49,888 nucleotides of DNA from Clostridia bacterium (GTDB lineage: Bacteria > Bacillota > Clostridia > TANB77 > CAG-508): positions 1 to 49,888 of the forward strand of contig JAFXOY010000083.1 of NCBI GenBank assembly GCA_017528375.1, given 5' to 3'. A program made the translations under genes and the position numbers. This document shows positions 1-49,888 of this stretch, one piece after another; positions within the stretch are counted from its first letter, which is position 1, and each line of letters starts with the position of its first letter. The notes beneath the pieces were generated by a model, which was given only the letters and a program-made list of their open reading frames with translations, did no database searches and was not told the DNA's origin.

Positions 1-255
1 GCGAAATCAGTTGGAGAAAAGATTAAAATAATTTCTAGAAAACATCAAGTGTTATGTGTAACACATCAGCCAAGTATTGCTGCAAAAGGTGATTACAACT
101 ATTATATAAATAAAAAAGTTAAAGAGGGAAAAACAGTAACAGACATTAAATTGCTTAATGAACAAGAAGTTATAAATGAAATTGCAAGAATTTCAAGTGG
201 AGATATAACTGTAAGCTCAATAAATCATGCTTTAGAATTGAGAAAAGCAAGTTAA
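1..255 (+). CDS. recN: DNA repair protein RecN, C-terminal end (5' truncated by window)
   Basis: Frame 1 is open from base 1 to the TAA at 253-255. The peptide carries the motif HQVLCVTHQPSIAAKGD, which matches the Walker B-distal/H-loop end of RecN, the SMC-like ATPase that acts at double-strand breaks; family members usually have VTHLPQIAA here. The domain end (INEIARISSGD...ALELRKAS) matches the RecN C-terminus, where IARMLSG is typical. Only about 84 residues are visible; the Walker A and coiled-coil parts lie upstream of the window. Its neighbour downstream is lysS after 93 nt. The identification rests on this short stretch but the motif is distinctive. Confidence 0.88.
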   Translation, partial: AKSVGEKIKIISRKHQVLCVTHQPSIAAKGDYNYYINKKVKEGKTVTDIKLLNEQEVINEIARISSGDITVSSINHALELRKAS

Positions 256-283
256 AAAGAATTAATAAAAACACGTAAAACTA

Positions 284-312
284 TTTACTTTTCAAGCATT
301 TTAATATATAAT
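284..312 (+). promoter_or_regulatory. Putative sigma-A promoter of lysS
   Basis: TTTACT (284-289) and TATAAT (307-312) are separated by 17 nt, 36 nt before the lysS start. The -10 is perfect and the -35 is weak. No T-box leader fits in the 93-nt gap after recN. Confidence 0.5.
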
Positions 313-348
313 ACTGAAAGCTTAGTAATAAAAAGGGAGGAATAGTTT

Positions 349-1854
349 ATGAGTGAAAATGAAGTAAACAATGTTGAAGAACAAGAAGTTGATTTAAACC
401 AGTTAATGATGGTTAGAAGAGAAAAATTAAAAGAACTACAAGAACAAGGAAAAAATCCTTACGAAATAACAAAATTTAATAGAACAAATACAGCAGGTGA
501 AATTAAAGCAAATTATGAGAAATTTGAAGAAAAAACAGTAACCGTTGCTGGTAGAATAATTGCAAAAAGAATAATGGGAAAAGCTTCATTCTGCACAATT
601 CAAGATTGTGATGAAAGAATTCAAAGTTATGTAAGTATAAATGATTTAGGAGAAGAAAGCTATAAAGCGTTCAAAACTTATGATATAGGAGATTTCATTG
701 GAATAACAGGTTTTGTTTTCAAAACAAGAACTGAAGAAATTTCTGTACATGCTAAAGAAGTTACATTACTTTCAAAATCACTACGTCCATTACCAGAAAA
801 ATTCCATGGATTAAAAGATCCAGATTTACGTTATAGACAAAGATATGTTGATTTAATAGTAAATCCAGAAGTTAAGAAAAGCTTTGAAACAAGAAGTAAA
901 ATCATAAAAGAAATTCGTAAGATATTAGATGAAAAAGGATTCTTAGAAGTTGAAACACCAATATTAAATACAATTATGGGTGGAGCCAATGCTAAGCCAT
1001 TCATTACTCATCACAATTCATTAGATTTAGATATGTATTTAAGAGTTGCTCCAGAATTATATTTAAAAAGATTAATAGTTGGTGGATTTGACAGAGTATT
1101 TGAAATAGGTAGATTATTTAGAAATGAAGGAATGGATATTAAACACAATCCAGAATTTACATCAATGGAATTATATGCAGCATATATGGATTTCAATGAT
1201 ATGATGGATATAACAGAAGAAATATTCTCAAGATGTGCTAAGAAAGTTTTAGGAACAACAAAAATTACATATCAAGGTCAAGATATAGATTTAACACCAG
1301 CTTGGAAAAGAATTACTATGGTTGATGCAATTAAAGAAGTTACAGGTATTGATTTTAATACAATAAATACAGATGAAGAAGCTGTAGCATTAGCTAAAGA
1401 AAGAAATATTGTAATTCCAGATCCAACAAAAGAAACAAGAGGAGATGTAATTAGTTTATTCTTCGAAGAATATGTTGAAGAAACTTTAATTCAACCAACA
1501 TTTGTTTATGAATATCCAGTTGAAATATCACCACTTGCTAAAAGAAAAGCAGCTGATCCACGTATGACTGAAAGATTTGAGTTGTTCATCGGTGGACGTG
1601 AATATGGAAATGCATTCTCAGAATTAAATGATCCAATTGACCAATATGAAAGATTCAAAAAACAAGTTGAAGCAAGAGAAGCTGGAGATGAAGAAGCTGG
1701 AATGATGGATGAAGACTATGTTCAAGCCTTAGAATATGGTATGCCTCCAACAGGTGGATTAGGAATAGGAATCGATAGAATGATAATGTTATTAACAGAT
1801 TCAGCATCAATTAGAGATGTATTATTATTCCCAACAATGAAACCATTAGCGTAA
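349..1854 (+). CDS. lysS: Lysyl-tRNA synthetase, class II
   Basis: Charges tRNA-Lys with lysine using ATP in the cytoplasm. The protein is 501 aa, normal for bacterial LysRS. An N-terminal OB fold for anticodon binding (about 60-170) is followed by the class II catalytic core. Motif 2 is visible as [11 protein letters not shown] near residue 250 and motif 3 as [12 protein letters not shown] near 470-481. The start ATG at 349 has the ribosome binding site GGGAGG at 335-340. It ends in a hairpin terminator shared with the convergent gene at 1919-2749. Codon use matches the AT-rich neighbours. Confidence 0.97.
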
Positions 1855-1866
1855 GTAATTAAAAAT

Positions 1867-1897
1867 AAAAAGCAGAGGAAGTTTTCCTCTGCTTTTA
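1867..1897. terminator. Bidirectional intrinsic terminator after lysS
   Basis: A 10-bp perfect stem, AGCAGAGGAA (1871-1880) with TTCCTCTGCT (1884-1893), has A-rich and T-rich flanks on both sides, so it can stop lysS and the minus-strand gene that ends at 1919. Confidence 0.9.
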
Positions 1898-1918
1898 AAA
1901 TTCTTACAGTAGTATATA

Positions 1919-2749
1919 TTATTCAACAAGGTCGAATGAATATGTATCTACTGCCACCTTGCCATCAGCTGTTACGCCGACAGTTATCTTTTCGTTTTCA
2001 TAAACGAATGATTTGAGTTCTTTTACGATAGGTGCTACGCGGTTTACTCTGAGCTCAGTAATTGTCAGGCCATTGTCAAACCAAATCTGTACATTCCCGG
2101 AATAGGGAGTAACAAGAAAGTTTTCGTATTTGCCAGATGTATACATGAGGCTATTTGCCTCCATATAGTATAAATCATCTAATACAATAACTTTGAAAGG
2201 TTTGATTTCCATGTCACGACTGTAGAATTGAGCAACGTCAAGAGCAAGTCTGCCGTCTGGTGTTATTCCTACAATATTTGGCTTACCGTCAAAGGTAAGA
2301 ACAGCAACAGCTGTTTCTGTGATATCAATGTCAGAGCAATGCATTTCCGATACAACACCATCATTAAGAAAACGATATGTTACGGTAATGCCGTCGAACT
2401 CATAACCAACACAGTAAGATGATGCTAAGGATTGGAGTTTGAAGATAGAATCTCTGTTGTTTTCCATTCCGTCAAGATCAAATTCCTCAAAGTTCATGTT
2501 TACTTCATTTCCTACTACTAAATTGCAGACATTCAAGAAGTCATTCTTACTGAAGCTTCCTTCGTCTAATAACTGATTAGCGAGAACTGCATCTGTGATG
2601 CTAAACTCACCATCATCGTTAAGATCGTAGTACTTTGTTAAATCGTCGCTTTGTACTGCTTCTGCAGCCTGTGTTGTCTTGGGCGTAGCCAGTGATGTTG
2701 CACACATAAGTGTCGCAAGGGCTGTCATAAAAATAGTTGCTTTTTTCAT
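1919..2749 (-). CDS. Secreted protein with one dockerin-like EF-hand and a duplicated beta-rich domain
   Basis: 276 aa. Residues 1-30 form a signal peptide (MKKATIFMTAL... ending in TQAAEA). Residues 42-53 (DLNDDGEFSITD) fit the Ca-binding loop DxNxDGxxxxxD of type I dockerins, followed by a degenerate second helix around 65-80. The C-terminal part carries two related segments, IVGITPDGRLALDVAQF (159-175) and TVGVTADGKVAVDTYSF (256-272), which points to an internal duplication. The start has a strong site, GGAGGT. Base composition is visibly richer in G+C than lysS or the DUF898 gene next door, and codons such as GCC, CTG and GTC are common, so recent transfer is likely. No catalytic domain is recognised. 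It may be a surface or cellulosome-like adaptor; function unknown. Confidence 0.8.
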   Translation of the reverse strand: MKKATIFMTALATLMCATSLATPKTTQAAEAVQSDDLTKYYDLNDDGEFSITDAVLANQLLDEGSFSKNDFLNVCNLVVGNEVNMNFEEFDLDGMENNRDSIFKLQSLASSYCVGYEFDGITVTYRFLNDGVVSEMHCSDIDITETAVAVLTFDGKPNIVGITPDGRLALDVAQFYSRDMEIKPFKVIVLDDLYYMEANSLMYTSGKYENFLVTPYSGNVQIWFDNGLTITELRVNRVAPIVKELKSFVYENEKITVGVTADGKVAVDTYSFDLVE

Positions 2750-2933
2750 AATGATGTACCTCCGTTATGACATTATAGAATTTTATTATGATAGCTGTCT
2801 GCTATCAACTTATATTATACCATATTTTGGCTTTTTTTTCAAATTATGCTGGTTTTGAAGGGCAATTTTAGGTATTGAATTATATAATACTTATGATATA
2901 ATTTAGTTAATATAAATAAAAGGGAGGATACAA

Positions 2934-3917
2934 ATGAGCGAAGAAATAAAAGAACAAAAGAATGAAAATCAAGAAGTAAAAGAAGTTGTAGCATCAGTTA
3001 ACAATTTTGAAGAAGTAAAAGTTGCAAATAATGAAACAGCAAAAAAACAAGTAAGAACAGATTCATATTTTGATGGAGGATTACTAGAATTAATAGGATG
3101 GAGAATCTTAGCATTTTTGATTATTGGTATAACATTTGGTATAGCAACACCATGGGCTAAATGTATGCTATATTCATATCAATTTAAGCACACAGTATAT
3201 AACGGAAAAAGATTAAAATTTGAAGGTACAGGTGGAGACTTATTTGTAAATTATTTCAAATGGATATTTTTTACAATAATAACTTTAGGAATTTATTTGT
3301 TATTTGTACCAATAAAGAAAACAAAATGGATTATTTCAAATTTACATTATGAAGATGAAGAATTTGTTAAAGGAGAAAGTTTCTTTGATGGATCAACAAT
3401 TCAATTAATAGGTGTAAATTTATTAAGTGGATTACTTAATTTAGTAAGTTTCGGATTATTATATCCTTTTACAGTATGTTTTAAATTAAGATGGATTAAT
3501 AAACATACAGTAATTAATAAAAAGAAATTAGTATTTACAGGTAAAGCAATTAATTTATTTGGAAAATATTTATTATGGTGTTTCTTAACAATAATAACAT
3601 TTGGCATTTATGGATGGTGGCTAGAAATAAAAATGTTAAAATGGCAATCTAAAAATATTCATATAAAAACTGTTGGAGAACAAGAAGCAAAAGATAATTC
3701 TTTATGGATAGCTATTCCAATTGCTATTTTAGCAATATTGGCATTCTCATTTGTAGTTGCAGCAGCAGGTACTTTTATGGAAGAAAATGATATTCATGGA
3801 AATATCGATTTTACAGTTAAAGGGATTCATATGGATTTAAATAGTAAAACGAATAGTGATTCTAGCCGTAGAATTAAAACAGAAACTCAGAATGCAATAA
3901 ATGAATATAATTATTAA
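2934..3917 (+). CDS. DUF898 (YjgN-like) integral membrane protein with two tandem modules
   Basis: 327 aa. A charged N-terminal tail of about 45 residues precedes two similar membrane modules (about 43-140 and 145-245). Each begins with the pattern S(Y/F)FDG...L(E/Q)LIG and ends with W...K..KW(I/Q)..N(L/I)H. This is the DUF898/YjgN architecture. A last transmembrane segment near residues 255-275 leads to a short polar tail. The function of DUF898 is not established. The ATG at 2934 follows AGGGAGG. The gene stands alone between two terminators, so it is probably monocistronic. Confidence 0.75.
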   Translation: MSEEIKEQKNENQEVKEVVASVNNFEEVKVANNETAKKQVRTDSYFDGGLLELIGWRILAFLIIGITFGIATPWAKCMLYSYQFKHTVYNGKRLKFEGTGGDLFVNYFKWIFFTIITLGIYLLFVPIKKTKWIISNLHYEDEEFVKGESFFDGSTIQLIGVNLLSGLLNLVSFGLLYPFTVCFKLRWINKHTVINKKKLVFTGKAINLFGKYLLWCFLTIITFGIYGWWLEIKMLKWQSKNIHIKTVGEQEAKDNSLWIAIPIAILAILAFSFVVAAAGTFMEENDIHGNIDFTVKGIHMDLNSKTNSDSSRRIKTETQNAINEYNY

Positions 3918-3931
3918 TTTTTAAATCTTTT

Positions 3932-3969
3932 GAACACTTGTTAAATAAAACGGGCAAGTGTTCTTTTTA
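3932..3969 (+). terminator. Terminator after the DUF898 gene
   Basis: GAACACTTG (3932-3940) pairs with CAAGTGTTC (3955-3963), followed by a T-run. Confidence 0.85.
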
Positions 3970-4072
3970 TTGAAAAATATGTAGAAAAATGTATTTAAAA
4001 AAGATATAACAAACAATTGAAAAAATAAATAAAATATGGTAAAATATTAAAAGTTATTTTAAAAGGAATGGA

Positions 4073-4849
4073 ATGAATAATATGTTTAATTTTGACAAAA
4101 GAATATTGTATGTTATTTTAGCAATATTTGTTCTTAGAAATATTGTTACTAGACTTACAAATACTGATAGTTTATTAATGTTAATAATAACATTACCAGC
4201 AATTTTAATTGCAATAACTTTTCATGAATTTGCACACGCATTTGCTGCGGACAAGTTAGGGGACAATACACCACGTTCTCAAGGAAGATTAACTTTGAAT
4301 CCATTAAAACACATTGATCCTGTAGGCTTTGCATTATTAATTGTTGCAGGATTTGGATGGGGTAAACCTGTTGAGGTAAATCCAACTAATTATAAAAGAA
4401 ATATCTCAATGACAAAAGCAGATGCAATAGTCGCGTTTGCAGGACCTTTAATGAATTTTGTTTTAGCAATAATATCAACAATAATTTTAGCAGTTTTGTT
4501 GAAATATGAATTATTAGTTAGTCTATCTACAAGAGCAATGTGGATAATTCTTGTATTTATTATGGAGCTAGTATTAATAAATGTTGGGTTAGGCTTATTT
4601 AACTTAATACCACTTCCACCATTAGATGGTTCAAAAATTTTAAATCATTTTTTACCAACTAATGCACGAAATTGGTTACAACAAAATCAATTTGTTTTAT
4701 ACATTATTTTTGTAGTAATTTGGATAACTGGAATTGCAAGTTTAATAATTTCACCATGTATTCAAGGAGTAGTAAAAGGTTTATTTACATTAGTAGGAAA
4801 CATATTTAGCATTAATTTAAAAGTAATTTTACAATTATTTGGAATATAA
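4073..4849 (+). CDS. Site-2 protease family (M50) intramembrane metalloprotease, YwhC/FtsH-independent type
   Basis: 258 aa with about six hydrophobic segments. The zinc motif HEFAH is at residues 51-55 and the third ligand motif PPLDGSK at 182-188 (Asp185). These are the two signatures of M50 site-2 proteases. There is no PDZ domain, so this belongs to the small YwhC/Rip-like group rather than the RseP/RasP group. It sits 24 nt upstream of tsaD, with a metallophosphoesterase next, so the three probably form one operon. The substrate is unknown. ATG at 4073 is chosen because AAAAGGA lies 6 nt upstream; ATG at 4082 is also possible. Confidence 0.85.
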   Translation: MNNMFNFDKRILYVILAIFVLRNIVTRLTNTDSLLMLIITLPAILIAITFHEFAHAFAADKLGDNTPRSQGRLTLNPLKHIDPVGFALLIVAGFGWGKPVEVNPTNYKRNISMTKADAIVAFAGPLMNFVLAIISTIILAVLLKYELLVSLSTRAMWIILVFIMELVLINVGLGLFNLIPLPPLDGSKILNHFLPTNARNWLQQNQFVLYIIFVVIWITGIASLIISPCIQGVVKGLFTLVGNIFSINLKVILQLFGI

Positions 4850-4873
4850 AATATAGAAAGATAGGGGAAATAA

Positions 4874-5872
4874 ATGAAAGATATATTAACTTTAGGAATC
4901 GAATCAAGTTGTGATGAAACTTCTGTATCAGTTGTAAAAAATGGTAGAGAAGTGCTTTCTAATGTTATAAATTCACAAATTAAAATACATGAGCAATATG
5001 GTGGAGTAGTTCCAGAAATAGCATCAAGAAATCATGTTGAAGCTATATCAGAAGTAACCAAACAAGCACTAAAAGAAGCAAATGTTACTTTTGAAGATAT
5101 TGACCATATTGCATGTACATATGGACCAGGATTAGTTGGTGCTTTATTAGTAGGCGTATCTTATGCAAAAGCATTAAGCTACACATTAAACATTCCACTT
5201 GTTGGAACAAATCATATTCAAGGTCATATAGCTGCAAATTATATAACCCATAAAGATTTAGAACCACCTTTTTTATGTATGATTGTTTCAGGGGGTCATA
5301 CACATCTAGTACATATTAAAAGCTATGAAGAATTTGAAATATTAGGAAAAACAAGAGATGATGCTATTGGCGAGGCTTTTGATAAAGTAGCAAGAGTAGT
5401 TGGACTTGGTTATCCAGGAGGGCCTAAAATTGATAAGCTTGCAAAAGAAGGTACTCCAAATATTGAATTACCCAAAACACATTTTGATAACTTAGATTTT
5501 AGTTTTAGTGGTATAAAAACAGCAGTAATCAATTTACATCACAAAAATCCGGATATTAATAGAGCAGATTTATGTGCAAGTTTTGAAAAGAACGTTACAG
5601 AAGTATTAATAGATAATGTATTAAAAGCAGCAGAGCAACTAGGAATAACAAAAATTGCGTTAGCTGGAGGAGTTTCAGCAAATTCATATATTAGAGAACA
5701 ATTTATGAATTTAGAAAAAACTCATGGATTTAAAATTTATTATCCAGAACCTATATTATGTACAGATAATGCAGCAATGATTGCTAGTGCAGGATATTAT
5801 AATTATATCAATGGAAAAAGATCAGATTTATATTTAAATGCAATTCCAAATTTAAAATTAGGAGAAGAATAA
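4874..5872 (+). CDS. tsaD: tRNA N6-adenosine threonylcarbamoyltransferase TsaD
   Basis: Transfers the threonylcarbamoyl group to A37 of ANN-decoding tRNAs, working with TsaB/TsaE (not in this window). 332 aa, the usual length. The ASKHA fold shows SSCDET at 11-16, [12 protein letters not shown] near 43-54, the metal-binding HIQGH (His114, His118), [10 protein letters not shown], and the C-terminal DNAAMIA loop. Ribosome binding site AGGGGAAA is well placed before ATG 4874. It is likely co-transcribed with the M50 protease before it and the phosphoesterase after it. Confidence 0.96.
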
Positions 5873-5896
5873 AAGTAGTAGAAAGGAGGATGATAT

Positions 5897-6604
5897 ATGT
5901 CAATATACGTAATAGCAGACTTGCATTTATCTTTTAAAGTAAATAAACCAATGGATATATTTGGTGATAATTGGGATAATCATCCTGAAAAAATAAAGAA
6001 AAGCTGGCTTGAAAATGTAAAACCAGAAGATACAGTAATACTTCCAGGAGATTTTTCATGGGCTACATATATAGAAGATGCTAAACCTGATTTTGAATTT
6101 TTAAATTCATTACCAGGCAAAAAAATATTATTAAAAGGAAATCATGATTATTGGTGGACTACTTTAACAAAAATGAGAGAATTCGTTAAAGAAAATGGTT
6201 TTGAAAACATAGATTTTTTATATAATAATGCATATCTTGTTGAAGACAAAATAATTGTTGGCTCAAGAGGTTGGGCTTTGCAAGATGGTGAAGAAAATAG
6301 AAAAATGATAAATAGAGAAAATGAAAGATTGAAGTTATCATTTAAAAACGGAATTGAGAACTATGGTGAAAATAAAGAAATAATAGCATTTATGCATTAT
6401 CCGCCAATTTCTTCAAAAGAATTATTAGGAAATAGTTTCCTTGATTTTTATAGAACAATGAAACAATATGGTGTTAAAGATTGTTACTATGGACATTTAC
6501 ATGGTAATTCACATAAAGATGCCATAGAAGGCGAAGTTGGTGGAATTGATTTTCATCTAATAAGTGCAGATTATTTGGATTTTAAATTACAAAAGATTTG
6601 CTAA
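5897..6604 (+). CDS. Calcineurin-like metallophosphoesterase
   Basis: 235 aa, a full-length single-domain enzyme. The di-metal ligands are all present: Asp8/His10 in ADLHLSF, GD at 51-52, GNHD at 81-84, His167 in MHYPP, and GHLHG at 199-203. This matches the predicted serine/threonine-phosphatase-like family common in Clostridia; the physiological substrate is not known. The ATG follows GAAAGGAGG by 7 nt and is only 24 nt after tsaD, which supports co-transcription. Confidence 0.88.
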   Translation: MSIYVIADLHLSFKVNKPMDIFGDNWDNHPEKIKKSWLENVKPEDTVILPGDFSWATYIEDAKPDFEFLNSLPGKKILLKGNHDYWWTTLTKMREFVKENGFENIDFLYNNAYLVEDKIIVGSRGWALQDGEENRKMINRENERLKLSFKNGIENYGENKEIIAFMHYPPISSKELLGNSFLDFYRTMKQYGVKDCYYGHLHGNSHKDAIEGEVGGIDFHLISADYLDFKLQKIC

Positions 6605-6618
6605 TATGAAAAAAGGTG

Positions 6619-6646
6619 TTGCAAAATTGGAAAAATGTGGTATAAT
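6619..6646 (+). promoter_or_regulatory. Putative sigma-A promoter of tig
   Basis: TTGCAA (6619-6624) and TATAAT (6641-6646) are 16 nt apart, 71 nt before the tig start. Confidence 0.6.
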
Positions 6647-6717
6647 AAGAAAGCTAGTTGATTTTCAACAAAGTAACATAAAAGAGAATTGATAAATTTG
6701 AAAGGATGTAATTAAAA

Positions 6718-8001
6718 ATGAGTATGAAAGTAGAAAAAACAGAAAATACAAATGAATTAAAATTAACATTTAATGTACCAGCAGAAACATTTGATGCAGG
6801 AATGAAAAAAGTATATGCTAAAACAGCAAAATACTTCAATATACCAGGATTCAGAAAAGGTAAAGCACCTATGTCTTTAGTTGAAAGAACATATGGTTCT
6901 GAAATCTTTTATGAAGATACTTTCAACGAAATAGTTCCAGAAATCTTTGAAAAAGAAATTGAAGAAAATAAATTAGAAGTTGTAAGTAAACCAGAAATAG
7001 ATATAGTACAAATTGGAAAAGGTAAAGAATTAATCTTTACAGCAGTTGTACAAACTAAACCAGAAGTTAAATTAGGAAAATATAAAGGAATTGAATTAGA
7101 AAAAGTTGAATATAAAGTAATGGCTAAAGATGTTAACAAAGAATTAGAAGCAATGGCTGAGAAAAATGCTAGATTAATAAGTGTTGAAAACGAAGTTGTT
7201 AAAGAAAAAGATATAGCTGTTATTGATTTTGAAGGATTCGTTGATGGTGTTGCTTTTGAAGGTGGAAAGGCTGAAAATCATGAATTAGAAATTGGAAGTA
7301 AAACATTTATTCCAGGATTTGAAGATCAAATTATAGGAATGAAAGTTGATGAAGAAAAAGATATCAATGTTAAATTCCCAGAAGAATACTTCTCAAAAGA
7401 ATTAGCTGGAAAAGATGCTACATTCAAAGTAAAATTACATGAAATTAAAAGAAAAGAATTACCAACTTTAGATGATGAATTTGCTAAAGATGTTAGTGAA
7501 TTTGATACACTTAAAGAATTAAAAGACAGCATTAAAGAAAAGCTAAAAACAGAAAATGAAAACAAAGCAAAATATGAAACAGAGGAAAAAGCTATTAAAG
7601 CTGTTTGTGATGCAACAGACATCGAAATTCCATCAGGAATGATTGAAACTGAAATTGATAATATGATGAAAGATATCGAAACAAGATTATCTTACCAAGG
7701 TTTAAATATGAAACAATATTTACAAATGATAGGAAAATCTGAAGAAGATATGAGAAAAGAATATGAAGAACAAGCAAAAACATCTGTAAAAAGTAGATTA
7801 GTTTTAGAAGCTATAGTTAAAGCTGAAAAAATAGAAGCTTCAATAGATGAAATTTCAGAAAAAATCAAAGAAATGGCTGACAATTATGGAAGAAAAGTTG
7901 AAGATTTAGAAAATAATGAACATTTAATTAATTACATAAAAGAGAATATGACAGCAGAAAAAGCAATAAAATTTGTTGTAGATAATGCAAAAATAAAATA
8001 G
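6718..8001 (+). CDS. tig: Trigger factor, ribosome-associated chaperone and prolyl isomerase
   Basis: 427 aa, the family's usual length. The N-terminal ribosome-binding domain contains the signature GFRKGKAP at residues 44-51. A FKBP-type PPIase domain follows (about 150-240, with DFEGFVDGVAFEGG and PGFEDQIIGM), then the helical C-terminal chaperone arms. It binds L23 at the tunnel exit and holds nascent chains. Lying directly before clpP and clpX is the classic tig-clpP-clpX order of Firmicutes and many other bacteria. It has its own promoter and terminator here. Confidence 0.97.
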   Translation: MSMKVEKTENTNELKLTFNVPAETFDAGMKKVYAKTAKYFNIPGFRKGKAPMSLVERTYGSEIFYEDTFNEIVPEIFEKEIEENKLEVVSKPEIDIVQIGKGKELIFTAVVQTKPEVKLGKYKGIELEKVEYKVMAKDVNKELEAMAEKNARLISVENEVVKEKDIAVIDFEGFVDGVAFEGGKAENHELEIGSKTFIPGFEDQIIGMKVDEEKDINVKFPEEYFSKELAGKDATFKVKLHEIKRKELPTLDDEFAKDVSEFDTLKELKDSIKEKLKTENENKAKYETEEKAIKAVCDATDIEIPSGMIETEIDNMMKDIETRLSYQGLNMKQYLQMIGKSEEDMRKEYEEQAKTSVKSRLVLEAIVKAEKIEASIDEISEKIKEMADNYGRKVEDLENNEHLINYIKENMTAEKAIKFVVDNAKIK

Positions 8002-8013
8002 TAATTATTGTAG

Positions 8014-8044
8014 AAATTAGGGGTTTTTTAATCCCTAATTTTTT
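8014..8044 (+). terminator. Terminator after tig
   Basis: AATTAGGG (8015-8022) pairs with CCCTAATT (8033-8040) around a T-rich loop, followed by TTTT. Confidence 0.8.
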
Positions 8045-8259
8045 GTCACTATAAGCATTAATCAATAATTCTAAATAATTGAAAATAAGTATTGAAAAAA
8101 AGGTAAATATATTATAAAATGCAGTTAATGTTAAGTATTGGTAAAATAACATGTACGAGATGTTATATAAAAATTTTATTTGTGAATAATTATAGTAATA
8201 TGATTTTAATTATATGAACATTCTTGTATAATTTTAAATATAAATATAGGAGGATTAAT

Positions 8260-8865
8260 ATGTTAGAAAAAAATAGTTTAGTTCCATACGTAATAGAACA
8301 AACATCAAAAGGGGAAAGATCATATGACATCTTTTCAAGATTATTAAAAGACAGAATTATATTTTTAGGAGAGGATGTTAATCCAACATCAGCAAGTTTA
8401 GTAATTGCTCAATTATTATTCTTAGAATCAGAAGATCCAGATAAGGAAATTTCATTATATATAAACAGTCCTGGTGGCTCAATAACAGATGGTATGGGAA
8501 TTGTAGATACAATGAATTATATTAAATGTCCAGTAACTACAATTTGTATTGGTATGGCTGCAAGTATGGGTGCTGTACTTTTAGCATCAGGTGAAAAAGG
8601 AAAACGTTATGCAACTCCAAATGCAGAGATTTTAATTCACCAACCATTAATTGGTGGTGGAGGACTTTCTGGTCAAACAACTGAAATTAAAATTCATGCT
8701 GATCACATGGTAAAAACTCGTGAAAAATTAAACAAATTATTAAGCGAAAGAACAGGTCAACCATTAGAAGTAATTAACAGAGATACTGAAAGAGATAATT
8801 ACATGACTGCTGAAGAAGCTTTAAAATACGGTTTAATTGACGGTATTATGGAAAAAAGACCATAA
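8260..8865 (+). CDS. clpP: ATP-dependent Clp protease proteolytic subunit ClpP
   Basis: 201 aa serine peptidase that forms the tetradecameric chamber used with ClpX or ClpA/C. The catalytic triad is Ser102 in MAASMGA, His127 in IHQPL and Asp179 in DTERD. The start is set at ATG 8260 because AGGAGG lies 7 nt upstream and family members begin here; the frame stays open upstream to 8224, but that extension has no site and no homology. The 258 nt before the gene hold the tig terminator and AT-rich sequence with several -10-like boxes; no CtsR direct repeat was found. Confidence 0.97.
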
Positions 8866-8925
8866 GCTTTTAAAATAGAACTAAAGAAAATAAAATAAAC
8901 GAAGAAAGGAGAGCATGGTTTAAAT

Positions 8926-10278
8926 ATGCCATGCAAAGTAGAAATGCCAAGTAGAGATCAAAGTAATAAAACTATTAGATGCTCTTTTTGTGGTAAAACA
9001 CAAGAGGCTGTACAAAGAATTATAGCTGGACCAGGGGTATATATTTGTAATGAATGTATAGGTGTTTGCAACAATATAATCGAAGAAGATTTATATGAAG
9101 ATCCAGATATGACATATACAGTAAATGAAGGCGAACAATTACCTACACCTGCACAAATAAAAAGTGTTTTAGATGAATATGTAATTGGTCAAGAAGATGC
9201 TAAAAAAACACTTTCTGTTGCAGTTTATAACCATTATAAAAGAATTAATAATAACGAATATATAATGGAACAAAATAATGATGCAAACAGAATTGAAATT
9301 CAAAAAAGCAATATTTTATTGTTAGGTCCAACAGGTTGTGGAAAAACATTGCTAGCACAAACACTAGCAAAAGTTTTAAATGTTCCATTTGCAATAGCAG
9401 ATGCAACAACATTAACCGAAGCAGGATATGTTGGTGAAGATGTTGAAAATATTCTTCTTAAATTAATACAAGCTGCTGATTATGATGTGGCAAAAGCAGA
9501 AAGAGGAATTATCTATATAGATGAAATTGATAAAATAACAAGAAAATCTGAAAATCCTTCAATAACAAGAGATGTAAGCGGTGAAGGTGTTCAACAAGCA
9601 TTATTAAAGATTGTTGAAGGAACAATTGCTTCAGTTCCACCTCAAGGAGGTAGAAAACATCCACATCAAGAATTTATACAAATAAATACATCAAATATTT
9701 TATTTATTTGTGGTGGTGCTTTCGAAGGTTTGGATAAATTAATAAATGATAGAATTGGTAAGAAAACAATTGGATTTGGCGCTAAAATAGAAAGTCCAAA
9801 AGAAATTGATAAAACAAAAGTATTTGCTGAATTATTACCACAAGATTTATTGAAATTTGGTTTGATTCCTGAATTTGTAGGTAGATTACCTATAGTAGCT
9901 ACTTTACAAGATTTAGATAGAGAAGCCTTAATAAAAATCGTTACAGAACCTAAGAATGCTTTAGTTAAGCAATATAAAAAATTATTTGAATTAGATGATG
10001 TTGAACTTGAATTTGAACATGAAGCTTTAGAAGCAATAGTTGATAAAGCAATTGAAAGAAAAACAGGGGCTAGAGGTTTACGTTCAATTTTAGAAGAAAT
10101 AATGAGGGATATAATGTTTGAAATCCCATCAAATCCTAAAATAGAAAGATGTGTAATAACAAAGGCAACTGTTGAAAATGGTGAAGAACCACAAATCTTT
10201 ATTAATAACAAAAAGACTTCTAGTAAGGTCAATAGAAGAGTAAGAACGAAAACTGATAATGGAGTTGAGACTGCATAA
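8926..10278 (+). CDS. clpX: ATP-dependent Clp protease ATPase subunit ClpX
   Basis: 450 aa AAA+ unfoldase that feeds substrates to ClpP. The N-terminal C4 zinc finger is Cys19, Cys22, Cys41 and Cys44. Walker A is GPTGCGKT, Walker [10 protein letters not shown], and the ClpP-docking loop is present as IGFGA. Sensor 2 GARGLRS is also present. The start ATG 8926 is 13 nt after AAAGGAGA; an in-frame ATG at 8944 would also retain the zinc finger. It lies 60 nt after clpP with no terminator between, so clpPX are co-transcribed. Confidence 0.97.
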
Positions 10279-10383
10279 TAAATATTTTTAAAATAAAAAT
10301 GCAGAATTATAATAAATTGTTTGCAATTTAAAGAAAGATATGCTACAATATGCAAAGAAAAACATAAGAATGGAGAGATTAAA

Positions 10384-10632
10384 ATGTCAGTATTAAAATA
10401 TATAGTATTAGCAATTTATATGATAATTTGTATTGCTTTAATAGTAATAGCTACAATACAAACTAAGGATTCAAATGGAGCTTCTGAAGCAATAATGGGT
10501 TCTTCTACAAATAATTTCTATGAAAAAAACAAAGGAAGAACTAAAGAAGGAAAAATGAAAAGAACAACTATTATGTTAGGTATTGCATTCATAGTTCTTA
10601 CAGTAGTACTAGGTGTATTATACGTAATGTAA
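10384..10632 (+). CDS. secG: Preprotein translocase subunit SecG
   Basis: 82 aa, two transmembrane helices (about 4-22 and 58-80) flanking a loop with GASEAIMGSSTNNFYEKNKGRTKEGKM, which is the SecG pattern. It assists SecYEG-mediated export. The start is ATG 10384, preceded by GGAGAG; the 21 residues upstream in frame have no site and are not part of the family. In Firmicutes secG commonly precedes rnr, as it does here, though a terminator separates them. Confidence 0.9.
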   Translation: MSVLKYIVLAIYMIICIALIVIATIQTKDSNGASEAIMGSSTNNFYEKNKGRTKEGKMKRTTIMLGIAFIVLTVVLGVLYVM

Positions 10633-10650
10633 TTAAAACAAAGATTTTTG

Positions 10651-10693
10651 AATGCCTCAAAATTGTACTATTACAAATTTTGAGGCATTTTTG
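10651..10693 (+). terminator. Terminator between secG and rnr
   Basis: A long stem, AATGCCTCAAAATT (10651-10664) with AATTTTGAGGCATT (10676-10689), followed by TTTTT. Confidence 0.9.
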
Positions 10694-10722
10694 AGTTTAG
10701 TTAAATAAAGTAGAGGAGAATT

Positions 10723-12870
10723 ATGGAAGAAAACAAAGAAATAATTTTAAAATTTATGTCTGATGATAAATATGTTCCAATGAAGGCAAAGGAAATGGCT
10801 TTCATTCTTGGAGTTCCTAAACAAAAGTATACTGAATTTCATCAGGTATTAAAAAGTTTAGAAGATGAGTTTAAAATACAATCAACCAAAAAAGGAAAGT
10901 ATATGTTGGTTGATAGTGGTGAATATAAAACAGGTATTTTAAGATTAAATCCTAAAGGATTTGGTTTTGTTAAATTACAAGATTCTGAAGAGGAAATATT
11001 TATAGGGAGTAGTAATTTGAAAAATGCTTTAAATGAAGATGAAGTATTGGTTAAAATAATAGAAGGTAATAATAATGATTCACAACATAAAGAAGGAACT
11101 ATTATTAAAATTTTAAAACATGAGAAAGATACCTTGGTAGGAACTTTTCAAAATAGCAGAAGTTTTGGCTTTGTTGTTCCAGATGACAAAAAATTTGGAA
11201 CAGATATTTTTATTTCTAAAAAAGATTTTGGAAAAGCAAAAAATAATCAAAAAGTAGTAGTTAAAATAACTAAATATGCACAAAAAGGGAAGAAAGCTGA
11301 AGGTAAAGTTATTGAAGTTTTAGGTAATAGAGATGAAGCAGGAATTGATATGTTATCTTTGGTGAAAGAATATAATTTACCTTATGAATTTCCAGAGCCT
11401 GTTTTAAAAGAAGCTAAATCATTAGAAATAAATATTACTGAAAAGGATTTAAAATTCAGATTAGATTTAAGAGAAAAAGAATTATTCACAATTGATGGAG
11501 AAGATGCAAAAGATTTAGATGATGCAGTTTGTGTTGAAAAAAATAAAGATGGTAATTATGTTTTAGGTGTTCATATTGCTGATGTTAGTAACTATGTTAA
11601 AGAAGGAAGTGCATTAGATAATGAGGCAATTATAAGGGGAACAAGCGTATATATGATGGATAGAGTAATTCCAATGCTTCCAAAAGAATTATCAAATGGC
11701 ATTTGTAGTTTAAATGAAGGACAAGATAGATTTGCATTATCAGTTATAATGGAAATTAATGATAAAGGACAAGTGGTCTCTTCAGATATTCGTAAAAGTA
11801 TAATTAAAGTCACAAGAAGAATGTCTTATGCAAATGTATATAAAATTTTAAAATATATTGACTCAGAAGAATTGAGTAAGCAAGATATTAAAACAGTTAA
11901 GGAATATGAGCAATATTTTGACCATTTTAAAATGATGGCTGAACTTGCAAAAATTTTAAAAAGTAAAAGAGAAAAAGATGGAAGTCTTGAACTTGACATA
12001 CCAGAAAGCAAAATTATTTTAGATGAAAATGGAGTTGCAGTTGATGTAAAAAAATATGAAATAACATTTGCAAATGAGATAATTGAACAATTTATGCTTA
12101 TAGCAAATGAAACTGTAGCTGAAAAATTTTATTGGTTAGAGGCACCATTTATTTATAGAGTACACCCAGTTCCAGATATTGATAAAATAAAAGAATTAAA
12201 TACTTTTATTTGGAATTTAGGATATAGAATAAAAGCAAATAAGGAAAATATTCATCCAAAAGCTTTTGCTGAAGTATTAGAGGAAGTAAAAGGAAAACCA
12301 GAAGAAAGGGTTGTTTCAAATCTTATTTTAAGAACATTAAAAATTGCTCAATATGAAAGTGAAAATCGTGGACATTTTGGAATTGCAAGTAAATATTATT
12401 GTCATTTTACTTCTCCAATTAGAAGATATCCAGATTTATTTATACACAGAATTATTTCAAAATATATTGAGAAAAACTACAGTTTATCAAATGAGGAAAT
12501 AGAAAAATATTCAGAAGAAGCAACTAAATATGCAAAAACTTCATCTGAAAGAGAAAAAATTGCTCAAAAAGTTGAAAGAGATAGTGTTGATATTAAAAAA
12601 GCCGAGTTTATGCAAAATAAAATTGGAGAACAATATGAAGGAATTATTTCAAATATCACTTCTTTTGGTGTTTTTGTGGAATTAGAAAATACAGTTGAAG
12701 GATTAATCAGATTTGAAAATCTTGGATTTGAATATTTTATATATGATGAAGATCATAAACAATTAATAGGAGAAAATACTGGTACAGTATTTAAAATTGG
12801 AGATTCAATAAGAATTCAAGTTATTGAAGCTAATAAAGAGTTAAGAAGAATTTCATTTGCAAGAGTGTGA
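10723..12870 (+). CDS. rnr: Ribonuclease R, 3'-to-5' exoribonuclease
   Basis: 715 aa. Order of domains: N-terminal winged helix (about 1-65), two cold-shock domains (GILRLNPKGFGFV at 71-83; GTFQNSRSFGFVV at 140-152), the RNB catalytic domain with the acidic cluster IDGEDAKDLDDA (257-268), and a C-terminal S1 domain starting at GEQYEGIISNITSFGVFVE. The basic tail of some RNase R proteins is short or absent. It degrades structured RNA and takes part in rRNA and tmRNA quality control. The usual downstream partner smpB is not here; a palindromic element follows directly after the stop codon. Confidence 0.95.
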   Translation: MEENKEIILKFMSDDKYVPMKAKEMAFILGVPKQKYTEFHQVLKSLEDEFKIQSTKKGKYMLVDSGEYKTGILRLNPKGFGFVKLQDSEEEIFIGSSNLKNALNEDEVLVKIIEGNNNDSQHKEGTIIKILKHEKDTLVGTFQNSRSFGFVVPDDKKFGTDIFISKKDFGKAKNNQKVVVKITKYAQKGKKAEGKVIEVLGNRDEAGIDMLSLVKEYNLPYEFPEPVLKEAKSLEINITEKDLKFRLDLREKELFTIDGEDAKDLDDAVCVEKNKDGNYVLGVHIADVSNYVKEGSALDNEAIIRGTSVYMMDRVIPMLPKELSNGICSLNEGQDRFALSVIMEINDKGQVVSSDIRKSIIKVTRRMSYANVYKILKYIDSEELSKQDIKTVKEYEQYFDHFKMMAELAKILKSKREKDGSLELDIPESKIILDENGVAVDVKKYEITFANEIIEQFMLIANETVAEKFYWLEAPFIYRVHPVPDIDKIKELNTFIWNLGYRIKANKENIHPKAFAEVLEEVKGKPEERVVSNLILRTLKIAQYESENRGHFGIASKYYCHFTSPIRRYPDLFIHRIISKYIEKNYSLSNEEIEKYSEEATKYAKTSSEREKIAQKVERDSVDIKKAEFMQNKIGEQYEGIISNITSFGVFVELENTVEGLIRFENLGFEYFIYDEDHKQLIGENTGTVFKIGDSIRIQVIEANKELRRISFARV

Positions 12871-12874
12871 AAAT

Positions 12875-13164
12875 GGGGACGGTTCTAAAAAATGCGAAAA
12901 TGACGGATAGATAGGTCGAACCTTATCGAAAAAAGCATTGAGGAGCAATATATTAAATTCCGCAGGCTTACTGGCTCGTACTTGACAAAAGGCAAAAAGA
13001 ATTTGAGTAATTTAAAAATTTTAGATTATTTAATTCTTTTTGCTTCTTTTGCCAATCTCGCCAAACTGCGCGCTCTGTGCTACATTTTAATATGTTGCTC
13101 CTCAATGCTTTTTTCGATAAGGTTCGACCTATCTATCCGTCATTTTCACATTTTTAGAACCGTC
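12875..13164. repeat. Long palindromic element, copy 1
   Basis: The outer ends are GGGGACGGTTCT (12875-12886) and AGAACCGTC (13156-13164). Inside, 61 nt at 12897-12957 pair with 13086-13146 with a single mismatch. The inner part is a bipartite core: CGCAGGCTTACTGGCTCGTA region (12961-13000) and GCCAATCTCGCCAAACTGCG region (13051-13080), separated by an AT-rich stretch. The same core, with different arms, occurs at 35523-35742. The element fills the whole gap after rnr. The short frames across it (for example 12982-13182) have no coding support. Nature unknown: MITE-like, REP-derived or an RNA hairpin. Confidence 0.85.
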
Positions 13165-13171
13165 ACAAATT

Positions 13172-13348
13172 TTAAAATTTAATAAAAAACAGAACTACAT
13201 TAAGAACAATAACTGCCACTAAGCTAAAGAGAGTAACACTAATAGCCCCAATAATATTTTTATTGTTTTGATATTCATACATAGAATAAGAAATGTTTTT
13301 TACAAAAACTAAGATACTAAAAACACAAATTATTAATTTCAAAAACAT
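13172..13348 (-). CDS. Small two-helix membrane protein, likely germinant receptor D subunit
   Basis: 58 aa from ATG 13348, which sits 10 nt after AGGAG; a TTG at 13357 is too close to that site. Two hydrophobic helices (about 2-17 and 34-57) flank a short polar loop, MYEYQNNKN. It is the last gene of the gerA-type operon, 24 nt after gerAC. Germinant receptor operons of Bacillales often encode a D protein of 55-80 aa with two transmembrane segments that modulates receptor function (for example gerKD). Size, topology and position fit that role, but sequence alone does not prove it. Confidence 0.6.
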   Translation of the reverse strand: MFLKLIICVFSILVFVKNISYSMYEYQNNKNIIGAISVTLFSLVAVIVLNVVLFFIKF

Positions 13349-13372
13349 AATTATCAAACTCCTAATTATAAT

Positions 13373-14602
13373 TTAAGGTGATTTATCAAATTCTGAACCT
13401 GAAATGATACTTACATGTACATTAACTTTAAAAAAGGAATTTTTATAATTATTATTCCAGTTAGAATTTTCCCATTCTTCCCAGGTTAGATATTTAGATA
13501 GTACATGTTTACCAAAACCAAAAATATCTGAATTAAATTTTGAAGATGTTTTATATAAAAAGTTAGTAATTTCTGATTCTAAAAACTTATTAGCAGAGTT
13601 CTCTAAAAGTTCAGTGTCGCTAATAGAAGTATAATCAATTGTTTCATTTAAGGTTAAACCATGAGCTTCCAAATATAAATCAACAGTAATATAAGGGGAA
13701 CCATTTATTAATTCAACGTCTATTTTTGGCTTTTTGCTTTTTCGTATAGATAAATCAATTTCAGCATTTGTTTCAAAAGGACTTGGAACTGAAATTGTGC
13801 AGATTTCTATTTTATCTGAAATTAGTAAAAAACAAACTGTTTCAAATCCAGACAATTCCCCAACTAATTTGTCATCATGAAAAACTGCAGTACCAAAAGT
13901 TTCCACGTTATTTACATCGTCAATAGGAGATTCATTTGCTTTGTAAGATGAATCAACTCCAATATATGGAGGATTTTCAATTTTATTATCTCCGTTATTA
14001 ATTCCTCCTAAAATAGCACTAGCCTGAATAAAAGAATTTTTAATATCATTTACAAAAGTTGCAAATTCAGTTGAAGTTGTATATCCAGTATATTCACTAG
14101 ATTTCAATGCAACTTCATAATATCGTGCAGTCAAAGTTTCAATTGAAGGGGTAGCATTTTCAATAAAATCTTTTGCAGTACATCTTGTTATTATGACATT
14201 GCAATCTGGCCTTATTTCAACATTGTTTGAAAGTGTATCTATATATTTATTTAATCCTTGCTTTGCTATTTTTTCTGAAAAAACTAAAGCTTTACAATGT
14301 GATAAATTAATTTGTTTGCTTATATAACTATTAACCAAACTTATTCCAGAATCTATACTTGTACATTGAACAGTAGTGTTTTCAGTTTTACTAGATTGAC
14401 TGCTTCCAGATTCAGAATTAGTACCAGGAATTGAAATTTGAAATGTTAAAGACAATGTATTATTATCATTAATATCTATACCAAGTGCTGTAACATATGC
14501 TAAATCTTCAATTCCACGTGCATCATAGCAACCTGAAAGTGATATAAGGTTTATAAGTAAAATACATAGAATTAGTAATATTTTTTTAAATTCAATTTTC
14601 AT
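13373..14602 (-). CDS. Spore germination lipoprotein GerAC family
   Basis: 409 aa. A signal peptide ends in the lipobox LSGC, with the lipidated Cys near residue 25, followed by the family hallmark YDARGIEDLAYVTALGID (usually WDxRExxxLxxVxxxGID). It forms the C subunit of the inner-membrane germinant receptor. The C-terminal domain ends with the conserved pattern LSKYLTWEEWENSNWNN, close to the P..W..W..W of the family. It overlaps the end of gerAB by 11 nt, so translation is coupled. Its reading frame is intact, unlike gerAB. Confidence 0.92.
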   Translation of the reverse strand: MKIEFKKILLILCILLINLISLSGCYDARGIEDLAYVTALGIDINDNNTLSLTFQISIPGTNSESGSSQSSKTENTTVQCTSIDSGISLVNSYISKQINLSHCKALVFSEKIAKQGLNKYIDTLSNNVEIRPDCNVIITRCTAKDFIENATPSIETLTARYYEVALKSSEYTGYTTSTEFATFVNDIKNSFIQASAILGGINNGDNKIENPPYIGVDSSYKANESPIDDVNNVETFGTAVFHDDKLVGELSGFETVCFLLISDKIEICTISVPSPFETNAEIDLSIRKSKKPKIDVELINGSPYITVDLYLEAHGLTLNETIDYTSISDTELLENSANKFLESEITNFLYKTSSKFNSDIFGFGKHVLSKYLTWEEWENSNWNNNYKNSFFKVNVHVSIISGSEFDKSP

Positions 14603-15705
14603 ATTGTTCCTTTCTTGGTTTATTAATAAATTTCAATTTTAAATTTGAAATAATTAATATTGGTAGACTTATTCCAAAAAATAATATTAAAAACGAATGT
14701 TGAACAATTTTTGCAAATATATTGGTAAAAATAGCATACTCAATTGGAATAATAGCTAATGCTAATATAAATAAATTAAGACTATAATTAAATGAATTAA
14801 TATCGCTAATATTAGTTAGTTTTTTGAAAATGTGTATACACAGTGATATAGGAATATTTATATAAGATATTATTGAAATAATCCAAACTAATATAAATAT
14901 TGCATCAACTCTTTGAATAAATCTTCCATAGTCCAAATTTCTTGTTAATACATATAACGAAAATGATTCATCGCTATGCATAGTAAATGAAAGTGACAAT
15001 AATAAACATGTTACACTTAAGAACAAATATACTCCAGATATTATAACTGCAACAATAGACATTCTTTTCAATTTGTTTGGCTTATCAAGCAAAGGTGGTA
15101 GAAAAAGAAGATATAGAATGCCTGAAAAGCTAAATATATTACTAAGACCAGAAAAGAAAGTTTTGTCAATTCCATATCCTAAAATAGGAAAGATACGTTG
15201 AGGCATAAAGTTTTTTATTGAAGATGCTAGTATAATTACAATACTTAAAAATATAATAGGTGAAATGATTAAATTTGCTTTCGCTATTACTTTAATTCTA
15301 TACCTATTACATATTATACTGCTCCCGATAAAAAATAAGGTTATAAATAGGATAGGAGATGTTCTAAAATAAATAATTCTAAGAGTTTCAGAAAGATTTT
15401 TTATAATGCAAGTAGTAAGAAATATAAGGAGTAATATATATGAAACGCCTATAATTATTTTTAAATATTTTCCTCCAAGGAATTCGCTTATATCTAAAAT
15501 ATCATACCCAGGAAATTTTTTTAATAAGCTAGATATTAAACAAACAACAATAATCGAAATTATTGAAATATAAATAACATTTAACCATGAAGATGGTCCG
15601 GGTGTTTGCGATAATATCTTTTGGAGTATTTAAAATAATTTTATTTATCATTACAATTGTAATTAAAGCTATTGCTTCAACATAACCAATTTTTTCTGTA
15701 TTCAT
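14592..15705 (-). pseudogene. Germinant receptor permease subunit GerAB, interrupted by a frameshift
   Basis: The gene starts at ATG 15705 (site CGAGGA) with MNTEKIGYVEAIALITIVMI..NKIILNTPK, typical of GerAB (APC-superfamily transporter fold). Within 15600-15622 the coding frame moves by one base. In the next frame the sequence goes on as TPGPSSWLNVIYISII and stays open, with family-like membrane segments (SETLRIIYF, MPQRIFPILGYG), to the stop at 14592. Together both parts give about 370 aa, the normal GerAB length. An AAAA run (15619-15622, T on the plus strand) is the likely site: one A fewer restores the frame. It may be a real mutation, a phase-variable tract or a sequencing/assembly error. 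Confidence 0.88.
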
Positions 15706-15755
15706 TTTTTCCTCGCTTTCTATAAAAATAGCAGTATATATCTGATTTTTAAAAT

Positions 15756-17480
15756 CTAAGAATTTTTCCAAAGCATGCTAATTTTACCTTGGGAATATTT
15801 TTTCTTTGGACTAACAGTATTTGAACGGTTTTCACGCTTCCAAATAGGAGGTAAAAAGTATGATGTTAAACTTCTTTTATTATTATTTAAAATAAAAGGA
15901 GTAATGTAAGGACATCCAAAAGATTTTAATCTACATAACAATACAATTTGTATAAACATTCCAACTGCAATTCCAAGAAAACCAGCCATGTATCCCAATA
16001 AAATGTATATAAATCTACTTATTCTAATTGTAAAGTTTAAAGAAAAATCAGGAATACTAAATGAACATATTGCTGTAATTGCAACAATTATAATAAGTAT
16101 AGGACTTACTAAATTAGCGCTAACAGCAGCTTCTCCAAGAATTAGACCTCCAACAATTCCTATTGTGGGGCCAATAGGAGAGGGGACTCTAACACCAGCT
16201 TCTCTTATTAATTCAAAAGAAATTTCCATTAATAATATTTCAAAAATAACAGGAAAAGGAACGGTTTCTCTAGCTGCTTCAATAGTAAATAATAATTCTG
16301 TTGGTAAAAGTTCATGATGGTATGATGTAACTGCCACGTAAATTCCAGGTAAAAATAAAGCAAAAAAAACAGCTATTAATCTTATAAATTTCAACATATT
16401 AGAAAATTGAAACTTATAATTTGCATCTTCTGGTGATGACATAAAATCAGAGAGAACTCCTGGAGCTACAAGAACATATGGAGTATCATTTACTATTATG
16501 GCAACTCTTCCTTCAAGTAAGTGAATGGCAACTTTATCAGGCCTTTCTGTTGCAATTAATTGTGGATATAAGCTAGAACCATTATCTTGAATTAATTGTT
16601 CAAGCTGACCTGAAGAAGTTAAATAATCTATGTCAAGATTGTTTATTCTATATTTAACTTCTGCAACTAAATCATTATTTGCTATATCTTTTAAATAACA
16701 AACTGCAATTTGTGTTTTACTAATTTTTCCGGCAGTAGAGCTTTCAATAACAAGATTTTCACTATTGACAAATCTTCTTAACATGGAAGTGTTAGTTCTT
16801 ATATTTTCAACAAAAGCTTCCTGAGAACCTCTAACAACAATTTCGTTTTGTGGTGAACTTATACTTCTTTGTTTAAATCCTTTGGCGTCAATGCTATATG
16901 CTACATCAATAGTATCAACCAAAAGAACGCTATTTCCAATATTAATATTTACAAAAATATTTTCAAACTTTTCTAGCGTTGTTACACTATTTTGAGGTAT
17001 GAGATGATTATATATATAATTCTTCAGATTGAATTTTTTAATTTTTCTAATAATCACGTCATTATTATTAAATTCTGATATTATTTGTTTTTCTTCGGAA
17101 TTAGTTTTGTTTTCTATATATGTGTTAGCTTTGTTTCTTAACATTAAGGGTTTTAACACTGAACTATTAATAATTTGTGTGTCAGCTAAACCATCAATAA
17201 AAATCAAAGAAGCATTATATTCATGATTATTTGCAATTAAAGTAAAATTTCGAATTACAATATCACTGTTTATTAAGCTATTATATTTTGTTTTTATAAA
17301 CATTAAATTTTCATTTAAATTTTTAGATAGTTTTTTTGGCTCTAAACTCTTAGCAGGAGAGACAGGTTTTTTTTCAATATCTTTTGCATTTTCTGTTGTT
17401 AAAAAGAAATTATTTTTTTGTGATGGAGTATATTTTAAAAATTTGTTATAAAATTGATTAAGAAAATTATATTTTTTCAT
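15756..17480 (-). CDS. Spore germination protein GerAA family
   Basis: 574 aa, first gene of the germinant receptor operon. A long soluble N-terminal region (about 1-330, with an unusual lysine-rich first 70 residues) is followed by the GerA membrane domain with segments such as FALFLPGIYVAVTSYHHELLPT and REAGVRVPSPIGPTIGIVGGLILG, which are family signatures. It is an inner-membrane subunit that helps sense germinants and release the spore core content. ATG 17480 follows GAAAGGATG. The next gene, gerAB, begins 51 nt beyond its stop. Sigma-G control is expected for the family, but I did not find a convincing sigma-G promoter. Confidence 0.93.
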   Translation of the reverse strand: MKKYNFLNQFYNKFLKYTPSQKNNFFLTTENAKDIEKKPVSPAKSLEPKKLSKNLNENLMFIKTKYNSLINSDIVIRNFTLIANNHEYNASLIFIDGLADTQIINSSVLKPLMLRNKANTYIENKTNSEEKQIISEFNNNDVIIRKIKKFNLKNYIYNHLIPQNSVTTLEKFENIFVNINIGNSVLLVDTIDVAYSIDAKGFKQRSISSPQNEIVVRGSQEAFVENIRTNTSMLRRFVNSENLVIESSTAGKISKTQIAVCYLKDIANNDLVAEVKYRINNLDIDYLTSSGQLEQLIQDNGSSLYPQLIATERPDKVAIHLLEGRVAIIVNDTPYVLVAPGVLSDFMSSPEDANYKFQFSNMLKFIRLIAVFFALFLPGIYVAVTSYHHELLPTELLFTIEAARETVPFPVIFEILLMEISFELIREAGVRVPSPIGPTIGIVGGLILGEAAVSANLVSPILIIIVAITAICSFSIPDFSLNFTIRISRFIYILLGYMAGFLGIAVGMFIQIVLLCRLKSFGCPYITPFILNNNKRSLTSYFLPPIWKRENRSNTVSPKKKYSQGKISMLWKNS

Positions 17481-17585
17481 TAAAGCATCCTTTCATGTTA
17501 CACTTTAAATTTATTATTAACAAAATGTAAGAAAATATGTAAATGTTATAAAAAATGTAAATATAATGCTAAGCCGTATCTAATG

Positions 17586-17614
17586 TTGACACAAAAGATT
17601 GGTTGTAGTATTAT
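17586..17614 (+). promoter_or_regulatory. Putative sigma-A promoter of the yqeG-vanW pair
   Basis: TTGACA (17586-17591) and TATTAT (17609-17614) with 17 nt spacing, 34 nt before the start of the YqeG gene and divergent from gerAA. Confidence 0.55.
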
Positions 17615-17647
17615 AAAAAAGAAATGCAAATTAAGTAGGTGAATAAA

Positions 17648-18190
17648 ATGTTAAAAAAACTATATCCTTATCAATATGTTGAAAGTGTCTTTTCAATTGA
17701 TTATAACGAGTTATATAAAAAAGGATATAAAGCAATAATTTTTGATATAGATAATACTTTAGTACCTCATGGAAAAGATTCAACAAAACAGGTTGATAAA
17801 TTGTTTAAGACTATACAAAATGTTGGATTCAAAACACTTTTATTTTCAAATAATACAGAAGAACGAGTAAAAAGATTTTTAAAAAATATTAATTCATTAT
17901 ATATTTGTGATGCTGAAAAACCAAAAGTAGAAAATTATCTAAAAGCAATTGAAATGCTAAATGTAAAAAAAGAAGAAGTAATATATGTTGGTGATCAAAT
18001 ATTTACAGATATTTATGGTGCTAATAAAAGCGATATAGCTAGTATATTAGTAAAATATATAGGTTACTATGAAAATGGTAAAAAAGGTATAAAAAGAAAT
18101 ATTGAAAAAATAGTTTTAAAATTATATGAGTTAAATAGGAAATATAGAAATAGATTAGGAAACATAGAAAAATTGGAGGAAAATAAATAA
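17648..18190 (+). CDS. yqeG: YqeG family HAD-IIIA phosphatase
   Basis: 180 aa. The HAD motif I is FDIDNTLVPHG, motif II FSNNTEE, the motif III lysine lies in EKPKVENY, and motif IV is VGDQIFTDIYGAN. All catalytic residues are present. YqeG proteins are single-domain HAD phosphatases of unclear substrate, related to mitochondrial phosphatidylglycerophosphatase Gep4, and are usually found near shikimate or ribosome assembly genes in Firmicutes. ATG 17648 is preferred over the in-frame GTG at 17639, which lies inside the ribosome binding site TAGGTG. It is 1 nt from the VanW-like gene. Confidence 0.87.
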   Translation: MLKKLYPYQYVESVFSIDYNELYKKGYKAIIFDIDNTLVPHGKDSTKQVDKLFKTIQNVGFKTLLFSNNTEERVKRFLKNINSLYICDAEKPKVENYLKAIEMLNVKKEEVIYVGDQIFTDIYGANKSDIASILVKYIGYYENGKKGIKRNIEKIVLKLYELNRKYRNRLGNIEKLEENK

Positions 18191-18191
18191 T

Positions 18192-19025
18192 ATGTTATGG
18201 AATAAAAAGAAACATTTTTGCGAGTTAAACCCTGTATGTTATGCAATTTCAGAACAAAAAGAAATTTGCAAACGTCATATAAAAAATTTCTTGAGTAATG
18301 AAAAGTTCACAAGAACAATTAATAAAGAAAAAATGGATAATGTTATAACAAGCCGCAGCTCAAATTTAATAAAAAAGGGAAAAGGAATAGATCCTGTTTT
18401 ACAAGAAAATAAAGCTGTTAATATACAATTAGCATGTAACAAAATTAATGGTACAATAATTCGTCCAGGAGAAGTATTTTCATTTTGGAATACAGTAGGA
18501 AAAACTACTAAGAAAAAAGGATATAAAGCTGGACGTGTTATTACTGGTGATAAAATAGAAGCGGGACTAGGAGGGGGTCTTTGTAATTTAGGAAATACAA
18601 TACATTGGCTTGTTTTACATAGTCCACTTGATGTTGTAGAATTTCATAATCATTCAGATGCTTTGGCACCAGATGAAGGAAAAAGAGTTCCTTTTAGTTC
18701 GGGAACATCAATTTGTTATAATAGTTTGGATTATAGATTTAAAAATAATACAAACCAAGATATTCAACTTCTTGTATGGTGTGAAGATGGAAAATTACAT
18801 GGAGAATTAAGAAGTATGAAAGAGTTTCCATGGGCCTATAAATTGGTTGAAGAAGACCATCGTTTCGAAAAAGAAGGAGATAAGTATTACAGAAATTCTA
18901 AAATATATAGAGAAATTAGTGATAAAGCAACTGGAAATGTATTAGAAAAACAACTTGTTTTAGACAATCATTCAGAAGTAATGTATGATTATTCTCTAAT
19001 TCCAAAAGAACAAATAAGATTATAA
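18192..19025 (+). CDS. VanW-like family protein
   Basis: 277 aa, with no signal peptide or membrane helix. It shows the VanW family core: NIQLACNKINGTIIRPGEVFSFWNTVGKTTKKKGY, GGGLCNLGNTIHW and FHNHSDAL. VanW is an accessory protein of some vanB-type glycopeptide resistance clusters, but most chromosomal VanW-like proteins, including ones in this context, have no shown role in resistance and no known enzymatic activity. No other van gene is nearby. It follows yqeG with a 1-nt gap, so the pair is translationally linked. Ribosome binding site TGGAGGA. Confidence 0.85.
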   Translation: MLWNKKKHFCELNPVCYAISEQKEICKRHIKNFLSNEKFTRTINKEKMDNVITSRSSNLIKKGKGIDPVLQENKAVNIQLACNKINGTIIRPGEVFSFWNTVGKTTKKKGYKAGRVITGDKIEAGLGGGLCNLGNTIHWLVLHSPLDVVEFHNHSDALAPDEGKRVPFSSGTSICYNSLDYRFKNNTNQDIQLLVWCEDGKLHGELRSMKEFPWAYKLVEEDHRFEKEGDKYYRNSKIYREISDKATGNVLEKQLVLDNHSEVMYDYSLIPKEQIRL

Positions 19026-19029
19026 AATA

Positions 19030-19062
19030 AAAGACAAGAGCAAAAAACTCTTGTCTTTATTT
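19030..19062. terminator. Bidirectional terminator after vanW-like gene
   Basis: AAAGACAAGAG (19030-19040) pairs with CTCTTGTCTTT (19048-19058), with A and T runs on the outside. It serves both the plus-strand vanW-like gene and the minus-strand gene ending at 19057. Confidence 0.85.
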
Positions 19063-19725
19063 GTTCATATAATCACATACTTTATTAATTTGTTCACTAA
19101 ATGTTCCATCAAATTTATTTTCAAAAAATGCTCCGCCAATAGTGAAAGTCCAAGGAGCTGCATCTTTTAATTCATCAAGCTTTTGATAGCTATTTATACT
19201 TCCTGCAATACATACAGGTGCATTTACATGTGATACAAACATTTTATTTAATTTTGTAGCATCACCAGTGTATCTATAGCCAAGCAAATCTATTCCATAA
19301 GCACCTTTTTCTATGTAACTATTAGCTTCATCTATCATGTCTTCAATAGAACCTTCTAAAATTGAAGGACGTCCTGTAATTTCTCCAACAAAAGGCATAT
19401 ATTTAAGATTATGTTTTTTACAAAATTCGTTAATAGAATCAAAAAATATAGTACCCATAAGAATATCGCAACCACATTCAACAGCCATTTTTGCTCCTTT
19501 TAGACATTCAGTTTCTGTATATTCTACAACTTCAAGAAAAGTTGTTTTACCACATTGTTTCATATATGTATATAATTCTTTCATTTGATCTAAAGGAAGA
19601 GGTTTTTCTTTAAATCCCCAAAACTGTGCTTTTGAATTTTTGCATTCTTCAAATATTTGTTTAGCATTTTCTACTGTGCAATCATTATGTGTTAACATTA
19701 CAATTAATTCTGGTTTCTTAGTCAT
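19057..19725 (-). CDS. Uncharacterised TIM-barrel-like protein
   Basis: 222 aa, cytoplasmic, no signal. Alternating beta-alpha units are evident (ELIVMLTHNDCT, TTFLEVVEYTE, CDILMGTIFFD, KYMPFVGEI, GAYGIDLLGYRY, APVCIAGSIN, WTFTIGGAFF). The repeating hydrophobic strands and the late AGSIN and GGAFF segments resemble phosphate-binding (beta/alpha)8 barrels of the ribulose-phosphate or KDPG aldolase-like superfamily. I do not recognise a named family and assign no reaction. It has its own site (GGACAAAT, weak) and shares a terminator with the convergent gene. Confidence 0.7.
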   Translation of the reverse strand: MTKKPELIVMLTHNDCTVENAKQIFEECKNSKAQFWGFKEKPLPLDQMKELYTYMKQCGKTTFLEVVEYTETECLKGAKMAVECGCDILMGTIFFDSINEFCKKHNLKYMPFVGEITGRPSILEGSIEDMIDEANSYIEKGAYGIDLLGYRYTGDATKLNKMFVSHVNAPVCIAGSINSYQKLDELKDAAPWTFTIGGAFFENKFDGTFSEQINKVCDYMNK

Positions 19726-19844
19726 ATTATTTGTCCTTTCAAATTACATTATATGGTTGATTATAATATTTTTATATAATAATTGCAATAATAAATATTA
19801 ATATGATATTATAAAATAGTATGAAATAAAAGGAGGTAACTGAA

Positions 19845-20945
19845 ATGGAGAGAAATAAAAAAATTGTAAAAACAAGTATATTAGGGATACTCGCAAACAT
19901 TGTTTTAGTTATATTTAAATCAACGATTGGATTTTTGGCTAACTCAATTGCAATAATACTAGATGCGGTGAACAATTTAACTGATGTTCTTTCTTCGGTT
20001 ATAACTATTGTTGGAACTAAACTTGCAAATAAAGCACCAGACAAAAAACATCCATATGGACATGGTAGAATAGAATATTTTACTTCAGTAATAATTGCAG
20101 TAATAGTACTATTTGCAGGTATTACAGCAATTAAAGAATCAATTATGAAAATAATTAATCCAGCAGAAACAGATTATTCACTTATTTCATTAATAATTAT
20201 AGCAGTTGCAGTACTAGTTAAGTTCTTTTTAGGAAAACATGTTAAGAAAGTAGGACATGAAGTAAATTCTCAAAGCTTAGTGGCATCAGGGCAAGATGCA
20301 TTTATGGATGCAGTTTTATCATTTACAACTTTGGTAGCTGGAATAACAAATTACATTTGGAAATGGAATTTGGAAGGTTATTTAGGAGTTATTATTTCGC
20401 TATTTATTATAAAATCTGCAATTGAAATGTTAAAAGAATCAGCAAATTCAATGTTAGGTCAAAGGGCTGATAGTGAGCTCTCATTGAAAATAAAGGAAGA
20501 GGTTTTGAAATTTGAAGAAGTACAAGGAGTATATGATTTAAATCTTCATAATTATGGTCCATCAAATACAGTTGCTTCACTCCATATACAAGTTAGAAAT
20601 GACATGAATGCAGGAGAAATACATATTTTAACAAGAGAAATTGCATATAAAGTTTATGAAGAATTTGGAATAGCAGTTACAATTGGAATTTATGCAGCTA
20701 ATGACAAAGGAGAATTCGGAATAATAAAAGAAGAATTAGAAAATATAGTAAAAGACTATAAAGAAGTTTTACAAATACATGGATTTTATGTGGATAAATC
20801 AAAAAATAATGTTTTCTTTGATTTAATTATTGACTTTGGTGCAAAAGATAAGATGAAAATTAAAGAAGAAATTATAGTTAAATTAAAAGAAAAATTTCCA
20901 GAATATAATTACAATATTATTTTAGATCCAGATATTACAGATTAA
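19845..20945 (+). CDS. Cation diffusion facilitator (CDF) family transporter
   Basis: 366 aa. Six transmembrane helices at the N-terminus carry the metal site residues in NSIAIILDAVNNLTDV and the signature KKHPYGHGRIEYFT. A cytoplasmic ferredoxin-like C-terminal domain begins near 215 (ALK/LSLKIKEEVLKFEEVQGVYDL) with the conserved HNYGPS and ASLHIQV. It exports divalent cations (Zn, Fe or Mn; the metal cannot be told) in exchange for protons. A further extension after about residue 290 looks like an added domain. It lies 42 nt before the MgtA-type ATPase with no terminator, suggesting a joint metal-homeostasis operon. Confidence 0.92.
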   Translation: MERNKKIVKTSILGILANIVLVIFKSTIGFLANSIAIILDAVNNLTDVLSSVITIVGTKLANKAPDKKHPYGHGRIEYFTSVIIAVIVLFAGITAIKESIMKIINPAETDYSLISLIIIAVAVLVKFFLGKHVKKVGHEVNSQSLVASGQDAFMDAVLSFTTLVAGITNYIWKWNLEGYLGVIISLFIIKSAIEMLKESANSMLGQRADSELSLKIKEEVLKFEEVQGVYDLNLHNYGPSNTVASLHIQVRNDMNAGEIHILTREIAYKVYEEFGIAVTIGIYAANDKGEFGIIKEELENIVKDYKEVLQIHGFYVDKSKNNVFFDLIIDFGAKDKMKIKEEIIVKLKEKFPEYNYNIILDPDITD

Positions 20946-20987
20946 TTTAAACAAATTATATAAACCAAAATAAAGGAGGCGATAAAA

Positions 20988-23606
20988 ATGAAAAAAGAAA
21001 ATATCAATGAAAGACAAAAACTTGTAGAAAAAAATTTAAGAGAGAACAGCAAATTGGAAGTAGAAAAATTATTTGAAAAACTAGGTACTTCATACGCTGG
21101 AGTTAGTATCGTGGAGGTTGAAGATAGACTCGACGAGTATGGAAAGAATACTATAGAAATAAAAAATGAGAATACTTTATTACACAAATTAAAAGAAGCT
21201 TTTATAAACCCATTTAATATTGTTTTAATGTTAGTAGCTGCAATTACATTTGTAACTGATGTAATTATCGCAACTAATAAAGATTATGCAACTTTTTGTT
21301 TAATTGTTGGAACAATATTAATTTCTGCAGTAATATCACTTATGCAACAAACTAAATCAGATAATGCTGCTAAAAAACTAAAAAAGATGATAACCAATAA
21401 AATGGAAGTTATAAGAGATGAAGTTCAGTCTACAGTTGATGTTGAAGAAATAGTTCCTGGAGATATTGTAAAACTTTCATCAGGAGATATGATTCCCGGA
21501 GATGTAAGATTTTTGGATGTTAAGGATTTATTCATAGATCAAGCATCTTTAACGGGTGAATCTAATCCTGTTGAGAAATTTAGTGTTTGTAAGGAAGATG
21601 ATAATATAACAGATATTTCAAACATTGGATTTATGGGAACTAACATAGTAAGTGGAAGAGCAACAGCAGTAGTTTTAACAACAGGAAACAATACTTATTT
21701 TGGAAGTATGGCTAAATCTTTATATAGTGTTAATGAGAAAAACAGTTTTGAACAAGGTATAGATAGTATTTCTAAATTATTAATTAAATTTATGGTTATA
21801 ATGCTTCCAATTATATTAGTTATAAATATGCTTACTAAAAATGATATATGGTCATCTATAATTTTCGCAATAACTATTGCGGTTGGATTAACACCAGAAA
21901 TGTTACCTGTAATAATGACTTCAACACTTGCAAAAGGTGCTGTTGAGATGTCTAAAAAGAAGACTATTGTAAAAAGATTAAGTGCTATTCAAACTTTTGG
22001 GCAAATGAACATTTTGTGTACTGATAAAACAGGAACTTTAACTGAAGATGAAGTTGTATTAGAAAAATACATGGATGTTTTAGGAAATGAAAGCTTAAGA
22101 ATCTTAAGACATGCATTTTTAAACAGTTATTTTCAAACAGGTTTAAAGAATTTGATAGATGTAGCAATTATTTCAAGAGCTGAAAAGGAAAAATTAAATA
22201 TCCTAAAAGAAAAATATGTTAGAGAAGACGAGATTCCCTTTGATTTTAGTAGAAGAAGAATGAGTGTGGTTTTAAAAGATGATACTGGAAAACGTCAGTT
22301 AATTACAAAAGGTGCTGTTGATGAAATAATGGCAATTTGTTCATATATTGATATGGATGGAAAAGCAGTAGAAATGACAGAAGAATTAAGAAAGCAAGCA
22401 TATGAAGTATATGAAAAACATAATCATGAAGGATTAAGAGTTCTAGCTGTTGCTCAGAAAAATAATATTCATGGTGTTGAAACATTTGGAGTTCAAGATG
22501 AAAGTGATATGGTATTAATTGGATTTGTTGGATTTTTAGATCCACCAAAAGCAAGTGCAAAACAAGCTATAACTGCACTAAAAGAACATGGAGTAGAGAC
22601 AATAGTTTTAACTGGAGATAGTGAAGGAGTTGCTTTAAATGTATGTAAAAAACTTGGAATTACAGTAAGAAACAGATTAACAGGAAAAGAAGTAGAAGAA
22701 CTTACGGATGAGGAATTAAGTGAAAGAGTAAAAGATTGCCACTTATATTCAAAATTATCGCCTTTACAAAAACAGAGAATTGTTAGAATATATCAGGAAA
22801 ACGGAAATACAGTGGGCTATATGGGGGATGGAATTAATGATAGCCCACCACTAAAACAGGCAGATGTTGGAATTTCAGTGGATACAGCTGTAGATATAGC
22901 TAAGGAAACAGCAGATATTATTCTTTTAGAAAAAGACTTAAATGTATTAGAAGAAGGTGTTGTAAATGGAAGAAAAACATTTACAAATTTACAAAAATAT
23001 TTAAAAATGGCTACAAGCGGAAACTTTGGAAACATGTTATCAGTAATTGTAGCAAGTGTTTTCTTACCATTTTTACCATTATTACCAATTCACATTTTAA
23101 TTCAAAACTTACTAAATGATTTTGCACAACTTGGAATGCCATTTGATAATGTTGATAAAGAATATTTGGAAAGACCAAAAACATGGAATACAAAAGGGCT
23201 TAAAAAATTCATGTTTGCATTTGGTTCAATAAGTATGATTTTAGATATATTATGCTTTGTAATAATGTGGTTTGTTCTTAGATTTAACACTGTAGAAAAA
23301 GCAAATCTATTCCAAACAGGTTGGTTTGCATTTGGAATTTTGTCGCAAACATTAATTATTCATATGATTAGAACAAGCAAAACACCATTTATAAAAAGTA
23401 AATCCTCTAAACAATTATTAATTTCAACGGCAGTGATTGTTGTTATTACGGTAATTATCACATTTACTAATATTGCTACTGTGTTTGATTTAAGTAAATT
23501 ACCATTTGTATATTTAGGATGGATGGTTATTTTAATGGTCGTTTATGTACTATTTATTCAGGTATATAAAAAGTTCTATATAAAAAGAAACGGGGAATGG
23601 TTGTAA
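20988..23606 (+). CDS. mgtA: MgtA-type magnesium-translocating P-type ATPase
   Basis: 872 aa P3B-type ATPase. Actuator motif TGES is at 189-192, the phosphorylation site CTDKTGTLT has Asp346, and the hinge motif is GDGINDSPPLKQADVGISVDTAVDIAKE, all typical of MgtA/MgtB. The membrane end PLLPIHILIQNLLNDFAQLGMPFDNVD is also diagnostic. It imports Mg2+ using ATP. The site AAGGAGGCG lies ahead of ATG 20988. No M-box or other riboswitch fits in the 42-nt gap to the CDF gene, so any Mg control would act upstream of both. A GGGGACGG-type hairpin follows the stop. Confidence 0.93.
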   Translation: MKKENINERQKLVEKNLRENSKLEVEKLFEKLGTSYAGVSIVEVEDRLDEYGKNTIEIKNENTLLHKLKEAFINPFNIVLMLVAAITFVTDVIIATNKDYATFCLIVGTILISAVISLMQQTKSDNAAKKLKKMITNKMEVIRDEVQSTVDVEEIVPGDIVKLSSGDMIPGDVRFLDVKDLFIDQASLTGESNPVEKFSVCKEDDNITDISNIGFMGTNIVSGRATAVVLTTGNNTYFGSMAKSLYSVNEKNSFEQGIDSISKLLIKFMVIMLPIILVINMLTKNDIWSSIIFAITIAVGLTPEMLPVIMTSTLAKGAVEMSKKKTIVKRLSAIQTFGQMNILCTDKTGTLTEDEVVLEKYMDVLGNESLRILRHAFLNSYFQTGLKNLIDVAIISRAEKEKLNILKEKYVREDEIPFDFSRRRMSVVLKDDTGKRQLITKGAVDEIMAICSYIDMDGKAVEMTEELRKQAYEVYEKHNHEGLRVLAVAQKNNIHGVETFGVQDESDMVLIGFVGFLDPPKASAKQAITALKEHGVETIVLTGDSEGVALNVCKKLGITVRNRLTGKEVEELTDEELSERVKDCHLYSKLSPLQKQRIVRIYQENGNTVGYMGDGINDSPPLKQADVGISVDTAVDIAKETADIILLEKDLNVLEEGVVNGRKTFTNLQKYLKMATSGNFGNMLSVIVASVFLPFLPLLPIHILIQNLLNDFAQLGMPFDNVDKEYLERPKTWNTKGLKKFMFAFGSISMILDILCFVIMWFVLRFNTVEKANLFQTGWFAFGILSQTLIIHMIRTSKTPFIKSKSSKQLLISTAVIVVITVIITFTNIATVFDLSKLPFVYLGWMVILMVVYVLFIQVYKKFYIKRNGEWL

Positions 23607-23630
23607 AACGGTAACTAAAAAAATAAAATT

Positions 23631-23676
23631 GGGGGACGGTCCTATTTTTCAAATTTTTGAAAAAAGGACCGTCCAA
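23631..23676. repeat. GGGGACGG-type palindrome between mgtA and spoIVA
   Basis: GGACGGTCC (23634-23642) and GGACCGTCC (23666-23674) bracket an A/T palindrome (TTTTTCAAATTTTTGAAAA). It lies between two convergent genes and probably also serves as a bidirectional terminator. Confidence 0.8.
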
Positions 23677-23698
23677 AATTTTAAAATTTTTCAGTTTC

Positions 23699-25180
23699 TT
23701 AAAGTATAATACAAATCAATCCGCCACTACCTTCATTAACAATTCTCTCCAAGGTTTCTTGCAATTTTCCTTGTGCATCTTCAGGCATTCTTGAAAGTTT
23801 ATTTTGTAATCCTTCATTAACAAGTTCATGCAAACTTTTTCCAAATATGTTAGATTCCCAGATTTTTTTAGGGTCACTTTCAAATTCAGAAAGTAAGTAA
23901 TTAACAAGCTCTTCAGACTGTTTTTCACTTCCGACAATAGGGGAAACTTCAGTTTGAATATCAGCTTTTATTAGGTGAATAGAAGGGGCTGTCGCTTTTA
24001 GTTTTACTCCATATCTAGATCCTTGTTTAACCATTTCAGGCTCATCTAAAATTAGTTCATCCATTGAAGGTGTGACAATTCCATAGCCTTTTGCTTTAAC
24101 TTCTTCTAATGCGTATGCAATTTTATCATATTCTTTTTTTGTTTTAGAAAATTCCGCAATTGTAGCAAATAAGTCACCTTCATTAGAAATTTCTACGCCT
24201 GAAATTTCAGTAATTATTTTGTAGAATAATTCATCATGTAAATTAATTGTTATATTAACTTCACCTGTACCAAGTTTAATTTCATTTAAAACACTAGTAT
24301 TAATAATTTCAGTATTTTGAAGTTTACTTATGGTGTTATCAACATTTTTTAAAATTCTTATATTATTACAAGCATCTTTAATTTCAGAGAATAATTCTTT
24401 TTTTAGCCAGTGGTTTTCATCTAATCTATCAGCCCATTTAGGAAAATTGATGTTAATTCTTTCTATAGGAAATTCGTATAATATTTTACTGAAAATATTG
24501 TTAATATCATCTAATTCTAAATTCGAACAATCTGTAGGAACAACCGTTGTTTCGTATTTTTCTTCAAGTTTTCTGGCTAAGCTTTTTGTGGATTCAGAAT
24601 AAGGTGAATCGCTGTTTAGAAGAATTATAAATGGTTTATTCAATTCTTTTAATTCATGGACAACTCTTTCTTCTGCGTCAATATAATCTTCTCTTGGAAT
24701 GTCTGTTATACTGCCATCAGTTGTAACCAAAATTCCAATTGTTGAATGCTCTTGAATAACTTTTTTTGTTCCTATTTCAGCTGCTTGTTCAAATGGAATT
24801 TCGTCATCGGACCATGGAGTTTTTACCATTCTTGGCATATCGTCTTCTAAATAACCAATTGCATTATTTACTAAATATCCAACACAATCAACAAGTCTTG
24901 TTTTTAATGAAATATTGTTTCCTATTGTTATTTCAACTGCTTCATTAGGAATAAATTTTGGCTCGGTGGTCATAATTGTTCTTCCACCAGCACTTTGAGG
25001 TAGTTCATCTCTAGCTCGTTCTTGTTTGTATGAATTATCAATGTTTGGTATTACAAGTAAATCCATAAATCTTTTTATAAATGTAGATTTTCCTGTTCGA
25101 ACTGGGCCAACTACTCCAACATAAATATCACCATCTGTACGTTTGGCAATATCCTCATATAGTTTAAAATTATTTTCCAT
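23699..25180 (-). CDS. spoIVA: Stage IV sporulation protein A, coat morphogenetic ATPase
   Basis: 493 aa, the normal SpoIVA length. Walker A is GPVRTGKS (25-32), followed by the family signature LPQSAGGRTIMTTEPKFIP. It hydrolyses ATP to polymerise on the forespore surface and form the basement layer of the spore coat, usually recruited by SpoVM (not seen here). The C-terminus (GGLICIIL) is close to the usual end. ATG 25180 follows AAGGAGGAA by 6 nt. The gene is alone, flanked on both sides by GGGGACGG-type palindromes. Mother-cell sigma-E expression is expected for the family; see the weak promoter candidate upstream. Confidence 0.96.
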   Translation of the reverse strand: MENNFKLYEDIAKRTDGDIYVGVVGPVRTGKSTFIKRFMDLLVIPNIDNSYKQERARDELPQSAGGRTIMTTEPKFIPNEAVEITIGNNISLKTRLVDCVGYLVNNAIGYLEDDMPRMVKTPWSDDEIPFEQAAEIGTKKVIQEHSTIGILVTTDGSITDIPREDYIDAEERVVHELKELNKPFIILLNSDSPYSESTKSLARKLEEKYETTVVPTDCSNLELDDINNIFSKILYEFPIERININFPKWADRLDENHWLKKELFSEIKDACNNIRILKNVDNTISKLQNTEIINTSVLNEIKLGTGEVNITINLHDELFYKIITEISGVEISNEGDLFATIAEFSKTKKEYDKIAYALEEVKAKGYGIVTPSMDELILDEPEMVKQGSRYGVKLKATAPSIHLIKADIQTEVSPIVGSEKQSEELVNYLLSEFESDPKKIWESNIFGKSLHELVNEGLQNKLSRMPEDAQGKLQETLERIVNEGSGGLICIIL

Positions 25181-25221
25181 TTATAATTCCTCCTTAAATG
25201 TTTGTCTATTTAAACTTTATT

Positions 25222-25253
25222 AATGTATATTAGGGAAAGAATCAGTTTATGAC
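25222..25253 (-). promoter_or_regulatory. Possible sigma-E-type promoter of spoIVA
   Basis: On the minus strand TATACATT (25229-25222) is close to the sigma-E -10 CATACAHT, and TCATAAA (25252-25246) partly fits the -35 KMATATT. The spacing of 16 is longer than the usual 13-14, so this is only a candidate. Confidence 0.3.
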
Positions 25254-25260
25254 TAAATCT

Positions 25261-25332
25261 TTGAAACATTTGGGGATGGTCTTGTTTTGTTTCAAAAATG
25301 AAACAAAACAAGACCGTCCCCAAACGTTTCAA
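25261..25332. repeat. GGGGACGG-type palindrome upstream of spoIVA
   Basis: A near-perfect inverted repeat. TTGAAACATTTGGGGATGG... at the left pairs with ...CCGTCCCCAAACGTTTCAA at the right, with an inner stem TCTTGTTTTGTTTCA/TGAAACAAAACAAGA. It sits between divergent spoIVA and the UDP-sugar pyrophosphorylase gene. Confidence 0.85.
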
Positions 25333-25424
25333 TTTTATGAAAACCAAAATCTTGCTTTTTTTTATCAATTATGCTAAGATGAGCATATTATAAGGTAGAT
25401 AATTTATAAAAAGGAAAGAGGATT

Positions 25425-26654
25425 ATGGAAGAAATGGCAGTTGAAATACTTAAGAAATTTAATCAAGAACACATAATTGATTGGATGAATAAATTAAATA
25501 ATGAAGAAAAAAATAAATTAGTAGAACAAGTGTTAAATTTAAATATTTCGCAAGTTGTTGATTTATATAACAATTTAAGTAAGAAATTTGAAATTGGAGA
25601 TAAAAAAATAGAAAAAATTTCAGTAACAGATATAGATAAGTTATCAAAAGATGATTTTGAAAATCACAAAAACAAGGGAATCGAGATTATAAAAAATGGA
25701 AAATATGCAGTAGTAACAATGGCTGGTGGTCAAGGAACAAGACTTGGACATAAAGGGCCAAAAGGAACATTTAAAGTTGATTTAAAAGATGGAGATAAAT
25801 ACTTATTTCAAATAATAGTAGAATCCTTACAAAAAGCAAATGAAAGATATGGAGTAATAATTCCATGGTACCTAATGACAAGTGAAGAAAACAATGATCA
25901 GACTTTAGAATTTTTAGAAGAACATAATTATTTTGGTTACCCAAAAGAAAAAGTCAAATTATTTAAACAAGGAAAGGCACCATTAATTTCAACAGAAGGA
26001 AAGTTGTTGATTGGAAAAGATAAATTAATAAAAGAAGCTTCTGATGGAAATGGAAGCATATATAAATCTTTAAAGGTAGATGGTATGCTTGATGATATGA
26101 AAAACAACAACATTGAATGGATTTTTGTTGGCGGAGTTGATAATATTTTATTAAAAATTGTAGATCCATTATTAGTAGGGATAACAGTAAATCAAAATAA
26201 TAAAATTGCATCAAAATCTGTTGTGAAAACAAATCCAAGAGAAAGAGCAGGAGTATTCTGCAAAATAGATGGAAAACCTGGAATTATAGAATATTCAGAA
26301 TTACCAGAAGAAATGGTTGAAGAAGTTGATGAAAATGGAGAATTAGTATTTGGAGATGTAAACATTTTAAGTCATTTGTATAATATTGATGCTTTAGGAA
26401 AAATGGCAGATAAGGTAATGCCATATCACATAGCAGTAAAGAAGTCAGAGTATTTAGATGAAAACGGAAATTTAGTTGTTCCAGAAGATAAAAATGTTTA
26501 TAAATTCGAATCATTCATATTTGATGCTTTTTCAAATTTTGATGATATTAGCATATTAAGAGTAAAAAGAGAAGAGGAATTTGCACCAATTAAGAATGCA
26601 GAAGGAAATGATAGTCCTGAAACTGCAATCAAACTTTATAATGCGAGAATTTAA
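25425..26654 (+). CDS. UDP-sugar pyrophosphorylase, eukaryote-type UDPGP/UAP family
   Basis: 409 aa. An N-terminal helical region is followed by the nucleotide-binding loop MAGGQGTRLGHKGPKGTF, the hallmark of UAP/UGP family pyrophosphorylases (UDP-GlcNAc or UDP-glucose pyrophosphorylase), not of bacterial GalU or GlmU. Further matches are FVGGVDNILLKIVDP and the sugar-binding GIIEYSELPEEM. It makes UDP-GlcNAc, UDP-GalNAc or UDP-glucose from UTP and the sugar-1-phosphate; the precise sugar is not decidable here. ATG 25425 follows GAAAGAGG. It is monocistronic, ending at a terminator shared with the convergent gene. Confidence 0.87.
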   Translation: MEEMAVEILKKFNQEHIIDWMNKLNNEEKNKLVEQVLNLNISQVVDLYNNLSKKFEIGDKKIEKISVTDIDKLSKDDFENHKNKGIEIIKNGKYAVVTMAGGQGTRLGHKGPKGTFKVDLKDGDKYLFQIIVESLQKANERYGVIIPWYLMTSEENNDQTLEFLEEHNYFGYPKEKVKLFKQGKAPLISTEGKLLIGKDKLIKEASDGNGSIYKSLKVDGMLDDMKNNNIEWIFVGGVDNILLKIVDPLLVGITVNQNNKIASKSVVKTNPRERAGVFCKIDGKPGIIEYSELPEEMVEEVDENGELVFGDVNILSHLYNIDALGKMADKVMPYHIAVKKSEYLDENGNLVVPEDKNVYKFESFIFDAFSNFDDISILRVKREEEFAPIKNAEGNDSPETAIKLYNARI

Positions 26655-26664
26655 TAAAATATGT

Positions 26665-26708
26665 GGTTCTAAAAATCATTAAAAATGTTGATTTTTAGAA
26701 CCTTATTT
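26665..26708. terminator. Bidirectional terminator after the UDP-sugar pyrophosphorylase gene
   Basis: GGTTCTAAAAATCA (26665-26678) pairs with TGATTTTTAGAACC (26689-26702), followed by TTATTTTT. Confidence 0.8.
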
Positions 26709-26710
26709 TT

Positions 26711-27082
26711 TTATTGTTCACCGGGTAAAAAGTAATCAACTACTCCATAAACTAAAGCACCAATAATTGCTGCAATCCAAGAAATTGTATAACCTGCAAC
26801 AAAATATTGTGTTACATATAAAACAATAGCAGCTAGTACAAATCCAACGAATCCTTTACCAAAAGAACTTGCATGTAATCCTGTAAAACGAGTTATTAAA
26901 TAATCTATTACTGTTAGGACTACAGTAGCAGCCGCTAGTGCCCAGATATTATTTATTGTAAATCCAGGTGTAAAAAATGCAGTAATAGCAAGAACTATAG
27001 CAGCAGTAATCAGTCTACCAACTACTTGCCAAACTGTATTTGCACCTCCTGTTGATCTAGTGTTAACTTGATTATCTGACAT
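26711..27082 (-). CDS. Small membrane protein of the phage-holin-4_2 (YvlD-like) family
   Basis: 123 aa from ATG 27082, which follows AAGGAGG by 7 nt; the in-frame extension to 27136 is not supported. Four hydrophobic helices can be seen (about 20-38, 45-65, 73-95, 98-118), with GKGFVGFVLAAIVLYVTQYFVAGYTISW and a short N-terminal polar tail rich in N, T and S. It matches the Phage_holin_4_2/YvlD family, which is chromosomal in most Firmicutes and not a true lysis gene. Function is unknown; stress-related expression has been noted for relatives. No phage genes are nearby. Confidence 0.7.
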   Translation of the reverse strand: MSDNQVNTRSTGGANTVWQVVGRLITAAIVLAITAFFTPGFTINNIWALAAATVVLTVIDYLITRFTGLHASSFGKGFVGFVLAAIVLYVTQYFVAGYTISWIAAIIGALVYGVVDYFLPGEQ

Positions 27083-27212
27083 ATGAATAACCTCCTTAAA
27101 TTTAAAGAATGGCGTAATTAAAAAAATTACGTTCATTTTTATTATTTACAAAAAAATTTTTATTATGCTTAAATGTGAATAATTTTAAATTTTTTTGAAA
27201 AAATATAATTGA

Positions 27213-27270
27213 CCCATTTGGGGACGGACTCATTTTGGGACATTTTTGACACAAAAAGGGACGGTCTTGA
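27213..27270 (+). repeat. Composite GGGGACGG repeat before the DUF421 gene
   Basis: CATTTGGGGACGGACTCA (27215-27232) and GGGACGGTCTT (27258-27268) flank TTTTGGGACATTTTTGACACAAAA-type spacer. The same composite layout occurs at 41463, 42410 and 47770, always in this orientation relative to the next gene. Confidence 0.85.
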
Positions 27271-27302
27271 AATGTTTCAGAAAAGGAAAGGAAGTTTTAT
27301 AA

Positions 27303-27974
27303 ATGTTAGTTTTGTTTATTAGATCAATTTTAATATACATAATAGTATTAGTTGTTATGAGATTAATGGGAAAAAGAGAAATAGGGCAATTACAGCCATT
27401 TGAATTAGTTATTTCTATTATAATTGCAGATTTGGCTGCTATTCCAATAAGTAATAGTGGAATCCCTTTAACCAATGGAATTATTCCAATTTTAGGATTA
27501 CTAGTTATGGATTTAATAATTTCTATTGGAAATATGAAGAGTATGAAATTTAGGCAGTTTATTTCAGGAAAACCATCTATTCTAATATATAGAGGAAAAA
27601 TAAATGAAAAAGTTTTAAGAAAGGAAAGATTTACAATTAATGAATTACAAGAAAGGTTAAGAGATAAAAATATAATGAATCTTGGTGATGTGGAATACGC
27701 AATACTCGAAACAAGTGGACAGATTAATGTTATACAAAAGCCTAATAAAAGAACTACAATTCCTGAAGATTTTAATATTGAACCTGAATATGAAGGTATT
27801 TCATATGATTTAGTAATAGATGGAAATATAATGTATGATAATCTATCAATTCTGGAAAAGGATTATGAATGGTTGAAAAAAGAGGTGAAAAAATTTGGAT
27901 ATAAGCCAGAGGAAGCTTTAGTTGTTACTATTGATGGAAAGGGACAAATTTTTTCACAAAAAAAGGAGAAATAA
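27303..27974 (+). CDS. DUF421 (YetF/YdfR-like) membrane protein
   Basis: 223 aa. Three N-terminal transmembrane helices contain the signature RLMGKREIGQLQPFELVISIIIADLAA, followed by the cytoplasmic DUF421 beta-domain (PSILIYRGKINEKVLRKERFTINELQERLR; YAILETSGQINVIQK). YetF-type proteins are sporulation- and stress-linked in Bacillus, but their biochemical role is unknown. ATG 27303 is 8 nt after AGGAAAGGAAG. The next gene (DUF4363) starts 2 nt after its stop, a pairing that is common in Clostridia and suggests one functional unit. Confidence 0.88.
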   Translation: MLVLFIRSILIYIIVLVVMRLMGKREIGQLQPFELVISIIIADLAAIPISNSGIPLTNGIIPILGLLVMDLIISIGNMKSMKFRQFISGKPSILIYRGKINEKVLRKERFTINELQERLRDKNIMNLGDVEYAILETSGQINVIQKPNKRTTIPEDFNIEPEYEGISYDLVIDGNIMYDNLSILEKDYEWLKKEVKKFGYKPEEALVVTIDGKGQIFSQKKEK

Positions 27975-27976
27975 TA

Positions 27977-28366
27977 ATGAAAAAAGAAATAATTATTATA
28001 TTTTTTATTGTAATTACAATTATAGTTGCTCACGCAATAACGCAAATCTATACTCAAAATTTTTTTGATTCTGTATGTGAAGATTTAAGCAATATAGAAA
28101 ATAAACTATTTAGTGAAAGTCCTGATAGTGAGAAGTTAAAGAATGACATTAATAAAATTCAAGATAAGTGGAATAAAAAATATGATTATTTTGCCTGTTA
28201 TGTAGAACATGATGAGTTAGAAAAAGTAAAAACACAGTTAATCTCTATAGAAGCCAATATTAAAGTTGGAGATTATGATAAAGCTATAGATGAAGCTGAA
28301 AGATGTATATTTATTTTAAAACACATTGAAGAAAAAGATTCATTGAAAATTGTTAATATTTTTTAA
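27977..28366 (+). CDS. DUF4363 family protein
   Basis: 129 aa. A single N-terminal membrane anchor (IIIIFFIVITIIVAHAI, about 5-21) is followed by a helical extracytoplasmic domain of the pattern SxxLxxIENxLF..., with KWNKKYDYFACYVEHDELEKVKTQLISIEANIKVGDYDKAIDE-type helices, matching DUF4363. Function unknown. It is 2 nt downstream of the DUF421 gene and preceded by AAGGAG, so the two are translated from the same message. Confidence 0.78.
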   Translation: MKKEIIIIFFIVITIIVAHAITQIYTQNFFDSVCEDLSNIENKLFSESPDSEKLKNDINKIQDKWNKKYDYFACYVEHDELEKVKTQLISIEANIKVGDYDKAIDEAERCIFILKHIEEKDSLKIVNIF

Positions 28367-28437
28367 AAAAGCATTTATTTTTCTTTTTATATATAATATA
28401 ATAAAAGTATACACTAGTTACGAAAGGGGTATTAACC

Positions 28438-28953
28438 TTGTCAAAAGAAGATAAAGAGTTTGATTTAATTATTGAAGAAATTGTACAAAATCAAACTGTT
28501 CAAAGAATGAAAGAATTTAGACAACATTATGATACATCATGTTTTGAACATTGCAAAAATGTTGCATTTATTAGTTATAAAATATGTAAAAAATTAAATT
28601 TAGATTATAAATCTGCTGCTAGAGCAGGAATGTTACATGATTTATTCTTATATGATTGGAGAAAAAGGCAAGACGGAAGAAAAGGACTGCATGCTTTTAC
28701 ACACCCAAGAACAGCTTTAGAAAATTCCAAAAAAATATTTGAATTAAATGAAAAAGAAGAAGATATAATTTTAAAACATATGTGGCCGTTAACAGTTAAA
28801 TTACCTAAATATTCAGAAAGCTACATTGTTACTATAGCAGATAAATACTGTGCTTTAGGTGAGAGTTGTGGACACTATCTAGAAACTATCTTTTCTAAGA
28901 AAATATTAAAATTCGCATATGTATTTATAACTTTATTTCTTATTAGATTATAA
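28438..28953 (+). CDS. HD-domain phosphohydrolase
   Basis: 171 aa beginning at TTG 28438, chosen because AAAGGGG lies 8 nt upstream and the sequence is helical and charged from the first residue. HD-family ligands are visible: His in FEHCKNVAF, the HD dyad in GMLHDLFLYDW, a third His in HAFTHPRTALENS, and Asp in TIADKYCA. Such small HD proteins occur widely in Clostridia with unknown substrates. The last 25 residues are hydrophobic (FAYVFITLFLIRL) and may anchor it to the membrane. A terminator follows. Confidence 0.8.
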   Translation: MSKEDKEFDLIIEEIVQNQTVQRMKEFRQHYDTSCFEHCKNVAFISYKICKKLNLDYKSAARAGMLHDLFLYDWRKRQDGRKGLHAFTHPRTALENSKKIFELNEKEEDIILKHMWPLTVKLPKYSESYIVTIADKYCALGESCGHYLETIFSKKILKFAYVFITLFLIRL

Positions 28954-28968
28954 TAATTTTAAAAGATA

Positions 28969-28995
28969 AAAAGCAAAACTTTTGTTTTGCTTTTT
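28969..28995 (+). terminator. Terminator after the HD gene
   Basis: AAAAGCAAAAC (28969-28979) pairs with GTTTTGCTTTT (28984-28994), with T-run. It abuts the promoter of the next gene. Confidence 0.8.
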
Positions 28996-28996
28996 G

Positions 28997-29025
28997 TTGA
29001 CTGTGAGCGTTTACAATGATATAAT
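28997..29025 (+). promoter_or_regulatory. Sigma-A promoter for the coiled-coil gene and rlmN
   Basis: TTGACT (28997-29002) and TATAAT (29020-29025) with ideal 17-nt spacing, 34 nt before ATG 29060. Confidence 0.7.
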
Positions 29026-29059
29026 ATATACAACGATTTTGTTATAGAGGGGTGATGAT

Positions 29060-29308
29060 ATGCCAATATCTAAAATTTTTGAACCAACACTTGAACAACA
29101 AATCGCACAAATATATGGAAAAATTAATGAAATACAAATTAAACAGCAAGAAGAATTAGCATTATTACAAAAGAATCATGTTACATACATGAAAAAATTA
29201 GAAAAATTACAGGAATATAATAAAATTGCTGATATGACTAATCAAATATTTGAAAAAAGAGTATCAGAAATTGAAAATACTGTAAAACAAATTAATAAAA
29301 AGATATAA
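29060..29308 (+). CDS. Small coiled-coil protein of unknown function
   Basis: 82 aa. Almost the whole chain is predicted helical with heptad-like hydrophobics (EQQIAQIYGKINEIQIK..., ALLQKNHVTYMKKLEKL, IFEKRVSEIENTVKQINKKI), so a coiled-coil is likely. No family is recognised. It has its own near-consensus promoter and the site GAGGGGTG before ATG 29060, and lies 27 nt upstream of rlmN, probably on the same transcript. Codon use matches the surrounding genes, which supports it as a real gene. Confidence 0.7.
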   Translation: MPISKIFEPTLEQQIAQIYGKINEIQIKQQEELALLQKNHVTYMKKLEKLQEYNKIADMTNQIFEKRVSEIENTVKQINKKI

Positions 29309-29335
29309 AATGTAATAAAAGAAAAGAGTTGTATT

Positions 29336-30355
29336 ATGAAAAATATTAAAGATTATGATTTAAAAGATTTAGAATTAGAATTCGAAAATATGGGAGAGAA
29401 AAAATATAGAGCAGGTCAAATTTTTCATTGGCTATATGTAGAAAAAGTTAAAAGCTTTGATGAAATGACAAACTTATCTATAGAGCTAAGAGAAAAACTT
29501 AAAAAAAACTATACAATGTGCAATTATAATATACTAAGAAAACAAGAATCATCTGATGGAACAAAAAAATATTTATTTGATGTTTTAGATGGAAATGCTA
29601 TTGAAACAGTTTTAATGCAATATCATCATGGTAAAACAGTATGCGTATCAACTCAAATTGGATGTAAAATGGGATGTAAATTCTGTGCATCAACAGGAAT
29701 TCAATTTATTAGAAATCTTTCTGCTGGAGAAATTGTAGAGCAAATACTTGCAGTAGAACAAGATATAGGGGAAAACATTTCAAATATAGTATATATGGGA
29801 ATAGGAGAGCCTTTAGATAATTATGATAATGTTATAAAATCAATCAGAATTATGAATAATCAAAAAGGATTAAATATAGGAGCCCGTCATATAAGTGTAT
29901 CTACAAGCGGGCTAGTTCCTAAAATATATGACTTAGCCCAAGAAAACATTCCATGTACATTATCAATTTCATTACATGCTACAACTGATGAACAAAGAAG
30001 CAAAATGATGCCTGTAAATAATGCATATAACATTTCTCAATTATTGCAAGCATGTAAAGACTATATAAAAACAACTAACAGAAGAATTTCATTTGAATAT
30101 GCTTTAGCTAAAGATAATAATGACAATTTAGAAGATGCTAAACGACTTGTAAAATTATTAAAAGGTATGTTATGCCATGTAAATTTAATACCAATCAATA
30201 AAATTGAAAATGGAACATTTACAAAAAGCACAAATGAAAATATTATTAAATTCAGAGATTATCTAAATGATAATGGTATTGTTGCGACAATCAGAAGAGA
30301 ACTGGGTTCAGATATTGATGCTGCTTGTGGGCAATTAAGAAGAAAAAATCTTTGA
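29336..30355 (+). CDS. rlmN: Dual-specificity 23S rRNA/tRNA methyltransferase RlmN
   Basis: 339 aa radical SAM enzyme that methylates C2 of A2503 in 23S rRNA and A37 of some tRNAs. The 4Fe-4S cysteines are Cys110, Cys114 and Cys117 (CKMGCKFC), and the catalytic C-terminal Cys331 is in AACGQL. The SAM-binding GEPLDN motif is also present. In Firmicutes rlmN commonly precedes prpC-prkC-rsgA-rpe, exactly as here. The start ATG 29336 has GAAAAGAG upstream. A GGGGACGG palindrome follows and may end the transcript. Confidence 0.96.
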   Translation: MKNIKDYDLKDLELEFENMGEKKYRAGQIFHWLYVEKVKSFDEMTNLSIELREKLKKNYTMCNYNILRKQESSDGTKKYLFDVLDGNAIETVLMQYHHGKTVCVSTQIGCKMGCKFCASTGIQFIRNLSAGEIVEQILAVEQDIGENISNIVYMGIGEPLDNYDNVIKSIRIMNNQKGLNIGARHISVSTSGLVPKIYDLAQENIPCTLSISLHATTDEQRSKMMPVNNAYNISQLLQACKDYIKTTNRRISFEYALAKDNNDNLEDAKRLVKLLKGMLCHVNLIPINKIENGTFTKSTNENIIKFRDYLNDNGIVATIRRELGSDIDAACGQLRRKNL

Positions 30356-30363
30356 TTTTAATT

Positions 30364-30407
30364 GGGGACGGAGAAAATTTTAAATTTTTAAAATTTTCTC
30401 CGTCCCC
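30364..30407. repeat. GGGGACGG-type palindrome after rlmN
   Basis: GGGGACGGAGAAAATTTTAAA (30364-30384) pairs fully with TTTAAAATTTTCTCCGTCCCC (30387-30407). It is a simple, nearly perfect hairpin with no T-run of its own, lying in the 123-nt gap between rlmN and prpC. Confidence 0.85.
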
Positions 30408-30478
30408 ATTGTAAAAATAATTAAAATAATATAAAATATAATTGCAAAAATATAAATAAAATTTAAATAGGAGGATAT

Positions 30479-31204
30479 ATGAGAGCATTCGCAAAATCAG
30501 ATATAGGAAAATTACGTGATATGAATCAGGATAGTTTCTATATTTCAACTCCAGAAGATAAACTTCAATTATTTATAGTAGCCGACGGTATGGGAGGATA
30601 TAAAGGTGGAGAAATAGCTAGCAAATTAGCTGTTGAAACATCTAAGAATTATATAATAAATAATTTTGACTCAATAGAACATAATAGAGAAAGTATTTTA
30701 AATCTTGTAAAAAGTGCGATGGAATATGCAAATTTGGTAGTATTTGAAAAATCAAAGGAAATCCCAGAATTAGAAAATATGGGAACAACATTAGATATTT
30801 GCCTTGTAATACCAAATAAAGTATATATAGGACATGTTGGTGATAGTAGAGTATATAGAAAAAGAAAAGACTTTTTTAGAAAACTGACAACTGATCACAG
30901 TTATGTTCAAAAATTAGTATCAGACGGAACAATTACAAAAGAAGAGGCATATAACCATCCAAAGAAAAATATGTTAATAAAAGCATTAGGTTGTTCATCA
31001 CTTGTAGAACCAGATATAATGGTTAAAGGATTCTTAAAAGATGACGTATTGTTAATGTGTTCAGATGGACTAACAAATATGTTAAGAGATGAAGAAATAG
31101 TTGAAATAATTAATGAAAATCCAAATGAAGCTTGTAATAGACTAGTAGATAAAGCAAACGAAAAAGGTGGACTTGATAATATTACAGCCGTAATTATTTT
31201 ATAA
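30479..31204 (+). CDS. prpC: PP2C-family serine/threonine phosphatase PrpC/Stp1
   Basis: 241 aa, the standard length. Metal-binding motifs: MNQDSFYI, VADGMGGYKGGEIAS, GHVGDSRVYR, CSDGLTNML and GGLDNITAVII. It reverses PrkC phosphorylation of proteins involved in cell wall and translation. The ATG 30479 follows AGGAGG by 6 nt. It is 14 nt from prkC, and the two form the conserved phosphatase-kinase pair of Firmicutes. Confidence 0.95.
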   Translation: MRAFAKSDIGKLRDMNQDSFYISTPEDKLQLFIVADGMGGYKGGEIASKLAVETSKNYIINNFDSIEHNRESILNLVKSAMEYANLVVFEKSKEIPELENMGTTLDICLVIPNKVYIGHVGDSRVYRKRKDFFRKLTTDHSYVQKLVSDGTITKEEAYNHPKKNMLIKALGCSSLVEPDIMVKGFLKDDVLLMCSDGLTNMLRDEEIVEIINENPNEACNRLVDKANEKGGLDNITAVIIL

Positions 31205-31218
31205 GGAGAGAATTACAT

Positions 31219-33303
31219 ATGAATATAGAAGGTAGAATAATAGGTAATAGGTATGAAATAATCGAAAAAGTTGGTAGCGGCGGTATGGCTACTGTATATA
31301 AAGCAAGAGATACAATTCTTAACAGATATGTAGCTGTTAAAGTTTTAAGAGATGAGTTTACAACTGATGAAGAATTTATAAAAAGATTTAATACAGAAGC
31401 ACAATCAGCTGCAAGATTAACACATCCCAATATTGTATCAGTATTTGATGTTGGTCAAGAATATAACATATATTATATTGTAATGGAATTAATTCAAGGA
31501 AAGACATTAAAACAAATAATTTCAGAAGAAGGGGCTTTACCATGGAAATGGACAGTAAATATTGCAATTCAAATTTGTTCAGCATTAGAAATGGCTCATA
31601 GAAATGGTATAGTTCACAGAGATATAAAACCACATAATATAATAATTACAGAAGATGGAATAGCAAAGGTTACTGATTTCGGAATTGCAAAAGCAGTTTC
31701 AAATTCAACTATTACAGCATTCGGAACGACAATCGGATCAGTTCACTATTTCTCACCTGAACATGCAAGAGGCGGATATACAGATGCTAAATCTGACTTA
31801 TACTCATTAGGTGTTGTAATGTATGAAATGATAACAGGAAAAGTTCCTTTTGATGCTGATACTCCTGTTTCTGTTGCGTTGAAACACATGCAAGAAGAAC
31901 CAATAGAACCAATACAATTAAATTCAAAAGTACCACCTGCAGTTAATCAAATAATATTAAAAGCTATGAAAAAAGATACAGGACTACGTTATGCTTCAGC
32001 AACAGATATGATGAAAGATTTAAGTATGGCATTAAAAAATCCAACAGGAAATTTTGTACAAGAAAAAAATGCAGGAGACTTTACAAGAGTGATTCCTACA
32101 ATTTCTGAAAATATTGTAAGTGAAAATAAATATAGAAGTAATTCTAATAGAACATCTAAAGACACAAAAACTGAGGAAAAACCTAAAACTGGTCTTGCTA
32201 AATATTTAGAAGAAAATCCTAAAATGAAACCAGTTGTGTTTATAGGAATAGCATTAGGAATCATTATATTCTGTGCGCTTATATTTGTTGGAAGCTGGAA
32301 ACTTACAAGTAAAATACTAGGAATAGACTCATCAACATCTCAATCAGGAATTTCATTACCAGAAGTTACATCAATTTCAGTAGATGATGCTAAGAAAAAA
32401 CTTGAGGAACTTGGTGTTAAATATGAAATAGAAGAAGCTTATAGTAATGATGTTGAAGCTGGTAAAGTAATATCACAAAAACCTGGAGCAGGAACCAATT
32501 ATGATGCTGCAAAAAATAGTCCTGTAAAATTAGTTGTAAGTAAAGGTGTCAAAGTAGTTAAAATGCCTAAAATTAAAGGATTAACTTATGATGAAGCAGT
32601 AGAAGAATTAGAAAAATATGAATTGGTTGCTGAAAAAGTAGAAGAAACAAGCCAAACAGTTCAAGAAGGAATTGTAACAAAACAAGATGTAGCTGAAAAT
32701 CAAGATATAAATGCTGGAACAACAGTAAAAGTATATGTAAGTATAGGAACCGGACTTGCCAAAGTAACTGTACCATATGTAGTAGATTTAGATGTTGAAG
32801 AAGCAAAAAAACAATTGACTGAAAAGAAACTTGAAGTAAATGTAACATACCAAGAGGATACAAACAAATCTAATGGGGTAGTTTTAAAACAAAGTTTAGA
32901 TGTTGGAACAGTTGTTGAAGAAGGCAATGCTATAACAATAACTGTAAATAAAATTCAAGAATTAAAAGAAGGTACAATTAATATTAACGTAAAATCTATA
33001 ACAGGATACAAAGAAAAAACATCAGATACTTCAAAAACAAGTACAGAAAAAGATAAAAAAGAAGGAACACAATCAGCTACAACTGAAATTAATAAACCTA
33101 AAAATGTTACAGTAATGGTAAAAGTTGATGAAGAAAAAGTATACGAACAAAGTGTTCTGGAAAATGTAGAAAACTTGAATGTAACAATAAAAGCTAAAGG
33201 CGTTGTAAATATTAAAGTATATGTAAATGATGTTAGATATGCTAATGAACAAATGGATATGAATAGTAGTAATACAGTATTAAATGTTAAAGGTCAATAT
33301 TAA
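31219..33303 (+). CDS. prkC: PASTA-domain serine/threonine kinase PrkC/Stk1
   Basis: 694 aa. The N-terminal Hanks kinase domain has the P-loop GSGGMAT, Lys41 in VAVKVL, the catalytic HRDIKPHN and DFG. A single transmembrane helix (about 335-358) leads to three extracellular PASTA domains (each starting ..VxxxxxxxAxxxLexxg.), with sequences such as LPEVTSISVDDAKKKLEELG and MPKIKGLTYDEAVEELEKYE. A final 120-residue region rich in T, K and E follows the third PASTA repeat and is unlike the standard Bacillus form. It senses peptidoglycan fragments or lipid II. Next gene is rsgA. Confidence 0.95.
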   Translation: MNIEGRIIGNRYEIIEKVGSGGMATVYKARDTILNRYVAVKVLRDEFTTDEEFIKRFNTEAQSAARLTHPNIVSVFDVGQEYNIYYIVMELIQGKTLKQIISEEGALPWKWTVNIAIQICSALEMAHRNGIVHRDIKPHNIIITEDGIAKVTDFGIAKAVSNSTITAFGTTIGSVHYFSPEHARGGYTDAKSDLYSLGVVMYEMITGKVPFDADTPVSVALKHMQEEPIEPIQLNSKVPPAVNQIILKAMKKDTGLRYASATDMMKDLSMALKNPTGNFVQEKNAGDFTRVIPTISENIVSENKYRSNSNRTSKDTKTEEKPKTGLAKYLEENPKMKPVVFIGIALGIIIFCALIFVGSWKLTSKILGIDSSTSQSGISLPEVTSISVDDAKKKLEELGVKYEIEEAYSNDVEAGKVISQKPGAGTNYDAAKNSPVKLVVSKGVKVVKMPKIKGLTYDEAVEELEKYELVAEKVEETSQTVQEGIVTKQDVAENQDINAGTTVKVYVSIGTGLAKVTVPYVVDLDVEEAKKQLTEKKLEVNVTYQEDTNKSNGVVLKQSLDVGTVVEEGNAITITVNKIQELKEGTININVKSITGYKEKTSDTSKTSTEKDKKEGTQSATTEINKPKNVTVMVKVDEEKVYEQSVLENVENLNVTIKAKGVVNIKVYVNDVRYANEQMDMNSSNTVLNVKGQY

Positions 33304-33326
33304 TACTTAAAATTAAAGGAGAATGT

Positions 33327-34211
33327 ATGCCAAACGGATTAATAATCAGTAATATTTCTAATATGTATGAAGTAGAAAATATTGAAAATAAAGAAATAAT
33401 CAAATGTATTCCAAGAGGAAAATTCAAAAAAGACGAAATAACTCCAGTTGTAGGAGATACAGTTGTATTTGAATATCAACAAGATGGAACTGGGATTATA
33501 AATCTTATTAATGATAGAATTAATTATATAAAAAGGCCAAAAATGTCAAATATAACACAAATGATATTTGTTATATCAATGAAAATGCCAAAACCAGATT
33601 TGCTTTTATTGGATAAACAGCTTACATTTGCTGAATATAACAAAATCAAATCAGTAATTTGTTTAAACAAAATAGATTTGGAAGATGAAAATGTTATAAA
33701 TGAAATTGCTCAAATTTATAAAAATATTGGATACAAAGTTATTAAAACAAATGCTAAAACAGGCGAAGGTGTTGAAGAAGTTCGTAAGTGCTTAGAAAAC
33801 AATATAACAGCATTCTCTGGAAATTCTGGAGTTGGAAAATCAACATTAATTAACAATATTTTTAAAGACATATTAACATCAGAAGGTGAAGTAAGTAGCA
33901 AGAATAAAAGAGGAAAAAACACAACAACTTCAATAAAGTTATATAAAATAAATGATAAATCATATATTGCTGATACACCGGGATTTTCAACGTTTGACAT
34001 ATATGAAATTGAAAGCAAAGATTTAGCACATTATTTTATAGATTTATCAGAACATATTGAAAAGTGTGAATATGTAGGATGCACACATATAAAAGAAGAA
34101 AAATGTGGAATAAAAGAAGCTTTGGAAGAAGGTAAAATTTGTAAGCAAAGATATGAAGCATATTGTAAATTATATAATGAATTAAAAGAAAAGGAGCAAC
34201 ACAAATGGTAG
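33327..34211 (+). CDS. rsgA: Small ribosomal subunit GTPase RsgA
   Basis: 294 aa, circularly permuted GTPase that checks 30S maturation. An N-terminal OB fold (residues about 1-65) precedes G4 NKID, then G1 GNSGVGKST and G3 DTPGF in permuted order. The C-terminal zinc site is C..GCTHIKEEKC, with Cys and His ligands. It is 23 nt after prkC and overlaps rpe by 7 nt, in the order prpC-prkC-rsgA-rpe shared with Bacillus (where rsgA is yloQ). Confidence 0.95.
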   Translation: MPNGLIISNISNMYEVENIENKEIIKCIPRGKFKKDEITPVVGDTVVFEYQQDGTGIINLINDRINYIKRPKMSNITQMIFVISMKMPKPDLLLLDKQLTFAEYNKIKSVICLNKIDLEDENVINEIAQIYKNIGYKVIKTNAKTGEGVEEVRKCLENNITAFSGNSGVGKSTLINNIFKDILTSEGEVSSKNKRGKNTTTSIKLYKINDKSYIADTPGFSTFDIYEIESKDLAHYFIDLSEHIEKCEYVGCTHIKEEKCGIKEALEEGKICKQRYEAYCKLYNELKEKEQHKW

Positions 34212-34864
34212 AAGTATCAACATCATTGTTAAGTGTGGAAAAGGAAAAAATAATTAAAACTATTTATAATCTAGAAACAGCAAAAACAGATTATTTCCAT
34301 ATAGATGTTATGGATGGCGTTTTTGTTAAAGATGATACTACCGAGAAAATGTTAGAATACTGCGATTATTTAAGCAGTATTACAAATATACCATTGGATA
34401 TTCATTTAATGGTATCAGATGTACGTAAATATATTGATTTATTTTTACCCTACAATCCAAATATAATAACAATACATTACGAAGCAACAAAAGATAAGAA
34501 TGATTTAATCGATTTATTAGACTATATAAAAGAGAATAATTGCAAAGCAGGAATATCAATCAAACCTGATACAGATGTTTCAGAAATACTTGATGTTTTA
34601 AGTATAACTCATGTTGTTTTAGTAATGACTGTTGAACCAGGAAAAGGTGGACAAAAACTAATTCCGGAAACGTTAAATAAAATTAAGAAATTATCAGATT
34701 ATATTAAAGAAAAAGAATATGAAGTTTTAATAGAAGCTGATGGTGGAATAAATTTAGAGAATATAGAACAAGTTAAATCATCAGGAGCTGAAATAATTGT
34801 TTCTGGAACAGGAATAATTGCTTCAGAAAATTATAAAGATGTAATTGATAATATGAAAAAATAA
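34205..34864 (+). CDS. rpe: Ribulose-phosphate 3-epimerase
   Basis: 219 aa TIM barrel that interconverts ribulose-5-phosphate and xylulose-5-phosphate. Visible motifs: YFHIDVMDGVFV (metal His and Asp), DIHLMV (His), ITHVVLVMTVEPGKGGQK and IEADGGIN. The usual VNPGFGG is changed to VEPGKGG, a mild divergence in the phosphate/metal loop that keeps the GG. It overlaps the end of rsgA by 7 nt (AAGGAGCAACACAAATGG), so translation is coupled. Confidence 0.92.
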   Translation: MVEVSTSLLSVEKEKIIKTIYNLETAKTDYFHIDVMDGVFVKDDTTEKMLEYCDYLSSITNIPLDIHLMVSDVRKYIDLFLPYNPNIITIHYEATKDKNDLIDLLDYIKENNCKAGISIKPDTDVSEILDVLSITHVVLVMTVEPGKGGQKLIPETLNKIKKLSDYIKEKEYEVLIEADGGINLENIEQVKSSGAEIIVSGTGIIASENYKDVIDNMKK

Positions 34865-34870
34865 AGAAAA

Positions 34871-34906
34871 CGCTTTAAAACTTTGGTTAGTTTTAAAGCG
34901 CATTTT
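34871..34906. terminator. Bidirectional terminator between rpe and DUF4364 gene
   Basis: CGCTTTAAAACT (34871-34882) pairs with AGTTTTAAAGCG (34889-34900), with A-rich and T-rich outer sides. Confidence 0.85.
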
Positions 34907-35460
34907 TATTTATCTGCTTTAGTATCATGCAATAAATCTAATACTTTTGGATATATTTTTTCAGCGTTGTTTTTCCAATTATCTACGACTTCTTTTGCTT
35001 GCTCTCTTGAATAAGCAAATGTTTTAATTTCAAAAACAGTTTCATTATTTTCAACTATTTTACAGTTAATAATATAATTGTTTTCATTTTTTGGTGTGTA
35101 TTCAGCAATTATAGAATGTTCTTCTTCAACAGTTTCTAAAGTGCTTTTTAAATTTGTATCAATCTTAAGTTTAACAATACCTGGTAAAATGTCTAAAGTT
35201 AAATCTAAAGTGTTTTTTCCATGTTCTGTTAGTTCATACATTAGTTGATTCTCTTTTTCATAAGATACTACAAAATTTGTTTCTATCATATCTAGCAAAA
35301 ATTGTTGATAATAGAAATAGTTCATGTCTATGGCTGTTAATACTAATTTATATAAATTGTCGTTTGTGATTGGTTTGTGTGTTTGGTCTAGTATGTATAA
35401 AATTAATACTTTGTTTTCTGCTAGAGTTTCACTATCTGTGTTTATTTTCAAATTTTTCAT
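34906..35460 (-). CDS. DUF4364 family protein, probable winged-helix regulator
   Basis: 184 aa. The N-terminal half (residues about 10-75) has the pattern LAENKVLILYILDQ...TNDNLYKLVL...FYYQQFLLDMIETNFV and ELTEHGKNTL, a winged-helix layout typical of PadR/MarR-like regulators. The C-terminal half is a beta-rich domain (IINCKIVENNETVFEIKTFAYS). It matches DUF4364, a family frequent in Clostridia, of unknown target. The start at 35460 has AAGGAGATG upstream. It is transcribed away from element copy 2. Confidence 0.78.
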   Translation of the reverse strand: MKNLKINTDSETLAENKVLILYILDQTHKPITNDNLYKLVLTAIDMNYFYYQQFLLDMIETNFVVSYEKENQLMYELTEHGKNTLDLTLDILPGIVKLKIDTNLKSTLETVEEEHSIIAEYTPKNENNYIINCKIVENNETVFEIKTFAYSREQAKEVVDNWKNNAEKIYPKVLDLLHDTKADK

Positions 35461-35522
35461 CTCCTTGTTGGTTTGCTAGGTGGATTATAGCATGTTTTTT
35501 TGAAAAATTCAATATGTTTTTT

Positions 35523-35742
35523 GGGAACCGTCAAAATAATAAAAAATATAAATGACGGATAATATATTTAACTGCGTAGGCTTGCTGGCTCGTACTTGTC
35601 AAAAGGTAAAAGAAACTTTGAGTGTGAGAAATGTTTTTATAATCATTGTTTCTTTTACTTCTTTTGCCAATCTCGCCAAACTGCGCACCCTGTACTCCGT
35701 TTAAATATATTATCCGTCATTTATATTTTTTACTATTTTGAC
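35523..35742. repeat. Long palindromic element, copy 2
   Basis: Arms 35530-35571 and 35701-35742 pair over 42 nt with one mismatch. The core is the same bipartite sequence as copy 1: GGCTTGCTGGCTCGTACTTG at 35579-35598 and GCCAATCTCGCCAAACTGCG at 35665-35684. The arm next to the core differs fully from that in copy 1 yet is palindromic in both. The left end GGAACCGTC matches the end of copy 1. It fills the gap between DUF4364 and trmB; no coding region lies within it. Confidence 0.85.
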
Positions 35743-35833
35743 TAATCTACTGTTGGGTGTGTTGAATTTTTTTGAAAAATGGTGTAAAATGGTGGGAGAA
35801 AATTTTGGAAATTTTGAGGAAAGGAAGATTAAA

Positions 35834-36493
35834 ATGCGTATTAGGTTTAAGCCTTGGGCTAGGGGGGAATTGGAAGCTAGTAGCTTTTATATAGATAATC
35901 CTGAGGAGTATAAGGGAAAGTGGAGAGATTTATTTGGAAATGATAAGCCTTTGTATTTGGAACTTGGGTGTGGAAAAGGTGGATTTATTTCTCAAATTGC
36001 GTCTGAAAATCAAAATATTAATTTTGTTGCGATTGACATGGTTGATGCGATGTTGGGACTTGCTAAAAGAAATATTGAAAGTGTATATGCTGAGAAAAGT
36101 CTTCAGGTCAAAAATGTTTATTTAACAAGATTTGATATTGAAAGAATTTTATTGATTATGGATGATAAGGATAAGATTGATAGAATTTATATTAATTTTT
36201 GTAATCCATGGCCTCGTGGAAAACACAGAAAAAAGAGATTAACACATACAAGACAATTAGAAAAGTATAGACAATTTTTAAAAGACGGTGGGGAAATTTA
36301 TTTTAAAACAGATGATGATGGATTGTTTAATGATAGTCTATTATATTTTGAACAAGCAGGATTTGAGGTCTTAGATAAAACTTTTGATTTAGCAAATACT
36401 GAAGGCTTTTGGAATAATATTGAAACCGAACATGAGAAAATGTTTAAAGAACAAGGAATAAAAATTAAGGCTGCTAAAGTAAGAAAAAAATAA
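35834..36493 (+). CDS. trmB: tRNA (guanine-N7-)-methyltransferase TrmB
   Basis: 219 aa. SAM-binding motif ELGCGKGGF and the TrmB signature NFCNPWPRGKHRKKRLTH with the following FKTDDDGLF. It methylates N7 of G46 in tRNA. The start is ATG 35834 because GAGGAAAGGAAG lies just upstream and family members begin MRxRxKPWA; the frame is open back to 35738, but that part overlaps the arm of the palindromic element. A terminator follows. Confidence 0.95.
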   Translation: MRIRFKPWARGELEASSFYIDNPEEYKGKWRDLFGNDKPLYLELGCGKGGFISQIASENQNINFVAIDMVDAMLGLAKRNIESVYAEKSLQVKNVYLTRFDIERILLIMDDKDKIDRIYINFCNPWPRGKHRKKRLTHTRQLEKYRQFLKDGGEIYFKTDDDGLFNDSLLYFEQAGFEVLDKTFDLANTEGFWNNIETEHEKMFKEQGIKIKAAKVRKK

Positions 36494-36512
36494 AAAGAAA
36501 AAACATTAAAGG

Positions 36513-36561
36513 AATTCGCTTTATTAGACAAAAAAGTTTAATAAAGTGGGTTCTTTTTTTT
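36513..36561 (+). terminator. Terminator after trmB
   Basis: An imperfect hairpin, GAATTCGCTTTATTA with TAATAAAGTGGGTTC, followed by a run of eight T. The rest of the 237-nt gap before ftsE is AT-rich and carries only the ftsE promoter. Confidence 0.7.
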
Positions 36562-36663
36562 GTGAATTTTTTGTGAATTTTTAAAATATATCAAAAAGAT
36601 ATTAAATGCAGTAATAACTTACTTTTTGGAAGTTTTTTCATCAAAAAAAATCAAAATAACCTA

Positions 36664-36692
36664 TTGCAAATAAATTAGATTATTGGTATGAT
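36664..36692 (+). promoter_or_regulatory. Putative sigma-A promoter of the ftsEX operon
   Basis: TTGCAA (36664-36669) and TATGAT (36687-36692) with 17 nt spacing, 38 nt before ftsE. Confidence 0.6.
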
Positions 36693-36730
36693 TAATATGT
36701 GAAATTAGAATATATAAAGGAAGATAGATT

Positions 36731-37417
36731 ATGATAGAATTTAGAAATGTTAATAAAACATATGATACAGGCACAGTTGCCGTAAATAATGCCAACTTCA
36801 AGATTGATAAAGGCGAATTTGCATTTTTAGTTGGAAGCTCAGGTTCAGGTAAATCTACATTAATAAAACTTATATTAAAAGAAGAAGAACCAACATCTGG
36901 AAACATTATTATTAATGGAAAAGATACAACATTTCTTAAAGCAAAAAGAGTTCCATATTTACGTAGAAGTATGGGAGTTGTTTTTCAAGATTTCAGACTA
37001 TTACCAGATAAAACAGTTTATGAAAATGTTGCATTTGCTATGCATATTGTAAAAGCAACACCAAGACACATAAGAAGACAAGTTCCAATGGTATTATCAT
37101 TAGTTGGATTAAGTGATAAATCAAAGGTATATCCAAATGAATTATCAGGTGGAGAACAACAAAGGGTAGCTTTAGCTAGAGCGTTAGTTAATAATCCATC
37201 AATGCTAATAGCTGATGAGCCTACAGGAAATTTAGATCCAGATACAGCTTGGGAAATAATGAATCTTTTAAATGACATTAATTTAAGAGGAACAACAATT
37301 GTTGTTGCAACACACGCAAAAGATATTGTAGACAGAATGAAGAAAAGGGTTATACAAATCGAAAAAGGCAACATTATAAGAGATGATAAAAAAGGTGGGT
37401 ATGACAGTGAGATATAA
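36731..37417 (+). CDS. ftsE: Cell division ABC transporter ATPase FtsE
   Basis: 228 aa ATPase. Walker A GSSGSGKS (35-42), Q-loop VVFQDFRLLPDKTVYENVAF, signature LSGGEQQR (138-145), Walker B MLIADEP (158-164). With FtsX it transmits ATP hydrolysis across the membrane to activate cell wall hydrolases rather than moving a solute. It overlaps ftsX by 17 nt. ATG 36731 follows AAAGGAAG. Confidence 0.96.
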   Translation: MIEFRNVNKTYDTGTVAVNNANFKIDKGEFAFLVGSSGSGKSTLIKLILKEEEPTSGNIIINGKDTTFLKAKRVPYLRRSMGVVFQDFRLLPDKTVYENVAFAMHIVKATPRHIRRQVPMVLSLVGLSDKSKVYPNELSGGEQQRVALARALVNNPSMLIADEPTGNLDPDTAWEIMNLLNDINLRGTTIVVATHAKDIVDRMKKRVIQIEKGNIIRDDKKGGYDSEI

Positions 37418-38339
37418 TATAATTAGTTATTTAGTAGGCGATGGTATAAAAAACATCGCAAAAAATAAAAAATCCACTGTAACAGCAATAACAATTATGG
37501 TTGTTACAATGTTAACAGTTGGGATATGTATTGTAATTGGCGAAAACGTTAATGCAATATTAGGAAAAATGGAAGAAGAATATCCTTTAGAAATATTCTT
37601 AAAAGATGATATTACAGTATCAGAAAAAGAAAATTTAGAAAATGAAATAAGAAACATAGAATATGTAAATCCAAACATTACATATATAACAAAAGAAGAA
37701 GCTTATCATAAAGCTCTTGAAAAGGTTGGAAAAGATACAGTTATGATTGCTGGATATAATGAAAATAATCATCCATTTCCACCATCGTTCATAATTACAT
37801 TTACTAATTTAGAAAAAGTAGATGAAGTTGCAACTCAAATAGAAGCTTTAGATAATGTTACAGGAACAACGAGAGAAGACCAAAAAGATAACACCAAATC
37901 ATTAACGAGATTAGACCGAAATGTTAATATTGCTTTATTTGCAATAGGAGGCTTACTAGTTATTTTCTCAATTATAATAATAGGAAATACAATTAAATTA
38001 ACAGTACATGCTAGAAGAAAAGAAATTTCAATTATGAAATATGTCGGTGCAACAAATAATTTCATAAGAGCGCCATTCGTAGTTGAAGGTATAATAATTG
38101 GGTTAATTTCTTCATTGATTTCATTATTAGCATTAGCTGGTTTATATGTATGGATAAAAAATAACATTATAGGAAATGGATTAGAAAACTGGCTAAATGG
38201 CTTAGGAGTAAGTAGTGGATTGAAATTATTAGACTTTAGTCAAATGTTTACGCAAATTACATTAATATTCCTAGCAATGGGAATTGGAATTGGTGTATTC
38301 GGAAGTATACGTTCTATGAGAAAATATTTAAAAGTTTAA
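37401..38339 (+). CDS. ftsX: Cell division protein FtsX
   Basis: 312 aa. Four transmembrane helices, with a large extracellular loop between TM1 (about 25-45) and TM2 (about 175-200) and the MacB/FtsX permease domain (KLTVHARRKEISIMKYVGATNNFIRAPFVVEG) at the C-terminal half. ATG 37401 is preferred because AAAGGTGGG lies directly before it; an in-frame ATG at 37383 has no site. Its extracellular loop is expected to bind the coiled-coil hydrolase encoded next. Confidence 0.94.
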   Translation: MTVRYNIISYLVGDGIKNIAKNKKSTVTAITIMVVTMLTVGICIVIGENVNAILGKMEEEYPLEIFLKDDITVSEKENLENEIRNIEYVNPNITYITKEEAYHKALEKVGKDTVMIAGYNENNHPFPPSFIITFTNLEKVDEVATQIEALDNVTGTTREDQKDNTKSLTRLDRNVNIALFAIGGLLVIFSIIIIGNTIKLTVHARRKEISIMKYVGATNNFIRAPFVVEGIIIGLISSLISLLALAGLYVWIKNNIIGNGLENWLNGLGVSSGLKLLDFSQMFTQITLIFLAMGIGIGVFGSIRSMRKYLKV

Positions 38340-38355
38340 AAAAACGAAGGAGAAG

Positions 38356-39558
38356 ATGAAAATGAACAAGATGAAAAAGATTGTATCAGTAGTAGTTGCA
38401 TCATTAGTAATAAGTGCTTTGACGTTTCCGGTTTTGGCAGAGCCAAGTAGTTCATATTATCAAAATAAGCAAAACGAAGCTTTACAAAATTCTCAACAAA
38501 CTCAAACACAATTAAACAATGTTGAAGGCGAAATAGATGAAGTATTACAAGAAGTTGCAAATTTAAATGCATCAATATTGGAATATGAAGGTCAAATTCA
38601 ACAATTAACAGAAAAATCACAAGAGTTAGAAAAATCAATAGCTCAAAAAGAAAAAGAATTAGCAGAAAAAAAGAAAACATTGGAAAATAGATTAGTTGCA
38701 ATGTATATGAAAAAAGAAACCACATTCTTAGATGTTGTTCTTTCAGGAAATTTAATGAATTTTATATCAAATCAAGACTTAATAAAACAAGCAGCAGATT
38801 ATGATAATAAATTGATTACAGAAGTTGAAGAATTAAAAACATCTTTACAAAACGAAAAAGAGGAAATTGAAAAAGTAAAAGCTGAAAAAGAACAAAAAAC
38901 ACAAGAATTACAATCTTTAAAAAGCCAAAAAGAACAAAAAGCAGCAAATTTAACTGAAGAACAAAAGAAATTAGAATCACAATTATCTGAATATAAAGCA
39001 CAAGCTGAACAATATGCTGCATTAGAAAGACAAGCAATTGCCAAAGAAGAAGCTGCTAAGAAAGCAGCTGAAGAAGCAGCAAGAAAAGCAGCAGCAAGTA
39101 AATCAAGTTCAAGCTCTTCAAACACTTCAACATCTTCTTCATCAAATACAGTAGTTAGTTCATATTCAGGTGGAAAATTAGGTTGGCCAGTTCCATCAAG
39201 TTCAAGAATAACATCTCAATATGGCTATAGAATTTTATTTGGTGTTAAAGATTTCCACACAGGTATTGATATTGGAGCGGCTCAAGGGACTAATATTGTA
39301 GCTGCAGAAAGCGGAACAGTAATTTTAGCAAGCTATGGATGGAATGGAGGTTATGGTAATTACGTAATTATCAATCATGGTAATGGTATAACAACAAGAT
39401 ATGCACATGCTAGTAAATTATATGTTTCAGTAGGACAAACAGTTTCTAAAGGACAGGTTATAGCAGCAGTTGGTGAAACAGGAAATGCTTATGGTGCTCA
39501 TTTACATTTTGAAACAAGATTAAATGGGGTTCATAAAAATCCTTTAAATTATTTATAA
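38356..39558 (+). CDS. Secreted coiled-coil LytM/M23 peptidoglycan hydrolase, FtsEX partner
   Basis: 400 aa. A signal peptide (about 1-30, ending VLAEPSS) is followed by a long coiled-coil (about 35-245), an S/T-rich linker, and a C-terminal M23 domain. The zinc ligands His301 and Asp305 (HTGID) and His384 (HLHFE) are intact, as is His351, so it should be an active endopeptidase, unlike the degenerate EnvC of E. coli. The layout resembles PcsB/CwlO-type FtsEX-activated hydrolases, but with an LytM instead of CHAP or NlpC/P60 catalytic domain. It begins 16 nt after ftsX. Confidence 0.92.
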   Translation: MKMNKMKKIVSVVVASLVISALTFPVLAEPSSSYYQNKQNEALQNSQQTQTQLNNVEGEIDEVLQEVANLNASILEYEGQIQQLTEKSQELEKSIAQKEKELAEKKKTLENRLVAMYMKKETTFLDVVLSGNLMNFISNQDLIKQAADYDNKLITEVEELKTSLQNEKEEIEKVKAEKEQKTQELQSLKSQKEQKAANLTEEQKKLESQLSEYKAQAEQYAALERQAIAKEEAAKKAAEEAARKAAASKSSSSSSNTSTSSSSNTVVSSYSGGKLGWPVPSSSRITSQYGYRILFGVKDFHTGIDIGAAQGTNIVAAESGTVILASYGWNGGYGNYVIINHGNGITTRYAHASKLYVSVGQTVSKGQVIAAVGETGNAYGAHLHFETRLNGVHKNPLNYL

Positions 39559-39642
39559 AATAAAGATAAATCAAAGGAGCAGAATAAATTACGCTGCTCC
39601 TTAATATAATATGTATAGGATTTATATTAGGAAGGGTAAAAG

Positions 39643-40908
39643 ATGGAAGAAAAGAACAAAAACAAAAATAGTTTCTATAAAAGTTTTATTCTAGTTGTAA
39701 TTACAGCATTAATAACATGCATTTTAACAACAGGAATTATTTATAATTGCTTTTTAATAAAAAGATTAGGCGTAAAAAAAGATGATGGAGGAATAGGAAG
39801 CGCTGTAAATAACGTTGTTTCAACATTAACAGGAAACTCAAACGGCGCTGAACTTGATGATAAGTTATCAAATATAAAAAGAAAATTAGAAGAAGTTTAT
39901 ATTGGCGATGTTGATGAAGATAAAATGGTTGAAGGTGCTCTAGAAGGATATGTATCAGCACTTGGAGATGAATATACAGAATATTTAACTGAAAAAGAAG
40001 TAAAATCTTTAATGGAAGATGTTAATGGTTCATATGTAGGCGTTGGCTTATATATTGCGTATAATTCAAATACAAATGAAATTTTAGTTGCTGGAGTAAT
40101 AGAAGATTCACCAGCCAATAAAGCAGGAATACTTGTTGGTGATATAATTAAAAAAATTGATGGTGTCGAATACAAGGGGGAACAATTAACAGAAGCATCA
40201 AACAAAATGAAAGGCCAAGAAGGAACAAAAGTAAAAGTTACAGTTGAAAGAGATGGAAAAGAACTAAGTTTCGATATAATTAGAGAAAAGATTAAATTTA
40301 ACTGCGTTAAATCAGAAAAATTAGAGGATGGAATTGGATATATAAAAATAAGTTCCTTTGATGGTGGATGTGCTGATGATTTCAAACGTGCATACAATGA
40401 TCTAAAAACACAAGGAATAAATTCATTAATTATAGATTTAAGAAATAATGGTGGTGGATTAGTTGATCAGTCATTAGATATAGCAGAAATGATTGTACCA
40501 AAAGGTTCAACAATGTTAATTACAAAAGATAATAAAAATAAAGAAGATGTATCAACTTCTCGTAAAGAACCAATAATAAATGTTCCTGTTGTAATATTAG
40601 TAAATGACTATACTGCAAGTGCATCTGAAATATTAACTGCAGCAGTAAAAGAAAATACAAATGCAAAAGTAGTAGGTATAAAAACTTATGGAAAAGGAGT
40701 AATCCAAGGAGTATATTTATTGGATGACCAAAAAACAGGGTTAAAAATAACAATGCAAGAGTACTTTACACCAAAACATAATAAACTACACAAAATTGGA
40801 ATTACACCAGATGAAATTGTTGAATTACCTGATGAATGGAAAGGTCATTTGAATGTAGAAAGACAATATGATACACAACTAAATAAAGCAATTGAATTAT
40901 TAAAATAA
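39643..40908 (+). CDS. S41 C-terminal processing peptidase (CtpA/CtpB-like)
   Basis: 421 aa. One N-terminal membrane anchor (about 14-37), a PDZ domain (about 125-205, with GSYVGVGLYIAYN), then the S41 protease domain with the catalytic Ser326 in TASASE and Lys351 in GKGVIQ. It cleaves extracytoplasmic substrates near their C-termini. It lies 84 nt after the LytM hydrolase with only a weak hairpin (39574-39602) between, so partial co-transcription with ftsEX is plausible and the hydrolase is a candidate substrate. A terminator follows the stop. Confidence 0.93.
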   Translation: MEEKNKNKNSFYKSFILVVITALITCILTTGIIYNCFLIKRLGVKKDDGGIGSAVNNVVSTLTGNSNGAELDDKLSNIKRKLEEVYIGDVDEDKMVEGALEGYVSALGDEYTEYLTEKEVKSLMEDVNGSYVGVGLYIAYNSNTNEILVAGVIEDSPANKAGILVGDIIKKIDGVEYKGEQLTEASNKMKGQEGTKVKVTVERDGKELSFDIIREKIKFNCVKSEKLEDGIGYIKISSFDGGCADDFKRAYNDLKTQGINSLIIDLRNNGGGLVDQSLDIAEMIVPKGSTMLITKDNKNKEDVSTSRKEPIINVPVVILVNDYTASASEILTAAVKENTNAKVVGIKTYGKGVIQGVYLLDDQKTGLKITMQEYFTPKHNKLHKIGITPDEIVELPDEWKGHLNVERQYDTQLNKAIELLK

Positions 40909-40913
40909 GTAAA

Positions 40914-40951
40914 GACACAGAAGTATTTATATTTCTGTGTCAATTTTTTTA
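40914..40951 (+). terminator. Terminator after the CtpA-like gene
   Basis: GACACAGAA (40914-40922) pairs with TTCTGTGTC (40933-40941), followed by a T-run. The gap to the tRNA promoter is otherwise AT-rich with no feature. Confidence 0.85.
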
Positions 40952-41064
40952 ATATTTTTTTAAAATCTTAAATTAATAATATTATAAAAATGCGCTAAAA
41001 ATAAACATTTTTTAAATATTAAAAAGAAAAAATAAAAAAAATATAAAAAAATTCAAAAAAATTG

Positions 41065-41093
41065 TTGACAATCAATCCAAAATTTAGTATACT
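41065..41093 (+). promoter_or_regulatory. Sigma-A promoter of the tRNA cluster
   Basis: TTGACA (41065-41070) and TATACT (41088-41093) with 17 nt spacing, ending 18 nt before tRNA-Val. It is among the strongest promoters in the window. Confidence 0.88.
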
Positions 41094-41111
41094 AAACAAG
41101 TCGAAGGAAAT

Positions 41112-41187
41112 GGGCGCATAGCTCAGCTGGGAGAGCATCTGCCTTACAAGCAGGAGGTCATAGGTTCGAGCCCTATTGCGCCCACCA
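41112..41187 (+). tRNA. tRNA-Val (anticodon TAC)
   Basis: Acceptor GGGCGCA pairs with TGCGCCC; the anticodon loop CTTACAA gives TAC. D arm (AGCTCAGC..GGGAGAGC) and T arm with GGTTCGAGCC are normal. CCA is encoded. Confidence 0.95.
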
Positions 41188-41233
41188 TTTTCTTATAAAA
41201 GAAATTTAGTCAAACTAAATTTTTTTTATTTAC

Positions 41234-41310
41234 GGCCTGGTAGTTCAGTTGGTTAGAACGCTAGCCTGTCACGCTAGAGGTCGACGGTTCGAGCCCGTTC
41301 CAGGTCGCCA
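41234..41310 (+). tRNA. tRNA-Asp (anticodon GTC)
   Basis: Acceptor GGCCTGG pairs with CCAGGTC (one G-T wobble); the anticodon loop CTGTCAC gives GTC. T loop GGTTCGAGCC, discriminator G, encoded CCA. Confidence 0.95.
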
Positions 41311-41352
41311 TTTTTTATTATAGGAACTTTAGTTCCATTTTTTTTGAAAAAA

Positions 41353-41428
41353 GGCTCGATAGCTCAGTTGGTAGAGCAGGGGACTGAAAATCCCCGTGTC
41401 AGTGGTTCGATTCCACTTCGAGCCACCA
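41353..41428 (+). tRNA. tRNA-Phe (anticodon GAA)
   Basis: Acceptor GGCTCGA pairs with TCGAGCC; the anticodon loop CTGAAAA gives GAA. GGTTCGATTCC T arm and encoded CCA are present. Confidence 0.95.
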
Positions 41429-41430
41429 CT

Positions 41431-41462
41431 AAACGTCATTTTTATAAATGACGTTTTTTTTT
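41431..41462 (+). terminator. Terminator of the tRNA cluster
   Basis: AAACGTCATT (41431-41440) pairs with AATGACGTTT (41447-41456), followed by about nine T. It closes the three-tRNA transcript. Confidence 0.92.
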
Positions 41463-41521
41463 ATGACACATTCCGGGACGGACTCATTTTGGGTCAAAAA
41501 TGACACAAATGGGGACAGTCT
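41463..41521 (+). repeat. Composite GGGGACGG repeat before the exonuclease III gene
   Basis: CGGGACGGACTCATTTTGGG (41474-41493) and GGGGACAGTCTT (41511-41522) flank a GTCAAAAATGACACAAA spacer. One base differs from the consensus (GACAG for GACGG). The remaining 130 nt up to the next gene hold TTGTGT-18-TATAAT as a possible promoter. Confidence 0.8.
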
Positions 41522-41651
41522 TGTTGTTTTAAGGTATTTTGTGGTTCAATGCATCAAACATAAAAATATTCTCGTAATTGCTTTTGTACTATATTGTGTT
41601 GAATATAGCAATTATGATATAATACAGAAAAAGAAAAAAGGAGCAAAAACA

Positions 41652-42404
41652 ATGAAAATAATATCATGGAATGTAGCAGGATTCAGAGCTTGTTTAAAAA
41701 AAGGATTTGATGAGTTTTTTAAAGAAATAGACGCAGATATATTTTGTATTCAAGAATCAAAAGTATTACCAGAACAATTTGATTATCATCCAGAAGGATA
41801 TTATCAATATTTAAACCCTGCCGAGAAAAAAGGGTATTCAGGAACACTAGTATATACAAGAATTAAACCAATAAATATAACATATGGAATGGGAATAGAA
41901 GAGCATGACCATGAAGGAAGAATAATAACAATGGAATTTGAAAAATGCTATGTTATAACAGTATATGTTCCAAATGTAAAAAGAGAATTAACAAGATTAG
42001 ATTATAGAATGGAATGGGAAGATGATTTTAGAAAATATCTAAAAAAACTAGAAAAAAACAAACCTGTAGTAGTTTGCGGAGATCTAAATGTAGCTCATGA
42101 GGAAATAGATTTAAAAAATGCTAAAGCCAACAGAGGAAATGCAGGCTTTACAGACGAAGAAAGGGCTAAATTTACTGAATTATTAGATGCAGGTTTTATA
42201 GATACATTCAGATATTTTAACCCAGAAAAAGAGCAATATTCATGGTGGAGTTATATGGGACATGCTAGAGAAAAGAATATTGGCTGGAGAATAGATTATT
42301 TTGTTGTATCAAAAAGCATAATAAACAATGTTTCAAATGCTATGATTTATGATGAAGTTCAAGGCAGTGATCACTGTCCTGTAAGATTGGATGTAGAATT
42401 ATAA
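41652..42404 (+). CDS. Exodeoxyribonuclease III (ExoA/XthA), AP endonuclease
   Basis: 250 aa, standard size. Motifs: ISWNVAGFRA (metal-binding Asn), CIQESK (Glu), VCGDLNVAHEEIDL (Asp/Asn), and the catalytic end GSDHCPV (Asp/His). It cuts at abasic sites and removes 3' blocking groups. ATG 41652 follows AAAGGAGC by 7 nt; the frame is open back to 41448 through the tRNA terminator and a GGGGACGG repeat, which is not coding. It ends just before another composite repeat. Confidence 0.95.
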   Translation: MKIISWNVAGFRACLKKGFDEFFKEIDADIFCIQESKVLPEQFDYHPEGYYQYLNPAEKKGYSGTLVYTRIKPINITYGMGIEEHDHEGRIITMEFEKCYVITVYVPNVKRELTRLDYRMEWEDDFRKYLKKLEKNKPVVVCGDLNVAHEEIDLKNAKANRGNAGFTDEERAKFTELLDAGFIDTFRYFNPEKEQYSWWSYMGHAREKNIGWRIDYFVVSKSIINNVSNAMIYDEVQGSDHCPVRLDVEL

Positions 42405-42409
42405 GATGA

Positions 42410-42500
42410 CACATTTGGGGACGGACTCATTTTGGGTCAAAAATGTCCCAAAATGAGTCCGTCCCGGAATGGGGCATTTTTGACACAAAGAGGGACGGTC
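42410..42500 (+). repeat. Composite GGGGACGG repeat with perfect 19-bp hairpin
   Basis: GGGACGGACTCATTTTGGG (42418-42436) pairs perfectly with CCCAAAATGAGTCCGTCCC (42447-42465). A second unit, GGCATTTTTGACACAAAGAGGGACGGTC, ends at 42500. It separates the exonuclease III gene from the glycosyltransferase gene. Confidence 0.9.
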
Positions 42501-42542
42501 TTTAGAAAATCTAAAAATATAGAAACAAATGAGGTGATGGAT

Positions 42543-43271
42543 GTGAAAAGAATTATAAAAATAGTTTTATTAAGCGCATTAGCACTAATTCTAACGGTTG
42601 CAATTTATATATGTGGTAGTGGATATGTTTTTTATAAAAATGCAGTGAAAGATGCAAGTTTAGAAGATAAAGTTATACAAATTCAACAATCTGAAAAGTT
42701 TACTCCAATAGATGAGATACCAGAGAATTATAAAAATGCAGTTATAGCGGTAGAAGACCATAGATTTAAAGAACATGGTGCGGTTGATTTTATTGGGATT
42801 ACAAGAGCTTTAACATCTGATATAAAGAATAAAGGTTTAGTTGAAGGCGGAAGTACAATAACGCAGCAAGTAATTAAGAATTTATATTTTATGAAAGAAG
42901 ATACTAAAAGTGATTCCTTGGACAGAAAAGTTGCAGAAATCATTATGGGAATTCAGCTAGAGAAAAAATACTCTAAAGATCAAATCTTTGAGCTATATGC
43001 AAATAATATTTATTTTGGAGATGGATACTATAATATAAGAGATGCTGCTAAAGGGTATTTCGGAAAAGAACCATCAGAATTGAATCTATATGAATGTACA
43101 CTACTAGCAGGAATTCCTAATGCACCAAGTGTGTATTCACCAAATGTTAATCCAGAATTGTCTAAAAAAAGACATGCAAAAGTTATAAGATCTATGGTTA
43201 AATATGGATATTTAACACAGGAGCAAGCAGATAGTATAAATCTTAATGAATATTACGAAAAAAATAATTAG
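42543..43271 (+). CDS. Monofunctional peptidoglycan glycosyltransferase (GT51)
   Basis: 242 aa from GTG 42543, 6 nt after GAGGTG; ATG 42537 would touch the site and the frame upstream is repeat-derived. One membrane anchor (about 4-27) precedes the GT51 domain: catalytic Glu71 in VEDHRFKEHGAVD, GGSTITQQVIKNLYF (102-116), RKVAEIIMGIQLEKKYSKDQIFELYANNIYFG. There is no transpeptidase domain, so it polymerises lipid II only. Its neighbours are repeats and the suf regulator, with no cell wall operon. Confidence 0.9.
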   Translation: MKRIIKIVLLSALALILTVAIYICGSGYVFYKNAVKDASLEDKVIQIQQSEKFTPIDEIPENYKNAVIAVEDHRFKEHGAVDFIGITRALTSDIKNKGLVEGGSTITQQVIKNLYFMKEDTKSDSLDRKVAEIIMGIQLEKKYSKDQIFELYANNIYFGDGYYNIRDAAKGYFGKEPSELNLYECTLLAGIPNAPSVYSPNVNPELSKKRHAKVIRSMVKYGYLTQEQADSINLNEYYEKNN

Positions 43272-43299
43272 GGAAAAATTTTAAAAATACTTAAAAATA

Positions 43300-43323
43300 G
43301 CCACTTTTATATTGACAAAGTGG
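43300..43323 (+). terminator. Hairpin overlapping the regulator promoter, possible terminator
   Basis: GCCACTTT (43300-43307) pairs with AAAGTGGT (43317-43324) around TATATTGAC. The downstream arm touches the -35 box of the next promoter. No long T-run follows, so termination is uncertain. Confidence 0.4.
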
Positions 43324-43340
43324 TTATTTCATATTATAAT
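43313..43340 (+). promoter_or_regulatory. Sigma-A promoter of the suf operon
   Basis: TTGACA (43313-43318) and TATAAT (43335-43340), both perfect, with 16 nt spacing. Confidence 0.85.
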
Positions 43341-43356
43341 GTTAGCCAAGGTTAAC
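43341..43356. promoter_or_regulatory. DtxR-like operator palindrome at the suf promoter
   Basis: GTTAGCCAAGGTTAAC is an inverted repeat (GTTAGCC/GGTTAAC, one mismatch) resembling the half-sites of DtxR/IdeR boxes (TTAGGTTAGCCTAACCTAA). It begins at the base after the -10, so a bound protein would block initiation. It is 22 nt before the regulator's start. Confidence 0.65.
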
Positions 43357-43377
43357 AAAAATGAAAGGACGAGGTAT

Positions 43378-43830
43378 ATGATATCGAAATCTTTGGAAGA
43401 ATATTTAAAAACAATGTATATTTTAAAACAAAAAAATGGAAATATACGTGTTACAGATATAGCAGAAAAAATGAATTGCTCCAAAGCTAGCGTAAATAAG
43501 GCAATAAACAACCTAAAAGATAACGGATTAGTTAATTATGAAACGTATGGTGCAATAGAAATGACTGCTAAAGGTATAGATTTAGCACAAAAAATTATTG
43601 AAAGTTATGACATAGTTTTCGTGTTTTTAAAAGATGTTCTAGGAATGGAAACTGAAAAAGCTGAAGAAGAAGCTGAAAATATGAAAACATCAATGTCTGA
43701 TGAAACAATAAATAAATTAGCTAAATATGTTCATCAGGTATTAGGTTTAAGAAACTTAAATTGTAATTATGATGTTAATCAAGAGAAATGTAGACAATGT
43801 ATAAAAAGAAAGGAAAATAAAAATGAGTAA
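43378..43830 (+). CDS. DtxR-family transcriptional regulator with Cys-rich C-terminus, probable suf regulator
   Basis: 150 aa from ATG 43378 (site GGACGAGG); the longer frame to 43312 runs through the promoter. A winged helix (about 5-65; DIAEKMNCSKASVNKAINNLKDNGLV) leads to a dimerisation domain with the DtxR pattern ...DVLGM...AEEEAENMKTSMSDETI. By motif alignment the usual metal ligands are changed: DtxR His79 to Tyr77, Glu83 to Phe81, Cys102 to Glu100, Glu105 to Lys103, His106 to Thr104. The tail has Cys129, Cys138 and Cys141 (CX8CX2C). It overlaps sufC by 8 nt. An Fe-S or thiol signal is a plausible replacement for direct Fe/Mn sensing, but this is inference. Confidence 0.85.
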   Translation: MISKSLEEYLKTMYILKQKNGNIRVTDIAEKMNCSKASVNKAINNLKDNGLVNYETYGAIEMTAKGIDLAQKIIESYDIVFVFLKDVLGMETEKAEEEAENMKTSMSDETINKLAKYVHQVLGLRNLNCNYDVNQEKCRQCIKRKENKNE

Positions 43831-44563
43831 TAAATTATTAGAAATCAAAAATTTAAATGTAAATGCAGAAGAAAAACAAATTCTAAAAGGAATAGATTTA
43901 ACAATTAATAAAGGAGAAATTCATGTTATTATGGGACCTAATGGTTCAGGAAAAACTACAACCGCAAATGCTATTTTAAATAATCCAGCTTATACTAAAA
44001 CTGGGGGAAGTATAGTATTTGATGGGGAAGATATAACAGATTTAAAAACAGATGAAATTGCTAGAAAAGGTGTATTTATGTCTTTCCAATTGCCAGAAGA
44101 AATACCAGGTGTATCTGTTGCTAATTTCTTGAAATACGCAAAAAATAAAGTTACTGGAAAGCCAGTTAAGATATTTCAATTTAAAGATGAATTAAAAAAA
44201 TATATGGAAGATTTAAATATGAATCCAGAGAATATTGAAAGAAGCTTAAATGTCGGATTTTCAGGTGGAGAAAAGAAGAAAAACGAAATTCTTCAAATGC
44301 TTGTGTTAAATCCAAAGTTGGCTATTCTAGATGAAACAGATTCAGGATTAGATGTTGATGCGGTTAAGACTGTATCTAAAGGTATTGAAATGTTTAAGAA
44401 TGATGAAAATGCAGTTTTAATTATTACTCATAATATGAGAATTTTGGAAAATTTGAAAGTTGATTATGTACATGTTTTAATTGATGGAAAAATTGTTACA
44501 ACTGGCGGAGATGAGATTATTAAAGATATTGAGGAGAATGGATTTAGTAAATATAGAAAATAA
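43823..44563 (+). CDS. sufC: Fe-S cluster assembly ATPase SufC
   Basis: 246 aa ABC-type ATPase. Walker A GPNGSGKT (38-45), Q-loop MSFQLPEEIPGV, signature FSGGEKKK (146-153), Walker B LAILDE (166-171), and the SufC-typical ETDSGLDVDAV. It powers the SufBCD scaffold. It begins inside the last codons of the regulator (ATGAGTAA), and the suf genes follow in the order C, B, D, S, U usual for Clostridia. Between it and sufB lies a minus-strand small gene. Confidence 0.97.
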   Translation: MSNKLLEIKNLNVNAEEKQILKGIDLTINKGEIHVIMGPNGSGKTTTANAILNNPAYTKTGGSIVFDGEDITDLKTDEIARKGVFMSFQLPEEIPGVSVANFLKYAKNKVTGKPVKIFQFKDELKKYMEDLNMNPENIERSLNVGFSGGEKKKNEILQMLVLNPKLAILDETDSGLDVDAVKTVSKGIEMFKNDENAVLIITHNMRILENLKVDYVHVLIDGKIVTTGGDEIIKDIEENGFSKYRK

Positions 44564-44566
44564 AAG

Positions 44567-44587
44567 AACCGGAGAAATTCTCCGGTT
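44567..44587 (-). terminator. Terminator of the small minus-strand gene
   Basis: AACCGGAGA pairs with TCTCCGGTT. On the minus strand it is followed by CTTTTATTTT; on the plus strand no T-run follows, so sufC messages can read through. Confidence 0.7.
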
Positions 44588-44594
44588 TGGGGTA

Positions 44595-44753
44595 TTAATC
44601 TTTTTCTTGATTTTGCTTCGATTGTTTTAATTGATTGGCAATATCCCGTAACAGTGTGTTAGTTTCATCAAGTTGGCTAGATATTGTGGCAAAACCTATG
44701 ACTGAAATAATACATAGGGCAAAAAGAAAGAGCCAAATGATTAGATAATCCAT
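44595..44753 (-). CDS. Small single-helix membrane protein inside the suf operon
   Basis: 52 aa, from ATG 44753 after a strong site, AGGAGGG, 8 nt upstream, to TAA 44595. One hydrophobic helix (residues about 3-24, IIWLFLFALCIISVIGFA) is followed by an amphipathic, charged tail (SSQLDETNTLLRDIANQLKQS) that looks coiled-coil. No family is recognised. It is transcribed opposite to suf, ends at its own terminator, and its codons (CTC, CGG, GGC) differ from its neighbours. It may be a later insertion. Confidence 0.65.
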   Translation of the reverse strand: MDYLIIWLFLFALCIISVIGFATISSQLDETNTLLRDIANQLKQSKQNQEKD

Positions 44754-44842
44754 AAGATAACCCTCCTAAAAAATAGTATAATTATTATATCATAAAAATA
44801 ATAAAAAAGCAAATAATGAATGAAAAAGAAAGGAATTCTAAA

Positions 44843-46243
44843 ATGGCAAAAACTCAATTAGAAGAACTAAATAGAAATATTTATGACATAAAAAATAAAG
44901 ATGACTACGATTACAAAATTCAAAAGGGTATAACAAAAGAAATCGTAGAAGAAATTTCAAAGCAAAAAAATGATCCAGATTGGATGCGAGAAATAAGATT
45001 AAAAGCTTTGGAAACATATAATAAATTAGAACTTCCTACATGGGGGCCTGATTTATCTGAATTGAATATGGATGAGATTGCAACTTATGTACGTCCAAAG
45101 ACTAAGTTAAACAGTTCTTGGGATGATGTTCCAGAAGATATAAAAAATACTTTTGATAAATTAGGAATTCCAGAAGCGGAAAGAACTTCTTTAGCAGGTG
45201 TTGGAGCTCAATATGATTCAGAAGTTGTATATCACAGTATGAAAGAAGAATTGTTAAAACAAGGTGTTATTTATACAGACATGGAAACAGCTGTAAGAGA
45301 ATATCCTGAAATTGTAAAAGAGCATTTTATGAAATGTGTGCCAATAAATGACCACAAATTTGTTGCATTACATGCTGCAGTATGGTCAGGTGGTTCATTT
45401 GTATATATTCCAAAAGGTGTTAAACTAGAAATGCCTTTACAATCATATTTTAGATTAAATTCACCTGAATCTGGTCAATTCGAACATACTTTAATCATAG
45501 TAGAAGAAGGTGCAAGTTTGCATTTTATAGAAGGATGTTCAGCACCTAAATATAATAAGGTAAACTTACATGCTGGATGTGTTGAATTATACGTAAAGAA
45601 AAATGCATATTTACGTTATTCAACAATTGAAAACTGGTCAAAGAATATGATGAACTTAAATACTAAAAAAGCAATTGTAGAAGAAGGCGGACAAGTTGAT
45701 TGGGTAACTGGTTCATTCGGTTCTAAAATATCAATGTTATATCCATTAAGTATTCTTAACGGAAAAGGTGCTAAAACAGAATATACAGGAATCTCATTTG
45801 CAGGAGCAGGACAAAATCTAGATACAGGATTTAAAGTAATTCATAATGCACCAAATACATCAAGTGTTGTTAACGCTAAATCAATTTCAAAAAATGGTGG
45901 AAAATGTACGTATAGATCATTAGTTAGAATTACTGAAAATGCTCAAAATTCTAAGTCATCAGTATCTTGTGAATCATTGATGTTAGACGATTTTTCAGTA
46001 TCAGACACAATTCCAGTTAATGACATTAGAACAGATGAAGTTGAATTTTCTCATGAGGCTAAGATAGGGAAGATTTCTGATAAGACAATTTTCTATTTGA
46101 TGAGCAGAGGGTTATCTGAAGAAGATGCAAAAGCAATGATTGTTAGGGGATTTGCTTATCCTATATCAAAAGAATTGCCTGGTGAGTATGCAGTTGAGAT
46201 GAACAATTTGATTAATTTAGAGTTAGAGGGAGCAATTGGATAA
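44843..46243 (+). CDS. sufB: Fe-S cluster assembly scaffold SufB
   Basis: 466 aa, usual SufB length, from ATG 44843 with AAAGGAA upstream (an upstream in-frame ATG at 44816 lacks a site). Conserved SufB features are LPTWGPDLSEL, SGGSFVYIPKGVKLEMPLQSYFR, EGASLHFIEGCSAP and the C-terminal FSHEAKIGKISDKTIFYLMSRGLSEEDA. It forms the scaffold with SufC and SufD on which the cluster is built. Distance to sufC is 279 nt because of the inserted small gene; readthrough or an internal promoter must serve it. Confidence 0.97.
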   Translation: MAKTQLEELNRNIYDIKNKDDYDYKIQKGITKEIVEEISKQKNDPDWMREIRLKALETYNKLELPTWGPDLSELNMDEIATYVRPKTKLNSSWDDVPEDIKNTFDKLGIPEAERTSLAGVGAQYDSEVVYHSMKEELLKQGVIYTDMETAVREYPEIVKEHFMKCVPINDHKFVALHAAVWSGGSFVYIPKGVKLEMPLQSYFRLNSPESGQFEHTLIIVEEGASLHFIEGCSAPKYNKVNLHAGCVELYVKKNAYLRYSTIENWSKNMMNLNTKKAIVEEGGQVDWVTGSFGSKISMLYPLSILNGKGAKTEYTGISFAGAGQNLDTGFKVIHNAPNTSSVVNAKSISKNGGKCTYRSLVRITENAQNSKSSVSCESLMLDDFSVSDTIPVNDIRTDEVEFSHEAKIGKISDKTIFYLMSRGLSEEDAKAMIVRGFAYPISKELPGEYAVEMNNLINLELEGAIG

Positions 46244-46251
46244 AAGAAAAA

Positions 46252-46271
46252 GGTCTGCTATTTAGCAGACC
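46252..46271 (-). terminator. Terminator of the minus-strand membrane gene after sufB
   Basis: GGTCTGCTA pairs with TAGCAGACC. On the minus strand CTTTTTCTTTT follows; on the plus strand there is no T-run, so sufB transcripts can pass. It overlaps the end of the gene at 46258-46611. Confidence 0.75.
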
Positions 46272-46611
46272 AAGAGTTGAAATCATATTTTTTGAGGATG
46301 TGTTCTTTGATTTTTTGAGAAAAATAATTTTTAATTTTCTCGCCGAAAAATACATCTGTAAGAATAAGAGTGAGTAGTATGAAAAACAGTATGTACCAGC
46401 CGTTTAACCACATAATGCTGAACTGGCCTATAAGAATAACAAAGGCAAGTATAAATTTGCAATTTTCATAGATCATATGTTTTCGCATTGAAGACTTATT
46501 TTCTCGTAGCATTGCAAGTTTTAATACATCCTCATTACTAAGTACTGAACTATAATTTGTAAGGATTTCATCAATCTCTTTAATAGTCAGTTCTTTCCGT
46601 GATGATTTCAT
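46258..46611 (-). CDS. Uncharacterised two-helix membrane protein inside the suf operon
   Basis: 117 aa from ATG 46611, after AAGGAGGG. A charged helical N-terminal half (1-50; MKSSRKELTIKEIDEIL) is followed by two transmembrane segments (about 52-68 and 71-88) and a basic tail (IKEHILKKYD). No family is recognised. It is transcribed against suf and splits sufB from sufD. The same arrangement of strong site, short membrane protein and one-way terminator is seen between sufC and sufB, so both may come from a similar insertion process. Confidence 0.7.
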   Translation of the reverse strand: MKSSRKELTIKEIDEILTNYSSVLSNEDVLKLAMLRENKSSMRKHMIYENCKFILAFVILIGQFSIMWLNGWYILFFILLTLILTDVFFGEKIKNYFSQKIKEHILKKYDFNSWSAK

Positions 46612-46697
46612 TATAATCCCTCCTTAAAGGATTTTATTAATGAATTGATATTAACATGAAATAAATATAAAGTCAATAATATAGAAAGGAAAGCAAG

Positions 46698-47762
46698 ATG
46701 AATAACTTAAAATTAAATGAAACACCAGTTAGAACTTCAAAAAGTTTTAGAATTAACAATATAAAAATTGAAGATTTAGAACTACCTGAAAAGCTTGAAG
46801 AATTCAAAAATGTCAAAGTTTCAGAAATGGGTTCTAAAATAACAATAAGTTCAGAAATTCAAAAAGCTGAATTGAAATACGGATTAGGTGATGTATTTAC
46901 AAATCAGGTGAATGAAGCATCTAATTACAAAGCTAGTATTGTAGTTGATTGTAAAACGCACAAAGAAGTAGAAATGGATTTTAAATTAGATAAAACTAAT
47001 TCTAATTTAGTTGAAAACATAGAAATTACAGCAAATGAAAATACAAAATCAACTATAATTTTAAAATATGAAACTGATGAAGATGTAAAAGCATATCATA
47101 ATGCAGTAATTCGCGCAAAAGCTAAGAAAAATGCAGTTTTAAATGTAATTATAGTTAATTTGATGAACGAACTATCTAACAATCTCATGGCAATTCAAAA
47201 TGAATTTGAAGAAGATTCTAAAATAAACTATTGCATAATAGATTTTGGCGGAAAAAATAGTGTTACAAATTATTATTCAAACATATCAGGAGACGGAGCA
47301 GATAGTCAGTTAAATACAATTTATCTAGGTAAAAACGAGCAACGTTTTGATTTGAATTACATTGGCGAATTATATGGAAAAAAATCAAATATAGACATAG
47401 AGGTTCAAGGAGCTTTAAAAGACAACGCTAAAAAGAACTTTAAAGGAACAATTGATTTCAAAACAGGTTGTAAAAAAGCTAGAGGAAATGAAAATGAAAA
47501 TTGTATGCTTTTATCAGATAAAGCAAAATCAATAGCATTGCCAATGCTTTTATGCTCTGAAGAAGAAGTTGAAGGAAATCACAGTAGTTCAGCTGGTAAG
47601 ATTGGTGAGAAAGAATTGTTCTATATTATGAGTAGAGGTTTTGAATTAAAAGAAGCTATGAAATTAATGGTTAGAGCTAAGTTTAATAAAATCTTGGAAA
47701 TGGTAAAAAATGAAGAATTAAAGAAACAAATTCTTGAAGAAATTGATGATAGATTAGATTAA
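46698..47762 (+). CDS. sufD: Fe-S cluster assembly protein SufD
   Basis: 354 aa. A variable N-terminal part is followed by the SufBD beta-helix core and the conserved C-terminus NHSSSAGKIGEKELFYIMSRGFELKEAMKLMVRA, with the His residue of the SufBD interface. It is shorter and less conserved than SufB, as usual. The site AGAAAGGAAAG precedes ATG 46698. A GGGGACGG repeat lies between it and sufS. Confidence 0.93.
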   Translation: MNNLKLNETPVRTSKSFRINNIKIEDLELPEKLEEFKNVKVSEMGSKITISSEIQKAELKYGLGDVFTNQVNEASNYKASIVVDCKTHKEVEMDFKLDKTNSNLVENIEITANENTKSTIILKYETDEDVKAYHNAVIRAKAKKNAVLNVIIVNLMNELSNNLMAIQNEFEEDSKINYCIIDFGGKNSVTNYYSNISGDGADSQLNTIYLGKNEQRFDLNYIGELYGKKSNIDIEVQGALKDNAKKNFKGTIDFKTGCKKARGNENENCMLLSDKAKSIALPMLLCSEEEVEGNHSSSAGKIGEKELFYIMSRGFELKEAMKLMVRAKFNKILEMVKNEELKKQILEEIDDRLD

Positions 47763-47769
47763 CATAAAA

Positions 47770-47830
47770 ATGACACATTTGGGGACGGACTCAAAATGTG
47801 TCAAAAATGACACAAAGAGGGACGGTCTTA
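47770..47830 (+). repeat. Composite GGGGACGG repeat between sufD and sufS
   Basis: TGGGGACGGACTCAAAATGTG (47780-47800) and GAGGGACGGTCTT (47817-47829) flank TCAAAAATGACACAAA. The last base is 25 nt from the sufS start. The in-frame extension upstream of sufS (47798-47854) is derived from it. Confidence 0.88.
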
Positions 47831-47854
47831 ATTGGACAAAAGGAGGAAAGAACG

Positions 47855-49072
47855 ATGAACCAAAATGAAATAATAAAAGATTTTCCATTATTACAAAACA
47901 GAAAAATAGCATACTTGGACAGTGGAGCAACAACTCAAAAGCCAGTTCAAGTAATAGATGCAATAGATAAATTCTACGAAAATAATAATGCAAATCCACA
48001 TAGAGGTGCATATTCTTTAAGCATAGAAGCTACTGAGCAATATGAAAATACAAGAACAAAAATTGCAAATTTCATAAATGCTAAACACAGGGAAGAAATA
48101 ATATTCTCTAAAAATGCAACTGAAAGTTTGAATTTAATTGCATATTCATATGGATTAGATAATCTAAAAAAAGATGATGAAATTGTTCTTTCTATAATGG
48201 AACATCATTCTAATCTGGTACCATGGCAAAAAGTTAGCAAAACAACTGGTGCTAAATTAAACTATATGTATATGAATGATCAATTTGAGTTATCAGATGA
48301 AGAAATTGAAAGTAAGATTACAGACAAAACAAAAATAGTTGGAATCACTCATGTTTCAAATGTTTTAGGAACTATCAATAATGTTGAAAAGATTATCAAA
48401 TACGCTCATAAAAAAGGAGCGATTGTTATTGTAGATGCATCACAAAGTATTCCACATATGGAAATTGATGTTCAAAAATTAAATGCAGACTTTTTAGTTT
48501 TCTCAGGACATAAAATGTTAGCACCATTAGGAATTGGAGTTTTATATGGTAAAAAAGAATTGCTAAACAAAATGAACCCTTTCTTAATGGGTGGAGATAT
48601 GATAGAATATGTATATGAGCAAGATACCACTTTTGCACCATTACCAAATAAATTTGAAGCAGGAACACAAAATGTTGAAGGCGTTGTTGGATTAGGTGCA
48701 GCTATTGATTATATTAATAAAATTGGTTATGACAAAATAGCAGAAATAGAGAAAGAAGTTGTAGAATATGCTAGAGAAAAATTATCTAGTTTAGATTTTA
48801 TAACATTATATATGACTCCAAATAAAGAAAATCATCAAGCAGTTATATCATTTAATATTAACGGAGTTCACCCACATGATGTTGCAAGTATATTAGATAA
48901 TTACGGTGTGTGTGTACGTTCAGGGAATCACTGTGCACAGCCACTTATGAGATTTTTAGGAATTGATTCAACATGCAGGGCAAGTTTTTATTTCTACAAC
49001 ACAAAAGAAGACATAGAAAAACTTGTAGAAGCTTTGAAAAAAGCATATGATATGTTTAAAAAATATATGTAA
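47855..49072 (+). CDS. sufS: Cysteine desulfurase SufS (type II)
   Basis: 405 aa from ATG 47855 (site AGGAGGAAAG); the upstream frame is repeat sequence. PLP lysine is Lys220 (FSGHKMLAPLGIG), with the aromatic-ring His118 (EHHSN) and Asp194 (VDASQS). The active-site cysteine is Cys360 in VRSGNHCAQPLMR, typical of group II. It takes sulfur from cysteine and passes it to SufU and the SufBCD scaffold. It is followed 22 nt later by sufU. Confidence 0.97.
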   Translation: MNQNEIIKDFPLLQNRKIAYLDSGATTQKPVQVIDAIDKFYENNNANPHRGAYSLSIEATEQYENTRTKIANFINAKHREEIIFSKNATESLNLIAYSYGLDNLKKDDEIVLSIMEHHSNLVPWQKVSKTTGAKLNYMYMNDQFELSDEEIESKITDKTKIVGITHVSNVLGTINNVEKIIKYAHKKGAIVIVDASQSIPHMEIDVQKLNADFLVFSGHKMLAPLGIGVLYGKKELLNKMNPFLMGGDMIEYVYEQDTTFAPLPNKFEAGTQNVEGVVGLGAAIDYINKIGYDKIAEIEKEVVEYAREKLSSLDFITLYMTPNKENHQAVISFNINGVHPHDVASILDNYGVCVRSGNHCAQPLMRFLGIDSTCRASFYFYNTKEDIEKLVEALKKAYDMFKKYM

Positions 49073-49094
49073 ATAATAAAGAAAGGTGAAAATT

Positions 49095-49574
49095 GTGGAA
49101 GATTTAACAGATGTTTATAATGATTTAATTATGGAACATAGTATGAATTCATACAACAAAAAACAATTGGATAACGCAGATTTCTGCGAATTAGGGCATA
49201 ATCCAAATTGTGGTGACGAAATAACATTAGAAGTGAAAATGAATGGAAATGTAATAGAAGACATGGCATTTCACGGTCATGGATGTGCGATTTCTCAAGC
49301 ATCAACTTCTATTATGATAGATACATTAAAAGGTAAAACTATTGAAGAAGCAAAAGAAATTGTTAAAACATTTATAGAAATGATTAAAAGAGAAACAAAA
49401 AGTGAAGAAGAACTAAGAAAATTAGAAGATGCAATAGCATTTAAAAATATATCTAATATGCCTGCTAGAGTAAAATGTGCATTGCTTGCTTGGCATACAT
49501 TAGAAAATATTTTTGCACAGCTGGGGACGCGTCCCGACTGTGCAAATCGCACAACGGGGGACGGGTTAGATTAG
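49095..49574 (+). CDS. sufU: Sulfur transfer protein SufU with repeat-derived C-terminal extension
   Basis: 159 aa from GTG 49095, 6 nt after GAAAGGTG; GTG 49086 is inside that site. The zinc site is Cys39 and Asp41 (NCGDE), Cys64 (GHGCAISQAS) and Cys128 (VKCALLAW), as in Bacillus SufU. It accepts persulfide sulfur from SufS. Family members end at or shortly after HTLENIFA (about residue 141); here 18 further residues (QLGTRPDCAN...) come from a GGGGACGCGTC repeat that begins exactly there and carries the stop codon. Confidence 0.93.
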   Translation: MEDLTDVYNDLIMEHSMNSYNKKQLDNADFCELGHNPNCGDEITLEVKMNGNVIEDMAFHGHGCAISQASTSIMIDTLKGKTIEEAKEIVKTFIEMIKRETKSEEELRKLEDAIAFKNISNMPARVKCALLAWHTLENIFAQLGTRPDCANRTTGDGLD

Positions 49575-49632
49575 CTGATGTGTCCCTAGCTGTGCAAAAT
49601 GCACAGCGGGGACGCGTCCCCAATTGTGCAGA
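49514..49632 (+). repeat. GGGGACGCGTCCC repeat pair between sufU and mnmA
   Basis: Two palindromic units: GCACAGCTGGGGACGCGTCC... to ...GACTGTGC (49515-49543), and GCACAGCGGGGACGCGTCCCC... to TTGTGC (49601-49629), with a GGGGGACGG unit between. It resembles the GGGGACGG family but has GACGCGTC at the centre and TGCAC flanks. It supplies the last part of the sufU reading frame. Confidence 0.85.
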
Positions 49633-49643
49633 AAGGAGTAAAA

Positions 49644-49888
49644 ATGGAAAACAAGAAGGTTTTGTTAGGAATGAGTGGTGGAGTAGACAGCAGCGTTTCA
49701 GCACTACTTCTAAAAGAGCAAGGCTATGAAGTAATTGGTGCAACATTAGAGCTATTTTGTGGAAGCAGCTGTTGTAATATAAATACATATCTAGATGCAA
49801 AAAATGTATGTAATTCGCTAGGAATTCCTCATTTTACATACGATTACAAAGGTGATTTTAGAAAATATGTTATTGATGATTTCATTAA
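49644..49888 (+). CDS. mnmA: tRNA-specific 2-thiouridylase MnmA, N-terminal part (cut by window end)
   Basis: ATG 49644 follows AAAGGAG by 6 nt, and the frame runs to the window end (about 81 residues). MENKKVLLGMSGGVDSSVSA is the PP-loop ATP-binding motif of MnmA, then GYEVIGATLELFCGSSCC and DAKNVCNSLGIPHF. MnmA thiolates U34 of Lys, Glu and Gln tRNAs using sulfur from a desulfurase; its place right after sufSU fits that supply. The rest of the protein, including the catalytic cysteine, is beyond the window. Confidence 0.93.
   Translation, partial: MENKKVLLGMSGGVDSSVSALLLKEQGYEVIGATLELFCGSSCCNINTYLDAKNVCNSLGIPHFTYDYKGDFRKYVIDDFI

Follow-up and report, generated by a model that had tools for sequence, protein, structure and literature searches.

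A DtxR-fold regulator with a three-cysteine tail and a lost metal site is a candidate iron–sulfur cluster sensor at clostridial suf operons

What does a DtxR-type regulator sense when it stands at the head of an operon for iron–sulfur (Fe-S) cluster assembly? DtxR proteins are the textbook sensors of free metal, and the regulators of Fe-S biogenesis known to us belong to the Rrf2 and SufR groups. The question arises from a 49,888-nt stretch of DNA from a Clostridia bacterium (contig JAFXOY010000083.1; hereafter the window, meaning that whole stretch), in which an open reading frame (ORF) of 150 residues at 43378-43830 on the plus strand carries both Pfam domains of the DtxR fold and runs into a suf cluster. 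By comparing this protein, its promoter and its gene neighbours with those of its relatives we arrive at a best explanation, to which we give a probability of roughly 0.65: an autoregulated repressor of Fe-S assembly, built on the DtxR fold, that would sense a cluster liganded by cysteines and act as an analogue of IscR. The fold family, the loss of metal ligands, the invariance of the three cysteines, the presence and position of an operator, the linkage to Fe-S genes and the alternation with Rrf2 proteins can each be read from the sequences compared.

The winged-helix DNA-binding domain (residues 1-59; 43378-43554, plus strand) matches Fe_dep_repress (PF01325; 2.6e-15, 56.8 bits against a cut-off of 26), and the dimerisation domain (residues 63-119; 43564-43734, plus strand), whose metal site (Y77, E100, K103, T104) appears lost, matches Fe_dep_repr_C (PF02742; 5.3e-13, 49.2 bits against a cut-off of 27). 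A sequence-only reading of this DNA had proposed a DtxR-type winged helix and dimer domain in a 150-residue protein, and these scores bear it out. The same two domains are matched in all 103 members of the homologue alignment (A3; E<=0.001). The best NCBIfam hits are MntR models, far below cut-off (74 versus 153 bits), and the closest solved structures are MntR chains (6kta, 2.3e-14), aligned over residues 2-118. A search of viral contigs with the window protein returned no relative.

The regulator overlaps sufC by 8 nt, the sufC ATG lying at 43823, as that reading had stated; its range for the gene, 43313-43830, ends correctly, but the ORF begins at 43378 and position 43313 falls inside the -35 box. 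Downstream on the plus strand follow sufC (43823-44563; TIGR01978, 318.5 bits), sufB (44816-46243; TIGR01980, 718.3 bits), a sufD-like gene (46698-47762; SUFBD_core, with TIGR01981 at 179.5 bits, below the cut-off of 222), sufS (47858-49072; TIGR01979, 593.4 bits) and sufU (49086-49574; TIGR01994, 177.4 bits), all except the sufD-like gene scoring above cut-off. The cluster is twice interrupted by ORFs on the opposite strand. The first, of 52 residues (44595-44753, minus), lies in the gap from sufC to sufB; its N-terminus is hydrophobic, it has an AGGAGGG that resembles a ribosome-binding site, and a terminator-like hairpin (44587-44567, minus) follows it. The second (46258-46611, minus), with a hydrophobic product of 117 residues, occupies the gap from sufB to the sufD-like gene and has its own terminator-like hairpin at 46271-46252. 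An Rfam scan of 42000-49888 at gathering thresholds gave no match.

Were the protein simply a metal-dependent DtxR/MntR regulator whose ligands have diverged, it would sense Fe2+ or Mn2+ and stand at suf as a response to iron shortage. The metal ligands of MntR, which we take to be D8, E11, H77, E99, E102 and H103, align to E8, K11, Y77, E100, K103 and T104 of the window protein, and a second alignment, of canonical relatives with E. coli MntR, places the ligands in the same columns. The earlier mapping onto DtxR (Y77, F81, E100, K103, T104) agrees with the MntR alignment, and in no alignment made do the homologues at suf loci keep the canonical ligands, whose retention would have counted against the proposal. 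Lysine occupies position 11 in 89/89 and position 103 in 90/90 suf-linked homologues, and both lysines are invariant in all 108 proteins that carry the cysteine tail described below. Position 77 is Tyr or Phe in each of the 96 members of the first tailed class; the second tailed class (n=12), with H77 in nine and either His (six) or Tyr (six) at position 104, looks intermediate in ligand state. Judged from the same columns, untailed relatives retain the metal ligands, the untailed bin of 24, which includes one cut tailed protein misplaced there (L034), having E11 in 19, H77 in 20, E103 in 19 and H104 in 21. Since two ligand glutamates have become fixed lysines, the metal site appears changed beyond mere drift, and on its sequence the window protein, though of DtxR fold, is not classed with the metal-dependent DtxR/MntR regulators.

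The residual case for such a metal sensor lies in the Pfam domain scores, in the persistence of E8 and E100, in the histidines of the second tailed class (H77 in 9/12, H104 in 6/12) and in its genome having no PF02742 protein besides the window regulator. Set against the two lysines shared by all 108 tailed proteins and the replacement of H77 by Tyr or Phe throughout the first class (96 of 96), this makes a metal sensor very improbable. The genome moreover encodes a FUR-family protein, which, together with the lack of a second PF02742 protein, means that free iron is probably sensed elsewhere than by the window regulator. Two motif-less relatives (L047, 3512-3889, minus; L048, 3541-3954, plus) carry an ISCHT motif just beyond the former ligand positions, and in L048, which adjoins iscS-iscU, the operator is present as well, together with a short tail reading NCDRTC; these ISCHT regulators are possibly another sensor variant.

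Beyond the dimerisation domain the window protein bears a tail of the form C129-X8-C138-X2-C141 (43762-43800, plus strand; codons 43762-43764, 43789-43791 and 43798-43800), exactly the three cysteines noted earlier. Its conservation was scored in 113 distinct homologues drawn from loci L001-L130 and grouped by sufC neighbourhood before the motif was scored. sufC lies directly downstream of 91 of them, and 90 of these 91 have the motif, the remaining one (L049) being frame-broken with the motif in its second piece; the cysteines are thus conserved in 90/90 intact suf-linked homologues. A genome scan, which kept the best 80 of 518 confirmed loci, found the motif in 80/80 of these and sufC in 75/80; some of its genomes are also in the other set of relatives, so the final counts are of distinct proteins.

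The sequence-only reading had asked whether the motif is conserved only beside suf. It is conserved there, but it also occurs beside iscS-iscU, beside a SufC/SufB-like pair and beside mnmA, which makes the Fe-S reading wider and stronger. The tail is present in 16 of the 22 homologues that are not followed by sufC, and 15 of these 16 adjoin one of the gene sets just named, the sixteenth (L037) lying at a contig end: iscS-iscU in L039, L043 and L044; the pair of SufC-like ATPase and short SufB/D-like protein in L035, L036, L056, L091, L099 and L105, and in convergent orientation in L042; mnmA in L034, L038, L040, L041 and L055. Family models were used to check L036, L040, L043, L055 and L056, and the neighbours were assigned by inspection of ORF starts or weak tblastn matches (28-40%) in L039, L044 and L048 (iscS-iscU), in L034, L038 and L041 (mnmA) and in L035, L042, L091, L099 and L105 (SufC/SufB-like). 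The short SufB/D-like neighbour matches the SmsB and SufD models far below their cut-offs and is therefore labelled SMS-like. The six homologues without the motif are L031 (cut at a contig end), L045, L046, L047, L048 (at iscS-iscU) and L050 (at feoA and feoB by inspection).

Across the 108 tailed proteins C129, C138 and C141 are invariant, a count that is circular in that the group is defined by its cysteines, while many neighbouring residues vary; Y131 (104/108), D132 (103/108) and E136 (100/108) are also well kept. With three cysteines fixed in proteins encoded beside Fe-S genes, we regard an Fe-S cluster as the ligand that needs the fewest assumptions, its fourth ligand being left unfixed by the sequence, and such a cluster is probably the effector. 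Counting against it is the lack of an invariant fourth protein ligand: D132 is Asn in 5/108 and no fourth Cys or His is invariant. H119 was rejected as the fourth ligand, being absent in 2/96 of the first class and 12/12 of the second. CX8CX2C is, to our knowledge, not the spacing of any characterised Fe-S regulator, and the tail alone gave no match in the PDB at E<=10.

Zinc could equally occupy a three-cysteine site, CX2C with a third cysteine being common in zinc sites. The three cysteines, completed by Asp132, His119 or a partner residue, would then hold a structural zinc, and the effector would be a Suf protein partner, or there would be none and autorepression would be constitutive. To this idea the lack of an invariant fourth ligand is neutral, but the fixed cysteines coincide with the loss of the metal site and with Fe-S operons, and a structural zinc would presumably leave the regulator without an obvious signal; we consider it distinctly unlikely. 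The tail might instead be a thiol or persulfide switch, in which disulfide or polysulfide links track sulfide, persulfide or redox state. Three cysteines are able to form a disulfide switch, and every tailed context includes sulfur mobilisation or thiolation (sufS- or iscS-linked operons, mnmA); because mnmA encodes a thiolation enzyme, a sulfur signal would suit these surroundings almost equally well. SMS, for its part, is reported to use mineral sulfide (PMC12192291). On the other side, three cysteines, not two, are fixed in the 90 intact suf-linked homologues, and the regulator gene alternates with Rrf2/IscR-type proteins at suf (below), so that we hold a thiol switch to be unlikely.

The promoter, too, speaks for the preferred reading. 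In the window a -35 box TTGACA (43312-43317) and a -10 box TATAAT (43335-43340), separated by 17 nt, match the consensus at 12/12 positions and form the best site within 43000-49888. The 18-bp palindrome TGTTAGCCAAGGTTAACA (43340-43357) lies across the expected transcription start and shares one base, the last, with the -10 box. The earlier observation of a palindrome behind a perfect -10 box proves to describe a conserved operator: the core GTTA-N8-TAAC is found in 100 of 112 distinct upstream stretches (mean 0.5 and maximum 3 in 200 mononucleotide shuffles), namely in 97/105 of those whose protein has the cysteine motif and in 3/7 of those without (L031, L048, L049). In the 100 operator-bearing relatives the -35 box is exact in 93, the spacer is 17 nt in 93, and the -10 box abuts the core exactly in 86 and with one mismatch in 12.

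Eight stretches with the motif lack the core. L037, L038, L040 and L041 start 5-22 nt after the upstream gene and may therefore use its promoter; the extraction for L025 lacked the true start, and its upstream stretch is wrong; the operator of L128 has one base changed; and L042 and L044 have no core and no evident cause. In 44 of the 100 operator-bearing relatives, the window not among them, a second element, GTTA...AAAC, runs into the -35 box and precedes the main operator by 36 nt (53/100 when up to one mismatch is allowed in GTTA, against a background mean of 6.6% and maximum of 15%); it takes the form of GTTARCC fused to the -35 box and then AAAC, for example in L008, L011 and L012.

Within the genome of the window, whose assembly is 92% complete, the pattern matches exactly once, at the suf promoter. 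Further operator sites there are unsupported: when one mismatch is allowed, the two strands give 11 + 8 matches (counting the exact site), while a reversed control gives 14 + 9. The strict form, TGTTARCYNNNRYTAACA, occurs at 39 places in 37 of 96 relatives (reversed control, 11 strand hits) and is absent from 14 of 49 regulator-bearing genomes. Such a site could in principle belong to another factor, with the regulator and the operator both real and suf not controlled by the protein, and the protein's own binding to DNA is indeed an inference. Yet a DtxR-type regulator follows within 300 nt of 34 of the 39 strict sites (two of these regulators, L048 and L050, being untailed), and suf-bearing relatives with an Rrf2 protein and no DtxR type have a strict operator in one case, G089, and not at suf; an operator for another factor is hardly credible. 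Five strict sites stand away from the regulator: one inside an ORF (G050), one without a fitting gene (G089), one between two divergent ORFs (G091) and two at Fe-S promoters in G033.

In G033 the regulator itself adjoins mnmA, and exact operators are found on two other contigs, before iscS-iscU (L231, 1501-1518) and before a SufC-like gene (L244, 2190-2207), each behind TTGACA and a -10-like box. These unlinked sites tie the operator to Fe-S genes apart from the regulator, in one genome, and suggest a possible trans regulon. Alternation with Rrf2 proteins also counts in favour of an Fe-S regulator. Among the 40 relatives with SufC above cut-off, using a line of 90 bits for Rrf2 that we chose ourselves, 32 have the DtxR-type regulator, upstream of sufC in each, and no Rrf2 protein, seven have an Rrf2 protein only, none has both and G091 has neither, counts that are not independent, the genomes being related, so that p-values are unreliable and are given no weight. 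The Rrf2 gene immediately precedes sufC in G025, G029 and G058, lies about 5 kb from it in G083, G087 and G089, and is on another contig in G066. Taken on these sequences, control of Fe-S assembly by the regulator is very probable.

Where the tail and the operator came from can be approached through untailed relatives. The operator core occurs in 4 of 18 untailed relatives from the class (L173-L190), namely L176, L179, L181 and L182, two of them with the full TGTTA...TAACA. Pfam confirms FeoA as a neighbour of L176, L179 and L181, and FeoB as a neighbour of L176; L182 has a FeoB-like ORF by eye. These canonical-ligand DtxR relatives at feo thus have the operator core in common with the cysteine-tailed regulators. 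In G052 an exact operator (L212, 1501-1518) lies 18 nt before a feoA-like ORF, beside the untailed regulator L050. Because the operator is found also with some canonical DtxR relatives that are linked to feo, the DNA recognition is probably ancestral, the sensor having changed while the DNA target stayed. The core is absent in the other 14 of the 18, including L187 and L190 with feo-like neighbours by eye, so an ancestral operator is not certain. A tree of 65 rows and 121 columns, from which the tail was left out, groups the first tailed class at 98% SH-aLRT; on this poorly resolved tree the tail takes four label changes, and one origin is compatible with it. In a scan of 391 genomes of the class the tail reads through without stops in 12 genomes among the matches listed, all from the same family or order, and in a scan of 398 genomes of the phylum, again among the matches listed, only the window's own genome reads through it; the seven other phylum rows that extend furthest past residue 130 without stops have no CX7-9CX2C motif.

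From these observations we infer that the protein binds DNA and represses, that it carries a cluster and of which type, in which direction control runs, and what the ancestral state was; together these would give the following mechanism. A DtxR-type dimer would bind TGTTARCC-nn-GGTTAACA over the transcription start, right after the -10 box, and so shut off its own gene and suf; since binding across the start should block RNA polymerase, autorepression is the default reading. The regulator would be deaf to free Fe2+ and Mn2+, its ligand site lost and two ligand glutamates now fixed lysines, and the three tail cysteines would hold a cluster, most likely [4Fe-4S], the fourth ligand coming from solvent, from Asp132 or from the partner subunit. 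While clusters are plentiful the holo form would repress; upon cluster loss through iron or sulfur shortage or oxygen, the apo form would release the DNA and suf would be made. The regulator's ancestor would have been a feo repressor that sensed iron and already acted through this operator, and an exchange of the sensor would have produced the present form.

Because the metal residues are lost, the three-cysteine tail is fixed and the target site heads Fe-S assembly genes, these uncultured gut bacteria probably have a repressor that measures cluster supply instead of iron. We lean, somewhat less firmly, towards a broader statement: that this is a new class of Fe-S sensor, in which a ferrous-iron site was exchanged for a C-terminal three-cysteine site, the operator of a feo-regulating ancestor was kept, and the regulator, standing in for IscR, took over SUF and ISC together with mnmA and a minimal system resembling SUF within one gut Clostridia order. 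If true, it would be a sensor exchange made by nature with fold and operator unchanged, and would show how an iron repressor can be redirected in bacteria to cluster supply; it would also predict the control of Fe-S assembly in many uncultured gut bacteria that lack IscR at suf.

How does this regulator stand beside the known systems? Our search of open-licence PMC papers found no published description of a DtxR-fold Fe-S sensor or regulator, and term searches within two SMS papers returned no mention of DtxR or IscR (PMC12192291, PMC12442378). A methanogen DtxR is discussed as a Feo regulator in another paper (PMC8516115). With DtxR, MntR and IdeR the window regulator has in common both Pfam domains, a palindromic operator and an autoregulated placement, and in one alignment it shares 36-45% identity with clostridial relatives of the canonical kind and 28% with E. 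coli MntR. It differs from them in its substituted ligands, the invariant K11 and K103 and the CX8CX2C tail, and in standing at Fe-S assembly genes, whereas they stand at metal transport genes. SufR of cyanobacteria and actinobacteria, a repressor of a family other than DtxR, is similar in having a winged helix, a place at the head of suf and C-terminal cysteines; no SufR model is among the 25 matches listed of the window protein's 38 NCBIfam matches.

The closest parallels in role are Rrf2 proteins, from which the window protein is separated by fold: PF02082 reaches 23.9 bits against a cut-off of 30, over residues 3-53 only. It resembles IscR in position and presumed role, Rrf2 genes taking the same operon-head place in G025, G029 and G058, and, as expected of a regulator that works like Rrf2, IscR or RisR, it has sufC downstream in 91/113 homologues and an operator at the promoter; the cysteine motifs differ, C-X5-C-X5-C in IscR against CX8CX2C here. 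RisR of Myxococcus xanthus, an Rrf2 protein, heads risR-sufBCDSUT, probably holds a [4Fe-4S] cluster through three cysteines (C92, C102, C108) and in its holo form represses isc and suf (PMC9973013); RirA is a further three-cysteine Rrf2 precedent. RisR and the window regulator are alike in being the head gene of a suf operon and in their three conserved cysteines, isc and suf targets and short palindromic operator, and they differ in fold and cysteine spacing, the cluster and repression of RisR being experimental and those proposed here derived from sequence. What the comparison suggests as old is thus the DtxR fold, which is kept, and as new the lost metal site, the cysteine site and the choice of Fe-S genes as targets.
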